Assembly: GCA_913058395.1 (NCBI GenBank)
Contig: CAJXQI010000026.1
Coordinates: 1-54,053, forward strand
Length of the DNA stretch: 54,053 nucleotides
Direction: 5' to 3'
From: an uncultured Colwellia sp.
GTDB lineage: Bacteria > Pseudomonadota > Gammaproteobacteria > Enterobacterales > Alteromonadaceae
The notes below the pieces were generated by a model. That model had not been told where the DNA came from. It made no database searches and saw nothing but the letters and a program-made list of their open reading frames with translations. Every line of letters starts with the position of its first letter. Position 1 is the stretch's first letter. Both the position numbers and the translations under genes were made by a program. This document shows, piece by piece, positions 1 to 54,053 of the stretch.

Positions 1-32
1 AAAACAAGCTTCTTGGGTTGCCCCGAAGAAGT

Positions 33-90
33 GGAGCGCATTATGGCGATTTTTCGCAGCACGTCAACACTTAAATACGCTTTTATGAAA
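33..90 (-). promoter_or_regulatory. rRNA-operon-type promoter reading out of the left edge
   Basis: On the minus strand a -35 hexamer TTGACG (62-67) and a -10 hexamer CATAAT (40-45) are separated by 16 bases. A GC-rich discriminator follows the -10 and an AT-rich stretch resembling an UP element precedes the -35 (68-90). This arrangement is typical of rrn P1 promoters. In Escherichia coli gmhB sits directly upstream of rrnH, and here gmhB likewise points toward this promoter. The rRNA operon itself would lie beyond base 1 and is not seen. Confidence 0.6.
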
Positions 91-150
91 TTAGTTATTA
101 GATACTAGTTCATTTGCATATAAAATACACAATGAGATGGTAAATTAAAC

Positions 151-699
151 TTATTTTATAAATGCATTGGCTTGAGTAAGCTCGTTAATTCGATTTACTC
201 CAACAAGCTGTTCGGCTGGTTGTTCATTCGTATAGCGACTATCAAGTAATACCTTACATGCTACACCTGCGTTACTTGCTGCCTGCATATCTGAAACTTT
301 ATCACCAATAAAAATACTTTCCGCTAAGTTAATAGTAAATTCTTGCTGTGCCTGCATGATCATCCCTGGCGCTGGCTTTCTACATTGACATGACGTGACA
401 AATTCATTAATACCTTTTGATGGGTGGTGTGGACAATAATACACTTTGGCAATTGCAACGCCATGTCCAGCAAAAGCCGCTACCATCCACTGCGTTAACT
501 TTTCAAACATCGTAATATCGTAAAAGCCTCGAGCAATACCCGCTTGGTTAGTAATAACAAAAATTTGGTAACCTTTCGCTATTGCTGACTGGCATAATTC
601 AAAAATTCCATCGACGAACTCAAAATCTGCTATTTTGTGGACATAACCATGATCAACATTGATAATGCCATCTCTATCTAGAAAAAGTGCTTTGCTCAT
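151..699 (-). CDS. gmhB: D-glycero-beta-D-manno-heptose-1,7-bisphosphate 7-phosphatase
   Basis: This cytoplasmic HAD-superfamily phosphatase removes the C7 phosphate during ADP-heptose synthesis for the lipopolysaccharide inner core. The 182-residue length is normal for GmhB. The N-terminal DRDGIIN motif (residues 8-14) carries the nucleophile and general-acid aspartates. ITNQAGIARG (about 49-58) is motif II, CRKPAPGM holds the motif III lysine, and IFIGDKVSDMQAA holds the motif IV acidic residues. The YYCPHHP and CQC segments form the zinc-binding loop characteristic of GmhB. The ATG at 699 begins right before the catalytic strand. The gene appears to be monocistronic, lying between a terminator upstream and the rRNA promoter downstream. 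No anomaly is seen. Confidence 0.93.
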   Translation of the reverse strand: MSKALFLDRDGIINVDHGYVHKIADFEFVDGIFELCQSAIAKGYQIFVITNQAGIARGFYDITMFEKLTQWMVAAFAGHGVAIAKVYYCPHHPSKGINEFVTSCQCRKPAPGMIMQAQQEFTINLAESIFIGDKVSDMQAASNAGVACKVLLDSRYTNEQPAEQLVGVNRINELTQANAFIK

Positions 700-744
700 T
701 TCTATTCAACTCATACTGAAAACATAGAATTAAAACGCTATATA

Positions 745-775
745 AACAAAAGACGAGATTTCCTCGCCTTTTATT
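745..775 (-). terminator. intrinsic terminator after the acyl-CoA operon
   Basis: A 7-bp stem (AGACGAG at 751-757 with CTCGCCT at 763-769, one G-U pair) has a 5-base loop and is flanked by T-rich tracts on both strands. It lies between the last gene of the minus-strand acyl-CoA operon and gmhB, so it should end the operon transcript. It could work in both directions. Confidence 0.6.
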
Positions 776-813
776 TTTGATTGGTATACTAAACTCGAAA
801 ATAACTTTCAAAC

Positions 814-1575
814 TTACATACAAAGGCCACCATCAATTTCAACAACACGGCCGGTGAAAAATTCATTTTCAAAAATATAGTTAACCGTATGAGCAATTTC
901 ATCTGCTTCGCCTAAACGCCCTACAGGTTTCATTTTCTCTAATCGTTCACGCATTTCAGGTTTCATGGCTTCGGTCATTGCAGTGCGAATAACACCAGGA
1001 GCAATTGCGCCAACGCGAATACCGTGACGCCCAAGTTCTCTTGCCCATGTTACTGTCATTGCCACTACACCCGCTTTTGAAGCTGCATAGTTAGTTTGTC
1101 CCATGTTACCGCCACGAGCAATTGATGACATATTGATGATAACGCCTTTACGATTACCTTCAATCATATGAACAGCAGCTTCACGACCACATAAGAACAC
1201 ACCGGTAAGGTTTACATCGATAACAGATTGAAATTGATCTAATGACATCTTTTTACTAACAACGCCATCTTTTGCTTTAACAAACATCCCGTCACGTAAG
1301 ATACCAGCATTATTGATTAAGCCATCGATGCCTGAGAAGTCTTCATTAATTTTTGCAAACGTTGCTTCTACTTCACTTTCATTTGTGACATTGGCTAAAT
1401 AATACTTAGCTTCTGAGCCCGCTTCTTCAACCATTGCTACTGTTGCTTGTAACTGCTCTTCATTTAGATCTATTAGTGCTAGTTTTGCACCTGTTTTCGC
1501 TAGGCTTAATGCCATTGCGCGACCTAAACCTTGACCACCACCTGTGACAACAATAGTTTTACTGTTCAAATTCAT
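814..1575 (-). CDS. SDR-family oxidoreductase, FabG/3-hydroxyacyl-CoA dehydrogenase-like
   Basis: This is a 253-residue classical short-chain dehydrogenase/reductase. The Rossmann motif TGGGQGLG lies near the N-terminus, followed by the NNAG motif, the catalytic serine in INMSSIA and the YAASK catalytic Tyr/Lys pair. The reading frame extends upstream, but the ATG at 1575 follows a good AGAGG ribosome site and starts just before the nucleotide-binding strand, so it is preferred. FabG-type SDRs interconvert 3-oxoacyl and 3-hydroxyacyl thioesters with NAD(P)H. As last gene of the icmF operon it may oxidise 3-hydroxybutyryl-CoA or a related branched 3-hydroxyacyl-CoA; that role is inferred from context. 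It could equally be an acetoacetyl-CoA reductase. A 122-base gap separates it from the hydrolase gene upstream. Confidence 0.85.
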   Translation of the reverse strand: MNLNSKTIVVTGGGQGLGRAMALSLAKTGAKLALIDLNEEQLQATVAMVEEAGSEAKYYLANVTNESEVEATFAKINEDFSGIDGLINNAGILRDGMFVKAKDGVVSKKMSLDQFQSVIDVNLTGVFLCGREAAVHMIEGNRKGVIINMSSIARGGNMGQTNYAASKAGVVAMTVTWARELGRHGIRVGAIAPGVIRTAMTEAMKPEMRERLEKMKPVGRLGEADEIAHTVNYIFENEFFTGRVVEIDGGLCM

Positions 1576-1697
1576 TTCTAATCCTCTATATTCTATTTTA
1601 TATATTTGTTGAACCCGCTCTAGCAAAACTTATATAAGAAGCTATTTAATACTAAGTTGAGTAAAGCCCATTCAAACTAATTTATTTTGTTCACTAT

Positions 1698-2822
1698 TTA
1701 TAAGTGAGCTATCGGTGTAAAAAACCAATCAATTAACTCTGTAGGAATTTCTTTAATATCGTCATATGCCCATTGTGGCATTTTATCTTTATCAACTAAT
1801 AAAGCACGCACACCTTCCGAAAACTCTTGATGCTGACAACAGCGAAGGCTTAAATTTAACTCTGAAGAAAAGCACTCTGCTAATGTGAAGTTCTTACTGG
1901 TCATTAATTGGCGATAGATTATCATAGCTGAAAGTGGACTGCCTTTTTTTAATTTAGCTTGTGCTCGCTGCAACCAATCGTTATCACTATCTAAGGTTAA
2001 AATGGCGTTATATATATCAAGGCCATTATCAAATTCAGTTAACTGATCAATGATATCTCGATGTTGTTCAACATTAGAGGTGATTACTTTGAAATCTGCA
2101 GAACTGTGCTCTATTAAATGCTCAAGTGCCTTATCGAGTAAAGTAAAGTTCTCTTGCTCGCCCTGCCAAACCACTTCGCTTAAGCTTTGTAATAAATGCT
2201 CTTTAAAGCGGCTGCCAATGGCAATATTAGCTAAACCAATATCAAGCGCGTCTAATGCATTAAAAATAGCTCCCGTTAACCCTAAAAATAGTCCCGCATT
2301 GTTCGGTACTTTATTAAGAAACCAACTTGCCCCAACATCAGGATATAAACCTATAGTGATCTCTGGCATCGCCAACAAGCTTTTTTCAGTCACAACTCTG
2401 TGGCTTGCTCCTGCAAATAGGCCAATACCACCACCCATAATATAGCCATCGCCCCAAACTAGAATTGGCTTAGTGAATTCATGAATAAGTTGGTCGAGTT
2501 GATATTCTTTTGAAAAGAACTCTTGAGCCAAGTTTTCAGCAATAGCTAAATCACTAATCGTCGATTCATTATTGCTTTTTTCAGACTTTAGCGCGTGATA
2601 CAAACTAACGACATCGCCACCTGCGCAAAACGCTTTATCACCCGCGCCTTGTAAAATCACCATTGCGATTTCATCATCGCTTTGCCAAGTCAGCAATTGC
2701 TTGAGCAATAATTCAATCATTGCCAAACTAAGCGCATTGAGTGATTGTGCTGAATTTAACTCGACAATGGCTATCTTTTTATTATTACCAGCAACGAGTT
2801 CACTAAAATTTACAGGCGACAT
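1698..2822 (-). CDS. enoyl-CoA hydratase/isomerase family, 3-hydroxyisobutyryl-CoA hydrolase-like
   Basis: This 374-residue protein belongs to the longer ECH_2 (HIBCH) branch of the crotonase superfamily; ordinary enoyl-CoA hydratases are about 260 residues. The oxyanion-hole region FCAGGDV (about residues 65-71), the second oxyanion segment YIMGGGIGL, and the MPEITIGLYPDVGAS motif with the catalytic Glu and Asp of HIBCH enzymes are all present. The family hydrolyses 3-hydroxyisobutyryl-CoA to free acid in valine catabolism and can also act on 3-hydroxypropionyl-CoA. The gene is 20 bases downstream of acuI. Its operon contains a mutase that consumes or makes isobutyryl-CoA, which fits a branched C4 acyl-CoA role. 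Plain enoyl-CoA hydratase activity cannot be excluded from sequence. Confidence 0.82.
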   Translation of the reverse strand: MSPVNFSELVAGNNKKIAIVELNSAQSLNALSLAMIELLLKQLLTWQSDDEIAMVILQGAGDKAFCAGGDVVSLYHALKSEKSNNESTISDLAIAENLAQEFFSKEYQLDQLIHEFTKPILVWGDGYIMGGGIGLFAGASHRVVTEKSLLAMPEITIGLYPDVGASWFLNKVPNNAGLFLGLTGAIFNALDALDIGLANIAIGSRFKEHLLQSLSEVVWQGEQENFTLLDKALEHLIEHSSADFKVITSNVEQHRDIIDQLTEFDNGLDIYNAILTLDSDNDWLQRAQAKLKKGSPLSAMIIYRQLMTSKNFTLAECFSSELNLSLRCCQHQEFSEGVRALLVDKDKMPQWAYDDIKEIPTELIDWFFTPIAHL

Positions 2823-2842
2823 AATTACTCTTTATTCAATGG

Positions 2843-3859
2843 TTACTTATCTAGACTTGCATCAATTTCGACAACGGTTCTACCAGTAACAGTGCCATCA
2901 ACATAAGCATCGAAAGCATTAGGTAAATCGGCGAACTTAATTGTTGTTGGTGAAATCAATGCCAACTTGCTAGGTTTAAGATCACTGGCTAAGCGTTCCC
3001 AACCTTGTTCACGCACAGATAATGGCATTTCAACTGAATTTATACCCAACAGGCTAACACCGCGTAAAATAAACGGCATCACGGTAGATTCAAGTTTAAA
3101 ACCACCGGCTAAACCAATCGAAGCGATATTACCCCACACATTGGTGGTGCGAGTTAACCAAGCCAATGTATCACCTCCAACATTGTCGATGGCGCCGCCC
3201 CATTGTGCATTTTCAAGCGGTTTTGAGCCCATATCGATATCATGACGATTTATTAATTGACTAGCACCAAGCTCTTTCAAATAGGCTTCTTGCTCTGTTT
3301 TTCCAGTAAAGGCAATAACGTCATAGCCAATGTTAGATAACATGTTGATGGCAAAGCTGCCCACCCCTCCTGTCGCGCCAGTCACCACTATAGGTCCTCG
3401 CTCAGGAATTTGGCCATTATCTTCCATACGTTGAATGGCAATAGCAGCAGTGTAACCGGCTGTACCTAACGCCATAACGTCACGCAAACTCATACCATCA
3501 GGTAAATTCACCACAGAGTCTGCTTTAACACGAGCATATTCTGTGTAACCACCGTCATATAGCTCAGACAATTGCGCACCACAAACCAGTACTTTATCAC
3601 CTGATTGAAAGCGAGAATCCTCTGAACTTACCACTACGCCAGATAAATCAATACCACCAACTAACGGATAAGTTCTCAGTATTCGACCTTTACCTGTCGC
3701 AGCAAGTGCATCTTTATAGTTAATATCTGAATAAGCCACTTTAATAACGACTTCACCTGCCGTTAAATCATCTAGGCCTATTTGTTCAAAGCCACTGCTA
3801 ATGGTTTTATCATTTTTATGAATTCGAAATGCGGTAAACTTTTCAGGAACTGTTGACAT
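2843..3859 (-). CDS. acuI: MDR-family acrylyl-CoA reductase (AcuI/YhdH type)
   Basis: This 338-residue medium-chain, zinc-free oxidoreductase matches the AcuI/YhdH family, which reduces acrylyl-CoA to propionyl-CoA with NADPH and detoxifies reactive 2-enoyl-CoA thioesters. Visible features are the N-terminal segment DINYKDALAATGKG, the PLVGGIDLSG strand, the TAGYTA segment, the nucleotide-binding GATGGVGS motif (about 160-167) and the GGAIDNVGG segment. The ATG at 3859 follows an AGGG ribosome site. The gene lies between the acyl-CoA dehydrogenase (188-base gap) and the HIBCH-like gene (20-base gap) in the icmF operon. AcuI is known from DMSP degradation, but no DMSP lyase or CoA-transferase gene is beside it, so a general role in scavenging acrylyl- or methacrylyl-type CoAs is the safer reading. 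Confidence 0.87.
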   Translation of the reverse strand: MSTVPEKFTAFRIHKNDKTISSGFEQIGLDDLTAGEVVIKVAYSDINYKDALAATGKGRILRTYPLVGGIDLSGVVVSSEDSRFQSGDKVLVCGAQLSELYDGGYTEYARVKADSVVNLPDGMSLRDVMALGTAGYTAAIAIQRMEDNGQIPERGPIVVTGATGGVGSFAINMLSNIGYDVIAFTGKTEQEAYLKELGASQLINRHDIDMGSKPLENAQWGGAIDNVGGDTLAWLTRTTNVWGNIASIGLAGGFKLESTVMPFILRGVSLLGINSVEMPLSVREQGWERLASDLKPSKLALISPTTIKFADLPNAFDAYVDGTVTGRTVVEIDASLDK

Positions 3860-3972
3860 GTTATGACCCTACCTATTAATAAGTTATCAACTGATACATT
3901 CAGTTAAAACAATAGCTCTAATAACTTCTTTGTTACCCTAAAATTAAAGTTGCAACAAAGACCAATGTTTCA

Positions 3973-4000
3973 ACTAGCATTTAGGAAGTAACATGCTAGT
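3973..4000 (-). repeat. inverted repeat in the intra-operon gap
   Basis: ACTAGCAT (3973-3980) and ATGCTAGT (3993-4000) are perfect 8-base inverted arms with a 12-base spacer. They sit in the 188-base gap between the acyl-CoA dehydrogenase and acuI. There is no adjacent T-run, so it is not a standard terminator. It may be an mRNA processing or attenuation hairpin, or a protein site. Confidence 0.4.
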
Positions 4001-4047
4001 GCAATTAGACATTAGTCCCACTGTTTTATATCACTGCAGTAAAGATA

Positions 4048-5841
4048 CTAATGATTATAATTAAATAATCCTTCAGGCATTTCCATCAAGGTTTTGCTAC
4101 CCGCTTCAATTGACTTTATATGGCTATCAATTTTAGGTAATAAACGCTCGATGAAAAATGCACCAACGTACATTTTTGCTTGGTAGAACTCTTCACTTGG
4201 TTGCGACACTGACTTTTCAGCCATCATCGCCCACATATAGGCATAACTAACTAAGCCAAACGCGGCTAAATAATCAGTTGCTGATGCGCCCACCATATCT
4301 TTGTCATTACTTTGCTCAGTAATAACTAAGTCAGTAACCGCCTTTAATTTTGCTAACGACTCACTTAACGGATTAAGGTAAGGCAATAGTGCTTGATTAC
4401 TACTATTTGCATTAACAAAACTATTGATTTCAGCAAAGTAACTTTCAAGAAACTGCCCTTTATTCGCAACAACTTTACGTCCAAGTAGATCAAGTGCTTG
4501 AATACCGTTGGTACCTTCATAAATTTGTGCAATGCGTACATCACGAACCAATTGCTCCTGGCCCCATTCACGCACATAACCGTGACCACCAAAAACCATC
4601 TGCCCTAGATTACAGCTTTCATAAGCCATATCGGTCATAAATGCTTTTGCAACAGGAGTTAATAATGCCACCAACTGCTCAGCTTGCTGTATATCTTCTT
4701 GGTTCTCAGAAAACTTAACAATATCTAATTGTTTAGCAACATAAGTTGAAAAACAGCGACCACCTTCATTGTAGGCACGCATAGTTAATAGCATTTTACG
4801 AACATCAGGGTGAACGATAATTGAGTCAGCTTTTTTGTCAGGTGATTTTTTACCGGTAGCACTGCGGCCTTGAATACGTTCAATGGCATAATCTGCGGCT
4901 TGTTGATATGACGTTTCAGCAGCGCCAACGCCCTGAATCCCCATGCCCAAACGTTCATAGTTCATCATAGTGAACATGTAGTTTAAGCCTTTATTTTCTT
5001 CGCCAACTAAATAGCCTTTAGCGCCGTCAAAATTCATCACACAAGTTGCTGAGCCTTTAATGCCCATTTTGTGTTCAATTGAACCACAACCAACGGTATT
5101 TCTTTCGCCTAAACTGCCATCTTCGTTCAATAAAAACTTAGGTACCACAAACATTGAAATACCACGTGGCCCTTCAGGCGCCCCCGGTATTTTAGCTAAC
5201 ACTAAATGAATAATATTTTCGGTTAAATCTTGCTCGCCACCGGTAATAAATATTTTAGTACCGGAAACCGCAAAGCTACCATCGTCTTGCGCCTCGGCTT
5301 TAGCCGTCATAATGCCTAAATCACTACCCGCGTGCGGCTCAGTTAAACACATAGTGCCAGCCCACTGTCCGGAGTACATATTTTCTAAATAGGTTTGTTT
5401 CATTTCCGCTGAGGCATGAGCTGATAGCGCTAAACAAGCGCCAGCAGTCAACATTGGATAAAGCGCAAATGAAATAGAGGCAGATTGCGTCATTTCTTCA
5501 ACAAATGATTGCAACATTTTCGGCATACCCATGCCGCCATGCTCAGGGTCGCCACTTAATGCGCCCCAACCACCGTCACAATAAAGCTGATAAGCTTTAG
5601 AGAAACCATCTGGCGTTGTTACTTCACCATTGCTCCAGATTGCGCCTTGCTCGTCACTATTGCGATTTAACGGCGCGATAACTTCAGAGGTTAACTTTGC
5701 CCCTTCAGACAAAATGGCATCAGCGGTGTCTTTGTCGATTAACTCAGCAACAGCAGGCATAGTTGCCCATAATTGCTCAGCATTGAAAACTTCATGTAAT
5801 AAAAATTGCATATCGCGCATTGGCGCTTGGTAGTTACTCAT
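4048..5841 (-). CDS. acyl-CoA dehydrogenase, long form (DmdC-like architecture)
   Basis: This flavoenzyme has 597 residues, much longer than the usual 380-400. It begins with the MRDMQFLLHEVF extension typical of the long bacterial subfamily, continues through the FAD domains (MCLTEPHAGSDLG and FITGGEQDLTENI motifs) and ends with an extra C-terminal helical domain beyond about residue 460. The Glu in QIYEGTNGIQALDLLGRK occupies the usual catalytic position. The true start is the ATG at 5841 with AAGGA upstream; the frame opens one codon earlier with TTG. Members include 3-methylmercaptopropionyl-CoA dehydrogenase (DmdC) and short/branched acyl-CoA dehydrogenases, so the substrate cannot be fixed by sequence. 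Its start lies 11 bases after icmF, implying co-transcription and a substrate that is a butyryl- or isobutyryl-type CoA. Confidence 0.87.
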   Translation of the reverse strand: MSNYQAPMRDMQFLLHEVFNAEQLWATMPAVAELIDKDTADAILSEGAKLTSEVIAPLNRNSDEQGAIWSNGEVTTPDGFSKAYQLYCDGGWGALSGDPEHGGMGMPKMLQSFVEEMTQSASISFALYPMLTAGACLALSAHASAEMKQTYLENMYSGQWAGTMCLTEPHAGSDLGIMTAKAEAQDDGSFAVSGTKIFITGGEQDLTENIIHLVLAKIPGAPEGPRGISMFVVPKFLLNEDGSLGERNTVGCGSIEHKMGIKGSATCVMNFDGAKGYLVGEENKGLNYMFTMMNYERLGMGIQGVGAAETSYQQAADYAIERIQGRSATGKKSPDKKADSIIVHPDVRKMLLTMRAYNEGGRCFSTYVAKQLDIVKFSENQEDIQQAEQLVALLTPVAKAFMTDMAYESCNLGQMVFGGHGYVREWGQEQLVRDVRIAQIYEGTNGIQALDLLGRKVVANKGQFLESYFAEINSFVNANSSNQALLPYLNPLSESLAKLKAVTDLVITEQSNDKDMVGASATDYLAAFGLVSYAYMWAMMAEKSVSQPSEEFYQAKMYVGAFFIERLLPKIDSHIKSIEAGSKTLMEMPEGLFNYNH

Positions 5842-5852
5842 CAATTAATCCT

Positions 5853-8800
5853 TTACATGTTGCGGCGGTATTGACCACCAGCGTCAAATAGTGAATTAAC
5901 AATTTGACCCAAAGAACACACCTTACAAGCGTCCATCATCAACTCGAAAATATTTTCATGATTGATTGCTGCTGTTTGTAAGCGTTGTAATAATTCCTTC
6001 ACTTCAACTTCATTGGCTTTATTTAAGCTTGCAAGCATATCAATTTGATAAGTTTTTTCTTCTTCGGTTGCACGAATAACTTCATCTGGTACTACCGTTG
6101 GTGAGCCTGTTGAACTTAAGAAGGTATTAACACCAATAATTGGGAATTCACCTGAATGTTTCAAATGCTCGTAGTGCATACTTTCTTCTTGAATTTTGCC
6201 ACGTTGGTACATGGTTTCCATTGCGCCAAGTACACCGCCACGTTCATTGATTCGGTCAAATTCTGTTAATACGGCTTCTTCAACTAAATCAGTGAGTTCT
6301 TCAATAATAAAGGCACCTTGAATTGGGTTTTCATTTTTCGATAAACCTAATTCACGGTTAATGATTAATTGAATCGCCATTGCACGTCGCACACTGTCTT
6401 CGGTTGGTGTGGTGATCGCTTCATCATAAGCGTTAGTGTGCAATGAATTACAGTTATCATTGATAGCGTAAAGTGCTTGTAAGGTAGTACGAATATCGTT
6501 GAAATCAATTTCCTGCGCATGCAGAGAACGGCCAGAGGTTTGGATATGATATTTCAACATTTGCGCACGGGCGTTAGCACCGTATTTGTTCTTCATCGCT
6601 TTTGACCAAATACGACGAGCAACACGGCCAATTACCGCATACTCTGGGTCAATACCATTTGAGAAGAAGAACGATAAGTTAGGACCAAATTCATTAATGT
6701 CCATACCACGGCTTAAGTAGTATTCAACAAAGGTAAAGCCGTTCGCTAAAGTTAACGCCAATTGGGTGATTGGGTTAGCGCCTGCTTCTGCAATATGGTA
6801 ACCAGAAATAGACACTGAATAGAAGTTACGAACACCTTTTTCAATAAAGTATTCTTGAACATCACCCATTAAACGAAGGGCAAATTCAGTTGAGAAAATA
6901 CAGGTGTTTTGCGCTTGGTCTTCTTTAAGAATATCAGCTTGAACCGTACCACGTACTAAGGTTAATGTGCGGGCTTTAATTTCTTCATAAACCGCTGGTG
7001 GCAATACTTGGTCGCCAGTAACACCTAAAAGCATTAAACCTAAGCCGTCATTACCTTCTGGTAATTCACCTTGGTAACTTGGGCGTTCACAGCCTTTGTC
7101 TTTATAAATCTTTTTAATGGTTGCGTTAACTTCTTTTTCTAAACCATTTTCAGTGATAAAACGCTCACATTGTTGATCAATTGCCGCGTTTAAGAAAAAG
7201 CCTAGTAACATAGGCGCTGGGCCATTAATCGTCATTGAAACTGAGGTCATGGCATGTGCTAAATCAAAACCTGAATAAAGTTTCTTGGCATCATCTAAAC
7301 AACAAATAGAAACACCCGCATTACCAATTTTACCGTAAATATCTGGACGAATGGCCGGATCGTTACCGTATAAGGTTACTGAATCGAATGCTGTTGATAA
7401 ACGTTTCGCCGGCATGCCTTTAGACACATAATGGAAACGACGGTTAGTACGTTCTGGGCCACCTTCACCTGCGAACATACGTGTTGGGTCTTCACCTTCT
7501 CGTTTGAACGGGAATAAACCTGCAGTGTATGGGAATTCACCTGGTACGTTTTCTTGTAAATTCCATTTTAAAATATCGCCCCAACCTTGGTATTTAGGCA
7601 TACTAATTTTTGGAATATCACTACCTGACAACGATACTGAATGGGTTTCTATTGATAATTCTTTATTACGTACTTTAAATTTGAATTCAGGATCTTTATA
7701 GCGCTGAACTTTAGTTGCCCAATCTTCAATTAATAATTTGTTTTTCGGGTCTAAATCTAATTCAACTTGATTATATAAGGCTTCTAACTGCGTTACTAAA
7801 CCTGATGATGCTTCAGAGTCAGTTTCTTTCGCTGTTTCAATGGCCTTATGAATACCATAAAGTTTCTGTGCCACTTTAGCTTGTTTTTCTACCCAAGCAT
7901 CATAGCCACGGTTATTTTCTGAAATTTCAGATAAATAACGAATGCGCGCGCCGGGAATAACACTGCTCTTATTAGCTAATGTTCCGTCAACTGATAACAC
8001 GTCACCAACAACTAAGCCTGCTTTGTTATTCAACTCAGTGATCACGGCATTGTATAATTCGGTCATGCCACGGTCATTAAATTGCGATGCAATAGTGCCG
8101 TATACTGGTACTTCATCATCGCCAGCTTCAAACATGCCACGGTTACGTTTATATTGTTTTTTCACATCACGCAATGCGTCTAACGCGCCACGTTTATCAA
8201 ATTTATTTAGTGCTATAATATCAGCAAAATCAAGCATATCGATTTTTTCTAGCTGAGTCGCTGCACCGTACTCAGGCGTCATTACATATAAAGAAACATC
8301 TGAATGTTCTTCAATTTCTGTGTCTGATTGGCCAATACCTGAAGTTTCTAGAATGATCAGATCAAAATCTGTCGCTTTTAGAATATCTAAGGTGTCATTT
8401 ACATAAACAGATAACGCTAAGTTTGATTGGCGAGTTGCTAATGAACGCATATAAACACGATCATTGTTTACCGCGTTCATTCGAATACGGTCACCAAGCA
8501 GTGCGCCACCAGTTTTACGTTTTGACGGGTCAACCGAAACAATGGCGATTTTACTGTCATCTGTTGCCATTAAAAAGCGGCGAATTAATTCATCAACAAG
8601 TGAAGATTTACCCGCACCACCGGTACCGGTAATACCTAGTACAGGGGTTTTACTTACCGCCGATATTTTACGAATTTTCTCAAGTGCTGCTTTGTTTTCT
8701 TCAGGTGCGTTTTCTGCTGCTGATATTAAACGGGCAATAGCTTGTTTTTTATCTTGTAATGGAATGCCTTTCTTCAGGTTAGCAACATCATCTTTTTTAA

Positions 8801-9248
8801 CATTTACGCCGGTTTTAAAGTCACAACGCTCTAGCATGTCATCAATCATACCTAACAAGCCAAGTTCACGGCCGTCATCAGGTGAGTAAATACGGGTAAT
8901 GCCGTAATCTTGCAACATTTTAATTTCTTCAGGTAGAATTACACCACCACCGCCGCCAACAATACGAATATGCTCACAACCACGTTCTTTTAAAAGATCG
9001 TACATATATTTGAAATATTCGTTATGACCACCTTGGTATGATGTCATCGCAATAGCGTTAGCGTCTTCTTGAATAGCGGTATTCACTACTTCTTCTACAC
9101 TACGGTCATGGCCAAGATGAATAACTTCTGCGCCACTTGATTGTAAAATTCTACGCATGATATTTATAGCGGCATCATGACCATCAAATAGCGATGCTGC
9201 CGTTACGATACGGATCTTATTTTTTAACTGATATCTTTCAGTATTCAT
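5853..9248 (-). CDS. icmF: fused isobutyryl-CoA mutase (IcmF): B12 domain, G-protein chaperone and mutase
   Basis: This 1131-residue fusion interconverts isobutyryl-CoA and n-butyryl-CoA using adenosylcobalamin. Order of domains: N-terminal cobalamin-binding domain (about 12-145) with the lower-ligand His in DGH (22-24); MeaB-like GTPase (about 195-420) with P-loop GTGGAGKS (208-215), [11 protein letters not shown] and ETSGIGQSD; linker; and a mutase barrel (about 550-1131). Phe581 in LFPFKRE and Gln780 in DQAQNT fall where methylmalonyl-CoA mutase has a Tyr and an Arg that hold the carboxylate, so an uncharged substrate is expected. Phe plus Gln is the pair reported for isobutyryl-CoA mutases as opposed to pivalyl-CoA mutases; the alignment was done by eye. 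It is the first gene of the minus-strand operon and is divergent from an AraC-type regulator. Confidence 0.95.
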
Positions 9249-9386
9249 CTTAAACTCTCTTAATTTGTCAAAATTGCTTTTTTATAAAGCAATACTTACC
9301 AGAACAATTGCAAATCGACGCTATAAACAAGTTACTAATGCACTAGTTTTAGTCGTAAAAATTGATAATAGAAACCTAATGATAAA

Positions 9387-9460
9387 ATTAGACCACACTA
9401 GAAACGTGATGAACATTGATTTTATTGTTAATTTGATGGACTATATTGTGATTAGACCAC
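9387..9460. promoter_or_regulatory. candidate AraC-type operator: two direct repeats between icmF and its regulator
   Basis: The ten-base word ATTAGACCAC occurs twice in the same orientation at 9387-9396 and 9451-9460, 64 bases apart (about six helical turns), inside the 244-base intergenic region between divergent icmF and the araC-like gene. AraC-family proteins commonly bind direct repeats. Binding here is inferred; nothing else in this intergenic stretch is recognised. Confidence 0.4.
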
Positions 9461-9492
9461 CAAACAATCTTAAACAATTACTTTAGAGAAAT

Positions 9493-10380
9493 ATGTCCAA
9501 TTTCATCATGAAGAAATCACCCGACATCCGGTTATTTATTCCGGTATTCTTATTGAAGAAGCTATCAAAGCATCGTTTAACTGACGGCTTGTATCCTATT
9601 TCTTTAGGGATGACACAAGCCAATAATAACTATAAATTGCAGCAGGACAACAGCCAATGCCATACCTTAATTTACTGTGTATCTGGCTCGGGTGAATTGG
9701 ATTACCAAGGTAAAATAAGAAGCATAGAACGTGGCGATCTTGTTATTATTAATCCTAATACACCTTTTACGTTTAAAATTATAAATACTAGCAAAATAGC
9801 TGAAAATACGGTTTATTGGATTAACTTTACTGGCGACTTAGCACAAGACTTTGCCCAGCGGTTGTTGATGAAAATGGACGCAGGGGTTGCTCATGCCGGT
9901 GTATTGAATAACATTGTCAGCGATTTTGACCATTTACTCGCATTGGGGGCACGGGGTTACACGGCAACCAACGTAATACATGCTGTACATATTTTACAGC
10001 AAGCGTTAAGTTTTTTAGCGCTGCAACTGCGTTTAACCATGTTTAATAACAGTTCAAGTTTTGACCTTGAAGCGGTAGAAGCCTTAATGCGCAATAGTTT
10101 GCATCAAGAACTGAGTTTGGACACTTTAGCTCACTACAGTCAGTTATCGAAATTTCACTTTGCGAAAAAATTTAAGGAGCTAACAGATAGCTCCCCTATT
10201 CAACATTTCATTAATATGAAAATTCAACATGCCTGTTCACAACTAGATAATAGCGATATCGCGATTAAAGACATTGCCAGCGGCCTTGGCTATAGCGATC
10301 CCTATTATTTTTCGCGACTGTTCAAAAAATTAGTCGGTATTTCCCCAAAGCAATATCGAGACTCTCGTCATAGTTTATAA
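9493..10380 (+). CDS. AraC-family transcriptional regulator
   Basis: This 295-residue regulator has an N-terminal cupin-like effector domain (about 30-130, with YCVSGSGELDY and INPNTPFTFK strands typical of AraC_binding) and a C-terminal pair of helix-turn-helix motifs (about 195-290). The first helix region reads LDTLAHYSQLSKFHFAKKFK and the second ends in the family signature GYSDPYYFSRLFKKLVGISP. The start at 9493 has only a weak ribosome site; an in-frame ATG at 9508 is an alternative. It is divergent from the icmF operon, so it most likely controls that operon in response to a pathway intermediate. The effector is unknown. Confidence 0.88.
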   Translation: MSNFIMKKSPDIRLFIPVFLLKKLSKHRLTDGLYPISLGMTQANNNYKLQQDNSQCHTLIYCVSGSGELDYQGKIRSIERGDLVIINPNTPFTFKIINTSKIAENTVYWINFTGDLAQDFAQRLLMKMDAGVAHAGVLNNIVSDFDHLLALGARGYTATNVIHAVHILQQALSFLALQLRLTMFNNSSSFDLEAVEALMRNSLHQELSLDTLAHYSQLSKFHFAKKFKELTDSSPIQHFINMKIQHACSQLDNSDIAIKDIASGLGYSDPYYFSRLFKKLVGISPKQYRDSRHSL

Positions 10381-10389
10381 CGATAAACG

Positions 10390-11583
10390 TTAGTTTAAAG
10401 CCGCCTGATACTGATCTAAAATTTTCTTATGATTACGCTGATGCCAAGGGATCATAGTTTTTGATTTTTCAAGCGCTACTTTTTGCCTTTCAACCGCTTT
10501 ATCTATTTGTTTCAATTCAAAGTATGCTTTGGCAAGCCCTTGATGTGCATAGGCCGATTCAGGATATTGTTGAACAGCTATTTTTAAGATTTCAATGGCT
10601 TCTTCTGGCGCTGTTGCAAGTTTGTCAAAAGCCAACGCTTTTAAAGAGCCTTCAGCGGAAACTTCAAAGCCATACTTTTTCTCGGTTAAATAGTGGTAGT
10701 GTTTCAATATGGCATTTGCACCACGTTTTGATATCGCAGAATCAGGTTTTAACGCTTGATGATAATCATTGAAAATGGCTTCTATACCGTAAACCGCTGC
10801 TAACGCAGGTTGTGACATATAGTAACTACCGTCAAAACGTTTTGTTGTTATATCAAGTTGCGGTAACTGTTCTGCGTTAATAATGTCACTAAGCTGTTCA
10901 AAACCTGCTAACTGTGCCTGTTCGTAGTTACTATCGCTTGTTGATAAAAATACAGTACGCGTGTTACCTGATAATTGTTTGAGCTTTGTTTTAGCGTCTA
11001 GCAAAACATTAGCGTAGTTTTCTGACAATATTGGACTGGCAATAATATAAGCATTAAATAATTCCGGACGATTTAGCAAGGTGTAAAGCCCTAAACTAGC
11101 ATTACCCGTAAAACCATTAAAAATACGAAAACTATTAGTACGATATTGTTCATCTACAGCTTTCAATAAGCCACTGTCGAGAAAGTTAAGTAGTTTTTCA
11201 CCTGTAATGCTAACTTCATCTCCCGCACCTAGTGTTTTTAGCGTTCCTAATGCTTTGCTATAACCACGTGGCGTAACGACAATAGTTTCAAGCCACGGCC
11301 AGTCACCATTATGGCTCATCCAATCATGTAAACCACTTAAATACGGTTGGCTTCTTGGGTGAAAATCAAAAATAACGGTATAACGTTTGTTTGGTTTTTT
11401 GTAATAACTTGCTGGAAGGGTGATATTAAAATCAATCAGCTGTTTACTATCAGCATTTTGTACCGATAATACTTTAATAAAATCTGACTCTGCCAACTCA
11501 ATGGCTTGAGCCTGTTGCACAAACAACATAAATGCTACGGCTTTTAATAGCCTGCTGAGTTGAATAAAAAAATTATTAGCCAT
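10390..11583 (-). CDS. secreted esterase-like alpha/beta hydrolase with C-terminal TPR, altered nucleophile
   Basis: This 397-residue protein (ATG at 11583 after AGGGA) starts with a signal peptide ending near QQAQA. The main domain resembles the esterase D/IroE-type putative esterases: FDFHPRSQPYLSG, TPRGYS and YTLLNRPELFNAYIIASP are all in family order. The last about 75 residues resemble TPR repeats (AYAHQGLAKAYFELKQIDKA). At the nucleophile elbow, where the family has G-H-S-x-G-G, the sequence reads NGFTGNAS, so Ser is replaced by Thr at about residue 159 and the following glycines are altered. Either the enzyme uses Thr, or it has lost hydrolase activity and now binds ligands. It converges with the araC-like gene with a 9-base gap. 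Confidence 0.72.
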   Translation of the reverse strand: MANNFFIQLSRLLKAVAFMLFVQQAQAIELAESDFIKVLSVQNADSKQLIDFNITLPASYYKKPNKRYTVIFDFHPRSQPYLSGLHDWMSHNGDWPWLETIVVTPRGYSKALGTLKTLGAGDEVSITGEKLLNFLDSGLLKAVDEQYRTNSFRIFNGFTGNASLGLYTLLNRPELFNAYIIASPILSENYANVLLDAKTKLKQLSGNTRTVFLSTSDSNYEQAQLAGFEQLSDIINAEQLPQLDITTKRFDGSYYMSQPALAAVYGIEAIFNDYHQALKPDSAISKRGANAILKHYHYLTEKKYGFEVSAEGSLKALAFDKLATAPEEAIEILKIAVQQYPESAYAHQGLAKAYFELKQIDKAVERQKVALEKSKTMIPWHQRNHKKILDQYQAALN

Positions 11584-11690
11584 TATAGATTCTTCCCTGA
11601 ACAAAGTTTTATCATAAAGTAGTGATAAATTAGTATGTTAAATTTAATCGAACAATACTATAAAACTCTACAATCATTTTAATTTAAAAT

Positions 11691-11717
11691 TAAAAAAAGC
11701 CGCATTTGCGGCTTTTG
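11691..11717 (-). terminator. intrinsic terminator of the M14 carboxypeptidase gene
   Basis: The stem AGCCGCA/TGCGGCT (11698-11712) is followed on the minus strand by seven Ts. It lies 45 bases after the stop of the carboxypeptidase gene. It should separate that gene from the esterase-like gene downstream. Confidence 0.8.
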
Positions 11718-11761
11718 CATAACTAATATCAACTCAGTCAAAATCTTAATTGTATTCGCTG

Positions 11762-13798
11762 CTAATGAAACCTTTTAGTCAAACGTACTAAAGATATTGG
11801 TAAAAGCAGTACTAACAGCCAGTTAAATACACCGCCGCCACTGTTCGAACTTTCTGGCGTTACAGTAATAACTTCAATTTTATTTAATGAAATCGTCTGC
11901 TGAGTTGATGCTGCTAAACCATTATTATCTTCAATTAGTAGTTCAATGGTAACATTACCCGCATTAGCAAAAGTATATTGTAATGATTGACCCCCCCCTA
12001 TGACTTCAGCATTAGCGTTACCTTGAATTTTCCCCCATTGATATTTAGTAATTTCGCCATCACTATCTACACTTTGCGAAGCATCAAATGTACAAACAAG
12101 GTCTTGGCACGAAGCAGTAAAACTTGGTACTGGCGCACTATTATCACTGATATTAATAAATACCGATTGCGTCACGCCATATTGCCCGTCACTATTTTTT
12201 CCTCTTATAGTGAGCCGGTGTTGGCCAATTGCTAAATGAGTTATATTAATTTGTGCAATTGCTGTAACTATGCCGTTACTATCAACCTCAAGGTTTTGCG
12301 ATAAAACTTCAATATTCTCGCTGTTGGTGAAAGTATCATCTATAACATATTCAAATTGTGTTATGTCGCTATTAAAATTAGCCAGTGATGATTGTTTAGT
12401 TGTTGAAATAACTTCAAGCTCTAAAATTTCTGCAGGTGAAACCGTCGTTTGATATAAAGAGTTATTAACTTTAACAGAAGAAATATCAGTCCCTGTGGAC
12501 ATTAAATAAGGCGCTTCACTAACTTTTGCCGCATACGCTAACGCTTTTAAGTTATCGGGTAATATTTGACTACTATATTCTGCACAGTTTTGAAAAAATG
12601 AAGAACCTAGTTCAAATGTTATTGCTGCCACGCCTAATTCACCATAGCTAACATTATCGCTTGTGCCATCAGTAGCATATAAACCAATAGATTGTTGAGG
12701 AGCATAATCATTAAACCATGCCAATTTATTACCAAGGTTTACAAAGCCATTGTTATTAGGTGATACACCTTCTTTGTGCCCGTATGGCCATAAAATTAAA
12801 CGCCCATAACTATGTAGATCGATATGCAAACCACTTTTAGTCACAGGAGCTGCATCAGAATCATTAGGGCCACGTTCGTCAGTGAAAATTGATCGAATAT
12901 AATTTGATATTGCTTGAGTTTCAGGCTCTGATTCAGCAGATATGCCGCGATAGACTTCAGAGCATTCATTACCACTTGAGCCATTTGCCGTTACCCCCCA
13001 AGTTTGAGCAAAATTACGATTGAGGTCGACCCCCACTGTTGAGCCAGCACAATGGCTCTGATTAGTGTTTTTACGTTGAAACACCTGGTTTTCAGCTATT
13101 TTTCGTCCATCTGGATTCATGTGAAAAACCAAGTGTACTTCACGATTATCAACTATCCACTGGGCTTCCGCGTTGGTTGCGTATTCATTGAGTAGCCATT
13201 TTGCAAAATCTAAATTTAGTGCAGCAGGAGCATATTCACGTGCATGCATACTACTGTGAACAAATAATATCGGCTTTTGATTGCTAAGTTCACTATTGGT
13301 GATTTTTAGCACCATTAAATCGTAACCACCTTGTTGATTCACTTTCATCCAAGAATCACCAATATCGGACCATGTGGCTAATTTCGGGAATGTATTCGCT
13401 AATGTCTCAGCATCGTCGTAAGTACCTTCAACGGTTGCATAGCAAGAAAACCCTGAAATAGGCTCAACACTCAATTGTTTTTCATTGACCGTTAACGCAT
13501 TGCCGTTGAGAAATGTATTTGAGAACTTTTCAGTCCAACTCATTGCTGGTTCAATATCGAAGCCGCGCAGTTTTAACAATTGCTTTTCTTGTTCAGTTAG
13601 CGTGGCTATTAAGTATTTTTCTTTTGTATTCACTTCCATTATCGCATGATGCAAAGAAATCAGTGCTTGATTTGCTAACTTTTGATCTGAGTAATTTATT
13701 TTTGAAAATGAAGGAGAGTTATTTGCAAAACTTGAAAAACTTATAAAAAGTAATACCGTCATTAAAGCACAGCATTTTTTTCTAACGTTGATTATCAT
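11762..13798 (-). CDS. secreted M14 zinc carboxypeptidase with PKD domain and GlyGly-CTERM tail
   Basis: This 678-residue exported peptidase would remove C-terminal residues from peptides. The ATG at 13798 has AAGG upstream and opens a signal peptide ending at SSFA; an earlier in-frame ATG would put 13 charged residues before it. The M14 zinc ligands are seen in HAREYAP (His and Glu) and HSYGRLILWPYG (His). Substrate-binding residues are in NPDGR and VDLNRNF, and the catalytic Glu is in AAITFELGSS. A PKD-like domain (VPSFTAS, FDASQSVDSDGEI) follows near residue 550-640. The C-terminus is SGGG, then a hydrophobic helix, then RLTKRFH, which is the tripartite GlyGly-CTERM signal cleaved by rhombosortase. 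A surface or type II-secreted fate is therefore likely. Confidence 0.9.
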   Translation of the reverse strand: MIINVRKKCCALMTVLLFISFSSFANNSPSFSKINYSDQKLANQALISLHHAIMEVNTKEKYLIATLTEQEKQLLKLRGFDIEPAMSWTEKFSNTFLNGNALTVNEKQLSVEPISGFSCYATVEGTYDDAETLANTFPKLATWSDIGDSWMKVNQQGGYDLMVLKITNSELSNQKPILFVHSSMHAREYAPAALNLDFAKWLLNEYATNAEAQWIVDNREVHLVFHMNPDGRKIAENQVFQRKNTNQSHCAGSTVGVDLNRNFAQTWGVTANGSSGNECSEVYRGISAESEPETQAISNYIRSIFTDERGPNDSDAAPVTKSGLHIDLHSYGRLILWPYGHKEGVSPNNNGFVNLGNKLAWFNDYAPQQSIGLYATDGTSDNVSYGELGVAAITFELGSSFFQNCAEYSSQILPDNLKALAYAAKVSEAPYLMSTGTDISSVKVNNSLYQTTVSPAEILELEVISTTKQSSLANFNSDITQFEYVIDDTFTNSENIEVLSQNLEVDSNGIVTAIAQINITHLAIGQHRLTIRGKNSDGQYGVTQSVFINISDNSAPVPSFTASCQDLVCTFDASQSVDSDGEITKYQWGKIQGNANAEVIGGGQSLQYTFANAGNVTIELLIEDNNGLAASTQQTISLNKIEVITVTPESSNSGGGVFNWLLVLLLPISLVRLTKRFH

Positions 13799-13910
13799 AT
13801 AAAGCCTTAGTTCATATTTATAAATATCATTCCTCATTGAAATTTAACATTAAATTAACACAACTCACAATTAAACTTTCAATACCAAAATATTACCTAA
13901 TTGATGAAAA

Positions 13911-13933
13911 TAAAAAAGCCACATATGTGGCTT
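13911..13933 (-). terminator. intrinsic terminator after the unknown periplasmic protein
   Basis: An 18-base perfect palindrome, AAGCCACAT/ATGTGGCTT (13916-13933), is followed on the minus strand by a run of Ts. It lies just beyond the stop of the 13962-14732 gene. Confidence 0.75.
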
Positions 13934-13961
13934 CCAAACTATAAAACAATCTTATGCTTCA

Positions 13962-14732
13962 TTACTGCAATGCTAATTGCCAAGTGCCGCTATAGGTACG
14001 ATCGTTAAACGTAGAAGAAGAGTTAGACTCAACTGTTCTGTTTACTCTAACTAAACGAGTGCCATCCGTTTGAAACTGTGAAGTAATTTCACTTTCTGCC
14101 GTCATAGAAAAGAATATATAAGCACTACCTTTACCTGAATAGCTCATTCTCGTTTCAATAGGAATGCCCTCTTCATTGATCAACACTTTATAACTACCTT
14201 TAAATTTACTGACATAACCGCGAATTTTTTTATCATCAATAAAGCTTTCTAGAGGTAGTGTAAAGTCTAGAACTCGAACTTCTTTGTTTAGATACTCAAT
14301 GCGTTCTTCACTAGTAAACTCACCTTGTTCGATGTAGTCTAAAATCGTTCGTGCGGACGAAAGAATTGGAATTAATGATGATGCAGACAATATTTCTGCG
14401 CCATTTAATGCTGGCGTGTCAGCTTCTTCATCAGTCAATTTAAGACGGTTTTCTTGCGCTATTTTTACCAATACATCCTTGGAATAACGAATATCCAAGC
14501 CATTCATACTTTCAGAAAGCGTTGATTGAATTGCACCCGTTTTAAGCTTTTTATCTTTCCCTTCACCCCTAGTTTCAGAAAAAGAAACGTTTAGTAACCC
14601 TGATACAGGTTCACTGCCATTTAACTTAGCTAATGCTTGTTGCAAATCAACCAAACCATCAGCCCAAGCGTTCTGCGTAAATGCAAATGCTAGAAGCCCA
14701 AGCGCAATAGGATGAATATTCTTTGATGTCAT
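13962..14732 (-). CDS. exported protein of unknown function
   Basis: I do not recognise this 256-residue protein. The first 24 residues form a clear signal peptide ending in QNAWA, so it is probably periplasmic. The mature part starts with DGLVDLQQALAKLNG and is dominated by alternating polar/hydrophobic stretches, especially in the C-terminal half (RMSYSGKGSAYIFFSMTAES, TRLVRVNRTVESNSSS), which suggests a beta-rich fold. No cysteine pair, lipobox or transmembrane helix is seen. It has its own terminator and a 245-base gap to the thiolase gene, so it is probably a single-gene unit. An AGG ribosome site precedes the ATG at 14732. Confidence 0.75.
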   Translation of the reverse strand: MTSKNIHPIALGLLAFAFTQNAWADGLVDLQQALAKLNGSEPVSGLLNVSFSETRGEGKDKKLKTGAIQSTLSESMNGLDIRYSKDVLVKIAQENRLKLTDEEADTPALNGAEILSASSLIPILSSARTILDYIEQGEFTSEERIEYLNKEVRVLDFTLPLESFIDDKKIRGYVSKFKGSYKVLINEEGIPIETRMSYSGKGSAYIFFSMTAESEITSQFQTDGTRLVRVNRTVESNSSSTFNDRTYSGTWQLALQ

Positions 14733-14893
14733 AAATTACCTGTTTGTTATTTTATTTATAGGTTTACGGTGTTAGTAGTATTTATACCTAATAGTTGGAC
14801 AGTGTTTCAATACCTATTGATAATATTAATGTTACTAAGTATTTCTTTTTATTTGGTAAGTTAATTGCTTCTTCAAGAAAATCATTTAGAGAT

Positions 14894-14920
14894 CAAAAAA
14901 GCCCACCATAAGTGGGCTTT
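14894..14920 (-). terminator. intrinsic terminator of the thiolase gene
   Basis: The stem GCCCAC/GTGGGC (14901-14906 with 14912-14917) has a 5-base loop and is followed on the minus strand by six Ts. It lies about 60 bases after the thiolase stop codon. Confidence 0.8.
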
Positions 14921-14925
14921 ATTAA

Positions 14926-14971
14926 ATTTAGCTTAACTTAGCTTAGCCTAGCCTAATTAAGCCAAGCTAGA
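14926..14971. repeat. short degenerate TTAGC-type repeat tract in the thiolase 3' region
   Basis: Variants of TTAGC/CCTAGC are repeated several times in direct order and partly self-complementary, between the thiolase stop codon and its terminator. The tract looks like simple-sequence slippage. A function is not evident. Confidence 0.4.
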
Positions 14972-14977
14972 AGCTGA

Positions 14978-16162
14978 TTACATCATTTCAACCGCAATAG
15001 CAGTTGCTTCGCCGCCACCAATACACAAAGAAGCAAGACCTTTACTTAAACCTTTGTTTTTCAATGCATGGATTAATGTAACCATGATACGTGCACCACT
15101 CGCACCTAATGGGTGACCTAGCGCACAAGCGCCACCATGAACGTTAACTTTCGCTACGTCTAAATCAAGCTCTTTAATACCTAACATAGTTACCATGGCA
15201 AAGGCTTCGTTAATTTCAAACAAATCAACATCTGCAGTTGTCCAATTAGCTTTTGCTAATACTTTTTGCATAGCGCCAACCGGTGCAACGGTAAACTCTG
15301 CTGGTTTTTGTGCATGCATAGCATGTGCAACAATTTTACATAATGGCGTCAAACCACGTTTTTGTGCTTCTGACAATTTCATCATCACAAGTGCCGCTGC
15401 ACCATCAGAAATTGAACTAGAGTTAGCTGCTGTGATAGTACCGTCTTTCTTAAATGCAGGACGCAGGCTTGGAATTTTATCTGGGCGCGCATTACCTGGT
15501 TGTTCATCAATTTCAAAAACAGAATCACCGCGACGAGATTTAATGGTTACCGGCGCAATTTCATTGGCAAACGAGCCATCAGCAATTGCCGCATTAGCAC
15601 GTGCTAAAGAACGGATTGCATAAGCGTCCATGTCTTCACGTGTAAACGCCGACTCATCAGCTGTTTCTTGTGCGAAACAACCCATTGCAATACCGTCGTA
15701 AGCATTTTCTAAACCATCAGTCATCATGTGATCAAGCACTTGACCGTGACCCATTTTAATACCTGAACGCCCTTTAGGTAATAAGTGCGGTGCATTAGTC
15801 ATACTTTCCATGCCGCCAGCAATAGCAACATCAATTGAACCGGCTAATAAAGCATCATGTGCTTGCATTGCCGCTTTCATACCTGAGCCACATACTTTGT
15901 TAATGGTGGTACATGCCGTTGAAAGGTCTAAGTCAGCTTCTAATGCTGCTTGACGTGCAGGTGCTTGCTTCAAACCAGCAGGAAGTACACAGCCCATGAT
16001 TACTTCATCAACTTGGTCATTTGATAAATTAGCCGCTTGCATTGCACCACGAATAGCAGTTGCACCTAAAGTGGTAGCACTAACTGCTGATAAACCGCCC
16101 ATAAAACCGCCCATAGGGGTACGTTTGGCAGCAACAATAACGATAGGATCTTGAGTAGACAT
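14978..16162 (-). CDS. acetyl-CoA C-acetyltransferase (acetoacetyl-CoA thiolase)
   Basis: This is a 394-residue thiolase with the nucleophilic Cys in INKVCGSGMKA (about residue 91), the conserved NEAFAM segment, His in GGACALGHPLGASGARI and the C-terminal Cys in LCIGGGEATA. It splits acetoacetyl-CoA to two acetyl-CoA and can also run in reverse. The ATG at 16162, six bases after GGAGAG, is preferred over a start ten codons upstream. The gene is divergent from liuR and the intergenic region carries LiuR-like palindromes. It therefore belongs with the leucine pathway, whose CoA-transferase yields acetoacetyl-CoA. It may also receive acetoacetyl-CoA from the icmF operon. AtoB/PhaA/LiuF-type names all fit, so no symbol is assigned. 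Confidence 0.92.
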   Translation of the reverse strand: MSTQDPIVIVAAKRTPMGGFMGGLSAVSATTLGATAIRGAMQAANLSNDQVDEVIMGCVLPAGLKQAPARQAALEADLDLSTACTTINKVCGSGMKAAMQAHDALLAGSIDVAIAGGMESMTNAPHLLPKGRSGIKMGHGQVLDHMMTDGLENAYDGIAMGCFAQETADESAFTREDMDAYAIRSLARANAAIADGSFANEIAPVTIKSRRGDSVFEIDEQPGNARPDKIPSLRPAFKKDGTITAANSSSISDGAAALVMMKLSEAQKRGLTPLCKIVAHAMHAQKPAEFTVAPVGAMQKVLAKANWTTADVDLFEINEAFAMVTMLGIKELDLDVAKVNVHGGACALGHPLGASGARIMVTLIHALKNKGLSKGLASLCIGGGEATAIAVEMM

Positions 16163-16264
16163 AAGGCTCTCCGACAAAGTGTTGTTAGACATTATTCGAT
16201 AAATGTTGACTGAATACAGGCATTAATCGATAAGAATTGCGCAACAGATTACCCCATATTAACC

Positions 16265-16280
16265 TTTACGCCAACGTAAA
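16265..16280. promoter_or_regulatory. candidate LiuR operator on the thiolase side
   Basis: The 16-base near-palindrome TTTACGCCAACGTAAA has arms TTTACG/CGTAAA and differs from the site beside liuR at only two central bases. It lies about 100 bases upstream of the thiolase start. Its similarity to the partner site and its position point to control of the thiolase promoter by LiuR. Binding is inferred. Confidence 0.6.
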
Positions 16281-16457
16281 CTTTGTCGACCTTTAGTCTA
16301 ATAAGTTTGATTAATGGCTAAATTGACCATCATTCTTTACAGTTACTTTTCAATTTTGGCTGTAGAAATTCCGCGCTAATGTTGAAAGCAGTTTTAAATA
16401 TCTGCATACAACAGCAATCACCAATAACATCCTATTTACATTCAAATACACTTGCAC

Positions 16458-16473
16458 TTTACGTTAACGTAAA
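16458..16473. promoter_or_regulatory. candidate LiuR operator upstream of liuR
   Basis: TTTACGTTAACGTAAA is a perfect 16-base palindrome 42 bases before the liuR start. MerR-family regulators bind such dyads inside stretched promoters, and gammaproteobacterial LiuR sites are known to be of this kind. The remainder of the roughly 320-base thiolase/liuR gap shows no other recognised feature. Confidence 0.7.
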
Positions 16474-16515
16474 CTTGTTGTAAGGTATCCAACAGATAAA
16501 GTAAGCGAGTTAACT

Positions 16516-16920
16516 GTGAGCACAAGAATGAGCGATAAAAATCAAGTCACCTTCTCTATTGGCGAATTAGCCCGAGAGTTTGATATCACCACTCGAAGTA
16601 TTCGTTTTTATGAAGATCAAGGGTTGATACTCCCTACTCGCAAAGGACAAACAAGAATATACAACCAAAGAGACAGAGTTCGACTAAAGTTAATTCTACG
16701 CGGCAAACGCCTAGGCTTTTCGTTAGCAGAAACGGGTCGTTTGTTTGAACTTTACGACGCTGACAAATCAAGCGCAACACAATTAAAAACCATTATGGAT
16801 TTAATTGCTAATAAGAAAAATGATTTAACTCAGCAATTAGAAGATATAAAAGCCGTGTTAATTGAATTAACCGGCCTAGAAAATAACTGTCAAGATGCAT
16901 TAGCCAATATCAATAAATAA
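16516..16920 (+). CDS. liuR: MerR-family regulator of leucine/isovalerate degradation
   Basis: This 134-residue MerR-type protein has the winged helix at the N-terminus (FSIGELAREFDITTRSIRFYEDQGLI, given here in two parts: FSIGELAREFDITTRSIRF then YEDQGLI), a GKRLGFSLAET segment and a C-terminal dimerisation coiled coil (about 85-125). It lacks the Cys cluster of metal sensors. The start is either GTG at 16516 or ATG at 16528. LiuR proteins repress or activate the liu operon in response to a branched-chain acyl-CoA intermediate. The gene heads the liuR-liuA-liuB-liuC-liuD-liuE set and is divergent from the thiolase, with operator-like dyads between, which supports autoregulation and shared control. 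Confidence 0.88.
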   Translation: MSTRMSDKNQVTFSIGELAREFDITTRSIRFYEDQGLILPTRKGQTRIYNQRDRVRLKLILRGKRLGFSLAETGRLFELYDADKSSATQLKTIMDLIANKKNDLTQQLEDIKAVLIELTGLENNCQDALANINK

Positions 16921-16971
16921 CAATTGATAAATAGAGCGCAACAAGTAAATAGCAGCAAGACAACTAAAAAA

Positions 16972-16981
16972 GCGTTAACGC
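16972..16981. promoter_or_regulatory. possible weak LiuR-like palindrome between liuR and liuA
   Basis: GCGTTAACGC is a perfect 10-base palindrome sharing the CGTTAACG core of the upstream operator but lacking the TTTA/TAAA outer arms. It lies 50 bases before liuA. It could allow separate control of liuA, but may be chance. Confidence 0.3.
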
Positions 16982-17030
16982 AAAGAACTAATTAGCGTTA
17001 ATACGACAAACAATTATTAAAGGTACTACT

Positions 17031-18212
17031 ATGATTTCTACTTTCTCATCAATGAATTTTAACTTAGGCGAAACTGTTGACATGATCCGTGACACGGTTA
17101 ACGCTTTTGCTCGCGATGAAATTGCACCTCGTGCAGCACAAATAGATATTGATAATGAGTTTCCTAACGACTTGTGGCGCAAATTTGGTGACCTAGGTTT
17201 ATTAGGCATGACAGTAGATGAAGAGTACGGTGGTTCTAACTTAGGTTACTTAGAACATATGGTTGCTATGCAAGAAATTTCACGTGCTTCAGCGTCTGTT
17301 GGCCTAAGCTACGGCGCTATGTCGAACTTATGTTTAAATCAATTAAACAAAAATGGTTCACATGAGCAAAAAGCAAAATATTTACCCAAGCTTTGTAGCG
17401 GTGAACATATTGGTGCATTGGCGATGTCTGAGCCGAATGCCGGTTCTGACGTAGTAAGTATGAAACTCTCTGCTAGAAAAGTCACTGGTGAAAATGGTGA
17501 CAAGTACATTCTTAACGGTAACAAAATGTGGATCACTAACGGTCCTGACGCTAATGTTTTTATTATTTATGCAAAAACAGATACTAGTGCCGGCTCTAAA
17601 GGCATTACCGCTTTTATCGTTGAACGTGACTACCCTGGTTTTTCTCGTCATCAAAAACTAGACAAGTTAGGTATGCGTGGCTCTAACACCTGTGAACTAG
17701 TATTCCAAGATTGTGAAGTACCTGCAGAAAACATTTTAGGTGAAGAAGGCAAAGGTGTTCGCGTACTTATGTCTGGCTTAGATTACGAACGTTTAGTATT
17801 AACCGGTGGCCCATTAGGTATTATGGATGCATGCATGGATTTAGTTGTACCTTACATTCATGACAGAAAGCAATTTGGTCAATCAATTGGTGAGTTTCAA
17901 TTAATTCAAGGCAAAATTGCTGACATGTACACCCAAATGAATGCGGCTAAATCATACGCTTACATGTGTGCAATGGCTGCAGATCGCGGTGAAACCACGC
18001 GTAAAGACGCTGCTGGTGTTATTTTATATTCTGCCGAGCTTGCCACTAAAATGGCACTTGATGCTATTCAGTTACTTGGTGGCAACGGTTACATCAATGA
18101 ATTCCCAGCGGGTCGTTTATTACGTGATGCTAAGTTATATGAAATTGGCGCCGGCACTTCAGAAATTCGCCGTATGTTAATAGGCCGTGAGTTATTTAAC
18201 GAATCAGTTTAA
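17031..18212 (+). CDS. liuA: isovaleryl-CoA dehydrogenase
   Basis: This 393-residue FAD enzyme oxidises isovaleryl-CoA to 3-methylcrotonyl-CoA, the first committed liu step. It has the standard ACAD layout: N-terminal helical domain, [13 protein letters not shown] and [11 protein letters not shown] in the beta domain, and [20 protein letters not shown] near the C-terminus. The catalytic Glu lies in [10 protein letters not shown], the position specific to isovaleryl-CoA dehydrogenases and different from the C-terminal Glu of other ACADs. This supports the assignment strongly. It follows liuR by 110 bases and has AAAGG upstream of its ATG. An 85-base inverted repeat follows 17 bases after the stop, before liuB. 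Confidence 0.95.
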
Positions 18213-18229
18213 TAACATAAATTGAGCTT

Positions 18230-18314
18230 AGCCATTTAATCGATACTGTTGTCAAAAATACTCACTTACATATGTAAGCTCCGGGTATTTTTCTTCAGTA
18301 TCAAATAAATGGCT
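18230..18314. repeat. 85-base imperfect inverted repeat with nested palindrome between liuA and liuB
   Basis: The outer arms (18230-18248 and 18296-18314) match at 16 of 19 positions. A second pair, AAAAATAC and GTATTTTT, lies inside them, and a perfect 14-base palindrome CTTACATATGTAAG (18265-18278) sits at the centre. The transcript could fold into one long hairpin right after liuA. It may attenuate or protect the operon mRNA, or be a copy of a dispersed palindromic element. The rest of the 317-base liuA-liuB gap shows nothing recognised. Confidence 0.65.
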
Positions 18315-18529
18315 CTGTTTCAAAATAAGCAATTTAGTTATTACAATTTGATGAGATAAATAAACTCATTACATACCCAGTGACTATTGCTATTGAATAC
18401 GTTTAACACTTTTGTCTCTTAACAAATCTAATGTTAAAGCGTTCAAACAATATCAATGTGCATTGTTAAATTACTGACATTAACAACGTCAAAAGTTAAC
18501 GAAACGATCAACAAATAAAAGGTTATACC

Positions 18530-20137
18530 GTGGCTAAGATAATATCGAAAATCAATCCCCGCAGCCCTGAATTCATCGAAAATGCCGAGCATATGCAACT
18601 GCAAGTTGATGACTTAAAAGTAAAGTTAGAAGAAATTAAACTCGGTGGCGGAGAACGCAGCCGTGAACGTCATTTATCGCGAGGGAAATTATTACCAAGA
18701 GATCGTGTTTACGCCCTACTCGACCCTGGCTCTGCATTTCTAGAATTATCACAACTAGCCGCTTATGAAGTTTATGACGATAACGTACCTGCTGCAGGTA
18801 TCATTACTGGTATTGGCCGTGTTGGCGGACAAGAATGTATTATTGTTGCCAATGATGCGACAGTAAAAGGTGGCACTTACTTCCCACTTACCGTGAAAAA
18901 GCATTTACGTGCGCAAACTATCGCACAAGAGAACAACTTACCTTGTATCTATTTAGTTGACTCTGGTGGGGCAAACTTACCAAACCAAGACGATGTTTTC
19001 CCAGACAAAGAACACTTTGGTCGTATATTCTTCAATCAAGCTAATATGTCAGCGCAAAGTATTCCACAAATTGCCGTTGTTATGGGTTCTTGTACCGCAG
19101 GTGGCGCATACGTACCAGCTATGGCTGATGAATCAATTATTGTTAAAGAACAAGGCACCATATTCTTAGCGGGTCCGCCATTAGTGAAAGCGGCCACAGG
19201 CGAAGTTGTTAGTGCAGAAGATTTAGGCGGCGCAGATGTGCATTGTCGTACTTCAGGTGTTGCGGATCATTACGCACAAAACGATCATCATGCTTTAGAA
19301 ATAGCCCGTAGTGCTATCGGTAACTTAAACCGTGTTAAACCAGTACAAATGGCAATTAAAGAAGTGACCGAACCAGCGTATGCATGTGACGAAGTTTACG
19401 GCATTGTGCCAAAAGATTCTCGCCAACCATTTGATGTACGAGAAATTATCGCCCGTGTCGTTGATGGCAGCGAATTCGACGAATTTAAAGCACTATATGG
19501 TACAACCTTAGTCTGTGGCTTTGCTCGCATCTACGGCTACCCTGTAGGAATTGTGGCGAACAACGGCATCTTATTTGGTGAATCTGCGCAAAAAGGTGCT
19601 CACTTTATCGAACTTTGTGCGCAACGAAAAATTCCATTGGTATTTTTACAAAACATTACTGGCTTTATGGTCGGTCAACAATATGAAGCTGGCGGTATTG
19701 CAAAACACGGCGCCAAAATGGTAACCGCTGTGGCGACTGCACAAGTGCCAAAATTCACCATTTTAATTGGCGGTAGTTTTGGTGCTGGTAACTACGGCAT
19801 GTGTGGTCGAGCTTATGACCCTCGCTTCTTATTTATGTGGCCAAACTCGCGTATTTCAGTGATGGGCGGCGAACAAGCGGCTGGCGTACTTGCACAAGTT
19901 AAGCGTGATCAAAAAGAGAAACGTGGTGAAACATGGAGCGAGCAAGAAGAAGCTGATTTCAAGCAACCTATTATTGATGATTACGAGCATCAAGGTCACC
20001 CATACTATGCGTCAGCCCGTTTATGGGATGATGGCGTAATTGACCCAGCAGACACTCGCCAAGTACTTGGCTTAGCCATTTCCGCGTCATTAAACAAACC
20101 TATTGAAGAGACCAAATTTGGTCTGTTTAGAATGTAG
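18530..20137 (+). CDS. liuB: methylcrotonyl-CoA carboxylase, carboxyltransferase (beta) subunit
   Basis: This 535-residue carboxyltransferase is the usual length for MCC beta. It moves CO2 from carboxybiotin on LiuD to 3-methylcrotonyl-CoA. Family landmarks are [20 protein letters not shown] at the N-terminus, [33 protein letters not shown] (first oxyanion hole), [15 protein letters not shown] and [20 protein letters not shown] (second oxyanion hole). The start is GTG at 18530 with AAAGG upstream. The gene is followed by liuC after 13 bases. MCC-type residues and the liu context distinguish it from propionyl- or acetyl-CoA carboxylases. Confidence 0.95.
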
Positions 20138-20150
20138 GGGTGAGTTAAAC

Positions 20151-21017
20151 ATGTTTACACATAACAATATTAAAAGTCCGAGCGAGCAAGTTTTATTCGA
20201 CGTTGACAGTCGCGGCGTAGCAACCGTAACCATGAATAATCCTGATAAACACAATGCCTTTGATGATAGTATTATTTTTGCCTTAAGCCACTTGTTTCAT
20301 GAAATTGCTAAATGTCATGACATCAATGTAATGATACTGGCTTCTACAGGGAAAAGTTTTTCTGCCGGTGCTGATTTAGGCTGGATGAAACGCATGGCGT
20401 CATATTCTTATGAAGAGAATTTAGCCGATGCAAATGCATTAGCGCATATGCTGAAAAACCTTAATTTTTTACCACAACCAACTATCGCTAAAGTGCAAGG
20501 TGCAGCCTTTGGTGGCGCGGTTGGGTTAGCAAGTTGTTGTGACATTGTACTGGCCAGTGAAAAAGCCAGCTTTTGTTTAAGCGAAGTAAAGCTCGGTTTA
20601 ATACCAGCAACAATAAGTCCTTATGTTGTAAATGCGATTGGTCAAAAAGCCAGTCGCCGCTACTTTCAAACCGCTGAACGATTCTTTGCAGATAAAGCAC
20701 ATCAATTAGGTTTAGTTGACGAAATACTGCCATTAACAGCATTAGACGCTGCCGTTGAAAAGATGGCACAAACATTACTGGCAAACGGCCCACTAGCCGT
20801 ACGCCAAGCTAAGCAATTAGCCCTTGATGTCGCTTATCAAGATATTGACAAAACGCTGATTGAAATTACCAGCGAGCGCATTGCCGCAATTCGGGTATCG
20901 ACAGAAGGCCAAGAAGGCTTAAGTGCCTTTTTTGAAAAACGCCAACCTGCTTGGCAAGCCCAGCTGCAACAACAAGAAGCATCACAACAAAAATCATTAG
21001 ATAAAGGCGAAGGATAA
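20151..21017 (+). CDS. liuC: methylglutaconyl-CoA hydratase
   Basis: This 288-residue crotonase-family hydratase converts 3-methylglutaconyl-CoA to HMG-CoA. Crotonase signatures are GKSFSAGADLGWMKRM and AAFGGAVGLASCCDI (oxyanion hole), then ASFCLSEVKLGLIPATISPYV with the catalytic Glu region. The ATG at 20151 with AGGGG upstream is preferred; the open frame extends 16 codons back into liuB. The C-terminus ends in a Gln-rich tail. Its stop is only 4 bases before liuD, so translation is probably coupled. Confidence 0.92.
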   Translation: MFTHNNIKSPSEQVLFDVDSRGVATVTMNNPDKHNAFDDSIIFALSHLFHEIAKCHDINVMILASTGKSFSAGADLGWMKRMASYSYEENLADANALAHMLKNLNFLPQPTIAKVQGAAFGGAVGLASCCDIVLASEKASFCLSEVKLGLIPATISPYVVNAIGQKASRRYFQTAERFFADKAHQLGLVDEILPLTALDAAVEKMAQTLLANGPLAVRQAKQLALDVAYQDIDKTLIEITSERIAAIRVSTEGQEGLSAFFEKRQPAWQAQLQQQEASQQKSLDKGEG

Positions 21018-21021
21018 ACTC

Positions 21022-23034
21022 ATGTTTACTAAAATATTAATTGCCAACCGTGGCGAAATTGCCTGTCGTGTTATCAAAACTGCACGAAAAATGGGTATCC
21101 TAACCGTTGCGGTTTATTCTGATGCTGACGCTGATTCCTTACATGTCAATATGGCTGATGAAGCTATTCATATTGGTGGCTCACCGTCGCGTGAAAGTTA
21201 TTTACTATCTGAAAAAGTCATTGAAGCAGCTAAACGTACTGGTGCTCAAGCAATTCACCCAGGTTATGGTTTCTTATCTGAAAACGCTGACTTTTGCCGC
21301 ATGTGTGCCGCAGAAGGCATTACATTTATTGGCCCACCAGTTGGCGCAATTGAAGCTATGGGCTCAAAATCTGCCGCTAAAAATATTATGGAAGCGGCAC
21401 AAGTACCGTTAGTGCCAGGTTACCATGGTGATGATCAATCTGAAGCTGTGATCAAAAAAGCTGCCGATGATATGGGTTACCCTGTACTACTTAAAGCTAC
21501 TGCAGGTGGTGGCGGTAAAGGTATGCGCCAAGTATGGAGCGAAGCAGAGTTCTCTGAAGGTTTTGCTGCCGCAAAACGTGAAGCGAAATCTTCATTTGGC
21601 GACGATACCATGTTGGTTGAAAAATACTTAACACAACCACGCCACGTCGAAATTCAAGTATTTTGCGATAATCACCAAAATGCGGTTTATCTTTTCGAAC
21701 GTGACTGTTCCGTACAACGTCGTCATCAAAAAGTGATTGAAGAGGCGCCAGCCTTTAGCATGAGTGAAGAACTTCGTGCTCAAATGGGTGAGTCAGCAAT
21801 AAAATCAGCACAAGCCATTGGTTATCAAGGTGCTGGTACGGTTGAATTTTTACTTGATATTGACGGCTCATTTTACTTTATGGAAATGAATACTCGTCTA
21901 CAAGTTGAACACCCTGTTACTGAATTAATTACTGGTCAAGATTTAGTTGAATGGCAATTACGTGTTGCAGCTGGTGAAGTGCTGCCTAAGGATCAACATG
22001 AACTAAAAATTAATGGTCATGCGTTTGAAGCACGTATTTACGCTGAAGATCCAAACAACGACTTTTTACCGGCAACTGGTACCTTAGACTTTTTACAACC
22101 ACCCGTTGAAAGTGAGTTCGTGCGTGTTGATACCGGTGTGCGCCAAGGTGATGAAGTAAGCGTATTTTACGACCCAATGATTGCCAAACTTATTGTTTGG
22201 GACGAAAGTCGTGAGAAAGCCCTACAACGTATGGCAAAAGCTTTGTCTGAATATCGTATCAGTGGCGTTACTACCAACATTGATTTTCTTTATAATTTAG
22301 CGACATCAGCACCTTTTGTTAACGCAGATATCGACACCGGTTTTATTGAGAAAAATCAAGAAATCATTTTTCATGAAAATGAACAAGCGTTGGCTGGTGA
22401 GTTGCCAATGGCAGCACTTTATTTAGTATTATCGCAAGAGCTACAAGCACAAACAAATGCAGCAAAAACTAACGACCCATTTTCTCCTTGGAATATGACC
22501 AATGCATGGCGTTTAAATGAAGCGAATATTCACCATATGGTCTTAGCGCATAACGACAGCGAATATCCAATTATTGTTGAGCAAAAACGTCAAGGTAGCG
22601 GTAGCTATTATTTAATTACCGTTGACGGTCAAACCGTTGATTGCCAAGGTCGAATTGAAAACGATACTTTATACGTCAGTATTGATGGTTACCGCAGTCA
22701 CGCAACCATTGCAAAAAATGGCACGCAAATCAGCCTTTATCATCAAAACGGTGTGTTTAACTTCACGCACATTTTACCTGATTGTGGTGACAACAGCGGC
22801 GACGACAGCCATGGCGGGTTAGTTGCGCCAATGAACGGTACTATGGTCGCCGTACTCGTTAACGCTGGTGATTCAGTGAAGGCAGAGCAACCAATAATGA
22901 TCATGGAAGCGATGAAAATGGAGCACACCATTCGTGCGCCAAGCGATGGCATTGTTGACGCTATTTACTACCAAGAAGGCGACATGGTTGATGGTGGCGC
23001 TGAGCTCATTGCTTTTAGCGCAGAGGAAGCATAA
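21022..23034 (+). CDS. liuD: methylcrotonyl-CoA carboxylase, biotin-containing (alpha) subunit
   Basis: This 670-residue biotin carboxylase carries, in order, the N-terminal biotin carboxylase domain ([16 protein letters not shown] start), an ATP-grasp domain with the glycine-rich [13 protein letters not shown] loop and [14 protein letters not shown] active-site motif, the biotin carboxylase C-terminal domain, a linker, and a C-terminal BCCP domain with the biotinylated Lys in MEAMKMEH (about residue 633). It carboxylates its own biotin with ATP and bicarbonate and hands CO2 to LiuB. Its stop codon overlaps the liuE start (TAATG). Confidence 0.95.
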
Positions 23035-23951
23035 TGGCTAACATTAATAGTTCTGCACTACCTAAAAGCGTAAAAATTGTTGAAGTAGGACCACGCGATG
23101 GCCTACAAAATGAAAAGCTACAAATTAGTGCTGAAGATAAAATAGCGCTGATCGAACAACTAGCTGATGCCGGTGTTAGTTATATCGAAAGTGGTAGCTT
23201 TGTTTCACCTAAATGGGTGCCGCAAATGGCAACATCTACTGATGTATTTAACGGCATTAACCGTAAAGAAAACATCACTTATGCCGCACTAACACCTAAC
23301 ATGAAAGGGTTTGAAGCCGCCATGGCGGTAAACGCCAGTGAAGTTGCTATATTTGGCGCTGCATCAGAAGCGTTTAGCCAAAAGAACATCAATTGTTCAA
23401 TCGAAGAAAGCTTACAACGATTTGAACCTATCATGGAGGCTGCAAAAGCGGCCAACATTCCCGTACGTGGCTATGTTTCATGTGTTGTCGGTTGCCCTTA
23501 TGACGGCTTTATCGAACCTGAACAAGTTGCCATGGTTGCTGAGAAATTATACAACATGGGCTGCTACGAAATATCACTGGGCGATACCATTGGTGTTGGC
23601 ACCCCCGCTAGCGTAACCAAAATGATACAGGCGGTGAATGCACGTGTACCTATGGCTAAACTTGCTGTTCACTTTCACGATACCTACGGTCAGGCGTTAA
23701 CTAACATTTACACTGCATTACAAGCTGGCGTAGCCGTGGTCGATAGTGCTATTGCAGGCCTTGGTGGATGCCCATATGCTAAGGGTGCTTCAGGAAATGT
23801 CGCAACTGAAGATGTCTTATACATGCTTAATGGTCTAGAAATAGAAACCGGCATTGATTTTGAAAAATTACTAGCGGCTGGTTGGTTTATTAGTGACAAA
23901 TTAGGCAAAACGCCTGTATCGAAAGTATCAACTGCATATCGAGCACAATAA
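23034..23951 (+). CDS. liuE: hydroxymethylglutaryl-CoA lyase
   Basis: This 305-residue TIM-barrel lyase splits HMG-CoA to acetyl-CoA and acetoacetate. Active-site segments are [12 protein letters not shown] (catalytic Arg and metal-binding Asp), [10 protein letters not shown] (metal-binding His pair) and [14 protein letters not shown] (catalytic Cys loop). Length and motifs are those of bacterial HMGCL. The start overlaps the liuD stop by one base. It is the last step of the branched part of the leucine pathway; the acetoacetate goes to the CoA-transferase encoded 64 bases downstream. Confidence 0.95.
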
Positions 23952-24015
23952 TACACGTAATTTCTAGATATAAAGATAAAAATAACGACAAAAATTTATT
24001 AATGAGGATTAAACA

Positions 24016-24720
24016 ATGGCAGGATTTGACAAGGTAGTGTCAAGCTATGAAGAAGCAATGGCAGGTCTTGAAGATAACATGACTGTAATTGCTGGCGGTT
24101 TTGGCTTGTGTGGCATTCCAGAAAACTTAATTAGTGAAATTAAGCGTAAAGGCACTAAAGGCTTAACTCTAGTTTCAAATAACTGTGGTGTTGACGATTT
24201 TGGCCTAGGTATTTTGCTTCCTGACCGTCAAATCAAAAAAATTATTGCCTCATATGTTGGCGAAAACGCTGAATTTGAGCGTCAAATGATGAATGGTGAA
24301 CTTGAAGTTGAATTAACTCCGCAAGGTACCTTAGCCGAAAAAATGCGTGCTGGCGGTGCTGGTATTCCTGCCTTTTATACTGCAACGGGCTACGGTACGC
24401 CTGTTGCTGAAGGTAAAGAAGAGCGTGAATTTGATGGCAGACATTACATATTAGAACCTGCGATCAAAGGTGACTTCGCCATCGTGAAAGCGTGGAAAGC
24501 CGATCGTTACGGTAATTTAGTGTTTAGAAAAACCGCTCGTAACTTTAATCCATTAGCAGCAACTGCCGGTAAAATTACCGTAGTAGAAGTTGAAGAGATT
24601 GTTGAGCCGGGTGAATTAGACCCAGATCACATTCATACACCGGGCATTTACGTTAACCGTCTAATTTTAGGCTCATTCGAAAAACGCATTGAACAACGTA
24701 CAGTTCGCAACGATGCATAA
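24016..24720 (+). CDS. scoA: 3-oxoacid CoA-transferase subunit A
   Basis: This 234-residue alpha subunit belongs to family I CoA-transferases, with the N-terminal [13 protein letters not shown] CoA-binding motif, [12 protein letters not shown] and YTATGYGT segments typical of succinyl-CoA:3-ketoacid CoA-transferase (ScoA/SCOT). It pairs with the next gene to activate acetoacetate from LiuE to acetoacetyl-CoA, using succinyl-CoA or another donor. An AGGA ribosome site precedes the ATG. An AtoD-type donor preference (acetyl-CoA) cannot be excluded. It is placed between liuE and subunit B in the same operon. Confidence 0.9.
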
Positions 24721-24746
24721 TTATAAGTGTTAGTAAGGAGTAATTT

Positions 24747-25403
24747 ATGGCTTTATCAAGAGAACAACTAGCACAGCGCGTTGCACAAGAACTTCAAGAC
24801 GGTTACTACGTTAATTTAGGCATCGGTATTCCAACCTTAGTGGCAAACTATGTACCAGAAGGTATGGAAGTGATGTTGCAGTCAGAGAATGGCTTATTAG
24901 GGATGGGACAATTCCCTAGCGAAGCTGAAATTGATGCAGACTTAATTAACGCTGGTAAGCAAACAGTAACGATGGCAACAGGTGCGTCAATTTTTGACTC
25001 AGCAGAATCTTTTGCCATGATCCGTGGTGGTCATGTTGATTTAACCGTATTAGGCGCCTTTGAAGTAGATGTTAACGGTAATATTGCCTCATACATGATC
25101 CCAGGCAAGCTTATTAAAGGTATGGGCGGTGCAATGGACTTAGTAGCGGGTGCTGATAACATCATCGTGACCATGACCCATGCATCTAAACACGGCGTAT
25201 CTAAATTATTAAGTAACTGTACTTTGCCATTAACTGGCAAGGGTTGTATTAAAAAGGTCTTAACTGATTTAGCTTTTATTGAAATCAAAAATGGTAAGTT
25301 TTATTTATTAGAACGAGCACCAGGTGTCTCTGTAGAAGAAATTATTGCCTTAACCGAAGGTGAATTGGTTATTGAAGGTGAAATTCCAGAGATGACTTTC
25401 TAA
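24747..25403 (+). CDS. scoB: 3-oxoacid CoA-transferase subunit B
   Basis: This 218-residue beta subunit has the catalytic Glu in the family signature QSENGLLGMG (about residue 50), plus NLGIGIPTLVANYVPEG and GGAMDLVAGA segments. The Glu forms the covalent CoA thioester in the ping-pong mechanism. It follows subunit A by 26 bases with AAGGAG as ribosome site. It is the last gene of the liu operon, and a strong terminator follows 35 bases after its stop. Confidence 0.92.
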   Translation: MALSREQLAQRVAQELQDGYYVNLGIGIPTLVANYVPEGMEVMLQSENGLLGMGQFPSEAEIDADLINAGKQTVTMATGASIFDSAESFAMIRGGHVDLTVLGAFEVDVNGNIASYMIPGKLIKGMGGAMDLVAGADNIIVTMTHASKHGVSKLLSNCTLPLTGKGCIKKVLTDLAFIEIKNGKFYLLERAPGVSVEEIIALTEGELVIEGEIPEMTF

Positions 25404-25438
25404 AATTATTAATAGTTTTTGATAAATATCGATTAATT

Positions 25439-25463
25439 TAAGGGGCGTTCGCCCCTTTTTTTG
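25439..25463 (+). terminator. intrinsic terminator of the liu operon
   Basis: A 7-bp G+C-rich stem (AAGGGGC/GCCCCTT) with a GTTC loop is followed by a long T-run. Confidence 0.9.
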
Positions 25464-25624
25464 TGGTTTATATCGCACAATTGTCCCGAATTTGTCTCAC
25501 ATTTACAAAACATTCATTTTGTACAAAAATACATCAAACAACAATAACCCCCACTAATCGCATTAATTACATACACTTAGCAAAATTAAAAGCTATTCAG
25601 CATTAACGCTTTGTAACAAAGCAG

Positions 25625-25652
25625 TTGCATTTAATGATCGTTTTGGTAATAC
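25625..25652 (+). promoter_or_regulatory. candidate promoter driving the c-di-GMP riboswitch RNA
   Basis: TTGCAT (25625-25630) and TAATAC (25647-25652) are spaced by 16 bases. The predicted start falls just before the riboswitch aptamer. Confidence 0.5.
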
Positions 25653-25667
25653 TGAAATTGACAAAGA

Positions 25668-25761
25668 AAAGGCAAGACACGCGAAAACGTGTTACGCAAA
25701 ACCACCGGTCTAAGGGTTAATGCAATAATATTGCATTTTTCTATGACAGCGGAGTTACCGT
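25668..25761 (+). promoter_or_regulatory. cyclic-di-GMP-I (GEMM) riboswitch
   Basis: The sequence follows the GEMM-I consensus closely: the GGCAA segment, a hairpin with a GAAA-type tetraloop (CACGCGAAAACGTG), the TACGCAAA core, ACCACCGGTCTAAG (CCGG/CTAA tetraloop-receptor side), a variable stem (TGCAATAATATTGCA), then GACAGCGGAGTTACCG. These are the conserved core and the 3' closing strand of the c-di-GMP-I aptamer. A GTGG plus T-run at 25779-25788 could be the expression platform; GTGGTTTT there is complementary to AAAACCAC at 25698-25705 inside the aptamer. It controls the small exported protein 66 bases downstream. On/off polarity cannot be read. Confidence 0.88.
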
Positions 25762-25827
25762 GTTATTAGGTACATCCTGTGGTTTTTTCTTTTACTAACT
25801 CTATTTGCATTATAAAAGGTTATTAAA

Positions 25828-26187
25828 ATGAAAAAATTATTACTAGTTACTACCATTACTGCTTTAACGATGACGTCTATTGTATCTGCGCCGAAAGCGC
25901 AAGCCGCTGACATTGCACAAAGTGTATGTGAGTATGTTGCCGCTGACGACAAAAAACGTATGCGTTCATTCTTAAAGACGAACAAATTAAAAATTCGTAA
26001 TATCTTCGCGGGTATTCAGTGTAACGGTAAAAACTTGTTGGAATTTGCTGCTACTAACGGTTCAGTTAAAACAGGTTCTTTGATGATTAGTAAATTACCA
26101 AAGAAAACAGTTTCGGCTAACTTAGCACTTATTCAAAATGGATCGCAACCATTAATCGACGCTGCAAACAAACGCGTTAGCAGCTAG
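25828..26187 (+). CDS. small exported DUF3718-family protein under riboswitch control
   Basis: This 119-residue protein has a signal peptide ending in KAQAAD. The mature part contains CEYVAADDKKRMRSFLK and FAGIQCNGKNLLEFAA, the two-cysteine pattern I recognise as DUF3718, a family of small secreted proteins found in Shewanella, Colwellia and relatives with no known function. An AAGG ribosome site lies before the ATG. The upstream c-di-GMP-I riboswitch ties its expression to the motile/sessile signal, so a surface or biofilm-related role is inferred. It has its own promoter and terminator. Confidence 0.82.
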   Translation: MKKLLLVTTITALTMTSIVSAPKAQAADIAQSVCEYVAADDKKRMRSFLKTNKLKIRNIFAGIQCNGKNLLEFAATNGSVKTGSLMISKLPKKTVSANLALIQNGSQPLIDAANKRVSS

Positions 26188-26261
26188 AAATTTATTTTCC
26201 AGTAGGCGTTAATACTTAATGTAAGTTCAATGTTTTACTAGTTAATAATTCTTATGTCATT

Positions 26262-26291
26262 AAAAAGGCCAGCATTAGCTGGCCTTTTTTT
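26262..26291 (+). terminator. intrinsic terminator of the DUF3718 gene
   Basis: The stem AGGCCAGC/GCTGGCCT with an ATTA loop is followed by seven Ts. Confidence 0.88.
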
Positions 26292-26403
26292 CTGCTTGAA
26301 ATTCATTACCGCCTTCTAAAAATCATTAAATTCAACTAGCTACAATCCTAAAAACTGATTAAAATCACTTAAGAACAATAGTTATTTTGCTAATTGGTAT
26401 TAA

Positions 26404-27555
26404 ATGTCACATAAACGTAGTTACATCAACAGTAATAATGCATTGGTATTAACCGGCGGTGGAGCTCGTGCGGCCTACCAGGTTGGCGTTTTATCTGCTA
26501 TCGCTAAGTTTATGCCACGAAACCATGGTGTGCCCTTCCCAATCATCTGTGGCACTTCTGCTGGCGCAATCAACTCTACGGCATTAGCTTGCTACGCTTC
26601 GTGTTTTCAACTAGGGGTTAAAAAACTAGAGTGGGTGTGGAAAAATCTGGATCCCAGCCGCATATATCACAGTGATGCATTACGTGTATTTAGTCATTTA
26701 TCGGCAGGCTTACTCGGTAGTTTTCAAGCGGACTATGCCAACAAAAGTGCCCGAAGCTTATTAAACAATGCTCCATTACGTGATTTGCTCAATATGGTTG
26801 TAGATTTTAACCGTATCGACACCAATATCAGACGCGGTTATTTATCGGCCGTTTCAGTTACCGCCTCAAGTTATAGCAGTGGCGACTCTATTAGTTTCTT
26901 TCAATCTAAAGAGTCAATATCACCTTGGTTTCGTGCCAAAAGACGTGGTGAGCCAACGCAACTCAACAGTCAACATTTAATGGCATCAGCAGCAATACCA
27001 TTGGTATTTCCTTCCGCTAAAATTAAGCACGATCATTTAGGCGATGGCTCAATCCATCAGCTTTCTCCGCTAAGCCCTGCAATACATTTAGGTGCAGAAA
27101 AAGTATTTGTTGTTGGCGTTGAACAGCCCAAAGAACCGATTCATGCTAGAGAAAACAACCCACATCCACCAACGACGGCAACCATTGCTGGTCACTTACT
27201 TGATACCATTTTTTCTGATACGTTGAAAAGTGATATAGAGCGTATGGAGCGCGTTAATCATACGTTATCGTTAATACCTGAACATTTAAAAAATCAAACC
27301 GCGGGCTTAAAAAATATTGATTCACTCGTCATTAATCCAAGCCATGATTTTAACGCTATCGCGGTGAAATATTACCATAAACTGCCATTATCCATCCGCC
27401 TGTTATTACGTAGTGTTGGTATTACCAATGATGCGGAATCGAGTTTGGTCAGCTATTTACTGTTTGAAAAAAATTATTGTAAGGAGCTAATTAATCTTGG
27501 TTTTAATGATGCTCTGGAGCAAGAAAGTAAAATTCGAGAATTTCTTAAGCTATAG
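26404..27555 (+). CDS. patatin-like phospholipase
   Basis: This 383-residue protein has a patatin fold in its first about 280 residues. The oxyanion motif is LTGGGARAAYQVG, the nucleophile elbow is CGTSAGAIN (Ser about residue 56) and the catalytic Asp lies in LGDGSI. There is no signal peptide, so it acts in the cytoplasm or at the inner membrane. The C-terminal about 100 residues are helical and rich in charged residues. The family hydrolyses acyl chains from glycerolipids. A specific substrate is not evident. The preceding gap contains the DUF3718 terminator, so the gene is probably transcribed alone. Confidence 0.88.
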   Translation: MSHKRSYINSNNALVLTGGGARAAYQVGVLSAIAKFMPRNHGVPFPIICGTSAGAINSTALACYASCFQLGVKKLEWVWKNLDPSRIYHSDALRVFSHLSAGLLGSFQADYANKSARSLLNNAPLRDLLNMVVDFNRIDTNIRRGYLSAVSVTASSYSSGDSISFFQSKESISPWFRAKRRGEPTQLNSQHLMASAAIPLVFPSAKIKHDHLGDGSIHQLSPLSPAIHLGAEKVFVVGVEQPKEPIHARENNPHPPTTATIAGHLLDTIFSDTLKSDIERMERVNHTLSLIPEHLKNQTAGLKNIDSLVINPSHDFNAIAVKYYHKLPLSIRLLLRSVGITNDAESSLVSYLLFEKNYCKELINLGFNDALEQESKIREFLKL

Positions 27556-27842
27556 AAATAATGGTATAGAACTTAAGCTTTACAAGCTAATTTGCTCAGG
27601 AAAAAGCTATTTAGCCTCAACTTGGTTTAATGAATGTCATAATGCATTGATAATCAATAATTTTAATAAATCCGATATCTCCAATGAAGTTAGTTAAGTG
27701 GATATCAAGGCGTTTATGTATCCGAATAGCGAGCTATTTGGCACATCAACAACGTAGATAGGCGCTAAACTAGCTTTATTGGATGACGTTGCTTAAGCCG
27801 AGTTGAGGTTATTTATCAAAAACACAACGTCATTAAAATAAT
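27556..27842. other. intergenic stretch without a recognisable gene
   Basis: Short open frames here have no start or composition supporting a gene. No RNA or repeat is recognised before the terminator. Confidence 0.5.
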
Positions 27843-27865
27843 AAGGAGCAATTAAGCTCCTTTTT
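27843..27865. terminator. bidirectional terminator between converging patatin and antiporter genes
   Basis: The stem AGGAGC/GCTCCT with a 6-base A/T loop has T-rich tails on both strands. Confidence 0.7.
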
Positions 27866-27899
27866 CTATTTTAACTAAAAGAACAGTAAAGCAGAGCAA

Positions 27900-29867
27900 C
27901 TATTGCCCTTCTTGCACAAATCTTTCAGCACGTTCTACACGTCGAGGCTTGCCACGTACAATCAAGGTATCTTGCGGTTGTAATACTGTTTCGGGTGAAG
28001 GCTCTTCCGACTCAATATCATTACGTCGCAGTGCGATAACAATCACACGGCGTTCATCCAACTTTAATGATGCAATGCTATGACCATTAGCAAACGAATC
28101 ATCTGTGAGTAAAATAGCATGGGCAAACTCAATACGATCAATCGCATCTGGACTCATATCCGTATGCTCACCCTGGAAGAAACCATGTAGATGGTTATAA
28201 TGATTTTTACGTTCTTTTTGAACACGACGAACAATTCTTGAAAAAGGCACACCTGTCAAAGAAAGAACTTGCGATACCAGCATCAAACTCCCCTCTAAGC
28301 TCTCAGGAACCACTTCATTCGCGCCAGCAGCATGTAACTCGTCTAATTGGTCGTCATTACGCGTACGAACTAAAATAGGCACATTTGGTGCTAACGAGCG
28401 TACTTTTTGAATAACATCAATCGACTGCTTGTCTTCACCAAAAGCGATAACCACTAACTTAGCTTTTGATAGTTGTGCGGCGTGCAGTAATTCAGCTTGT
28501 CTTGAAGAGCCAAACAATACATTTTCACCCGCATCACGTGCTTTTGTCGCTCGTAGTGGATCAATGTCTATAGCAACAAAATCTATCGACTCTTGCTTTA
28601 AAAAACGGCTAACCGTTTGTCCAATGCGGCCAAAACCACAAATAATAACATGGTCATTCAAGCTAGCACTTTTTGGCAATTGCTCTAGTGGCTTGGTATC
28701 CATTTGCTTTTCTCGACTAAACCACAACGCCCAACTACGAGCATGCGCCACCATGTAAGGCGTTATTGCCATACTCAATACACCTGTACCTAATAAAATA
28801 GAAGCAGTGTCATCAGGTAACACTTCAACCTGACTTGCAAGAGCAATTAGTACAAAACCAAACTCTCCCATTTGCGCAAGCATAATACCTGCAGCCCACG
28901 CATCTTTTGGCGACTCTCCTGCCCGTATTGCCAATATGGCAATAACAACAACTTTAATTGCCATAAAACTAATCAGCAGCAAAATGATGGTAAGTGGTGA
29001 TGAAAATACAACATTAATATCGAGCTTCATACCAACGGTAACAAAAAACAAGCCAAGTAATATGTCTCGATAAGGCCTGATGTCAGCTTCTAATTGATGC
29101 TTATATTGGCTTTCTCCAAGCATCATCCCAGCTAAAAATGCCCCTAAAGCCATTGAAAGCCCGAACCACTGCGTTAACGCTGAAGCAACTAAGGTTACTA
29201 GTAAAGTAGTTAAAACAAAGAGCTCATCCGTTCTTACTTGCGCAACTAAATTGAACAAACGAGGCAAAAGCCACTTGCCGGAGAACATTAATAATGAAAC
29301 AACAAATACACCTTTTACCAGTGCAAATAATAACGCGAGAAGGAAAGATGAATCACCGCCTTGCGCAAGTAACGGAATAACAATTAATAGCGGAACAACA
29401 GCAACATCTTGAAAAAGTAATACCGCAACCGAAAGTTGCCCTGACTTCTTCTTCATGCCACCGCTTTCACTTAACTGACGAATCACGATAGCAGTAGATG
29501 AAAGCGCGAGAATACCGCCAATAGTCAAAGAGCTAGCAAAACTTTGCCCTAAAAACATTGCCACAACTAAAAAAAGCACTAACGATATAGTGACTTGTAA
29601 GCTACCAACGGTGACAACTAAATGCCGCATAGCAACTAATTTTGGTAAAGAAAATTCTAAGCCCAAAGTGAATAGTAGGAAAACAATACCCAATTCAGCA
29701 AAGTGCTCGTAGTTCACATGCTCTTGCGCTAAACCTAAACCATGTTCACCGACTAAAACGCCGGCAACTAAATACGCTAAAATGGCCGGTAAATGCAGCC
29801 GACGAAATAGCCAAACAATGAGTACAGCACTGGTTAGCATGGCGAGTAATTCTAAATGACCTGTCAC
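27900..29867 (-). CDS. CPA2-family monovalent cation:proton antiporter with RCK domains
   Basis: This 655-residue inner-membrane protein has about 12 N-terminal transmembrane segments of the Na+/H+ exchanger fold (to about residue 380), with GIVFLLFTLGLEFS and LLFQDVAVVPLL motifs. A TrkA-N/RCK nucleotide-binding domain follows (IICGFGRIGQTVS, about residue 405-415; AIDIDP ligand acidic pair), then a TrkA-C domain near the end. The architecture is that of KefB/KefC/YbaL-type glutathione- or nucleotide-gated K+ efflux systems. It starts at GTG 29867 with AAGGAT upstream. No KefF/KefG-like partner gene is adjacent, so a direct Kef assignment is not made. Confidence 0.9.
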   Translation of the reverse strand: MTGHLELLAMLTSAVLIVWLFRRLHLPAILAYLVAGVLVGEHGLGLAQEHVNYEHFAELGIVFLLFTLGLEFSLPKLVAMRHLVVTVGSLQVTISLVLFLVVAMFLGQSFASSLTIGGILALSSTAIVIRQLSESGGMKKKSGQLSVAVLLFQDVAVVPLLIVIPLLAQGGDSSFLLALLFALVKGVFVVSLLMFSGKWLLPRLFNLVAQVRTDELFVLTTLLVTLVASALTQWFGLSMALGAFLAGMMLGESQYKHQLEADIRPYRDILLGLFFVTVGMKLDINVVFSSPLTIILLLISFMAIKVVVIAILAIRAGESPKDAWAAGIMLAQMGEFGFVLIALASQVEVLPDDTASILLGTGVLSMAITPYMVAHARSWALWFSREKQMDTKPLEQLPKSASLNDHVIICGFGRIGQTVSRFLKQESIDFVAIDIDPLRATKARDAGENVLFGSSRQAELLHAAQLSKAKLVVIAFGEDKQSIDVIQKVRSLAPNVPILVRTRNDDQLDELHAAGANEVVPESLEGSLMLVSQVLSLTGVPFSRIVRRVQKERKNHYNHLHGFFQGEHTDMSPDAIDRIEFAHAILLTDDSFANGHSIASLKLDERRVIVIALRRNDIESEEPSPETVLQPQDTLIVRGKPRRVERAERFVQEGQ

Positions 29868-30284
29868 ATGTAATCCTTATGAAATGAGAAGCGAGCAATA
29901 GCTGAAAAATGATAAACAACATCTTTAGTCAGTTTAGCCCCCTAAATGGCTGTTTGTCTAAGGTATTTTCCACTATTCAAATACAATAATAATTCAATCG
30001 CTATCCGCTATCACTTAAGTCATGCGTCAAATAACCAATAAACTCACTATACCAAAGCACGTAGCCATTTAAGCAAAGCGTTAAAGCCAATCTATTGACA
30101 TTATCAACATTCATCATACTTACAGAATAACAGAAAATAAAATCAAAAACTTACCCTTTAAAAACAACGCCTTAAAAACAAAGTCAATAGTATAAAACTA
30201 AATATTTGTCCATCGTAAAAAAAAGGGGTGTGATTTTTGCTTGTCTAATTGAGATGTTACAGCCCCCAAAAAACGGAACATTCT
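29868..30284. other. 417-base gap between divergent antiporter and GGDEF genes
   Basis: It must hold two promoters. I see no RNA gene, repeat or convincing operator in it. Confidence 0.4.
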
Positions 30285-31193
30285 ATGCGCACAGTAAATA
30301 TTGTTAATCATCCAAATTCAAAGTTTAATGCTTTTACATTGTTTCAACACAGTGAACAACAAAGCCAACGTAATCTCGCTTTGTTAGAACAGCTTCAAAC
30401 GACATTAGATGTTAAAGAGCTAATTAATATTTTTGCTATTCAAGCTGCAAAGTACGTTGACTTTACAGGACTTTATTTTAAGCATGACGAAATAAATGCC
30501 ACGGCTCGCGGTAGTCACCAAGCAAAAGCTGAGCGACAGTTTGAATTAAAAATCAATGACAGATTTCTTGGTATTTTAAGCTATTCTGTAAATTCTCCAA
30601 TTAGTATTACTAACTTCAACATATTGACTGAATTACATCAGCTGCTTATCAACCCGTTAAATAATGCTATTCGTTATCATCAAGCCATGCAATTAGCCAT
30701 GCAAGATGCTTTAACACAACTAGGCAATCGTCGAAGCTTTGACGAACAACTCAAACGTACAATGGCACAAGCGACTCGCCGTCACACTCGTGTTGGCCTT
30801 ATTCTTTGTGATTTGAACAAATTTAAAGCCATTAACGATTCGTTTGGCCATATAGTGGGCGATTCCGCACTTGAACATTTTGCCAATGCGCTACGCCAAA
30901 GTGTTCGCGATACCGATAGTATATTTCGCTTCGGTGGTGACGAGTTTGCAATTATTGTTGAAGATGCTTCTGAGCAATCGTTAACAGCCATCGAACATAG
31001 AATATACCAAGCCCTTAGCAACGATGCGTTACTAGAAAAGTATAATGTTACCAGTAGTTTAGGCTTTGCTTTTATGAACAGAGCTGACACAGCAACTAGC
31101 TTTTTTCAAAGAGCTGATACTGCGTTGTATTCTCAAAAAATGAACATACCTAGAACACTCAGTGTTGTGTCAAAAATTAACAGTCAAAGCTAG
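30285..31193 (+). CDS. diguanylate cyclase (GGDEF) with N-terminal GAF-like sensor region
   Basis: This 302-residue soluble protein (ATG 30285; the open frame begins earlier with TTG) has an N-terminal region resembling a GAF fold (about 35-140) and a complete C-terminal GGDEF domain (about 145-300). The catalytic motif is FRFGGDEFAI, and the inhibitory RxxD (RDTD) lies five residues before it, so product inhibition is expected. It makes c-di-GMP, the ligand of the riboswitch 4.5 kb upstream. It has no transmembrane segment, so an intracellular signal is expected. It converges with the next gene with only 4 bases between stop codons. Confidence 0.9.
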   Translation: MRTVNIVNHPNSKFNAFTLFQHSEQQSQRNLALLEQLQTTLDVKELINIFAIQAAKYVDFTGLYFKHDEINATARGSHQAKAERQFELKINDRFLGILSYSVNSPISITNFNILTELHQLLINPLNNAIRYHQAMQLAMQDALTQLGNRRSFDEQLKRTMAQATRRHTRVGLILCDLNKFKAINDSFGHIVGDSALEHFANALRQSVRDTDSIFRFGGDEFAIIVEDASEQSLTAIEHRIYQALSNDALLEKYNVTSSLGFAFMNRADTATSFFQRADTALYSQKMNIPRTLSVVSKINSQS

Positions 31194-31197
31194 CGTT

Positions 31198-31836
31198 TTA
31201 GAGATCACGCAAGGCGCGTGATTTTTCATCTGGGGTGGCACCAATGTACAAGCGGCAAATTCTTACCGCTTGGGCAAATTTTTCTGTACCAATTTTTGCC
31301 AATACTTGACGGAGAAACATAGCGTCTAAACGAAAGTTCTCACTGTAATGGTCAATGGCTTCTTCAATGCTCGGGTAGCAAACGCCATCAAATTTAAAAC
31401 TATCACTGCAATCATCTTTTTCTATTTCAATACCATCAAGTACCAGCGGCCAGCCGCGAAAACTCACCCGCTCTTTTGCCACCTCATACATAAACCATGC
31501 ACTTTTTTGAAAGCCGGAGAAACTTCCGCCCTCAAAGCCTGAGTTAGCCAACTCTTCTTGAGTCCAGTTCAAGCCGATGGCTAAATCTTTCCTATATTTC
31601 TTGATCAGGAATTTTTTGACATATTGATCAACTTGCCAAATATTTCTTACTTTAGCTTTAAGTGCTGCGTTCAAACATTCTAAGCAACTTGGTACGGTTA
31701 ACGTTGGATGTTGGCAATTGAAAACAAGGTGATATTGGTGGGGAAAGGTGAAATGGCTAGCGGCTGGCTCTGCACAGAACCAGCACTGATGTCTACTTTC
31801 AAATGGTACTTCTATAAAGTTATCGTTTTCGTGCAT
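31198..31836 (-). CDS. uncharacterised protein with CxxC zinc-knuckle-like N-terminus
   Basis: I do not assign a function to this 212-residue soluble protein. Its N-terminal 60 residues contain CWFC and, about 30 residues later, CLEC, preceded by single Cys/His residues, which suggests a zinc-binding knuckle like those in HNH or treble-clef proteins; no HNH catalytic motif is visible. The rest is helical with many acidic and aromatic residues. It is transcribed in the same direction as the DEAD-box gene 43 bases upstream and may be its operon partner. Confidence 0.75.
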   Translation of the reverse strand: MHENDNFIEVPFESRHQCWFCAEPAASHFTFPHQYHLVFNCQHPTLTVPSCLECLNAALKAKVRNIWQVDQYVKKFLIKKYRKDLAIGLNWTQEELANSGFEGGSFSGFQKSAWFMYEVAKERVSFRGWPLVLDGIEIEKDDCSDSFKFDGVCYPSIEEAIDHYSENFRLDAMFLRQVLAKIGTEKFAQAVRICRLYIGATPDEKSRALRDL

Positions 31837-31879
31837 GAAATACTATTTTTAATAGTTAAGATTATTAGAAGAACCGCTT

Positions 31880-33208
31880 TTAGCGTCTCTTACCAACAAG
31901 CTTATTTTTTTGCTTTTGAGATTTTGCTCGGCGTTTTGCAGCGGGAGTTTCACTTTCTTTTTTACGCGCTAGCATTTGATTTTTTTCTTGTGTCGCTTTA
32001 TAACGACTCTTTTTAAGTGGCGCATCTTCTTTCGCGTCATATTGACCCGGTAATGCTCGGTCTAACTCATAACCCGGTACAATAATACGTTCGAATTTAC
32101 GGCCAATTAATTCTTCAATGTTATCTAAAAATTGCTCATCTTTTGGGCTTACTAAAGAAATAGCCGTACCTGATTTACCCGCTCGGCCTGTACGTCCAAT
32201 ACGATGAACATAATCTTCAGCTAAAAATGGTAAGTGAAAGTTCACTACATAAGGTAAGTCAGCAATATCTAAACCACGAGCGGCAACATCTGTTGCAACA
32301 AGAACACGTACAGTGCCATCTGTAAACTGTTCAAGTGCTTTATTTCGTGCGCCTTGAGTTTTGTCGCCGTGACAAAGTGCCGCTTTAATACCATCAAGTT
32401 TTAATTCTTTCGCAAGAATATTTGCACTTTCTTTAGTGCCGGCAAAAACTAACACTTGACGCCAATTATTAACGCCAATTAACTCTGATAACAACTCAGC
32501 TTTACGCGTTTCAGATACCCAGTAAACTGACTGTTTTACCTTACCTGATGTAGAGTTTTGACGTGCTACTTCAATCGTTTTAGGTGTTTTAAGTACTTTC
32601 TTAGCAAGTGTTTTAACTTTGTTTGAAAAGGTAGCCGAAAACATTAATGTTTGATGTTTTGCTTTAATCATCGCTGAAATACGTTCAATATCATTGTAAA
32701 AGCCCATATCTAGCATACGGTCGGCTTCATCAAGTATTAAAAATTGCACTTGCGATAAATCAAGATTACGTTGTTCAAGGTGTTCAATTAAACGCCCTGG
32801 TGTTGCCACTAATATATCAACACCATTTTTCAGCATTTTAGTTTGTGGTGGCATATTAGTACCACCAAATATAGCACCACTACGTAATGGCAAAAATTCA
32901 CTGTATGTTTTCACATTGTCCGCAACTTGTGCTGCTAACTCACGTGTTGGCGTTAAAATTAACGCCTTAACAGTCGTCGTGGTATCAAAACCATCAACGG
33001 AAGGCTTAACTTTTCGCGCTAATAAATCTAATACTGGCAAGGTAAACGCTGCTGTTTTTCCAGTACCTGTTTGGGCGCTAGCTAATACATCAACACCAGT
33101 GCGGATCACAGGAATAGCTTGCTGTTGAATTGGGGTTAACGTTTTATAACCACATGCTTTTACCGCTTTTAATAAATTAGCCGATAAACCTATTGCATCC
33201 ACACTCAT
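31880..33208 (-). CDS. DEAD-box ATP-dependent RNA helicase, RhlE-like
   Basis: This 442-residue helicase contains the Q motif (TLTPIQQQAIP), motif I ASAQTGTGKT, Ia PTRELAAQ, Ib TPGRL, II LDEADRMLDMGF, III SATF, then IV-VI in the second RecA domain (ATDVAARGLDI, HRIGRTGRAGKSG). The N-terminus and motif spacing resemble RhlE. The C-terminal about 50 residues are strongly basic (KKSRYKATQEK, AKRRAKSQKQKNKLVGKRR), giving RNA affinity. Such helicases serve ribosome assembly and RNA turnover, often at low temperature. The start is the second codon of the frame (ATG), which opens one codon earlier with GTG. Confidence 0.92.
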   Translation of the reverse strand: MSVDAIGLSANLLKAVKACGYKTLTPIQQQAIPVIRTGVDVLASAQTGTGKTAAFTLPVLDLLARKVKPSVDGFDTTTTVKALILTPTRELAAQVADNVKTYSEFLPLRSGAIFGGTNMPPQTKMLKNGVDILVATPGRLIEHLEQRNLDLSQVQFLILDEADRMLDMGFYNDIERISAMIKAKHQTLMFSATFSNKVKTLAKKVLKTPKTIEVARQNSTSGKVKQSVYWVSETRKAELLSELIGVNNWRQVLVFAGTKESANILAKELKLDGIKAALCHGDKTQGARNKALEQFTDGTVRVLVATDVAARGLDIADLPYVVNFHLPFLAEDYVHRIGRTGRAGKSGTAISLVSPKDEQFLDNIEELIGRKFERIIVPGYELDRALPGQYDAKEDAPLKKSRYKATQEKNQMLARKKESETPAAKRRAKSQKQKNKLVGKRR

Positions 33209-33330
33209 CACATCACCATTTCGTCATTATCGTAAACAACGTACTTACCCGATGATAAGCACGTCAAAAATATTAAGGCGCGGATTATAGCAGCTTTATT
33301 CAGAACTATTATATTTAAATGGCGAGATAA

Positions 33331-34767
33331 CTACTTCTTATGCCAAATACCTTTGGTCAAATTAAAACGCTTTTGCTCTTCCTCGTCTGGCTCATAAGTT
33401 GGCAGTACGCCATTGTCATGCTGCTGGTGATAATTTTTAGCAATTGATATCACGACTTTTGACAACATAAACAATGCGGTAACGTTGACAATGGTCATTA
33501 AGCCTGTAGATAAGTCCGCCAAAGCGATAACCTCTGGTAATGTGGCAATTGAACCAAATACTAACATCAATAAAAAGCCGACACGTAGAAACCAGCGTCC
33601 GTAAAAATTGTCCATATTCAAATATTTAAGGTTATTATCTGCATAGGCAAAGTTTGCAACAATTGAGGTAAACGCAAATAACAAAATAGCCACAGTAATA
33701 AAATCACTGCCCCAGTCGCCAACTTGAAAGGCAAGTGCTTGTTGCGTCAACTGTATTCCTTGTGCCTGACCAGCTTCTGGTTGAAATAACAAAATTAAAA
33801 ACGCGGTACATGAACAGATAACGATGGTATCGAAGAACACGGCTAACATTTGAATATAGCCTTGCGAAACCGGGTGTGGTGGAAATGGCTCTGCCGCTGC
33901 CGCTGCATTAGGCGAACTGCCCATTCCGGCTTCGTTTGAATACAAACCACGTTTAATACCTTGTACTATAGCTGCGCCAACTAAACCACTACCAGCTTCT
34001 TTCAAACCGAATGCCGATGCAAATATGTCACTGATAATGCCTGGAATTTTATCAATATTTAAACCAAGAACAGTTAGGCACACTAACAAGTATGCTAACC
34101 CCATAAGAGGCACGGTTAATTCAGCAAATCGGGCAATATTCCTTAGGCCACCTAAAATGATATATCCTGCAAAAAACGCAATTGCGATGCCTGTATATAA
34201 AGGGTTAAAGCCATATGAACCACTAAAGGCATCAGTAATAGAATTTGCTTGTACCGCACTAAAAACGAAACCGTAACCAAAGAATAAACATAAAGAAAAT
34301 GTCACTGCTAGCTTTCTATTTTTTAAGCCTTTACTCATATAATATGCTGGGCCACCACGAAAGTTGCCTTTACTATCTTTTTCTTTATATAGCTGCCCTA
34401 ACGCACTTTCAGCAAATGCGGTTGCCATGCCAACTAAAGCAATAAGCCACATCCAAAAAACGGCGCCGGCACCGCCTAATGAAATAGCTACCGCTACGCC
34501 CATTAAGTTGCCGGTGCCAACACGAGCGGCCAAAGACGTACACAATGCTTGAAAGGAAGAAATACCTTGGCTAGAACTTTTACGACTAGACTTTAAAATA
34601 CTGAACATGTGGAAAAAGCGGGTAAATTGAATACCTTTCAAACGAAACGTAAACCAAATACCACAAGCGGAGAGTAAATAAATAAGAATACTGCCCCATA
34701 AATAGCCATTAATAGTACCTATCCACGCTTCAATAAAGCTGGGGGCTATTACACTTGGTTCTACCAC
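33331..34767 (-). CDS. alanine/glycine:cation symporter (AGCS family)
   Basis: This 478-residue inner-membrane transporter has about 11 hydrophobic segments and AGCS signatures: SLAARVGTGNLMGVAVAISL (N-terminal family pattern), GGPAYYMSKGL and KRGLYSNEAGMGSSPNAAAA. It takes up alanine or glycine with Na+. It starts at GTG 34767, seven bases after GGAGA. The cytosolic C-terminus is charged. The 249-base region upstream holds no glycine riboswitch that I can see. The gene stands alone between the helicase and the hybrid kinase. Confidence 0.9.
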   Translation of the reverse strand: MVEPSVIAPSFIEAWIGTINGYLWGSILIYLLSACGIWFTFRLKGIQFTRFFHMFSILKSSRKSSSQGISSFQALCTSLAARVGTGNLMGVAVAISLGGAGAVFWMWLIALVGMATAFAESALGQLYKEKDSKGNFRGGPAYYMSKGLKNRKLAVTFSLCLFFGYGFVFSAVQANSITDAFSGSYGFNPLYTGIAIAFFAGYIILGGLRNIARFAELTVPLMGLAYLLVCLTVLGLNIDKIPGIISDIFASAFGLKEAGSGLVGAAIVQGIKRGLYSNEAGMGSSPNAAAAAEPFPPHPVSQGYIQMLAVFFDTIVICSCTAFLILLFQPEAGQAQGIQLTQQALAFQVGDWGSDFITVAILLFAFTSIVANFAYADNNLKYLNMDNFYGRWFLRVGFLLMLVFGSIATLPEVIALADLSTGLMTIVNVTALFMLSKVVISIAKNYHQQHDNGVLPTYEPDEEEQKRFNLTKGIWHKK

Positions 34768-34954
34768 ATTATTCTCCGATTAAATTGCTCAACAATTCAA
34801 ATAAATTATACAAATGAGTCAATAGCTTAACAAAATAGCTTTGTAGATAAATAAATTTTTGTATTAATTTAATTACTAGCTTTAAGGAAAAATTATTTGA
34901 GCAACATTTTTTATGACTCTAGTGCAAAATTAATCAGCAACGGCACTGTTTGAC

Positions 34955-34972
34955 AGAAAGCTGGAGCTTTCT
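34955..34972. repeat. perfect hairpin downstream of the hybrid kinase gene
   Basis: AGAAAGCT and AGCTTTCT flank a two-base centre, 45 bases after the kinase stop codon. No T-run follows on the minus strand, so it is at best a weak or Rho-assisted terminator. Confidence 0.4.
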
Positions 34973-35016
34973 TGGTAAGGGTCAATCGAAAGTCGGTTTA
35001 ACGCTAAACAAAGAGC

Positions 35017-37542
35017 TTAGTAATATTCTTCTGTTAAAAAATCACATAACTCTCTTGAATTGAAAGGTTTGCGTAATACAGGATACGACCATTGATTATC
35101 TTCCTCAGCAATATAGCCGCTTATAGAATAAATGCTGATATTGGGGAATTTTCTTTTTACTAAATCGGCAGCTTCACGACCTGAGATATCAGGCAATATC
35201 ATATCGGTAATAAATACATCAAAAACTACTGCACTAGCCAAACAATCTAATAAACTCTTTTTGTTGCTTATATGCTTCGTTATTGCCCCTTCATTTTCAA
35301 GATATAAAGCAACAAATTCAGCGATACTCTCCTCGTCATCAAGAATTAACACTCGCTTTCCCGTCATATTTAAGCTTGGGCTTTGTTTCGTTTTCACAAT
35401 ATTAAGACAAGGTTTAACATTACATTTAAAAATTAAAGTAAAATGTGCTCCGCCTAAATCACCATGCCCTTCAACTTGAATGTCGCCATTATGTTTATAA
35501 ATAGTGCTATAAACATTCGCCAAACCAATACCATTTCCCTTATTGACTGATTTACTGCTATAAAAAGGGTCAAAAATCTTTGAAATATTCTCATCATTTA
35601 TGCCAATGCCACTATCTTGTACATGAATTTCAAGACGATTTTCCGCATTAATATTAGCAGAAATCTTAATCTTTCCGTTAAGCCCCTGCTCCTGAATAGC
35701 GTCTTGAGAGTTCAACACTAAATTCAATATAATATTAATAAACTCACCTTGCGGAAATTTTATTTGGCACTTAACACGGTTAATATCAAGACTAAAATCA
35801 ATAGTAGGTAATAACAACTGTTTAAACAGGTACTGGTTATCTTCAATTTCTTTGATCGGATTAAACTCTATGACTTTGATCGTGGGTTTGCGTGTAAAAG
35901 CTAATAAACGTTCTGTGACACTTTTACCTTTATCTATAGCGTTCTTAACCCGCTCAATATAGCCAAATATATCCCTTTCGCCTTGAGAAAACTTCAATTC
36001 AAGCATTTCAGTTGCGCCTAACGCTACGCCCAAGACATTATTAATATCATGAGAAACATTACCAAAGGTATTACCTAGCAGTGCTAGTCTATTACTAATA
36101 ATCTGTTGTTGGTCTTTGCGAAATTTTTCAGTAATATTTTCAACAATCCAAATATAAATCCCCTCATCACCTTCATAAGTTATTGACAGGTCGAAAACTG
36201 AGTTATATTTATCAAAACTTGCACTATTGTGTATTACTTGTCCGTGATGTTTGGCTTTTCTTTTATACTCCATGTAATCGCTAATACTGAAATTTATATA
36301 ATTGAACAGCAAACTGTTTTCACCATTATTTTGTGGTGATATTTCTTGATAAACAATATTGTCGTTGTCATCAATAAAGAATATCGGCACTTTAATGGTC
36401 TTGTTAACTAAAGCGAGTAACTTAAGCTTCTCTAATGTCTCTTCTGATTTTGTAATATCTCGGCAAACACCAAAAACACCAAAAACTTCACCGTCGGTGT
36501 CAATTTCTACTTCAGCTAAAATTTCGACTTTGACTAAGTGACCAGACGTATGCTTAATGGTACTTTTAAGATGAAAACCTTGTTTTAACTCAACTGCCTG
36601 CTCCATTTTACTTTTAATGTACGCCTGCTGTTCTTCAATATAAAAACTGCTGGCACTGTCAAGTTCTGGTTTATATTGGCTGGGATCTAAGCCATGAATT
36701 CGATAAACTCCAGTTGACCAAAATAGCTCATCATTGACAATGTCAAACCGCCAATGACCTGAATTAATTAAATTTTCAGCTAGCACTAAATAATTATTCT
36801 TTTCTTTTAATCGATCTACAAGTTGGTGATTTTCGGTGATATCTTTAACTGAGCCGAACATTTTATGTGGTTTGTCGTTTTGATAGGCGAGTACCTTCCC
36901 AACGATACAGAGCCATTTGGTAGTTCCTGCTTTGGTTTTGATTGGAAAAGTCAAGTTTACACAAGGAATATGGCCTGATAAGTGTTCATCAAATACTGAG
37001 TAAATATTTTTCAAAGTATCTTTTGTAACTAACTCTTTTCCCAATGTTGCAGAGCCCGTATAAGCATTTTCTCCGTAACCTAAAATAGCCATCATATGGG
37101 AAGAGTAAAACATTACACTATTTTCAATGTTCCATTCCCAAAACGCTTCGTCAATACTACTTAGTACCTGCTTAACATCTTTAGTTGACGGGTCATGATT
37201 AAAGTTAACCACTTCAAGGTGTTCAGTTAAAAAAACTAAGTAGCCTTGTTCTTCTTTAGTTACCCGTATCGTACAAGGTATACTTTGCTCAGACTGGTTA
37301 AATAGTAAAATATGCCTTGGGTGTTCAATACTAACACCTCCTTTAGCATGGTTTTTTCGACACGCTATATGGTGTTCTGTCACATTTTCAGGTAGTAACA
37401 GTTCAACTGGTTTGCCTATAAGTTGTTCTCGACAATAGCCTGACAAGCCTGAAAATTGAACATTACAATCAGTGATAATACCGTTTAAGTCAGTACACAA
37501 CACTGAAAATGGAATGCTTGAAAGGCTGATATTTTCCGACAT
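35017..37542 (-). CDS. multi-PAS hybrid sensor histidine kinase with receiver domain
   Basis: This 841-residue soluble kinase has about four PAS-type sensor domains (roughly 10-100, 130-240, 250-370 and 380-480). A HisKA-like domain follows with H in FGNVSHDINNVLG (about 505), then a HATPase domain with N box and G boxes (HVQDSGIGINDENISKIFDPFY, here split: DSGIGINDENI and FDPFYSS; GNGIGLANVYS), and a C-terminal receiver with phospho-Asp in DVFITDMILPD and Lys in PVLRKPF. No transmembrane segment is seen, so the signal is cytoplasmic. The start ATG at 37542 lies next to the preceding REC gene stop, implying coupling. It is the distal gene of the chemosensory block. Confidence 0.88.
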   Translation of the reverse strand: MSENISLSSIPFSVLCTDLNGIITDCNVQFSGLSGYCREQLIGKPVELLLPENVTEHHIACRKNHAKGGVSIEHPRHILLFNQSEQSIPCTIRVTKEEQGYLVFLTEHLEVVNFNHDPSTKDVKQVLSSIDEAFWEWNIENSVMFYSSHMMAILGYGENAYTGSATLGKELVTKDTLKNIYSVFDEHLSGHIPCVNLTFPIKTKAGTTKWLCIVGKVLAYQNDKPHKMFGSVKDITENHQLVDRLKEKNNYLVLAENLINSGHWRFDIVNDELFWSTGVYRIHGLDPSQYKPELDSASSFYIEEQQAYIKSKMEQAVELKQGFHLKSTIKHTSGHLVKVEILAEVEIDTDGEVFGVFGVCRDITKSEETLEKLKLLALVNKTIKVPIFFIDDNDNIVYQEISPQNNGENSLLFNYINFSISDYMEYKRKAKHHGQVIHNSASFDKYNSVFDLSITYEGDEGIYIWIVENITEKFRKDQQQIISNRLALLGNTFGNVSHDINNVLGVALGATEMLELKFSQGERDIFGYIERVKNAIDKGKSVTERLLAFTRKPTIKVIEFNPIKEIEDNQYLFKQLLLPTIDFSLDINRVKCQIKFPQGEFINIILNLVLNSQDAIQEQGLNGKIKISANINAENRLEIHVQDSGIGINDENISKIFDPFYSSKSVNKGNGIGLANVYSTIYKHNGDIQVEGHGDLGGAHFTLIFKCNVKPCLNIVKTKQSPSLNMTGKRVLILDDEESIAEFVALYLENEGAITKHISNKKSLLDCLASAVVFDVFITDMILPDISGREAADLVKRKFPNISIYSISGYIAEEDNQWSYPVLRKPFNSRELCDFLTEEYY

Positions 37543-37544
37543 CT

Positions 37545-38711
37545 TCAAAATAATTCATCCTCCTCTTCCATAGTTTCAACTTCATCAACTTGCTGGGGGT
37601 TTAACGACTTTAATTCATCAACACTTTGCAAGGCACCGTCAAGTAACTGACCAACTTCCAGAAAATTAATATCATCTTGAGAATGTTTTTTCAGTGCACT
37701 ATGTACAAGGTTTGTCAAATATTCCTCTTGCTCAAAACTTAAATCTAATATGTGAAAACTTTGGCCAATATTAGTCACAATTTCATTCATCACTTCCTGT
37801 TGATGATATTTTGACATAACTAACATTTGCTTGGTTTGGGTAACTGCTTGTTGAATTTTATCTTGCACATTCACTAGTGCATTTTGATAAGTAATAAAAG
37901 CAATTCTAGCGCCAACACATTCAATGACAGACGCAAGCGCGTCAATATAAATGTCGGTATCAATGGTGCCATCTTCTAAGTTTAAAATTAAAATAGAAAC
38001 AAGATCATGATTAAAAATAGTGCGTGAACCAAAGCGATATAATCGTGGTTTAATCTGCAATAACTTCATTACATCTACTTCAACGGGAGAGCAAACACCA
38101 TTTTTTGAACTGTAAAAGCTTGATGGTTCATTGATAGGATAAAAACCTATACAGCCTTGCAAATTCATATTATAAAGGTATGAGAAAACTTCATCTCGAA
38201 TCTTTTCTAAACTAAAACATTGATTGAGCTTAGAGGTAAGCTGCATACAACTACCGTATTTTGAAGCTTGCGCCATTGAAATATTAATCACACGATCTTT
38301 TGAACATAACTCATCTTCATAATCATGAATTTTGTCTTGATATTCTATAAGTCGTTTTAATTTACTAATTAAGGCAAGCAGTGAAATAGGCTTTGCTAGA
38401 AAATCATCTGCACCACAATCTAGCCCTTTTAAAATGGCTTCTTCGGTTGCTAAGCCAGAATACAATACAAATGACTTTGCAAGTTGATTTCCTGCAACTT
38501 GCTGCTTTATCCAGTTAGAGCCTTTTTCTTCGCCGATATTTTCGTCGACGAGCGCTATTTCAAATGATCCCGCGTCATAACTAGCAGAAACTTTATCCAC
38601 TTCACTCAGGTTTTTAGCACAAACAACTGAGAAATCGATTTCAAGAGCTTCTTGTAAAAGCTCCAAATACGCATAGTCATCATCAATAATAAGTACTCTC
38701 GGCTTCAACAT
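37545..38711 (-). CDS. response regulator with large uncharacterised C-terminal region
   Basis: This 388-residue protein has a receiver domain in its first about 125 residues (LIIDDDYAY acidic pair, IALVDENIGEEKG with phospho-Asp, ADDFLAKPI with Lys). The remaining 260 residues have no DNA-binding or enzymatic motif that I recognise; they contain a coiled-coil linker and segments predicted to be helical, and end in an acidic tail (EEEDELF). The C-terminal part may be a GAF-like or protein-interaction domain. It is directly followed by the hybrid kinase, which probably phosphorylates it. Confidence 0.82.
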   Translation of the reverse strand: MLKPRVLIIDDDYAYLELLQEALEIDFSVVCAKNLSEVDKVSASYDAGSFEIALVDENIGEEKGSNWIKQQVAGNQLAKSFVLYSGLATEEAILKGLDCGADDFLAKPISLLALISKLKRLIEYQDKIHDYEDELCSKDRVINISMAQASKYGSCMQLTSKLNQCFSLEKIRDEVFSYLYNMNLQGCIGFYPINEPSSFYSSKNGVCSPVEVDVMKLLQIKPRLYRFGSRTIFNHDLVSILILNLEDGTIDTDIYIDALASVIECVGARIAFITYQNALVNVQDKIQQAVTQTKQMLVMSKYHQQEVMNEIVTNIGQSFHILDLSFEQEEYLTNLVHSALKKHSQDDINFLEVGQLLDGALQSVDELKSLNPQQVDEVETMEEEDELF

Positions 38712-38772
38712 AAATATCCCTCTTCAACAGTCTATATCCTGAAATATATTTCCAATTACTGCTTTATTTCCT

Positions 38773-39687
38773 TTAACCAGCATTAAAAACGGCGTACTGA
38801 TTTCTTCTATTTTCTTTTGCTTGATACATCGCTAAGTCTGCTTGTTTAATAAGTTGTTCAAGACTGGATGCTCCATAGCTAGTTGACGAAACTCCTATAC
38901 TGACAGAAACATAAGGCAAAACAGTAGAATATTCATGAGCAATTTTTGCTGACAACAATGTATTGATAATCTCTTGTGCTTTAAAGCGAGCACTTTCTAT
39001 AGGCGTATAAGGTAAGGCGATAATAAATTCCTCACCACCGTACCGCCCAATAACATCTCTAGACTGGTCCAATACCTGACTAAAAATATTCGCTACTTCT
39101 ACTAGGCAATCATCGCCTTGTTGATGCCCATAGTTGTCGTTATAAAGTTTAAAACAGTCGATATCTAACATCAGTAATGAAAGTTCTGCGCTTTCTTTGA
39201 GGTTATTTACCCACGAATTATTGAGAATTGGACTCAAGCCCCGACGGTTTAAAACTTGCGTTAGTGGGTCGATACTGCTTAATAATTCGAGCTGTTTGTT
39301 GGCTTGGTCTAAAGCAGACTTCATTAATGAGATTCGCTCCATCGCTCTAATTTTTGCAGCTAAAACAACTTGTTTCACTGGCTTAGTTAAATAGTCATCA
39401 CCACCAGCATCTATCCCTTTAGTTAAATAAGCTTCGCTATCATTAGCACTAAGAAAAATAATCGGCATCCACTCAAGGTACGTTGAACGAATAATTTTAG
39501 TAAGTTCGAAGCCATTCATATCTGGCATCTCAATATCCATTAGAATTAGGTCAACACTCGTTATTGCTAATACATCTAATGCTTCTTTACAACCACTAGT
39601 ACATATAGCTTTAAAGCCACTATCGGCTATCATCGCACTGATTAATTGCCGCTGATAACTACTGTCTTCAATGACTAATATATTCAA
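38773..39687 (-). CDS. response regulator diguanylate cyclase (REC-GGDEF)
   Basis: This 304-residue protein has an N-terminal receiver (VIEDSS acidic pair, LILMDIEMPDMNG phospho-Asp, DDYLTKPV Lys) and a C-terminal GGDEF domain with active-site GRYGGEEFIIALP. The position of the I-site Arg is occupied by Gln (QSRD), so classical product inhibition is probably missing. The start is TTG with an excellent AAGGAG site seven bases upstream. It is like WspR in architecture and lies in the same minus-strand run as the chemosensory genes, so CheA or the downstream kinase may activate it. Confidence 0.9.
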   Translation of the reverse strand: MNILVIEDSSYQRQLISAMIADSGFKAICTSGCKEALDVLAITSVDLILMDIEMPDMNGFELTKIIRSTYLEWMPIIFLSANDSEAYLTKGIDAGGDDYLTKPVKQVVLAAKIRAMERISLMKSALDQANKQLELLSSIDPLTQVLNRRGLSPILNNSWVNNLKESAELSLLMLDIDCFKLYNDNYGHQQGDDCLVEVANIFSQVLDQSRDVIGRYGGEEFIIALPYTPIESARFKAQEIINTLLSAKIAHEYSTVLPYVSVSIGVSSTSYGASSLEQLIKQADLAMYQAKENRRNQYAVFNAG

Positions 39688-39689
39688 AA

Positions 39690-39969
39690 TTACTCCTTAA
39701 CAATATAAGACTTATTTAGTTCATAGGTATGACAATCAACACTAGACCCATGATCAAAACACTCTAAACCTTCTGCTAATTGTTCACCCAATTCCTCGAC
39801 CACATAATTGAACATTGATATAAAAGATTCTTCTTCAGTTTGTTCGGTGGATTTATCTTTTTTTTCGATGCTGATAAACAATTAACGATTAGGATTAGCA
39901 GCAATAGAATGATTAAAAATAAACTAAAAATAGCAATACTGACAAAGCTAATGTGTTACGAATTTTCAT
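39690..39969 (-). pseudogene. small membrane-protein gene interrupted at two homopolymers
   Basis: An ATG at 39969, overlapping the end of cheB and preceded by GAAGGA, opens a frame reading MKIRNTLALSVLLFLVYF before a stop. Inserting one T in the T-run at that point continues into LIILLLLILIVNCLSASKKK. Inserting one A in the 8-base A-run (39858-39865, read on the minus strand) continues into an acidic tail ending VKE, whose stop abuts the ribosome site of the REC-GGDEF gene. The restored protein would be about 93 residues with one transmembrane helix. The two shifts may be true decay or sequencing undercalls; a 63-residue frame beginning with TTG is all that remains open in the distal half. 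Confidence 0.5.
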
Positions 39970-41044
39970 ACATTCCTTCCTCCACTTCACGCCAACCTAA
40001 CGTTGCATTTTTCAAAAGCTCTTCACCAATATCTAATAATGGCAATTGCTTGGTATGGGCATTGCAATGAAAAGCACTGCCAGGCATCCCCCAAACTAGG
40101 CTACTATTTTTATCTTGAATTATGGTCATGGCACCACGTTTTTTTAACGCTAAAAGCCCTTGGGCGCCATCTTGTCCCATACCTGTTAAAATAACGGCTT
40201 GAACATTAGATGCTATGTGTGTCAATGAGTTAAAAAGAACATCAACTGCAGGTTTATGCCGATTAACTGGCGCAGAGTCGTCTAATACGCAAAATAACGC
40301 TCCGCCTTTTGACTCTACTTTTAAATGTTTGTCACCTGGTGCTATATAAACATGGCCATTTTTAATTTTTTCTCTGTGTTGGGCTTCCTGCACGACTAGC
40401 GATAAATTCTTATTCATGCGCGCAGCAAATCGCGCGCTAAAAATACGAGGGATATGTAACGTGATAACTATTGCTGGAGCATTTTCGGGCATGGCCATAA
40501 GCAGATTTTTAATCGCATCTGTACCACCAGTTGAAGCACCGATTGCAATCAAATGATTTTCAGATTTACTGCCATTAAAAATAAGTTGCTTGGATTTTTC
40601 TTGAGTTAACAATTGCCGAGAAAAAGTAAAGTCTTGGGAGTCAATGCTACCCGCGTATCTAATTTTTTCGACGATAGACTGTTTAAAATCCTCTTTGTGA
40701 CCAGTAAGCGCTTCAAAACTAGGTTTAGCAATAAAGTCAATAGCTCCAAGATCCAAAGCTTTCAGTGTTGTATCTGCTCCTTTAGTTGTTAAGGTTGATA
40801 ACATAACTACCGGCATTGGTCTTAGTCGCATTAGGTTGCTTAAAAAAGTAATGCCGTCCATTTTGGGCATTTCAACATCCAACGTTAATACATCCGGATT
40901 AAGTTGTTTGATTAAAGTACGCGCAATCAATGGATCTTTAGCTTCACCAACAACTTCTATATCATCTACATCGCTTAAAAGCTCCTTGATAATATTTCGA
41001 ATAACTGATGAATCATCAATAATAAGTACCGTGATTTTTTCCAT
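39956..41044 (-). CDS. cheB: chemotaxis protein-glutamate methylesterase/glutamine deamidase CheB
   Basis: This 362-residue protein has a receiver domain (LIIDDSS, VLTLDVEMPKMDG with phospho-Asp about 57) and a C-terminal methylesterase with the catalytic triad in IGASTGG (Ser), TLHIP (His) and TGMGQDG (Asp). It removes methyl groups from the receptor when phosphorylated by CheA. It follows cheD by 15 bases. Its last codons overlap a small damaged gene. The length and domain order are standard. Confidence 0.95.
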   Translation of the reverse strand: MEKITVLIIDDSSVIRNIIKELLSDVDDIEVVGEAKDPLIARTLIKQLNPDVLTLDVEMPKMDGITFLSNLMRLRPMPVVMLSTLTTKGADTTLKALDLGAIDFIAKPSFEALTGHKEDFKQSIVEKIRYAGSIDSQDFTFSRQLLTQEKSKQLIFNGSKSENHLIAIGASTGGTDAIKNLLMAMPENAPAIVITLHIPRIFSARFAARMNKNLSLVVQEAQHREKIKNGHVYIAPGDKHLKVESKGGALFCVLDDSAPVNRHKPAVDVLFNSLTHIASNVQAVILTGMGQDGAQGLLALKKRGAMTIIQDKNSSLVWGMPGSAFHCNAHTKQLPLLDIGEELLKNATLGWREVEEGMYENS

Positions 41045-41059
41045 GTCATTGCTCGTCCT

Positions 41060-41725
41060 TTAAAATAACTCTATTTCGCCATCATTTGATGAATCTTGTA
41101 ATTTATTGCGATAATCTCTTTCTCTTCTCGTTATCGTGTCATTGTGTAAATGATCAATAGATTTTACCAATGCTCGGCCAGTGTGCGGTTCAAAAAAAAC
41201 TTTCCTTGGATAAATAGATCCTAAGTCTGAGCTAATAAGAGGAATATATTCATTATCTAAATATCCCAAAACAAAATTAATGTTACGGTCACCAACATTA
41301 GACATATTTTCCAATACTTTCGCACCACCAAACGCTTTCGCTCTCAGGTTTTTCTTTTGACCACCATTTCTTAAAATCAAATTAATCAGGTATTCCATGG
41401 CAAAATTACCATAGCGTGTGGCGTCTGAATGCATACCACGTTGCCCCCAATTAACTTCATGTGCTTCTCTATCAGTTAATGGCAACATGAAATGATTCAT
41501 CCCTCCTATATTATATTCGCTATCCCAAATGCAAGCAGAGACGCAAGAGCCAAGCGTCGTTGCAATTGGAATTTCTTGCTTAGAAACGTAAAATTCTCCA
41601 GGCAAGATTTTTGCAACCACAGTGTCGTGTTTTGTATCCCAATAATGATTTATACCTGCAAACTCGGCTAAGCAATGTTCTTTTGAGTACTCAACATCCG
41701 CATAATTATTTTGATTTAGCGCCAT
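41060..41725 (-). CDS. cheD: chemoreceptor glutamine deamidase CheD
   Basis: This 221-residue protein has the CheD catalytic Cys in TLGSCVSACIWD, the His in GGMNHFMLP and a conserved RYGNFAMEYLI segment. It deamidates receptor glutamines and can interact with CheC-type phosphatases, although no cheC is nearby. It is somewhat longer than typical CheD (about 160-200) because of a roughly 35-residue N-terminal extension and a charged tail. It lies between cheR and cheB. Confidence 0.93.
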   Translation of the reverse strand: MALNQNNYADVEYSKEHCLAEFAGINHYWDTKHDTVVAKILPGEFYVSKQEIPIATTLGSCVSACIWDSEYNIGGMNHFMLPLTDREAHEVNWGQRGMHSDATRYGNFAMEYLINLILRNGGQKKNLRAKAFGGAKVLENMSNVGDRNINFVLGYLDNEYIPLISSDLGSIYPRKVFFEPHTGRALVKSIDHLHNDTITRRERDYRNKLQDSSNDGEIELF

Positions 41726-41754
41726 AAAAGTGCACCACTATTCCTTGTTTGAAG

Positions 41755-42603
41755 CTAAAAAGGCTTCCTAAAAATCGTCCTGCCAACTCTCTCAAAATAT
41801 TGTTGGTATTCACCTAGGTTTTCACTGTGTCCAAGCACCAATATGCCGCCTGGTGCCAACACATTGTAATAACGTTCAAATAATGTGGATTGGGTACATT
41901 TATCAAAGTAAATGATGACATTACGGCAAAAAATAACGTCAAATATACCTTGCATTGGCCACGCTTCTAATAGGTTAAGTTGTTTAAAAGTTATTAACTC
42001 TTTTAAAACATTTCCCGCTCTAACATATTCTGATAACTGACCTTGCCCCTTTTCAAAGTAACTTTTTTTAAAATCACTAGAGATATCCTCAATGCTTTGC
42101 GTGGCGTAAACACCGGCTTTACCTTTTGCAACGACATTACTATCAATATCTGTTGCTAATATTTTTGCATCCCAATAATTTAATTCACTACCCAAAGCCT
42201 CTAAAAGAGTAATTGCAATACTGTACGGCTCTTCTCCTGTAGAACAGGCAGATGACCATATTCTAATTCGGTTATTACCTTTTTTAGCCTTTAATAACCG
42301 AGGCAATTCATGCTGACTAAGAAAGTCAAAATGATGCTGCTCCCTAAAAAAACTAGTTAAGTTAGTGGTTATGGCATTTATAAAATAGCGCTCTTCTTGT
42401 TTAGGGTTTTCCTTTAACAACTGACAGTACGATGAAAAAGATCTTAACTTCCGATCACGAACGATACGGGTCAATCGTCGATAGACCATTTCTCTTTTAG
42501 CGTCGTTAAGCACTATGCCCGCACTTTTATAGACAAACTGACAAATATAATTAAATTCAGCTTCAGTTAAACTCGCCAAGTTTTCTCTTTGTAAAGCTGT
42601 CAT
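41755..42603 (-). CDS. cheR: chemotaxis protein methyltransferase CheR
   Basis: This 282-residue SAM-dependent methyltransferase has an N-terminal CheR_N helical domain, the SAM-binding motif WSSACSTGEEPYSIAI (about 115-130) and the active-site segment FCRNVIIYF. It methylates receptor glutamates. The receptor encoded 7 bases upstream ends in the tethering pentapeptide EWEEF, which matches CheR docking. The CheR beta-subdomain region is also present. Confidence 0.95.
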   Translation of the reverse strand: MTALQRENLASLTEAEFNYICQFVYKSAGIVLNDAKREMVYRRLTRIVRDRKLRSFSSYCQLLKENPKQEERYFINAITTNLTSFFREQHHFDFLSQHELPRLLKAKKGNNRIRIWSSACSTGEEPYSIAITLLEALGSELNYWDAKILATDIDSNVVAKGKAGVYATQSIEDISSDFKKSYFEKGQGQLSEYVRAGNVLKELITFKQLNLLEAWPMQGIFDVIFCRNVIIYFDKCTQSTLFERYYNVLAPGGILVLGHSENLGEYQQYFERVGRTIFRKPF

Positions 42604-42610
42604 GACAGGC

Positions 42611-45600
42611 CTAGAACTCTTCCCACTCTTGATCGCTATTGACCAAGTTAGCTTTTGCTCGTTCTTTAAATATAGGACGAGGGGTTTCTTCTACTGCAGA
42701 CAGTTTAGGCTTTGGCCTTTTATTGATGCTGCCGCCGTTTACCACTCGAGATTGATGCCTTATAGGAGTTCTTTCTTCAACCGTTTCTTGGGTGAAAAAT
42801 GCGATTTGTTCTAATAACAACTGCGCCTGCTCTTCCATTGATTTACTCGAAGCAGCAGCTTCTTCAACTAATGCTGCATTTTGCTGAGTCATCTCATCCA
42901 TCTGGCTTACCGCCGCACTAACTTCACCAATACCAGCTGATTGCTCTTTACCTGCGTTATCTATATCACCAATCATTTTGCCAACTTCTTCGATAGCCGC
43001 AGCCAGCTCAGTAAAGGTTTTTCCGGTTTCATCAACCAATTTGGTTCCTTGCCCAACAGCTTCGACACTATCATTAATTAGGCCTTTTATTTCTTTTGCA
43101 GCACCGGCTGAGCGTTGAGCTAAGTTACGCACTTCTGCAGCTACAACTGCAAAACCACGGCCTTGCTCTCCCGCTCTTGCCGCTTCAACTGCTGCATTTA
43201 AAGCCAATAAATTAGTCTGGAAAGCTATTTCATCTATAACGCTAATAATATCTGCTATTTTTTTGCTCGATTTATTGATATCACTCATTGCAGATATAGC
43301 ATTTTGTACAACTTCACCACCATTACTGGCTTTATCTATTACCGTAGATGATAACTTACTAGCCTCAGTTGCATTTTCGGCATTTTGTTGAACAGTACTG
43401 GTGAGCTCTTCCATGGCTGATGCCGTTTCTTCTAGGCTTGATGCTTGAGATTCAGTGCGATGACTTAATTCATTATTGCCCTGAGCAATTTCACGAGAAG
43501 AATCAAAAACATTCGTTGACGCATTTCGAATATCACTCACCATCTCATTTAAAACGCCCATAAAATCATTGATAGAATCACCAATAATGCTAAATTCACC
43601 AATTAAGTCAGTTTCTATACCTTTGGATAAATCTCCTTGAGACATGGTTATTAAGGTTTCTTTAATTTCTGAAATAGCATGCTTACGAGCAGTAATATCA
43701 GTTGCATACTTTACTACTTTAAAAGTGTTACCATTTAAATCTAAAATGGGGTTGTAAGATGCTTGAATCCATACTTCTTTACCGCCTTTACCTATGCGCT
43801 TATATTCGTTGCTGTCATATTCACCACGATTGAGCTTTTCCCAAAACTGTTGGTAATCAAGGCTTGATTTATATTCTGGTTCAACAAAAATACTATGATG
43901 CTGGCCTTTAATTTCTGCCAAGCTATAACCAACAGCAGATAGAAAATTATCATTGGCAGTAATAATAGTGCCGTCCATATTAAATTCGATCACTGCTTGT
44001 GACTTGCCAATAGCATTTATTTGACCTGAAAAGTCAGCATTCTGAAGTTTTCGTTCGGTTACATTTGATGCAAACTTAACAACTTTCATCGGTTTACCAT
44101 TTAAATCTAGAATTGGATTATAAGAAGCTTGTATCCAAATTTCCTTACCGCCTTTACCTAGTCGCTTATATTCCTTTGCCTCATGCTCACCACGATTTAA
44201 ACTTTCCCAAAATGACTTATATTCTGTGCTCGCTTTAAATTCTGGTTCAACAAACATACTGTGATGCTGACCTTGAATTTCATCTAGCGTATAACCAACA
44301 GTCGCTAAAAAGTTAGCATTGGCGGTAATAATTGTGCCATCCATGCTAAATTCAATTACCGCTTGCGATTTATCAATAGCATCAATTTGCCCAGAAAAAT
44401 TGGCATTGCGCAGTTTTTGTTCTGTAACATCGGTAGCAAATTTCACCACTTTCATAGGCTTACCATTTAGATCAAAAATTGGATTATAAGAAGCCTGAAT
44501 CCATATTTCTTTACCGCCCTTACCTAAGCGCTTATATTCTTTTGATTCGTATTCACCACGATTTAAACTATCCCAAAATAATTTATATTCCGCGCTAACT
44601 TTAAACTCTGGCTCAACAAACATACTATGGTGCTGCCCTTGAATTTCGCCTAACGTGTAACCAACAGTCGTTAAAAAATTATCATTAGCAGTAATAATGG
44701 TGCCATCCATGTTAAATTCGATTACTGCTTGAGATTTTCCTATTGCATCAATTTGGCCTTCATAGTCAGCATTGATAAGTTTTTGCTTTGTAACGTCTGT
44801 CGCGAATTTAATCACTTTAACAACTTGTCCATTTTCATCTACGATAGGGTTATATGATGCTTGAATCCAGACTTCTTTCCCTCCCTTACCTATGCGCTTA
44901 TATTCTTTTGACTCAAAGTCACCATTATTTAAATTTTGCCAAAACACCTTGTATTCATCACTAGTTTCATAACCTGGTTCAACGAACATACTATGATGGC
45001 AACCTTGCACTTCTTCTAATGTGTAGCCTAGTGTTTTTAGGAAATTATCGTTCGCAGTGATAATTGTTCCGTCCATATTGAACTCAATAATAGCCTGAAC
45101 TTTATTGATAGCATTAATTTGCGCTAGCATATCTGCGAATTGCAAATCGCTGTTTTGCGTCTCTAAAACTTCATTACTTTGGCTCATTGTCATTAAATTC
45201 CCTGTCGATTGAATGTGTTCAAATAATTGTTCTGGTAGTACTGATTTTATAAGTTGCTTAGCTATGTGGTGAATCACATTTGTCCACGCTCGCTTTAGCG
45301 CAAACGGAAAATTTTCTTTGTTAAGTTCAATTAATGCATCGATTAGCGCCTGCATCGCACTTTCTTTCAGATTTAACCATTCATGGCTAGCGTCATCAAC
45401 TTCCAACTTATCGCGCTTTTTAATCGCAATTAAATGTGGGATTTCAACAGCAAGCATTTCAATAACGCTGTGCTTGTCCACTTTGGCTCTTTCAATCAAG
45501 GCCGTTTTGAAGCTAGGCTGAGCTTTAAACAACTGTTGATAAAACATTGCATTCAATTGCGACAAGTTACTTTGTAAACTTTGCCAATGCGCCTGTACTA

Positions 45601-45622
45601 AGCCAATTTGTTTTGGTGTCAT
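42611..45622 (-). CDS. soluble methyl-accepting chemoreceptor with globin-like domain and four PAS domains
   Basis: This 1003-residue receptor has no transmembrane helix. Residues 1-140 resemble a globin fold: the opening MTPKQIGLVQAHWQSL, LNAMFYQQLFKAQP and RAWTNVIHHIAKQL match flavohemoglobin/globin helices A, B/C and H, and His80 in ASHEW aligns with the proximal heme His. Four PAS domains follow with a 122-residue period (about 170-285, 292-407, 414-529, 536-651), each with GTIITANxNFL, HHSMFVEP-type and GKGGKEVWIQASYNPI-type segments. A short HAMP-like stretch leads into the signalling domain with the hairpin tip EIAFQTNLLALNAAVEAARA. The C-terminus EWEEF is a CheR/CheB docking pentapeptide. 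Oxygen or redox sensing is the likely role. Confidence 0.9.
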   Translation of the reverse strand: MTPKQIGLVQAHWQSLQSNLSQLNAMFYQQLFKAQPSFKTALIERAKVDKHSVIEMLAVEIPHLIAIKKRDKLEVDDASHEWLNLKESAMQALIDALIELNKENFPFALKRAWTNVIHHIAKQLIKSVLPEQLFEHIQSTGNLMTMSQSNEVLETQNSDLQFADMLAQINAINKVQAIIEFNMDGTIITANDNFLKTLGYTLEEVQGCHHSMFVEPGYETSDEYKVFWQNLNNGDFESKEYKRIGKGGKEVWIQASYNPIVDENGQVVKVIKFATDVTKQKLINADYEGQIDAIGKSQAVIEFNMDGTIITANDNFLTTVGYTLGEIQGQHHSMFVEPEFKVSAEYKLFWDSLNRGEYESKEYKRLGKGGKEIWIQASYNPIFDLNGKPMKVVKFATDVTEQKLRNANFSGQIDAIDKSQAVIEFSMDGTIITANANFLATVGYTLDEIQGQHHSMFVEPEFKASTEYKSFWESLNRGEHEAKEYKRLGKGGKEIWIQASYNPILDLNGKPMKVVKFASNVTERKLQNADFSGQINAIGKSQAVIEFNMDGTIITANDNFLSAVGYSLAEIKGQHHSIFVEPEYKSSLDYQQFWEKLNRGEYDSNEYKRIGKGGKEVWIQASYNPILDLNGNTFKVVKYATDITARKHAISEIKETLITMSQGDLSKGIETDLIGEFSIIGDSINDFMGVLNEMVSDIRNASTNVFDSSREIAQGNNELSHRTESQASSLEETASAMEELTSTVQQNAENATEASKLSSTVIDKASNGGEVVQNAISAMSDINKSSKKIADIISVIDEIAFQTNLLALNAAVEAARAGEQGRGFAVVAAEVRNLAQRSAGAAKEIKGLINDSVEAVGQGTKLVDETGKTFTELAAAIEEVGKMIGDIDNAGKEQSAGIGEVSAAVSQMDEMTQQNAALVEEAAASSKSMEEQAQLLLEQIAFFTQETVEERTPIRHQSRVVNGGSINKRPKPKLSAVEETPRPIFKERAKANLVNSDQEWEEF
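43670..45115 (-). repeat. four tandem PAS-coding repeats of 366 bases
   Basis: Each unit encodes 122 residues. Units 2 to 4 are nearly identical in sequence at the protein level; unit 1 is more diverged (Cys in GCHH, GYETSDEY instead of FKxSxEY). The tandem arrangement implies recent duplication and possible copy-number change by recombination. Confidence 0.85.
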
Positions 45623-45647
45623 GATATTTAACTCAAGTAATTAGCCA

Positions 45648-46151
45648 CTAAACAGTTAACGTGTTTTCATTGGCGAGCCGTTCTTCAGGAGGCCTGCTAA
45701 CTTGATAAAGCTCATTTTGGTCAAGTAATGACAAGCTATTAAGTAAAATAATTAACTTATCTTCCACCGACGCTAAGCCTTCAAGAAAGCAGCTATCAAT
45801 TTGCTGGCCAAACGCTGGTGGTTTTCGAATTGAGTTAAGTTCAAACTTGTACACTTCTGAGACAGCATCAACAACGATACCAACGACCATTGGATTTTTG
45901 CTGTCTACGCTACGCAGAATAATGGTCACTGTTTGTGCGTTATAATCCAACGGAGCTAAGCCAAAGCGCTGGCGAAGATCTATGATTGGAATAATGACAC
46001 CACGTAAATTAATCACGCCTTTGATATATGCAGGCTTATTAGGTAGTTCTGTGACAGCACTCCACACTCGTAGCTCTTGCACAGATAAAATATCTACACC
46101 AAATTCTTCACCATTGAGGATAAATGTAAGATATTCTTTTTCTTGCGCCAT
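45648..46151 (-). CDS. cheW: chemotaxis coupling protein CheW (second copy)
   Basis: This 167-residue protein is a single CheW domain: LTFILNGEEFGVDILSVQEL at the start, LPNKPAYIKGVINLRGVIIPIIDLR (split: LPNKPAYIKGVINLRG, VIIPIIDLR) in the middle. It couples CheA to the receptor. It follows another cheW by 11 bases. AAAGGA lies ahead of its ATG. The two CheW copies are only moderately similar, so they may have different receptor or array positions. Confidence 0.93.
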   Translation of the reverse strand: MAQEKEYLTFILNGEEFGVDILSVQELRVWSAVTELPNKPAYIKGVINLRGVIIPIIDLRQRFGLAPLDYNAQTVTIILRSVDSKNPMVVGIVVDAVSEVYKFELNSIRKPPAFGQQIDSCFLEGLASVEDKLIILLNSLSLLDQNELYQVSRPPEERLANENTLTV

Positions 46152-46162
46152 TTTAATATCCT

Positions 46163-46690
46163 TTAATAGTTATCTGACTGTTTTTCAATGGTTTGTAGTG
46201 CAGTAACATCAAGCAGTGTTACCACGTTTTCCGCAACATTAACGATACCTTCGATATAATGCTGTGCCAAACTGCCACCAAATGCTGGTGCTGGTTTAAT
46301 ATCGTTTTCTTGTGCATTTAACACATCCGAAACCGCGTCAACCACAAAACCCATAGTACGAGATTTAGTTAAGTGTTGGGCTGTCAATACCACCACCACG
46401 GTTGTTTTGTCATATTTCGCTTCACCAATGCCAAACTTAAGCCGTAAATCAATTATTGGTACGATAACGCCACGCATATTAATCACACCTTTGACAAACA
46501 TGGGGGCATTAGGAATATGCGTAGGTTGTTCCCAGCTTCTAATTTCTTCAACAGCTAAAATATTGACCGCATATTGCTCTAAACCTAATGAGAAAGTTAA
46601 GTACTGCTCGCCGCTTGAAATAAAGTCTACCCCTTCAAGTGCGTACTCCCCTTCAACCGGTATTTCATTGGCTAACGTTTGGATATCCAT
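46163..46690 (-). CDS. cheW: chemotaxis coupling protein CheW (first copy)
   Basis: This 175-residue CheW domain has LTFSLGLEQYAVNILAVEEI, IPNAPMFVKGVINMRG and VIVPIIDLRLKFG in family order, with a roughly 25-residue N-terminal extension. Its ATG overlaps the cheA stop by one base (TAATG), so it is translationally coupled to cheA. Confidence 0.93.
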   Translation of the reverse strand: MDIQTLANEIPVEGEYALEGVDFISSGEQYLTFSLGLEQYAVNILAVEEIRSWEQPTHIPNAPMFVKGVINMRGVIVPIIDLRLKFGIGEAKYDKTTVVVVLTAQHLTKSRTMGFVVDAVSDVLNAQENDIKPAPAFGGSLAQHYIEGIVNVAENVVTLLDVTALQTIEKQSDNY

Positions 46691-48780
46691 TAGTGAATGA
46701 CCTCTTCTGCGACGATATTATTCTGCTGCTGTTTTTTAGCTAATTTCAACGCCATATTTATCATGCTAGGAACGTCTAATATCATCGCCACAGAGCCATC
46801 ACCTAGAATTGTCGCACCAGAAACACCTTCAACTTGCTGGTAGTTTTCATTTAAACTTTTCACAACAACTTGTTGCTGGGCTAATAAGTCGTCCACCATT
46901 AAGCCCACTTTTTGTCCATCGGCTTCAACGACAACAAGTAAGGAGTTTTTAATTGCTTTATTTTGTGCGGGGATATTAAACAATTTGTAGATCGGAATAA
47001 CAGGTACATTGTCTTCTCGCAGCCGATATAACACCATGTCACCAGACGTACGATTAATCAGTGCTTCCTGAGTTTGCAATGATTCAACAATGGTAATTAG
47101 CGGTATGATATAAACTTCTCTGCCTACTTTAACTAATTGACCATCAAGAATTGCTAAGGTGAGCGGTAAAAACACTTTAAATGTACTGCCTACGCCTAAC
47201 GTTGACTCTATTTGTATTCGACCACCTAATGACTGAATGTTACGTTTAACAACATCCATACCGACACCACGACCTGAGATATCACTGAGTGTTTTAGCGG
47301 TAGAAAACCCTGGTTCAAAAAGGAGATCATATACCTGACTCTCAGACAATGAAGTTGATTCATCAACCAAGCCATTCTCTATTGCTTTAGCTAAAATAAC
47401 ATTACTATCAATACCGCCACCATCATCCTTAATTTCGATGACGATACTGCCCCCTTGATGGTAGGCATCTAAGGAAACAGTCCCTTTTTCAGGCTTGCCA
47501 TTAGTAATTCTTACATCAGTTGCTTCAATGCCATGATCAACAGCATTGCGCACTAAATGCACTAGCGGATCACTAATTTGCTCCATTACCGATTTATCAA
47601 GCTCTGTTTGCTCACCACTGATCAATAACTCAATTTCTTTGCCCATTTTCTTTGATAAATCGTGTATCAAGCGCGGAAAACGATTAAAAGCAAAACTAAT
47701 AGGTAACATGCGAATGCGCATTACACTTTCTTGAAGTTCTTTGGTGTTTTGTAAAAGCTGCTCTAAACCTGAATTTAACCTTGCCACTTTAGACAATTCA
47801 AAATCGTTGCCCAATTCAGACAGCATAGACTGAGTGATGACTAGCTCTCCAACTAAGTTAATCAAACTGTCTACTTTATCAACACCAACACGAATAGAGC
47901 CAGATTCAGCCTTAGGCTTTTGCAAACTACTGTCATTAGTAACATTTGGTTTTACTTTAGTTTTAGCTTCTATAGTTGGTTTTTCTGTTATTAATTCATC
48001 TGCTTCATTTGCTATATCAAGATTAATTTCTGCTGGTTTTTTATCGATTGACTCTTCATTACTAATAACCAACTGGCAATCATCTTCAACCCACTCAAAT
48101 ATTTCAGCTATATCTTCTTTTTTCGCTGCCGTAATAAGAGTGATCTGCCATGAAATATAAAGTTCAGTTGCATCCAAATCGACTAGGCTAGGTATCGAAT
48201 TGCAGTTAGCGGTCACGGAAACCTTACCAAGCTCAGCTAAAGCATTTAAGAGTAGAAGTGGATCATTACCTGTTTGTACTAAATGATGCTCAGGAATAAA
48301 GCTGATAGACCAATGCGTTAAGTTATCGTCTGCGATTGCATTCGAGGTGTTTTCATTGTCTTTAGTCGTATCTTCAACAATATTTTCATCTATTGAATTA
48401 TTATTTAGCGTTGCTGTTAGTAATTGTGATGTCACGATAACTTTACTGTCGTCATAACTACAATCATCTCTTATCGCTTCAATAAGTAGTCGCATACAAT
48501 CAACAGAATCAAGCAGTATTTCGATATCTTTATGGGCAATATTTCTTCGGCCGTCGCGCATTTCATCGAGTAAAGTTTCAACTAAATGCGTAAATTCAGT
48601 AACATGATTAAAACCAAAAGTACCGGCGCCGCCTTTTATTGAATGGGCAGCACGAAAAATACTATTAATGGTTTCCTCATCTCCTTGCTCCAAATTTAGT
48701 AAACTCGCTTCCATGAGTTCAATGCCCTCAAAGCACTCCTCTAAAAATGTTGGGATGAACTGCGATAGGTCAATGCTCAT
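46690..48780 (-). CDS. cheA: chemotaxis histidine kinase CheA
   Basis: This 696-residue kinase has the P1 Hpt domain with phospho-His46 in IFRAAHSIKGGAGTFG, a long, low-complexity linker with acidic segments (P2 region, about 135-280), P3 dimerisation (SIRVGVDKVDSLINLVGELV is the start, about 295), the P4 ATPase with N box LVRNAVDHG, G1 KDDGGGID and G2 GRGVGMDVV, and a P5 CheW-like domain to the end. It phosphorylates CheY, CheB and perhaps the linked REC-GGDEF protein. It follows cheY by 5 bases. The length is normal. Confidence 0.95.
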   Translation of the reverse strand: MSIDLSQFIPTFLEECFEGIELMEASLLNLEQGDEETINSIFRAAHSIKGGAGTFGFNHVTEFTHLVETLLDEMRDGRRNIAHKDIEILLDSVDCMRLLIEAIRDDCSYDDSKVIVTSQLLTATLNNNSIDENIVEDTTKDNENTSNAIADDNLTHWSISFIPEHHLVQTGNDPLLLLNALAELGKVSVTANCNSIPSLVDLDATELYISWQITLITAAKKEDIAEIFEWVEDDCQLVISNEESIDKKPAEINLDIANEADELITEKPTIEAKTKVKPNVTNDSSLQKPKAESGSIRVGVDKVDSLINLVGELVITQSMLSELGNDFELSKVARLNSGLEQLLQNTKELQESVMRIRMLPISFAFNRFPRLIHDLSKKMGKEIELLISGEQTELDKSVMEQISDPLVHLVRNAVDHGIEATDVRITNGKPEKGTVSLDAYHQGGSIVIEIKDDGGGIDSNVILAKAIENGLVDESTSLSESQVYDLLFEPGFSTAKTLSDISGRGVGMDVVKRNIQSLGGRIQIESTLGVGSTFKVFLPLTLAILDGQLVKVGREVYIIPLITIVESLQTQEALINRTSGDMVLYRLREDNVPVIPIYKLFNIPAQNKAIKNSLLVVVEADGQKVGLMVDDLLAQQQVVVKSLNENYQQVEGVSGATILGDGSVAMILDVPSMINMALKLAKKQQQNNIVAEEVIH

Positions 48781-48785
48781 TTTAG

Positions 48786-49148
48786 TTACCTCACAACACG
48801 TTTAATTGTTGCTAGTAATTTATCTGGATTAAAAGGCTTCACTAGCCATCCAGTTGCTCCTGCAGCTTTTCCTCGTTGCTTCATATCCGTGGAACTTTCA
48901 GTAGTAAGCATTAGAATAGGTGTATATTGAAAGCTAGCCAGCTTTCGCAGCTCTTGACATAAAGTTATACCGTCCATATTGGGCATATTAACGTCAGTAA
49001 TAACTAAGTCGAATGTACCTGTTTGAGCTTTTGATAATCCGTCTTGGCCATCTTGTGCCTCGACCGTTTGATAGCCTGAGCTTTTTAACGTGAAACTAAC
49101 CATATCGCGAATGGAGTTAGAGTCATCTACAACTAAAATTTTCGACAT
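48786..49148 (-). CDS. cheY: chemotaxis response regulator CheY
   Basis: This 120-residue stand-alone receiver has the acidic pair in VVDDSNS, phospho-Asp52 in LVITDVNMPNMDG, Thr in MLTTES and Lys in WLVKPFNPDKL. It is phosphorylated by CheA and may act on the flagellar motor or other output. It lies between the STAS gene (35 bases) and cheA (5 bases). No cheZ is present in this locus. Confidence 0.93.
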   Translation of the reverse strand: MSKILVVDDSNSIRDMVSFTLKSSGYQTVEAQDGQDGLSKAQTGTFDLVITDVNMPNMDGITLCQELRKLASFQYTPILMLTTESSTDMKQRGKAAGATGWLVKPFNPDKLLATIKRVVR

Positions 49149-49183
49149 TTCAATTCCTTTACAAATGCTAAAAACTACAAAAC

Positions 49184-49459
49184 CTAAACAGTCATATATT
49201 GCTGTAAAATTAATTCTTCAAAACCTAATTGCTCAAAACTGTGTTTGATAACTTTCGATGTTGATTGCCAAATAAGTTGCTTATTTTGTGCTGCAATATA
49301 AGTAACAACAGCAAGTATCAGCTGTAAACCAAGGGTATCAATACGCTCAACAGCGCTGTCGTCAAACTCGACCACATCGCTATTATTTATTTCATCTAGA
49401 AGAGCCACTCGACAAGCTTCGACTTGTACTATGGTTAACTGGGCAGGAAACTGAAACAT
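49184..49459 (-). CDS. STAS-domain protein at the head of the chemosensory operon
   Basis: This 91-residue protein is a single STAS domain of the MlaB/anti-anti-sigma-like type (FPAQLTIVQVEACRVALLDE; VEFDDSAVERIDTLGLQLIL). The residue where SpoIIAA-type proteins carry a phosphorylatable Ser is Thr in IDTLGLQL. It is the first gene of the minus-strand chemosensory operon, with a candidate promoter upstream. Its role is not known; similar small STAS genes precede cheY-cheA in Shewanella-type clusters. Confidence 0.85.
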   Translation of the reverse strand: MFQFPAQLTIVQVEACRVALLDEINNSDVVEFDDSAVERIDTLGLQLILAVVTYIAAQNKQLIWQSTSKVIKHSFEQLGFEELILQQYMTV

Positions 49460-49509
49460 TAATATCCTTATCTAATAAATTGTTCTTCACTGAACGTCTG
49501 TACTATTTA

Positions 49510-49537
49510 AAGATATGACAGGAATTATTTTTTGCAA
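49510..49537 (-). promoter_or_regulatory. candidate promoter of the chemosensory operon
   Basis: On the minus strand TTGCAA (49532-49537) and TATCTT (49510-49515) are spaced by 16 bases, about 50 bases upstream of the STAS gene. It looks like a sigma70-type promoter, not a sigma28 site. The remainder of the 266-base divergent gap shows only A/T-rich sequence. Confidence 0.4.
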
Positions 49538-49725
49538 GTATTTAATAAAATTAATATTATTTTTTTTACTACTCATAAATTATTATCATTTAAATTGCCA
49601 ACCCCATTGAGGTTTTAATATTGCTTTGTAAAATTACTTGAGCTGATATATGCTAAAACCGATAAAATAGTTAGGTACTATACGATTTAAAGATTTTTGT
49701 TGTACTCATAAACAAGGAGTGTTTT

Positions 49726-50565
49726 ATGTCGGGTGATAACGTAAAGGCGCCGAGCCAAGTATTTAAATGGTTCGAAAAGATGAAAGAAAATTATGATAAA
49801 AATATCTTAATTATTCTGCAGCGACTCGAAAAAAACAATAATCAACAGCAAAATCGAATCGATAATACTCATCGTAGCCATATCAATACAATGCGTGAAA
49901 GCTACCTAAGCCAAACCTCTCTACTTACTAGTCAAATTGAACAACAACGTCAAGAAATCAGCTACTTCAAACAGCAAATCGAACAACAACAGCATACTAT
50001 TTCACAACTAAATAATCGCTATGATGCGGTTATGATTGAATTGATTAGCAATAAAGAACCAGCAGCTCCATTTAAAGACATATTTAATGATAAAGATTTT
50101 ATTGACGCTGATAACAGCGCTATCGACTCCCCTTCTATTAACAACTCTGCGATAAAACAAAATACTGTCAGTTCACCAGTAAGTAATATCTATTCTCAAA
50201 GCAAATATGACGATTTAGTACTTGATAATGAGCAAGAAGCAGAAAGAATGTACTTATTGGCTTTAGAAATGCGAGACAAAAATAATACTAAGAACGCCTT
50301 TTCTAACTTTATGAATGCAGCAAACTTAGGGCACGTGCTGGCAATGGGTGCTGTCGGGCGAGCTTATTTTTTAGCTGAAGGAGTGAAGGAGAACCATTCT
50401 ATTGGATTATCATGGTTGATAAATGCTGCAGAGTTGGCTTTGCCGCAAGCGATTAAACGTGTTGAATACTTTAGAATTAATGAACCCTTACTTTATCAAG
50501 AAGCATTAGCGCTTTCCAAAGAAGTAACCAATGAAGTTTTAACGGCCAGTGGCGCAATTATTTAG
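49726..50565 (+). CDS. coiled-coil protein with C-terminal SEL1-like repeats, divergent from che operon
   Basis: This 279-residue soluble protein has a glutamine-rich coiled coil (about 30-110, many QQ and EQQ heptads), a low-complexity linker rich in Asp, Ser and Asn (about 115-165), and a C-terminal region resembling one to two SEL1/TPR-like helical repeats (AERMYLLALEMRD, AFSNFMNAANLGHVLAMGAV, GLSWLINAAELALPQAIKRV). No enzymatic motif is seen. It has an AAGGAG ribosome site. Its position, divergent from the chemosensory operon, suggests a scaffold or partner of that system, but this is inference only. Confidence 0.75.
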   Translation: MSGDNVKAPSQVFKWFEKMKENYDKNILIILQRLEKNNNQQQNRIDNTHRSHINTMRESYLSQTSLLTSQIEQQRQEISYFKQQIEQQQHTISQLNNRYDAVMIELISNKEPAAPFKDIFNDKDFIDADNSAIDSPSINNSAIKQNTVSSPVSNIYSQSKYDDLVLDNEQEAERMYLLALEMRDKNNTKNAFSNFMNAANLGHVLAMGAVGRAYFLAEGVKENHSIGLSWLINAAELALPQAIKRVEYFRINEPLLYQEALALSKEVTNEVLTASGAII

Positions 50566-50744
50566 TACTTGGTTAATAGAAAATACCTAAAATGAAAACA
50601 TTTAGTAATGAACATGAAGAGTGTGAAATCACCGTTTAAAGTTATCGCGTGTTTGAAACTACGTGAAATAACAATTGGATGATTTCAATCCATATGCCTA
50701 CACTCTTGCTATATATGGATATTAATTATGATTAAAGGCGTGAG

Positions 50745-51872
50745 ATGGTAACTTTTCGGAGACTGACATTACTCATTCTTTTTTCACTTCATAGCGTTAG
50801 CGTATTTGCAAAAACAACAACGCTAACCATTTGTGAATGGGAAGGCTATATAATGCCTTGGAAAAATGAATTTCAGGCATATGCGAAAGAAAGAGGCATA
50901 AATGTTGATTTACAGCTGCACCCTGAATACTTATCCTCTCCTGAACAAGTTTTTAACTTAGTCAGAGGAAAATTTTGCGACGTAATAACGCCAACTCATA
51001 ATTATTTTGCCCAACGAAACAATCAATTATTTCGCTCATTGTTACCAATTGATTACACCAAAATCCCTAATTACGTCAACGTATCTCCTGCATTAAAAAA
51101 ATTAAATTATAAAAAATATAAAGGAAACAACTATGCGATTCCTTTGCTAGCTGGCTCAAACGGCTTAGCTTACAATGCTGACAAGGTTCAACAACCCACA
51201 TCATTCGATGTATTATTCGATCCCGTCAATAAATGCAAAATAACCATAACGAAAGAACAAATAGCTGCAAACCTTTATCTCGCATTATTAAAGTCAGGAT
51301 ATGACAAAGAAAATATCTATGATATGGACAAGAGAATTAAATCCAGAGGTCTTAATGATCCAGAAATACAAAGTAATCTTGAATTATTATACCGTAATGT
51401 CTGCACTCAAGATCGCTTTTGGAGTGGCGAGGCTGATTTTAGTAAACCTGAATTGCTTTACGGAACAACTTATTGGTTCGGTGTCGCAACAGCAAAAAGG
51501 AATGGTATAAACTGGAAAATAGCGCACAATGTTAGATCAACCGTTTGGTTAGACACCATTTCATTTGTATCAACGTTAAAGCACTCACCAGACAAATTAA
51601 AAGCTGCGTATATACTGGCTGATTTCATGCTTAGTACGCCTATCCAAGAAAAAATCCATAAAGCATATGGCGTGGTCGTTGTAAATCAAAAAGTACAGCA
51701 AGAATTGACCGATTTATCCTTATTTTTCAAAGATACATGGCTATGGAAGCCTTTAACGACAAGAACACAAGGGATTTACCATATAATGCATAATAAAGCG
51801 TTAAATAGTTTAGAAACAGTACCGCATAAAGATAGATTGTCACCAAAGGAGCTTATTAGTAGCTTGCCATAA
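50745..51872 (+). CDS. orphan periplasmic solute-binding protein, polyamine-binding (PotD-like) type
   Basis: This 375-residue protein begins with a signal peptide ending at SVFAK, then TTLTICEWEGYIMPWKNEF, a start resembling the spermidine/putrescine-binding family. Further family-like segments are YAIPLLAGSNGLAYNADKV and an ordered two-lobe layout. No ABC permease or ATPase gene is adjacent, so it is either a component of a transporter elsewhere or a ligand sensor. No lipobox is seen. It is the last plus-strand gene before the integron cassettes. Confidence 0.75.
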   Translation: MVTFRRLTLLILFSLHSVSVFAKTTTLTICEWEGYIMPWKNEFQAYAKERGINVDLQLHPEYLSSPEQVFNLVRGKFCDVITPTHNYFAQRNNQLFRSLLPIDYTKIPNYVNVSPALKKLNYKKYKGNNYAIPLLAGSNGLAYNADKVQQPTSFDVLFDPVNKCKITITKEQIAANLYLALLKSGYDKENIYDMDKRIKSRGLNDPEIQSNLELLYRNVCTQDRFWSGEADFSKPELLYGTTYWFGVATAKRNGINWKIAHNVRSTVWLDTISFVSTLKHSPDKLKAAYILADFMLSTPIQEKIHKAYGVVVVNQKVQQELTDLSLFFKDTWLWKPLTTRTQGIYHIMHNKALNSLETVPHKDRLSPKELISSLP

Positions 51873-51911
51873 AGTGCATTAGCTCAGACCTGATCTGACA
51901 GTTACCATTTT

Positions 51912-51980
51912 TTAACGGTGTTTTGCCAGCTTAGGTTTGAGCTGCTACAAATAAGGCTTAACGCCATAGTCACTTGTTAT
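51912..51980 (-). repeat. degenerate attC-like site after the last cassette gene
   Basis: Read on the minus strand, ATAACAAGTG opens the site and CACCGTTAA closes it, with an internal imperfect stem (CAGCT...AGCTG). The ends match the R'' and R' core pattern of the intact attC at 52435, but the stem is shorter and has an unpaired segment. It starts 4 bases after the cassette stop codon. It is probably the decayed attC at the end of the array. Confidence 0.5.
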
Positions 51981-51984
51981 GTAC

Positions 51985-52419
51985 CTATTTACTCATGAAT
52001 TTATAGGCTATTGGATATTCTTCTTTAAACAAATCAGAATCCAACTTATTTGCAAGCACCAAGCACAACTTTTCTTTTTCAGACTGACTCTGTTTGTTAA
52101 ACAAAATGATTGTGTTATGTGATACTCTCTTTGCAAGCTCAAATAATTGCTCTCGTTCTTTTGTTGGAATTCTATCCAAGCCACTCATTAGGTTTGTGAC
52201 TACTACGCTATTTCTAGCCATCCACGAGTCAACAGCGTCGGAAACTATAATTTCTGTTTCAGGCACTTTCCCTTGACACATGAACTTTAAAACATCTATT
52301 TCTTTAATGTGCCGATAAACAATTCCGATTGCTTCACCTTCATTTTCCGCATCAAATACTGTGTTTGAATAAGCATAACTTGAAAGAAACAATCCAAATA
52401 ATGTTAAAAATATTCTCAT
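51985..52419 (-). CDS. integron cassette gene: small exported protein of unknown function
   Basis: This 144-residue protein has a signal peptide ending at SYAYS. The mature protein has two cysteines (CQGKVPE and KEKLCLVL) that could form a disulphide bond. Most of it is predicted helical and charged, ending EEYPIAYKFMSK. I do not recognise a family. The ATG at 52419 starts 15 bases after the upstream attC and the gene fills almost the whole cassette, as typical. An AGGTAGAG stretch just upstream serves as ribosome site. No promoter is seen. Confidence 0.75.
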   Translation of the reverse strand: MRIFLTLFGLFLSSYAYSNTVFDAENEGEAIGIVYRHIKEIDVLKFMCQGKVPETEIIVSDAVDSWMARNSVVVTNLMSGLDRIPTKEREQLFELAKRVSHNTIILFNKQSQSEKEKLCLVLANKLDSDLFKEEYPIAYKFMSK

Positions 52420-52434
52420 ACTCTACCTAGGTAC

Positions 52435-52522
52435 ATAACGCCTCGTTAAGCGGAAAATAATGGTTAGCTATAATCGCGAAGCGATGGCCAACTGTTATTT
52501 TTCCGTTTAAACGACTTGTTAT
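52435..52522 (-). repeat. intact attC recombination site of an integron cassette
   Basis: On the minus strand the site begins ATAACAAGTCG and ends CGAGGCGTTAT. The two halves are complementary along about 40 bases with a TTCG apical loop and scattered mismatches, giving the single-stranded folded attC structure. The outer TAACAA and GGCGTTA boxes match the R'' and R' core sites. The stop codon of the upstream cassette gene (52519) lies inside the R'' box, and the next gene begins 15 bases after R'. All are hallmarks of gene cassettes. Confidence 0.85.
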
Positions 52523-53013
52523 ATTTTAAATTGTTGATAAAAGAAAATTCCAATAACTAAAAACCATAAGACTGCATAGGTATTTGGTAGGTACTTATCC
52601 ATCTTTACGCGTGTTTTAGATAATTGCATATCTTTAAATGTATCATCATCATTGAGTTTCCAATCACCTAGAATGTAACCTTTAGGTGAATTAAAATCTT
52701 TTTGGTAACGCTTAAATTCAGTTAAAACGCTTATATCTTGAACCTCGCCAGATTCCACTTTTTCTATTAGACGCTGAGAAAATGAAACATCACGACCCCG
52801 AGATGTACATATAGCCCGCCATAAAGAGTGAAGAAATAAACCTGGAATAGCTAACATTATGGCAAATATCGGATTTCCCAAAGATAAAACAGTTACAGAC
52901 AAAGAAAGTAAAATTGACTCTGATGAAATGAAAATCGAACGGTAGTTTTGGAGTAAGGACTCTTGAGTATCCCATAAAGCCCAAACTGCACTCATCAATG
53001 TATCACCTTTCAT
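52519..53013 (-). CDS. integron cassette gene: small membrane protein of unknown function
   Basis: This 164-residue protein has an N-terminal amphipathic region (SAVWALWDTQESLLQNYRSI), two adjacent hydrophobic helices (about 28-70: SILLSLSVTVLSLGNPIFAI, then MLAIPGLFLHSLW), a charged cytoplasmic stretch (about 75-140) and a C-terminal helix (TYAVLWFLVIGIFFYQQF). No family is recognised. AAGGAG lies nine bases before its ATG. The stop codon lies inside the attC at 52435-52522. The preceding attC is only 20 bases upstream of the start. Confidence 0.78.
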   Translation of the reverse strand: MKGDTLMSAVWALWDTQESLLQNYRSIFISSESILLSLSVTVLSLGNPIFAIMLAIPGLFLHSLWRAICTSRGRDVSFSQRLIEKVESGEVQDISVLTEFKRYQKDFNSPKGYILGDWKLNDDDTFKDMQLSKTRVKMDKYLPNTYAVLWFLVIGIFFYQQFKI

Positions 53014-53032
53014 AATTCAAACTCCTTAAAAT

Positions 53033-53106
53033 ATAACGCCCTGTTAAGGGGCAAATGATGGTTGGCTAAAATGTGAAGCGAAGCGGAACCAGCCAACTGT
53101 TATTTG
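53033..53106 (-). repeat. attC site truncated by an insertion sequence
   Basis: Read on the minus strand the 3' part reads CAAATAACAGTTGGC, a loop with TTCGCTTC, GCCAACCATCATTTG and ends CCTTAACAGGGCGTTAT. It matches the intact attC in arrangement: stem arms AGTTGGCTGG/TAGCCAACCAT and the GGCGTTAT box. The 5' outer arm, expected to read about TAACA...GTTAAGGGG, is missing and IS sequence begins at 53107 instead. Confidence 0.8.
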
Positions 53107-53140
53107 TGATCTTCCCCCGATAAAACGAACACATTTTATT

Positions 53141-54028
53141 TTACGCAGCCAGGGCTTCATATTCTATTGGTGAACAATAGTTTATCCCTGAATGCATCCG
53201 CGAAACATTGTAGTATTTGTTAATGTAACTTCCAAGTGTTCCGCGTAGCTCTTTGTCACTTTTAAATACATTACCGCGAATAACCTCTGTCTTCATTGAA
53301 TGGAAAAATGACTCCATATGCGCATTATCAGTACATTTCCCGGCTCGGCTCAAGCTATGAATGATCCCATGTCGTTTCAATGCTTTCTGGTAAATGTGCC
53401 CACGATATTCTACGCCTCTATCAGTGTGGAGCATTAAGTCACCGGATGGTTTACGTTTCTTAACTGCATTTTGCAATGTACGCTTGGTCACTTCCATCGT
53501 CCTACTTTTATCCAAACTCCAGCTAATAATGCGCCGTGAATATAAATCCATGATGACCGACAAATAACGCCATACGCCTTTAACTTTCAAGTACGTGACA
53601 TCAGCTACCCAGACCTTATCTTTAGCCAATGGGACTTCGCCATTAGGTCGTAAGTTTTTACCTGTTGTTAGGAAGCGTTTATAAAAGGCTGAACGTGTCG
53701 TCACGCGCATCACTCTGGCAACCAAACCAAGCGTTCTATACAGCCGCTCTACACGCTTTTTACCGATGTTATATCCTTGTTTTTGTAAGGACTTAAATAT
53801 ACGAGGGCTACCATAGCGACCTTTATTCTCTGTGAATATTCGCTGGATTTTTTGTTTAAGTTCAACATCCTCTATCGTACGAGCACTAGGTTGACGCTCA
53901 CGCCAATCGTAATAGCCACTTTTAGAAACATCAAAGAACTTCAGTAATCTTGTGACTTTGATGTCGGCTCTGAGTGTTTCGATGAATCGATATCTGCCTG
54001 ATGTTCCTCGGCAAGAAACCGTTGCCAC
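53141..54028 (-). CDS. IS3-family transposase OrfB (DDE domain)
   Basis: This 295-residue transposase part has an N-terminal HTH_21-like segment (FFDVSKSGYYDWRER; RYGSPRIFKSLQKQGY) and the rve integrase core. The DDE residues are in VWVADVTYLKVKG (first Asp), MLHTDRGVEYRG (second Asp) and NAHMESFFHSMKTEV (Glu). The frame opens with GTG at 54028, which is part of the slippery tract, so the protein is produced as an OrfAB fusion by -1 frameshifting. The frame is intact, so the element may be active. Confidence 0.92.
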   Translation of the reverse strand: MATVSCRGTSGRYRFIETLRADIKVTRLLKFFDVSKSGYYDWRERQPSARTIEDVELKQKIQRIFTENKGRYGSPRIFKSLQKQGYNIGKKRVERLYRTLGLVARVMRVTTRSAFYKRFLTTGKNLRPNGEVPLAKDKVWVADVTYLKVKGVWRYLSVIMDLYSRRIISWSLDKSRTMEVTKRTLQNAVKKRKPSGDLMLHTDRGVEYRGHIYQKALKRHGIIHSLSRAGKCTDNAHMESFFHSMKTEVIRGNVFKSDKELRGTLGSYINKYYNVSRMHSGINYCSPIEYEALAA

Positions 54029-54053
54029 TTTTTTAGGATATACAGCTCCTCCT
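53941..54053 (-). CDS. IS3-family OrfA, C-terminal fragment (runs off window)
   Basis: The frame offset by one from orfB reads EELYILKKWQRFLAEEHQAD and continues to a stop at 53941-53943. This is the leucine-zipper end of IS3-type OrfA (EELEILKKA...). The tract A-AAA-AAG at 54028-54034 is a classical -1 slippery site at the orfA/orfB overlap. The N-terminal helix-turn-helix part lies to the right of the window. Confidence 0.75.
   Translation of the reverse strand, partial: EELYILKKWQRFLAEEHQADIDSSKHSEPTSKSQDY

Follow-up and report, generated by a model that had tools for sequence, protein, structure and literature searches.

Insertion sequences (IS) of the IS1111 type that target attC sites were reportedly described by Tetu and Holmes in 2008 and by Post and Hall in 2009. 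In the accessible parts of the published texts, IS1111-type elements target the attC of gene cassettes at a fixed place (PMC11187229), group IIC-attC introns insert in attC, that of CALINs included, mostly at TTGT/T (PMC7923331), and the IS3-family elements IS1397 and ISKpn1 target REP palindromes with a specificity set by the transposase (PMC1525189). The available text of PMC11023631 places one IS3 copy of the V. cholerae superintegron inside the coding region of a cassette and another in the array's final cassette; those of PMC12444791 and PMC11089894 mention attC-targeting IS, citing the IS1111 papers, and the latter attributes 23% of the cassette transposases of the plant microbiome to the IS3 family, location not given. 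The available portions of PMC5001619, PMC9345347, PMC1382264 and PMC3826837 contain nothing on attC targeting by IS3, and the searchable full texts, a scope outside which most subscription papers and ISfinder fall, yielded no report of attC targeting by IS3-family elements. Group IIC introns and IS of the IS1111 type were thus already known to target attC, a habit apparently undescribed in the IS3 family.

We analysed a 54,053-nucleotide stretch of DNA from an uncultured Colwellia sp. (hereafter the window), at the right end of which the outermost attC of a cassette array is split by an IS3-family element, very probably a member of a lineage whose chosen target is the attC site (Table 1). The truncation that the first-pass annotation had noted in this attC is due to an IS insertion, and insertions at the same point are seen in many genomes.

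Table 1. Features of the window, by position.
Feature	Position	Strand	Basis and remarks
c-di-GMP-I riboswitch	25661-25762	+	Rfam, 61.1 bits
Chemotaxis-like gene block near the array	45648-49459	minus	By eye; two CheW-like, CheA-like, response regulator, STAS-like protein
Extracellular solute-binding protein gene beside the array	50745-51872	+	
Possible collapsed terminal attC	51959-51980	minus	ATAACAAG (R''-like), 7 nt, GGCGTTA; by eye
Cassette gene, 144 aa	51985-52419	minus	ORF; N-terminus signal-peptide-like by eye
Intact attC	52434-52522	minus (folded bottom strand = +)	Held-out model, 75.7 bits, E 1.7e-16
Cassette gene, 164 aa, perhaps membrane protein	52519-53013	minus	ORF; sub-threshold Pfam 8xMP
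attC remainder (central stem, L', R'; R''-L'' arm cut off by IS)	53032-53106	minus	Model match
IS3-family insertion sequence, cut by contig end	53107-54053	minus	Inverted-repeat end TGATCTTCCCCCGATAAAACGAACAC at 53107
IS transposase OrfB, 295 aa, DD(35)E	53141-54028	minus	Frame open to contig end

The attC sites were scored with a covariance model built from 36 complete sites on other contigs of the same genome, gathered as relatives of the repeat at 53026-53108, with the window sites held out. The 36-site alignment has the R''/R' core boxes and the conserved pairing of an imperfect palindrome, with two-sided changes in 17 of 28 pairs. Besides the intact site, the model matches 53032-53123 (57.7 bits, E 6e-12); within this match attC extends over 53032-53106 only, and the rest is IS; a third, weak match in the window is the opposite strand of the intact site. 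The + strand, which is the bottom strand of these attC sites, folds better at 52430-52526 than all 200 shuffles (z -3.8), and at 53026-53108 only 4 of 200 shuffles fold equally well (z -2.6). At 51905-51985 the model was silent up to E 10 and the fold resembles shuffles (z 0.3 and -0.9). Thus, of the three attC-like repeats that had been proposed to flank the genes, both model and folding uphold those labelled intact (52435-52522) and truncated (53033-53106), labels included, and neither recovers the one at 51912-51980. By eye, the R''-like sequence sits directly past the last gene with GGCGTTA 7 nt beyond, and the pair is perhaps a collapsed attC. An Rfam scan of the window gave no attC match.

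The two minus-strand genes are arranged as integron gene cassettes, as the first-pass annotation had read them from the ORFs and as the attC-model matches bear out. Their start codons lie 18 nt (52519-53013) and 14 nt (51985-52419) past the R' ends of those matches, which agrees to within about one base with the 15-20 bases claimed, and the stop codon at 52519 does fall within the R'' box of attC 52434-52522. The longer gene is followed at once by an attC in the same orientation; after 51985-52419 there is no recognizable intact attC. The 164-aa protein reaches Pfam 8xMP only below the cut-off (E 0.0052; 17.1 bits against 30), has no PADLOC or NCBIfam match, and lacks relatives at E 1e-6 among 195 other family genomes and in the genome_contigs set. 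For the 144-aa protein, Pfam, PADLOC and NCBIfam gave no match up to E 1, and viral_contigs held no relatives. Orphan cassette genes are usual. The anti-phage or toxin-type cargo that had been suggested finds no defence signature here, and we rejected defence cargo since neither protein was matched in PADLOC. The neighbouring solute-binding protein gene had no relatives at E 1e-40 in 16 congeners.

In the outermost attC, the IS stands where the R''-L'' side would be expected. The same attC/IS junction is present on contig C33 at 24166, and the C33 site at 23632-23728, 99% identical to that of 53032-53106, retains the arm. OrfB matches the IS3 transposase model NF033516 at 296 bits (cut-off 160) as well as Pfam rve, and 35 residues separate its D and E, as in the DD(35)E motif of IS3; OrfA of this copy lies beyond the contig end. 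Full-length relatives measure about 1269 bp, with 26-nt inverted repeats and, in some copies, the short duplication expected of IS3 elements; the window copy is visible from one end. The transposase was thus matched by DDE families, IS3 and rve-type, and not by IS110, the family of the DEDD transposases of the IS1111-attC group; nor did a Pfam scan of four proteins find the reverse transcriptase of a group IIC-attC intron, the riboswitch being the sole Rfam match in the window. On contig C15 (104216-104261; L019:6217-6262), an attC is interrupted by a 46-bp element in which the two IS ends directly adjoin each other, with CAA on either side; it is a minimal non-autonomous copy.

We collected relatives of the IS by similarity of transposase or IS DNA, disregarding attC, from species genomes (45 loci), congener copies and plasmids. 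L120 and L121 (31-35% identity) were left off the list from the species genomes, and L125, which repeats the L093 insertion, and pBs162S2c, an out-group, were dropped before counting; 19 of the 54 remaining rows lack a resolved orfA-side flank, leaving 35 distinct insertions of the clade. In 31 of these 35, an attC R'' box, TAAYAA, starts 23-26 nt before the IS end (23 nt in 9, 24 in 17, 25 in 4 and 26 in 1). L107 is a 32nd near-fit, with TATCAA at 24 nt and one mismatch. The other three have little or none of the motif: L046 and L051 carry TAAC at 24 and 21 nt, and L103 has none, its attC lying, by eye, on the other side only. The hosts of the attC-inserted relatives are mostly gammaproteobacterial genomes, with one plasmid, and the named relatives of the IS suggest a Colwellia-like host for the window. 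In Colwellia psychrerythraea GAB14E the pattern is kept at every end counted, 7 on the orfA side and 6 on the transposase side.

The transposase side is less uniform. An attC-model match lies directly at that end of the IS in 16 of 41 flanks (L082, L083, L085, L086, L089, L090, L096, L107, L110, L112, L117, L118, C26, C33, C15 and L156), a count outside which L123 falls because its match is a separate upstream attC. Remainders of attC can be made out by eye in L048, L098, L103, L106 and L109 among others, and L046, L091-L093, L095, L111 and L113, among others, have no attC look. A crude R' motif occurs in 23 of the 41 flanks, against 14% by chance. Many transposase-side flanks are thus not recognizable as attC, which counts against the targeting reading. 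Of 23 copies seen from both sides, nine have exactly 3 bp in common, one has 4 bp, two have 2 bp and eleven have none; the last two groups, like the three insertions short of the R'' motif, also count against it. In GGACAA-type sites, the duplicated bases fall in alignment columns 79-81 and adjoin column 82, an unpaired position that separates the L arm from the central stem. When nine empty sites were folded freely, only L098 clearly took the expected attC fold; six folded otherwise, and L048 and C15 offered no R' candidate.

The pattern extends well beyond close relatives. It persists at 60-63% transposase identity in Sessilibacter and Aestuariicella (Cellvibrionaceae) and in Saccharospirillaceae, and at 43-44% in congener G004 (L147, L156) and plasmid pKAZ2 (L159), where the attC sequence differs. 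On the IncC plasmid pKAZ2 (KR827391), the 43% relative splits its attC of different sequence with ACC on either side. In a tree of 36 transposases, all 21 attC-labelled rows, several of them labelled from one flank, fall in one fork of 22 rows with support 99/97, the remaining row being an off-target copy (L124, which is L046). The IS ends of L161-L165 and L168 could not be located convincingly by a simple search, and these rows carry no label in the trees. Relatives at about 40% identity to the window or pKAZ2 transposase, in Bradyrhizobium, Piscirickettsia and Methylomonas plasmids, have ends without attC by eye. The transposase was found at E 1e-80 in 1 of 369 class genomes, the window's own, and at E 1e-95 in 6 of 196 family genomes; the lineage is therefore not common. 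Its relatives were not found in viral_contigs.

A second IS3-family lineage enters attC at another point. In congener G008, two copies (L137 and L149) of a 32%-identical element of 1305 bp lie in the apex loops of two separate attC hairpins, which they interrupt at the same point and with TTC duplications. A 55% relative of this type, L170 on a Candidatus Tenderia plasmid (CP013100), found by protein search alone, occupies the apex of another attC-like hairpin (by eye), in the opposite orientation and with a CGT duplication. All three copies examined of this lineage thus lie in an attC apex, all with 3-bp duplications. L137 is sister to the first clade in two trees (86/96 and 93/97), and the apex lineage is probably the sister of the attC-splitting clade; the kinship is given as probable because L137 stands on a long branch.

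Given the location, orientation, duplication and recurrence observed, we infer from sequence that it is the transposase that chooses attC. The IS inserts directly beyond the R''-L'' arm, at a distance of 23-26 nt counted from where TAACAA begins, with its transposase gene pointing the same way as the cassettes, and duplicates 3 bp. In the mechanism we propose, the transposase would read a feature common to attC, either the R'' box with its arm or the folded bottom-strand hairpin, and would integrate the IS at the junction of arm and central stem. A site split in this way should block recombination there by any integron integrase and so freeze the neighbouring cassettes, and IS copies in arrays could become new points of homologous recombination.

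Whether sequence or structure is read is close to evenly balanced. Recognition of short duplex sequence alone, by TAACAA and a ruler of about 24 nt without any role for folding, has nearly an even chance of being right. The range of distances is narrow, and the TAAC kept at the off-target sites L046 and L051 favours such a sequence reading. However, the insertion tends to track the end of the arm (a 14-nt arm goes with a distance of 23 in 5 of 7 cases, a 15-nt arm with 24 in 12 of 16), and the apex lineage enters loops of unlike sequence in either orientation; distances that partly track arm length, together with the apex preference of the second lineage, favour a structure reading. On this side we advance, tentatively and as something we would not yet wager on, the suggestion that a branch of IS3-family DDE transposases reads the folded single-stranded attC, as the integron integrase does, and that the arm/stem and apex lineages are dedicated integron parasites that silence their sites.

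Returning to the array itself, a CALIN, a cluster of attC sites without integrase, is defined by at least two attC sites within 4 kb and the absence of an integrase. The window has two such sites, one of them split, 598 nt apart. Across the genome, the model (E up to 0.002) finds 61 attC sites, a lower bound as 150 of 2681 first-look candidates were scored, and a count that includes the 36 training sites. They are spread over 19 places, 13 of which have at least two of them inside 4 kb; 19 seems a large number of places for a CALIN. Further attC sites in the genome were therefore not lacking, and we rejected a dispersed palindromic element without integron link, the alternative raised at first pass, because the sites form arrays and fit the attC model.

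The integrase that had been expected to the right was not found, although the array organization stood: beyond the truncated attC the contig runs on for 947 nt and stops within the IS3-family element, and this limits what can be said of an integrase gene beside the array. A search of the whole assembly with the integron integrase model TIGR02249 reached at best 28.9 bits against a cut-off of 265, weak matches of similar kind being present in all 14 control genomes, and a congener IntI as query gave at best E 8.7e-4; on both searches we rejected an integrase remnant. Within the genus, all 16 congeners match TIGR02249 at E up to 1e-30 and 15 of them exceed the cut-off. In congeners G001 and G002, copies of intI have an in-frame stop, the G006 gene is in two pieces, both below the cut-off, and G007 has three full-length matches. 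It is unlikely, in our estimate, that an integrase is present in an assembly gap and a complete integron split among contigs. Arrays do run off the ends of several contigs (C39, C5, C33, C31, C15, C2, C4 and C26), but assembly completeness is 99.96%, an integrase gene is unique sequence that ought to assemble, both searches gave only the weak scores above, and several clusters lie wholly inside contigs (C7, C3, C10 and C1). With no intI detected in the genome, the right end of the window is the terminus of a CALIN and the broken end of a cassette array without detectable integrase, subject to the unlikely case of an intI in a gap. Shared with described CALINs are attC clusters in a genome without detected intI, and we see no essential difference.

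That an ordinary CALIN or decayed chromosomal integron end was truncated by chance when an IS landed in its attC is very improbable. IS are common in cassette arrays, and the available text of PMC11023631 and PMC11089894 gives IS3 in V. cholerae cassettes and the 23% share of the IS3 family cited above. Against this, the same point and orientation recur in the 31 of 35 copies, where the expected chance fraction is 0.0087 (P 7e-60; estimated from the window and 15 attC-bearing loci of its genome, allowing 22-26 nt), and on this recurrence chance insertion was rejected. Controls were drawn from the genus, 30 IS3-family loci fetched of 42 matches: 17 of 30, copies of a few IS types, have no attC at the end read (L133, and 16 read on the transposase side only; L138, L140 and L141 were unread). 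Six of the 30 belong to the clade and two (L137 and L149) are in the attC apex; since the distance from transposase to attC-model match overlooks split sites such as these, the flanks themselves were read. Another two (L146 and L155) begin 8-10 nt past an attC R'. These are copies, in two arrays of G010, of another IS3-family type whose G004 relative, L133, is not so placed. That the IS is merely the cargo of a cassette and the attC downstream of the transposase the cassette's own site, as their shared orientation and 34-nt spacing might imply, can be dismissed almost entirely, because the relatives bear on their orfA side the R''-L'' half of a site of that kind and a 3-bp duplication is present in 9 of the 23 copies seen from both sides, so that the attC is split.

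Selection of attC by an IS3-family lineage, if true, would add a third kind of mobile element specialized on attC, beside IS1111-attC and group IIC-attC introns, and one with a DDE transposase without a known RNA guide. How a DDE transposase reads attC would become testable, and there would be a route by which cassette arrays get frozen and broken and escape attC-finding programs, which give split sites a lower score or none.

The IS1111-attC group (IS110 family; ISKpn4, ISPst6) resembles the window lineage in targeting attC at a fixed place, but employs a DEDD transposase and a guide RNA where the element described here has an IS3-family DDE transposase; it targets one end of attC, whereas the window lineage inserts past the R''-L'' arm and the apex lineage in the apex. 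Group IIC-attC introns also insert in attC, but are retroelements with a ribozyme, are oriented opposite to the cassettes and use another insertion point. The IS3 copies of V. cholerae, like that of the window, are IS3-family elements in a chromosomal cassette array and, according to the accessible part of PMC11023631, able to recombine, yet that part mentions no attC targeting. IS1397, ISKpn1 and ISPsy8 are, like the window IS, IS3-family elements that choose a palindromic repeat; theirs is REP/PU, and here it is attC.
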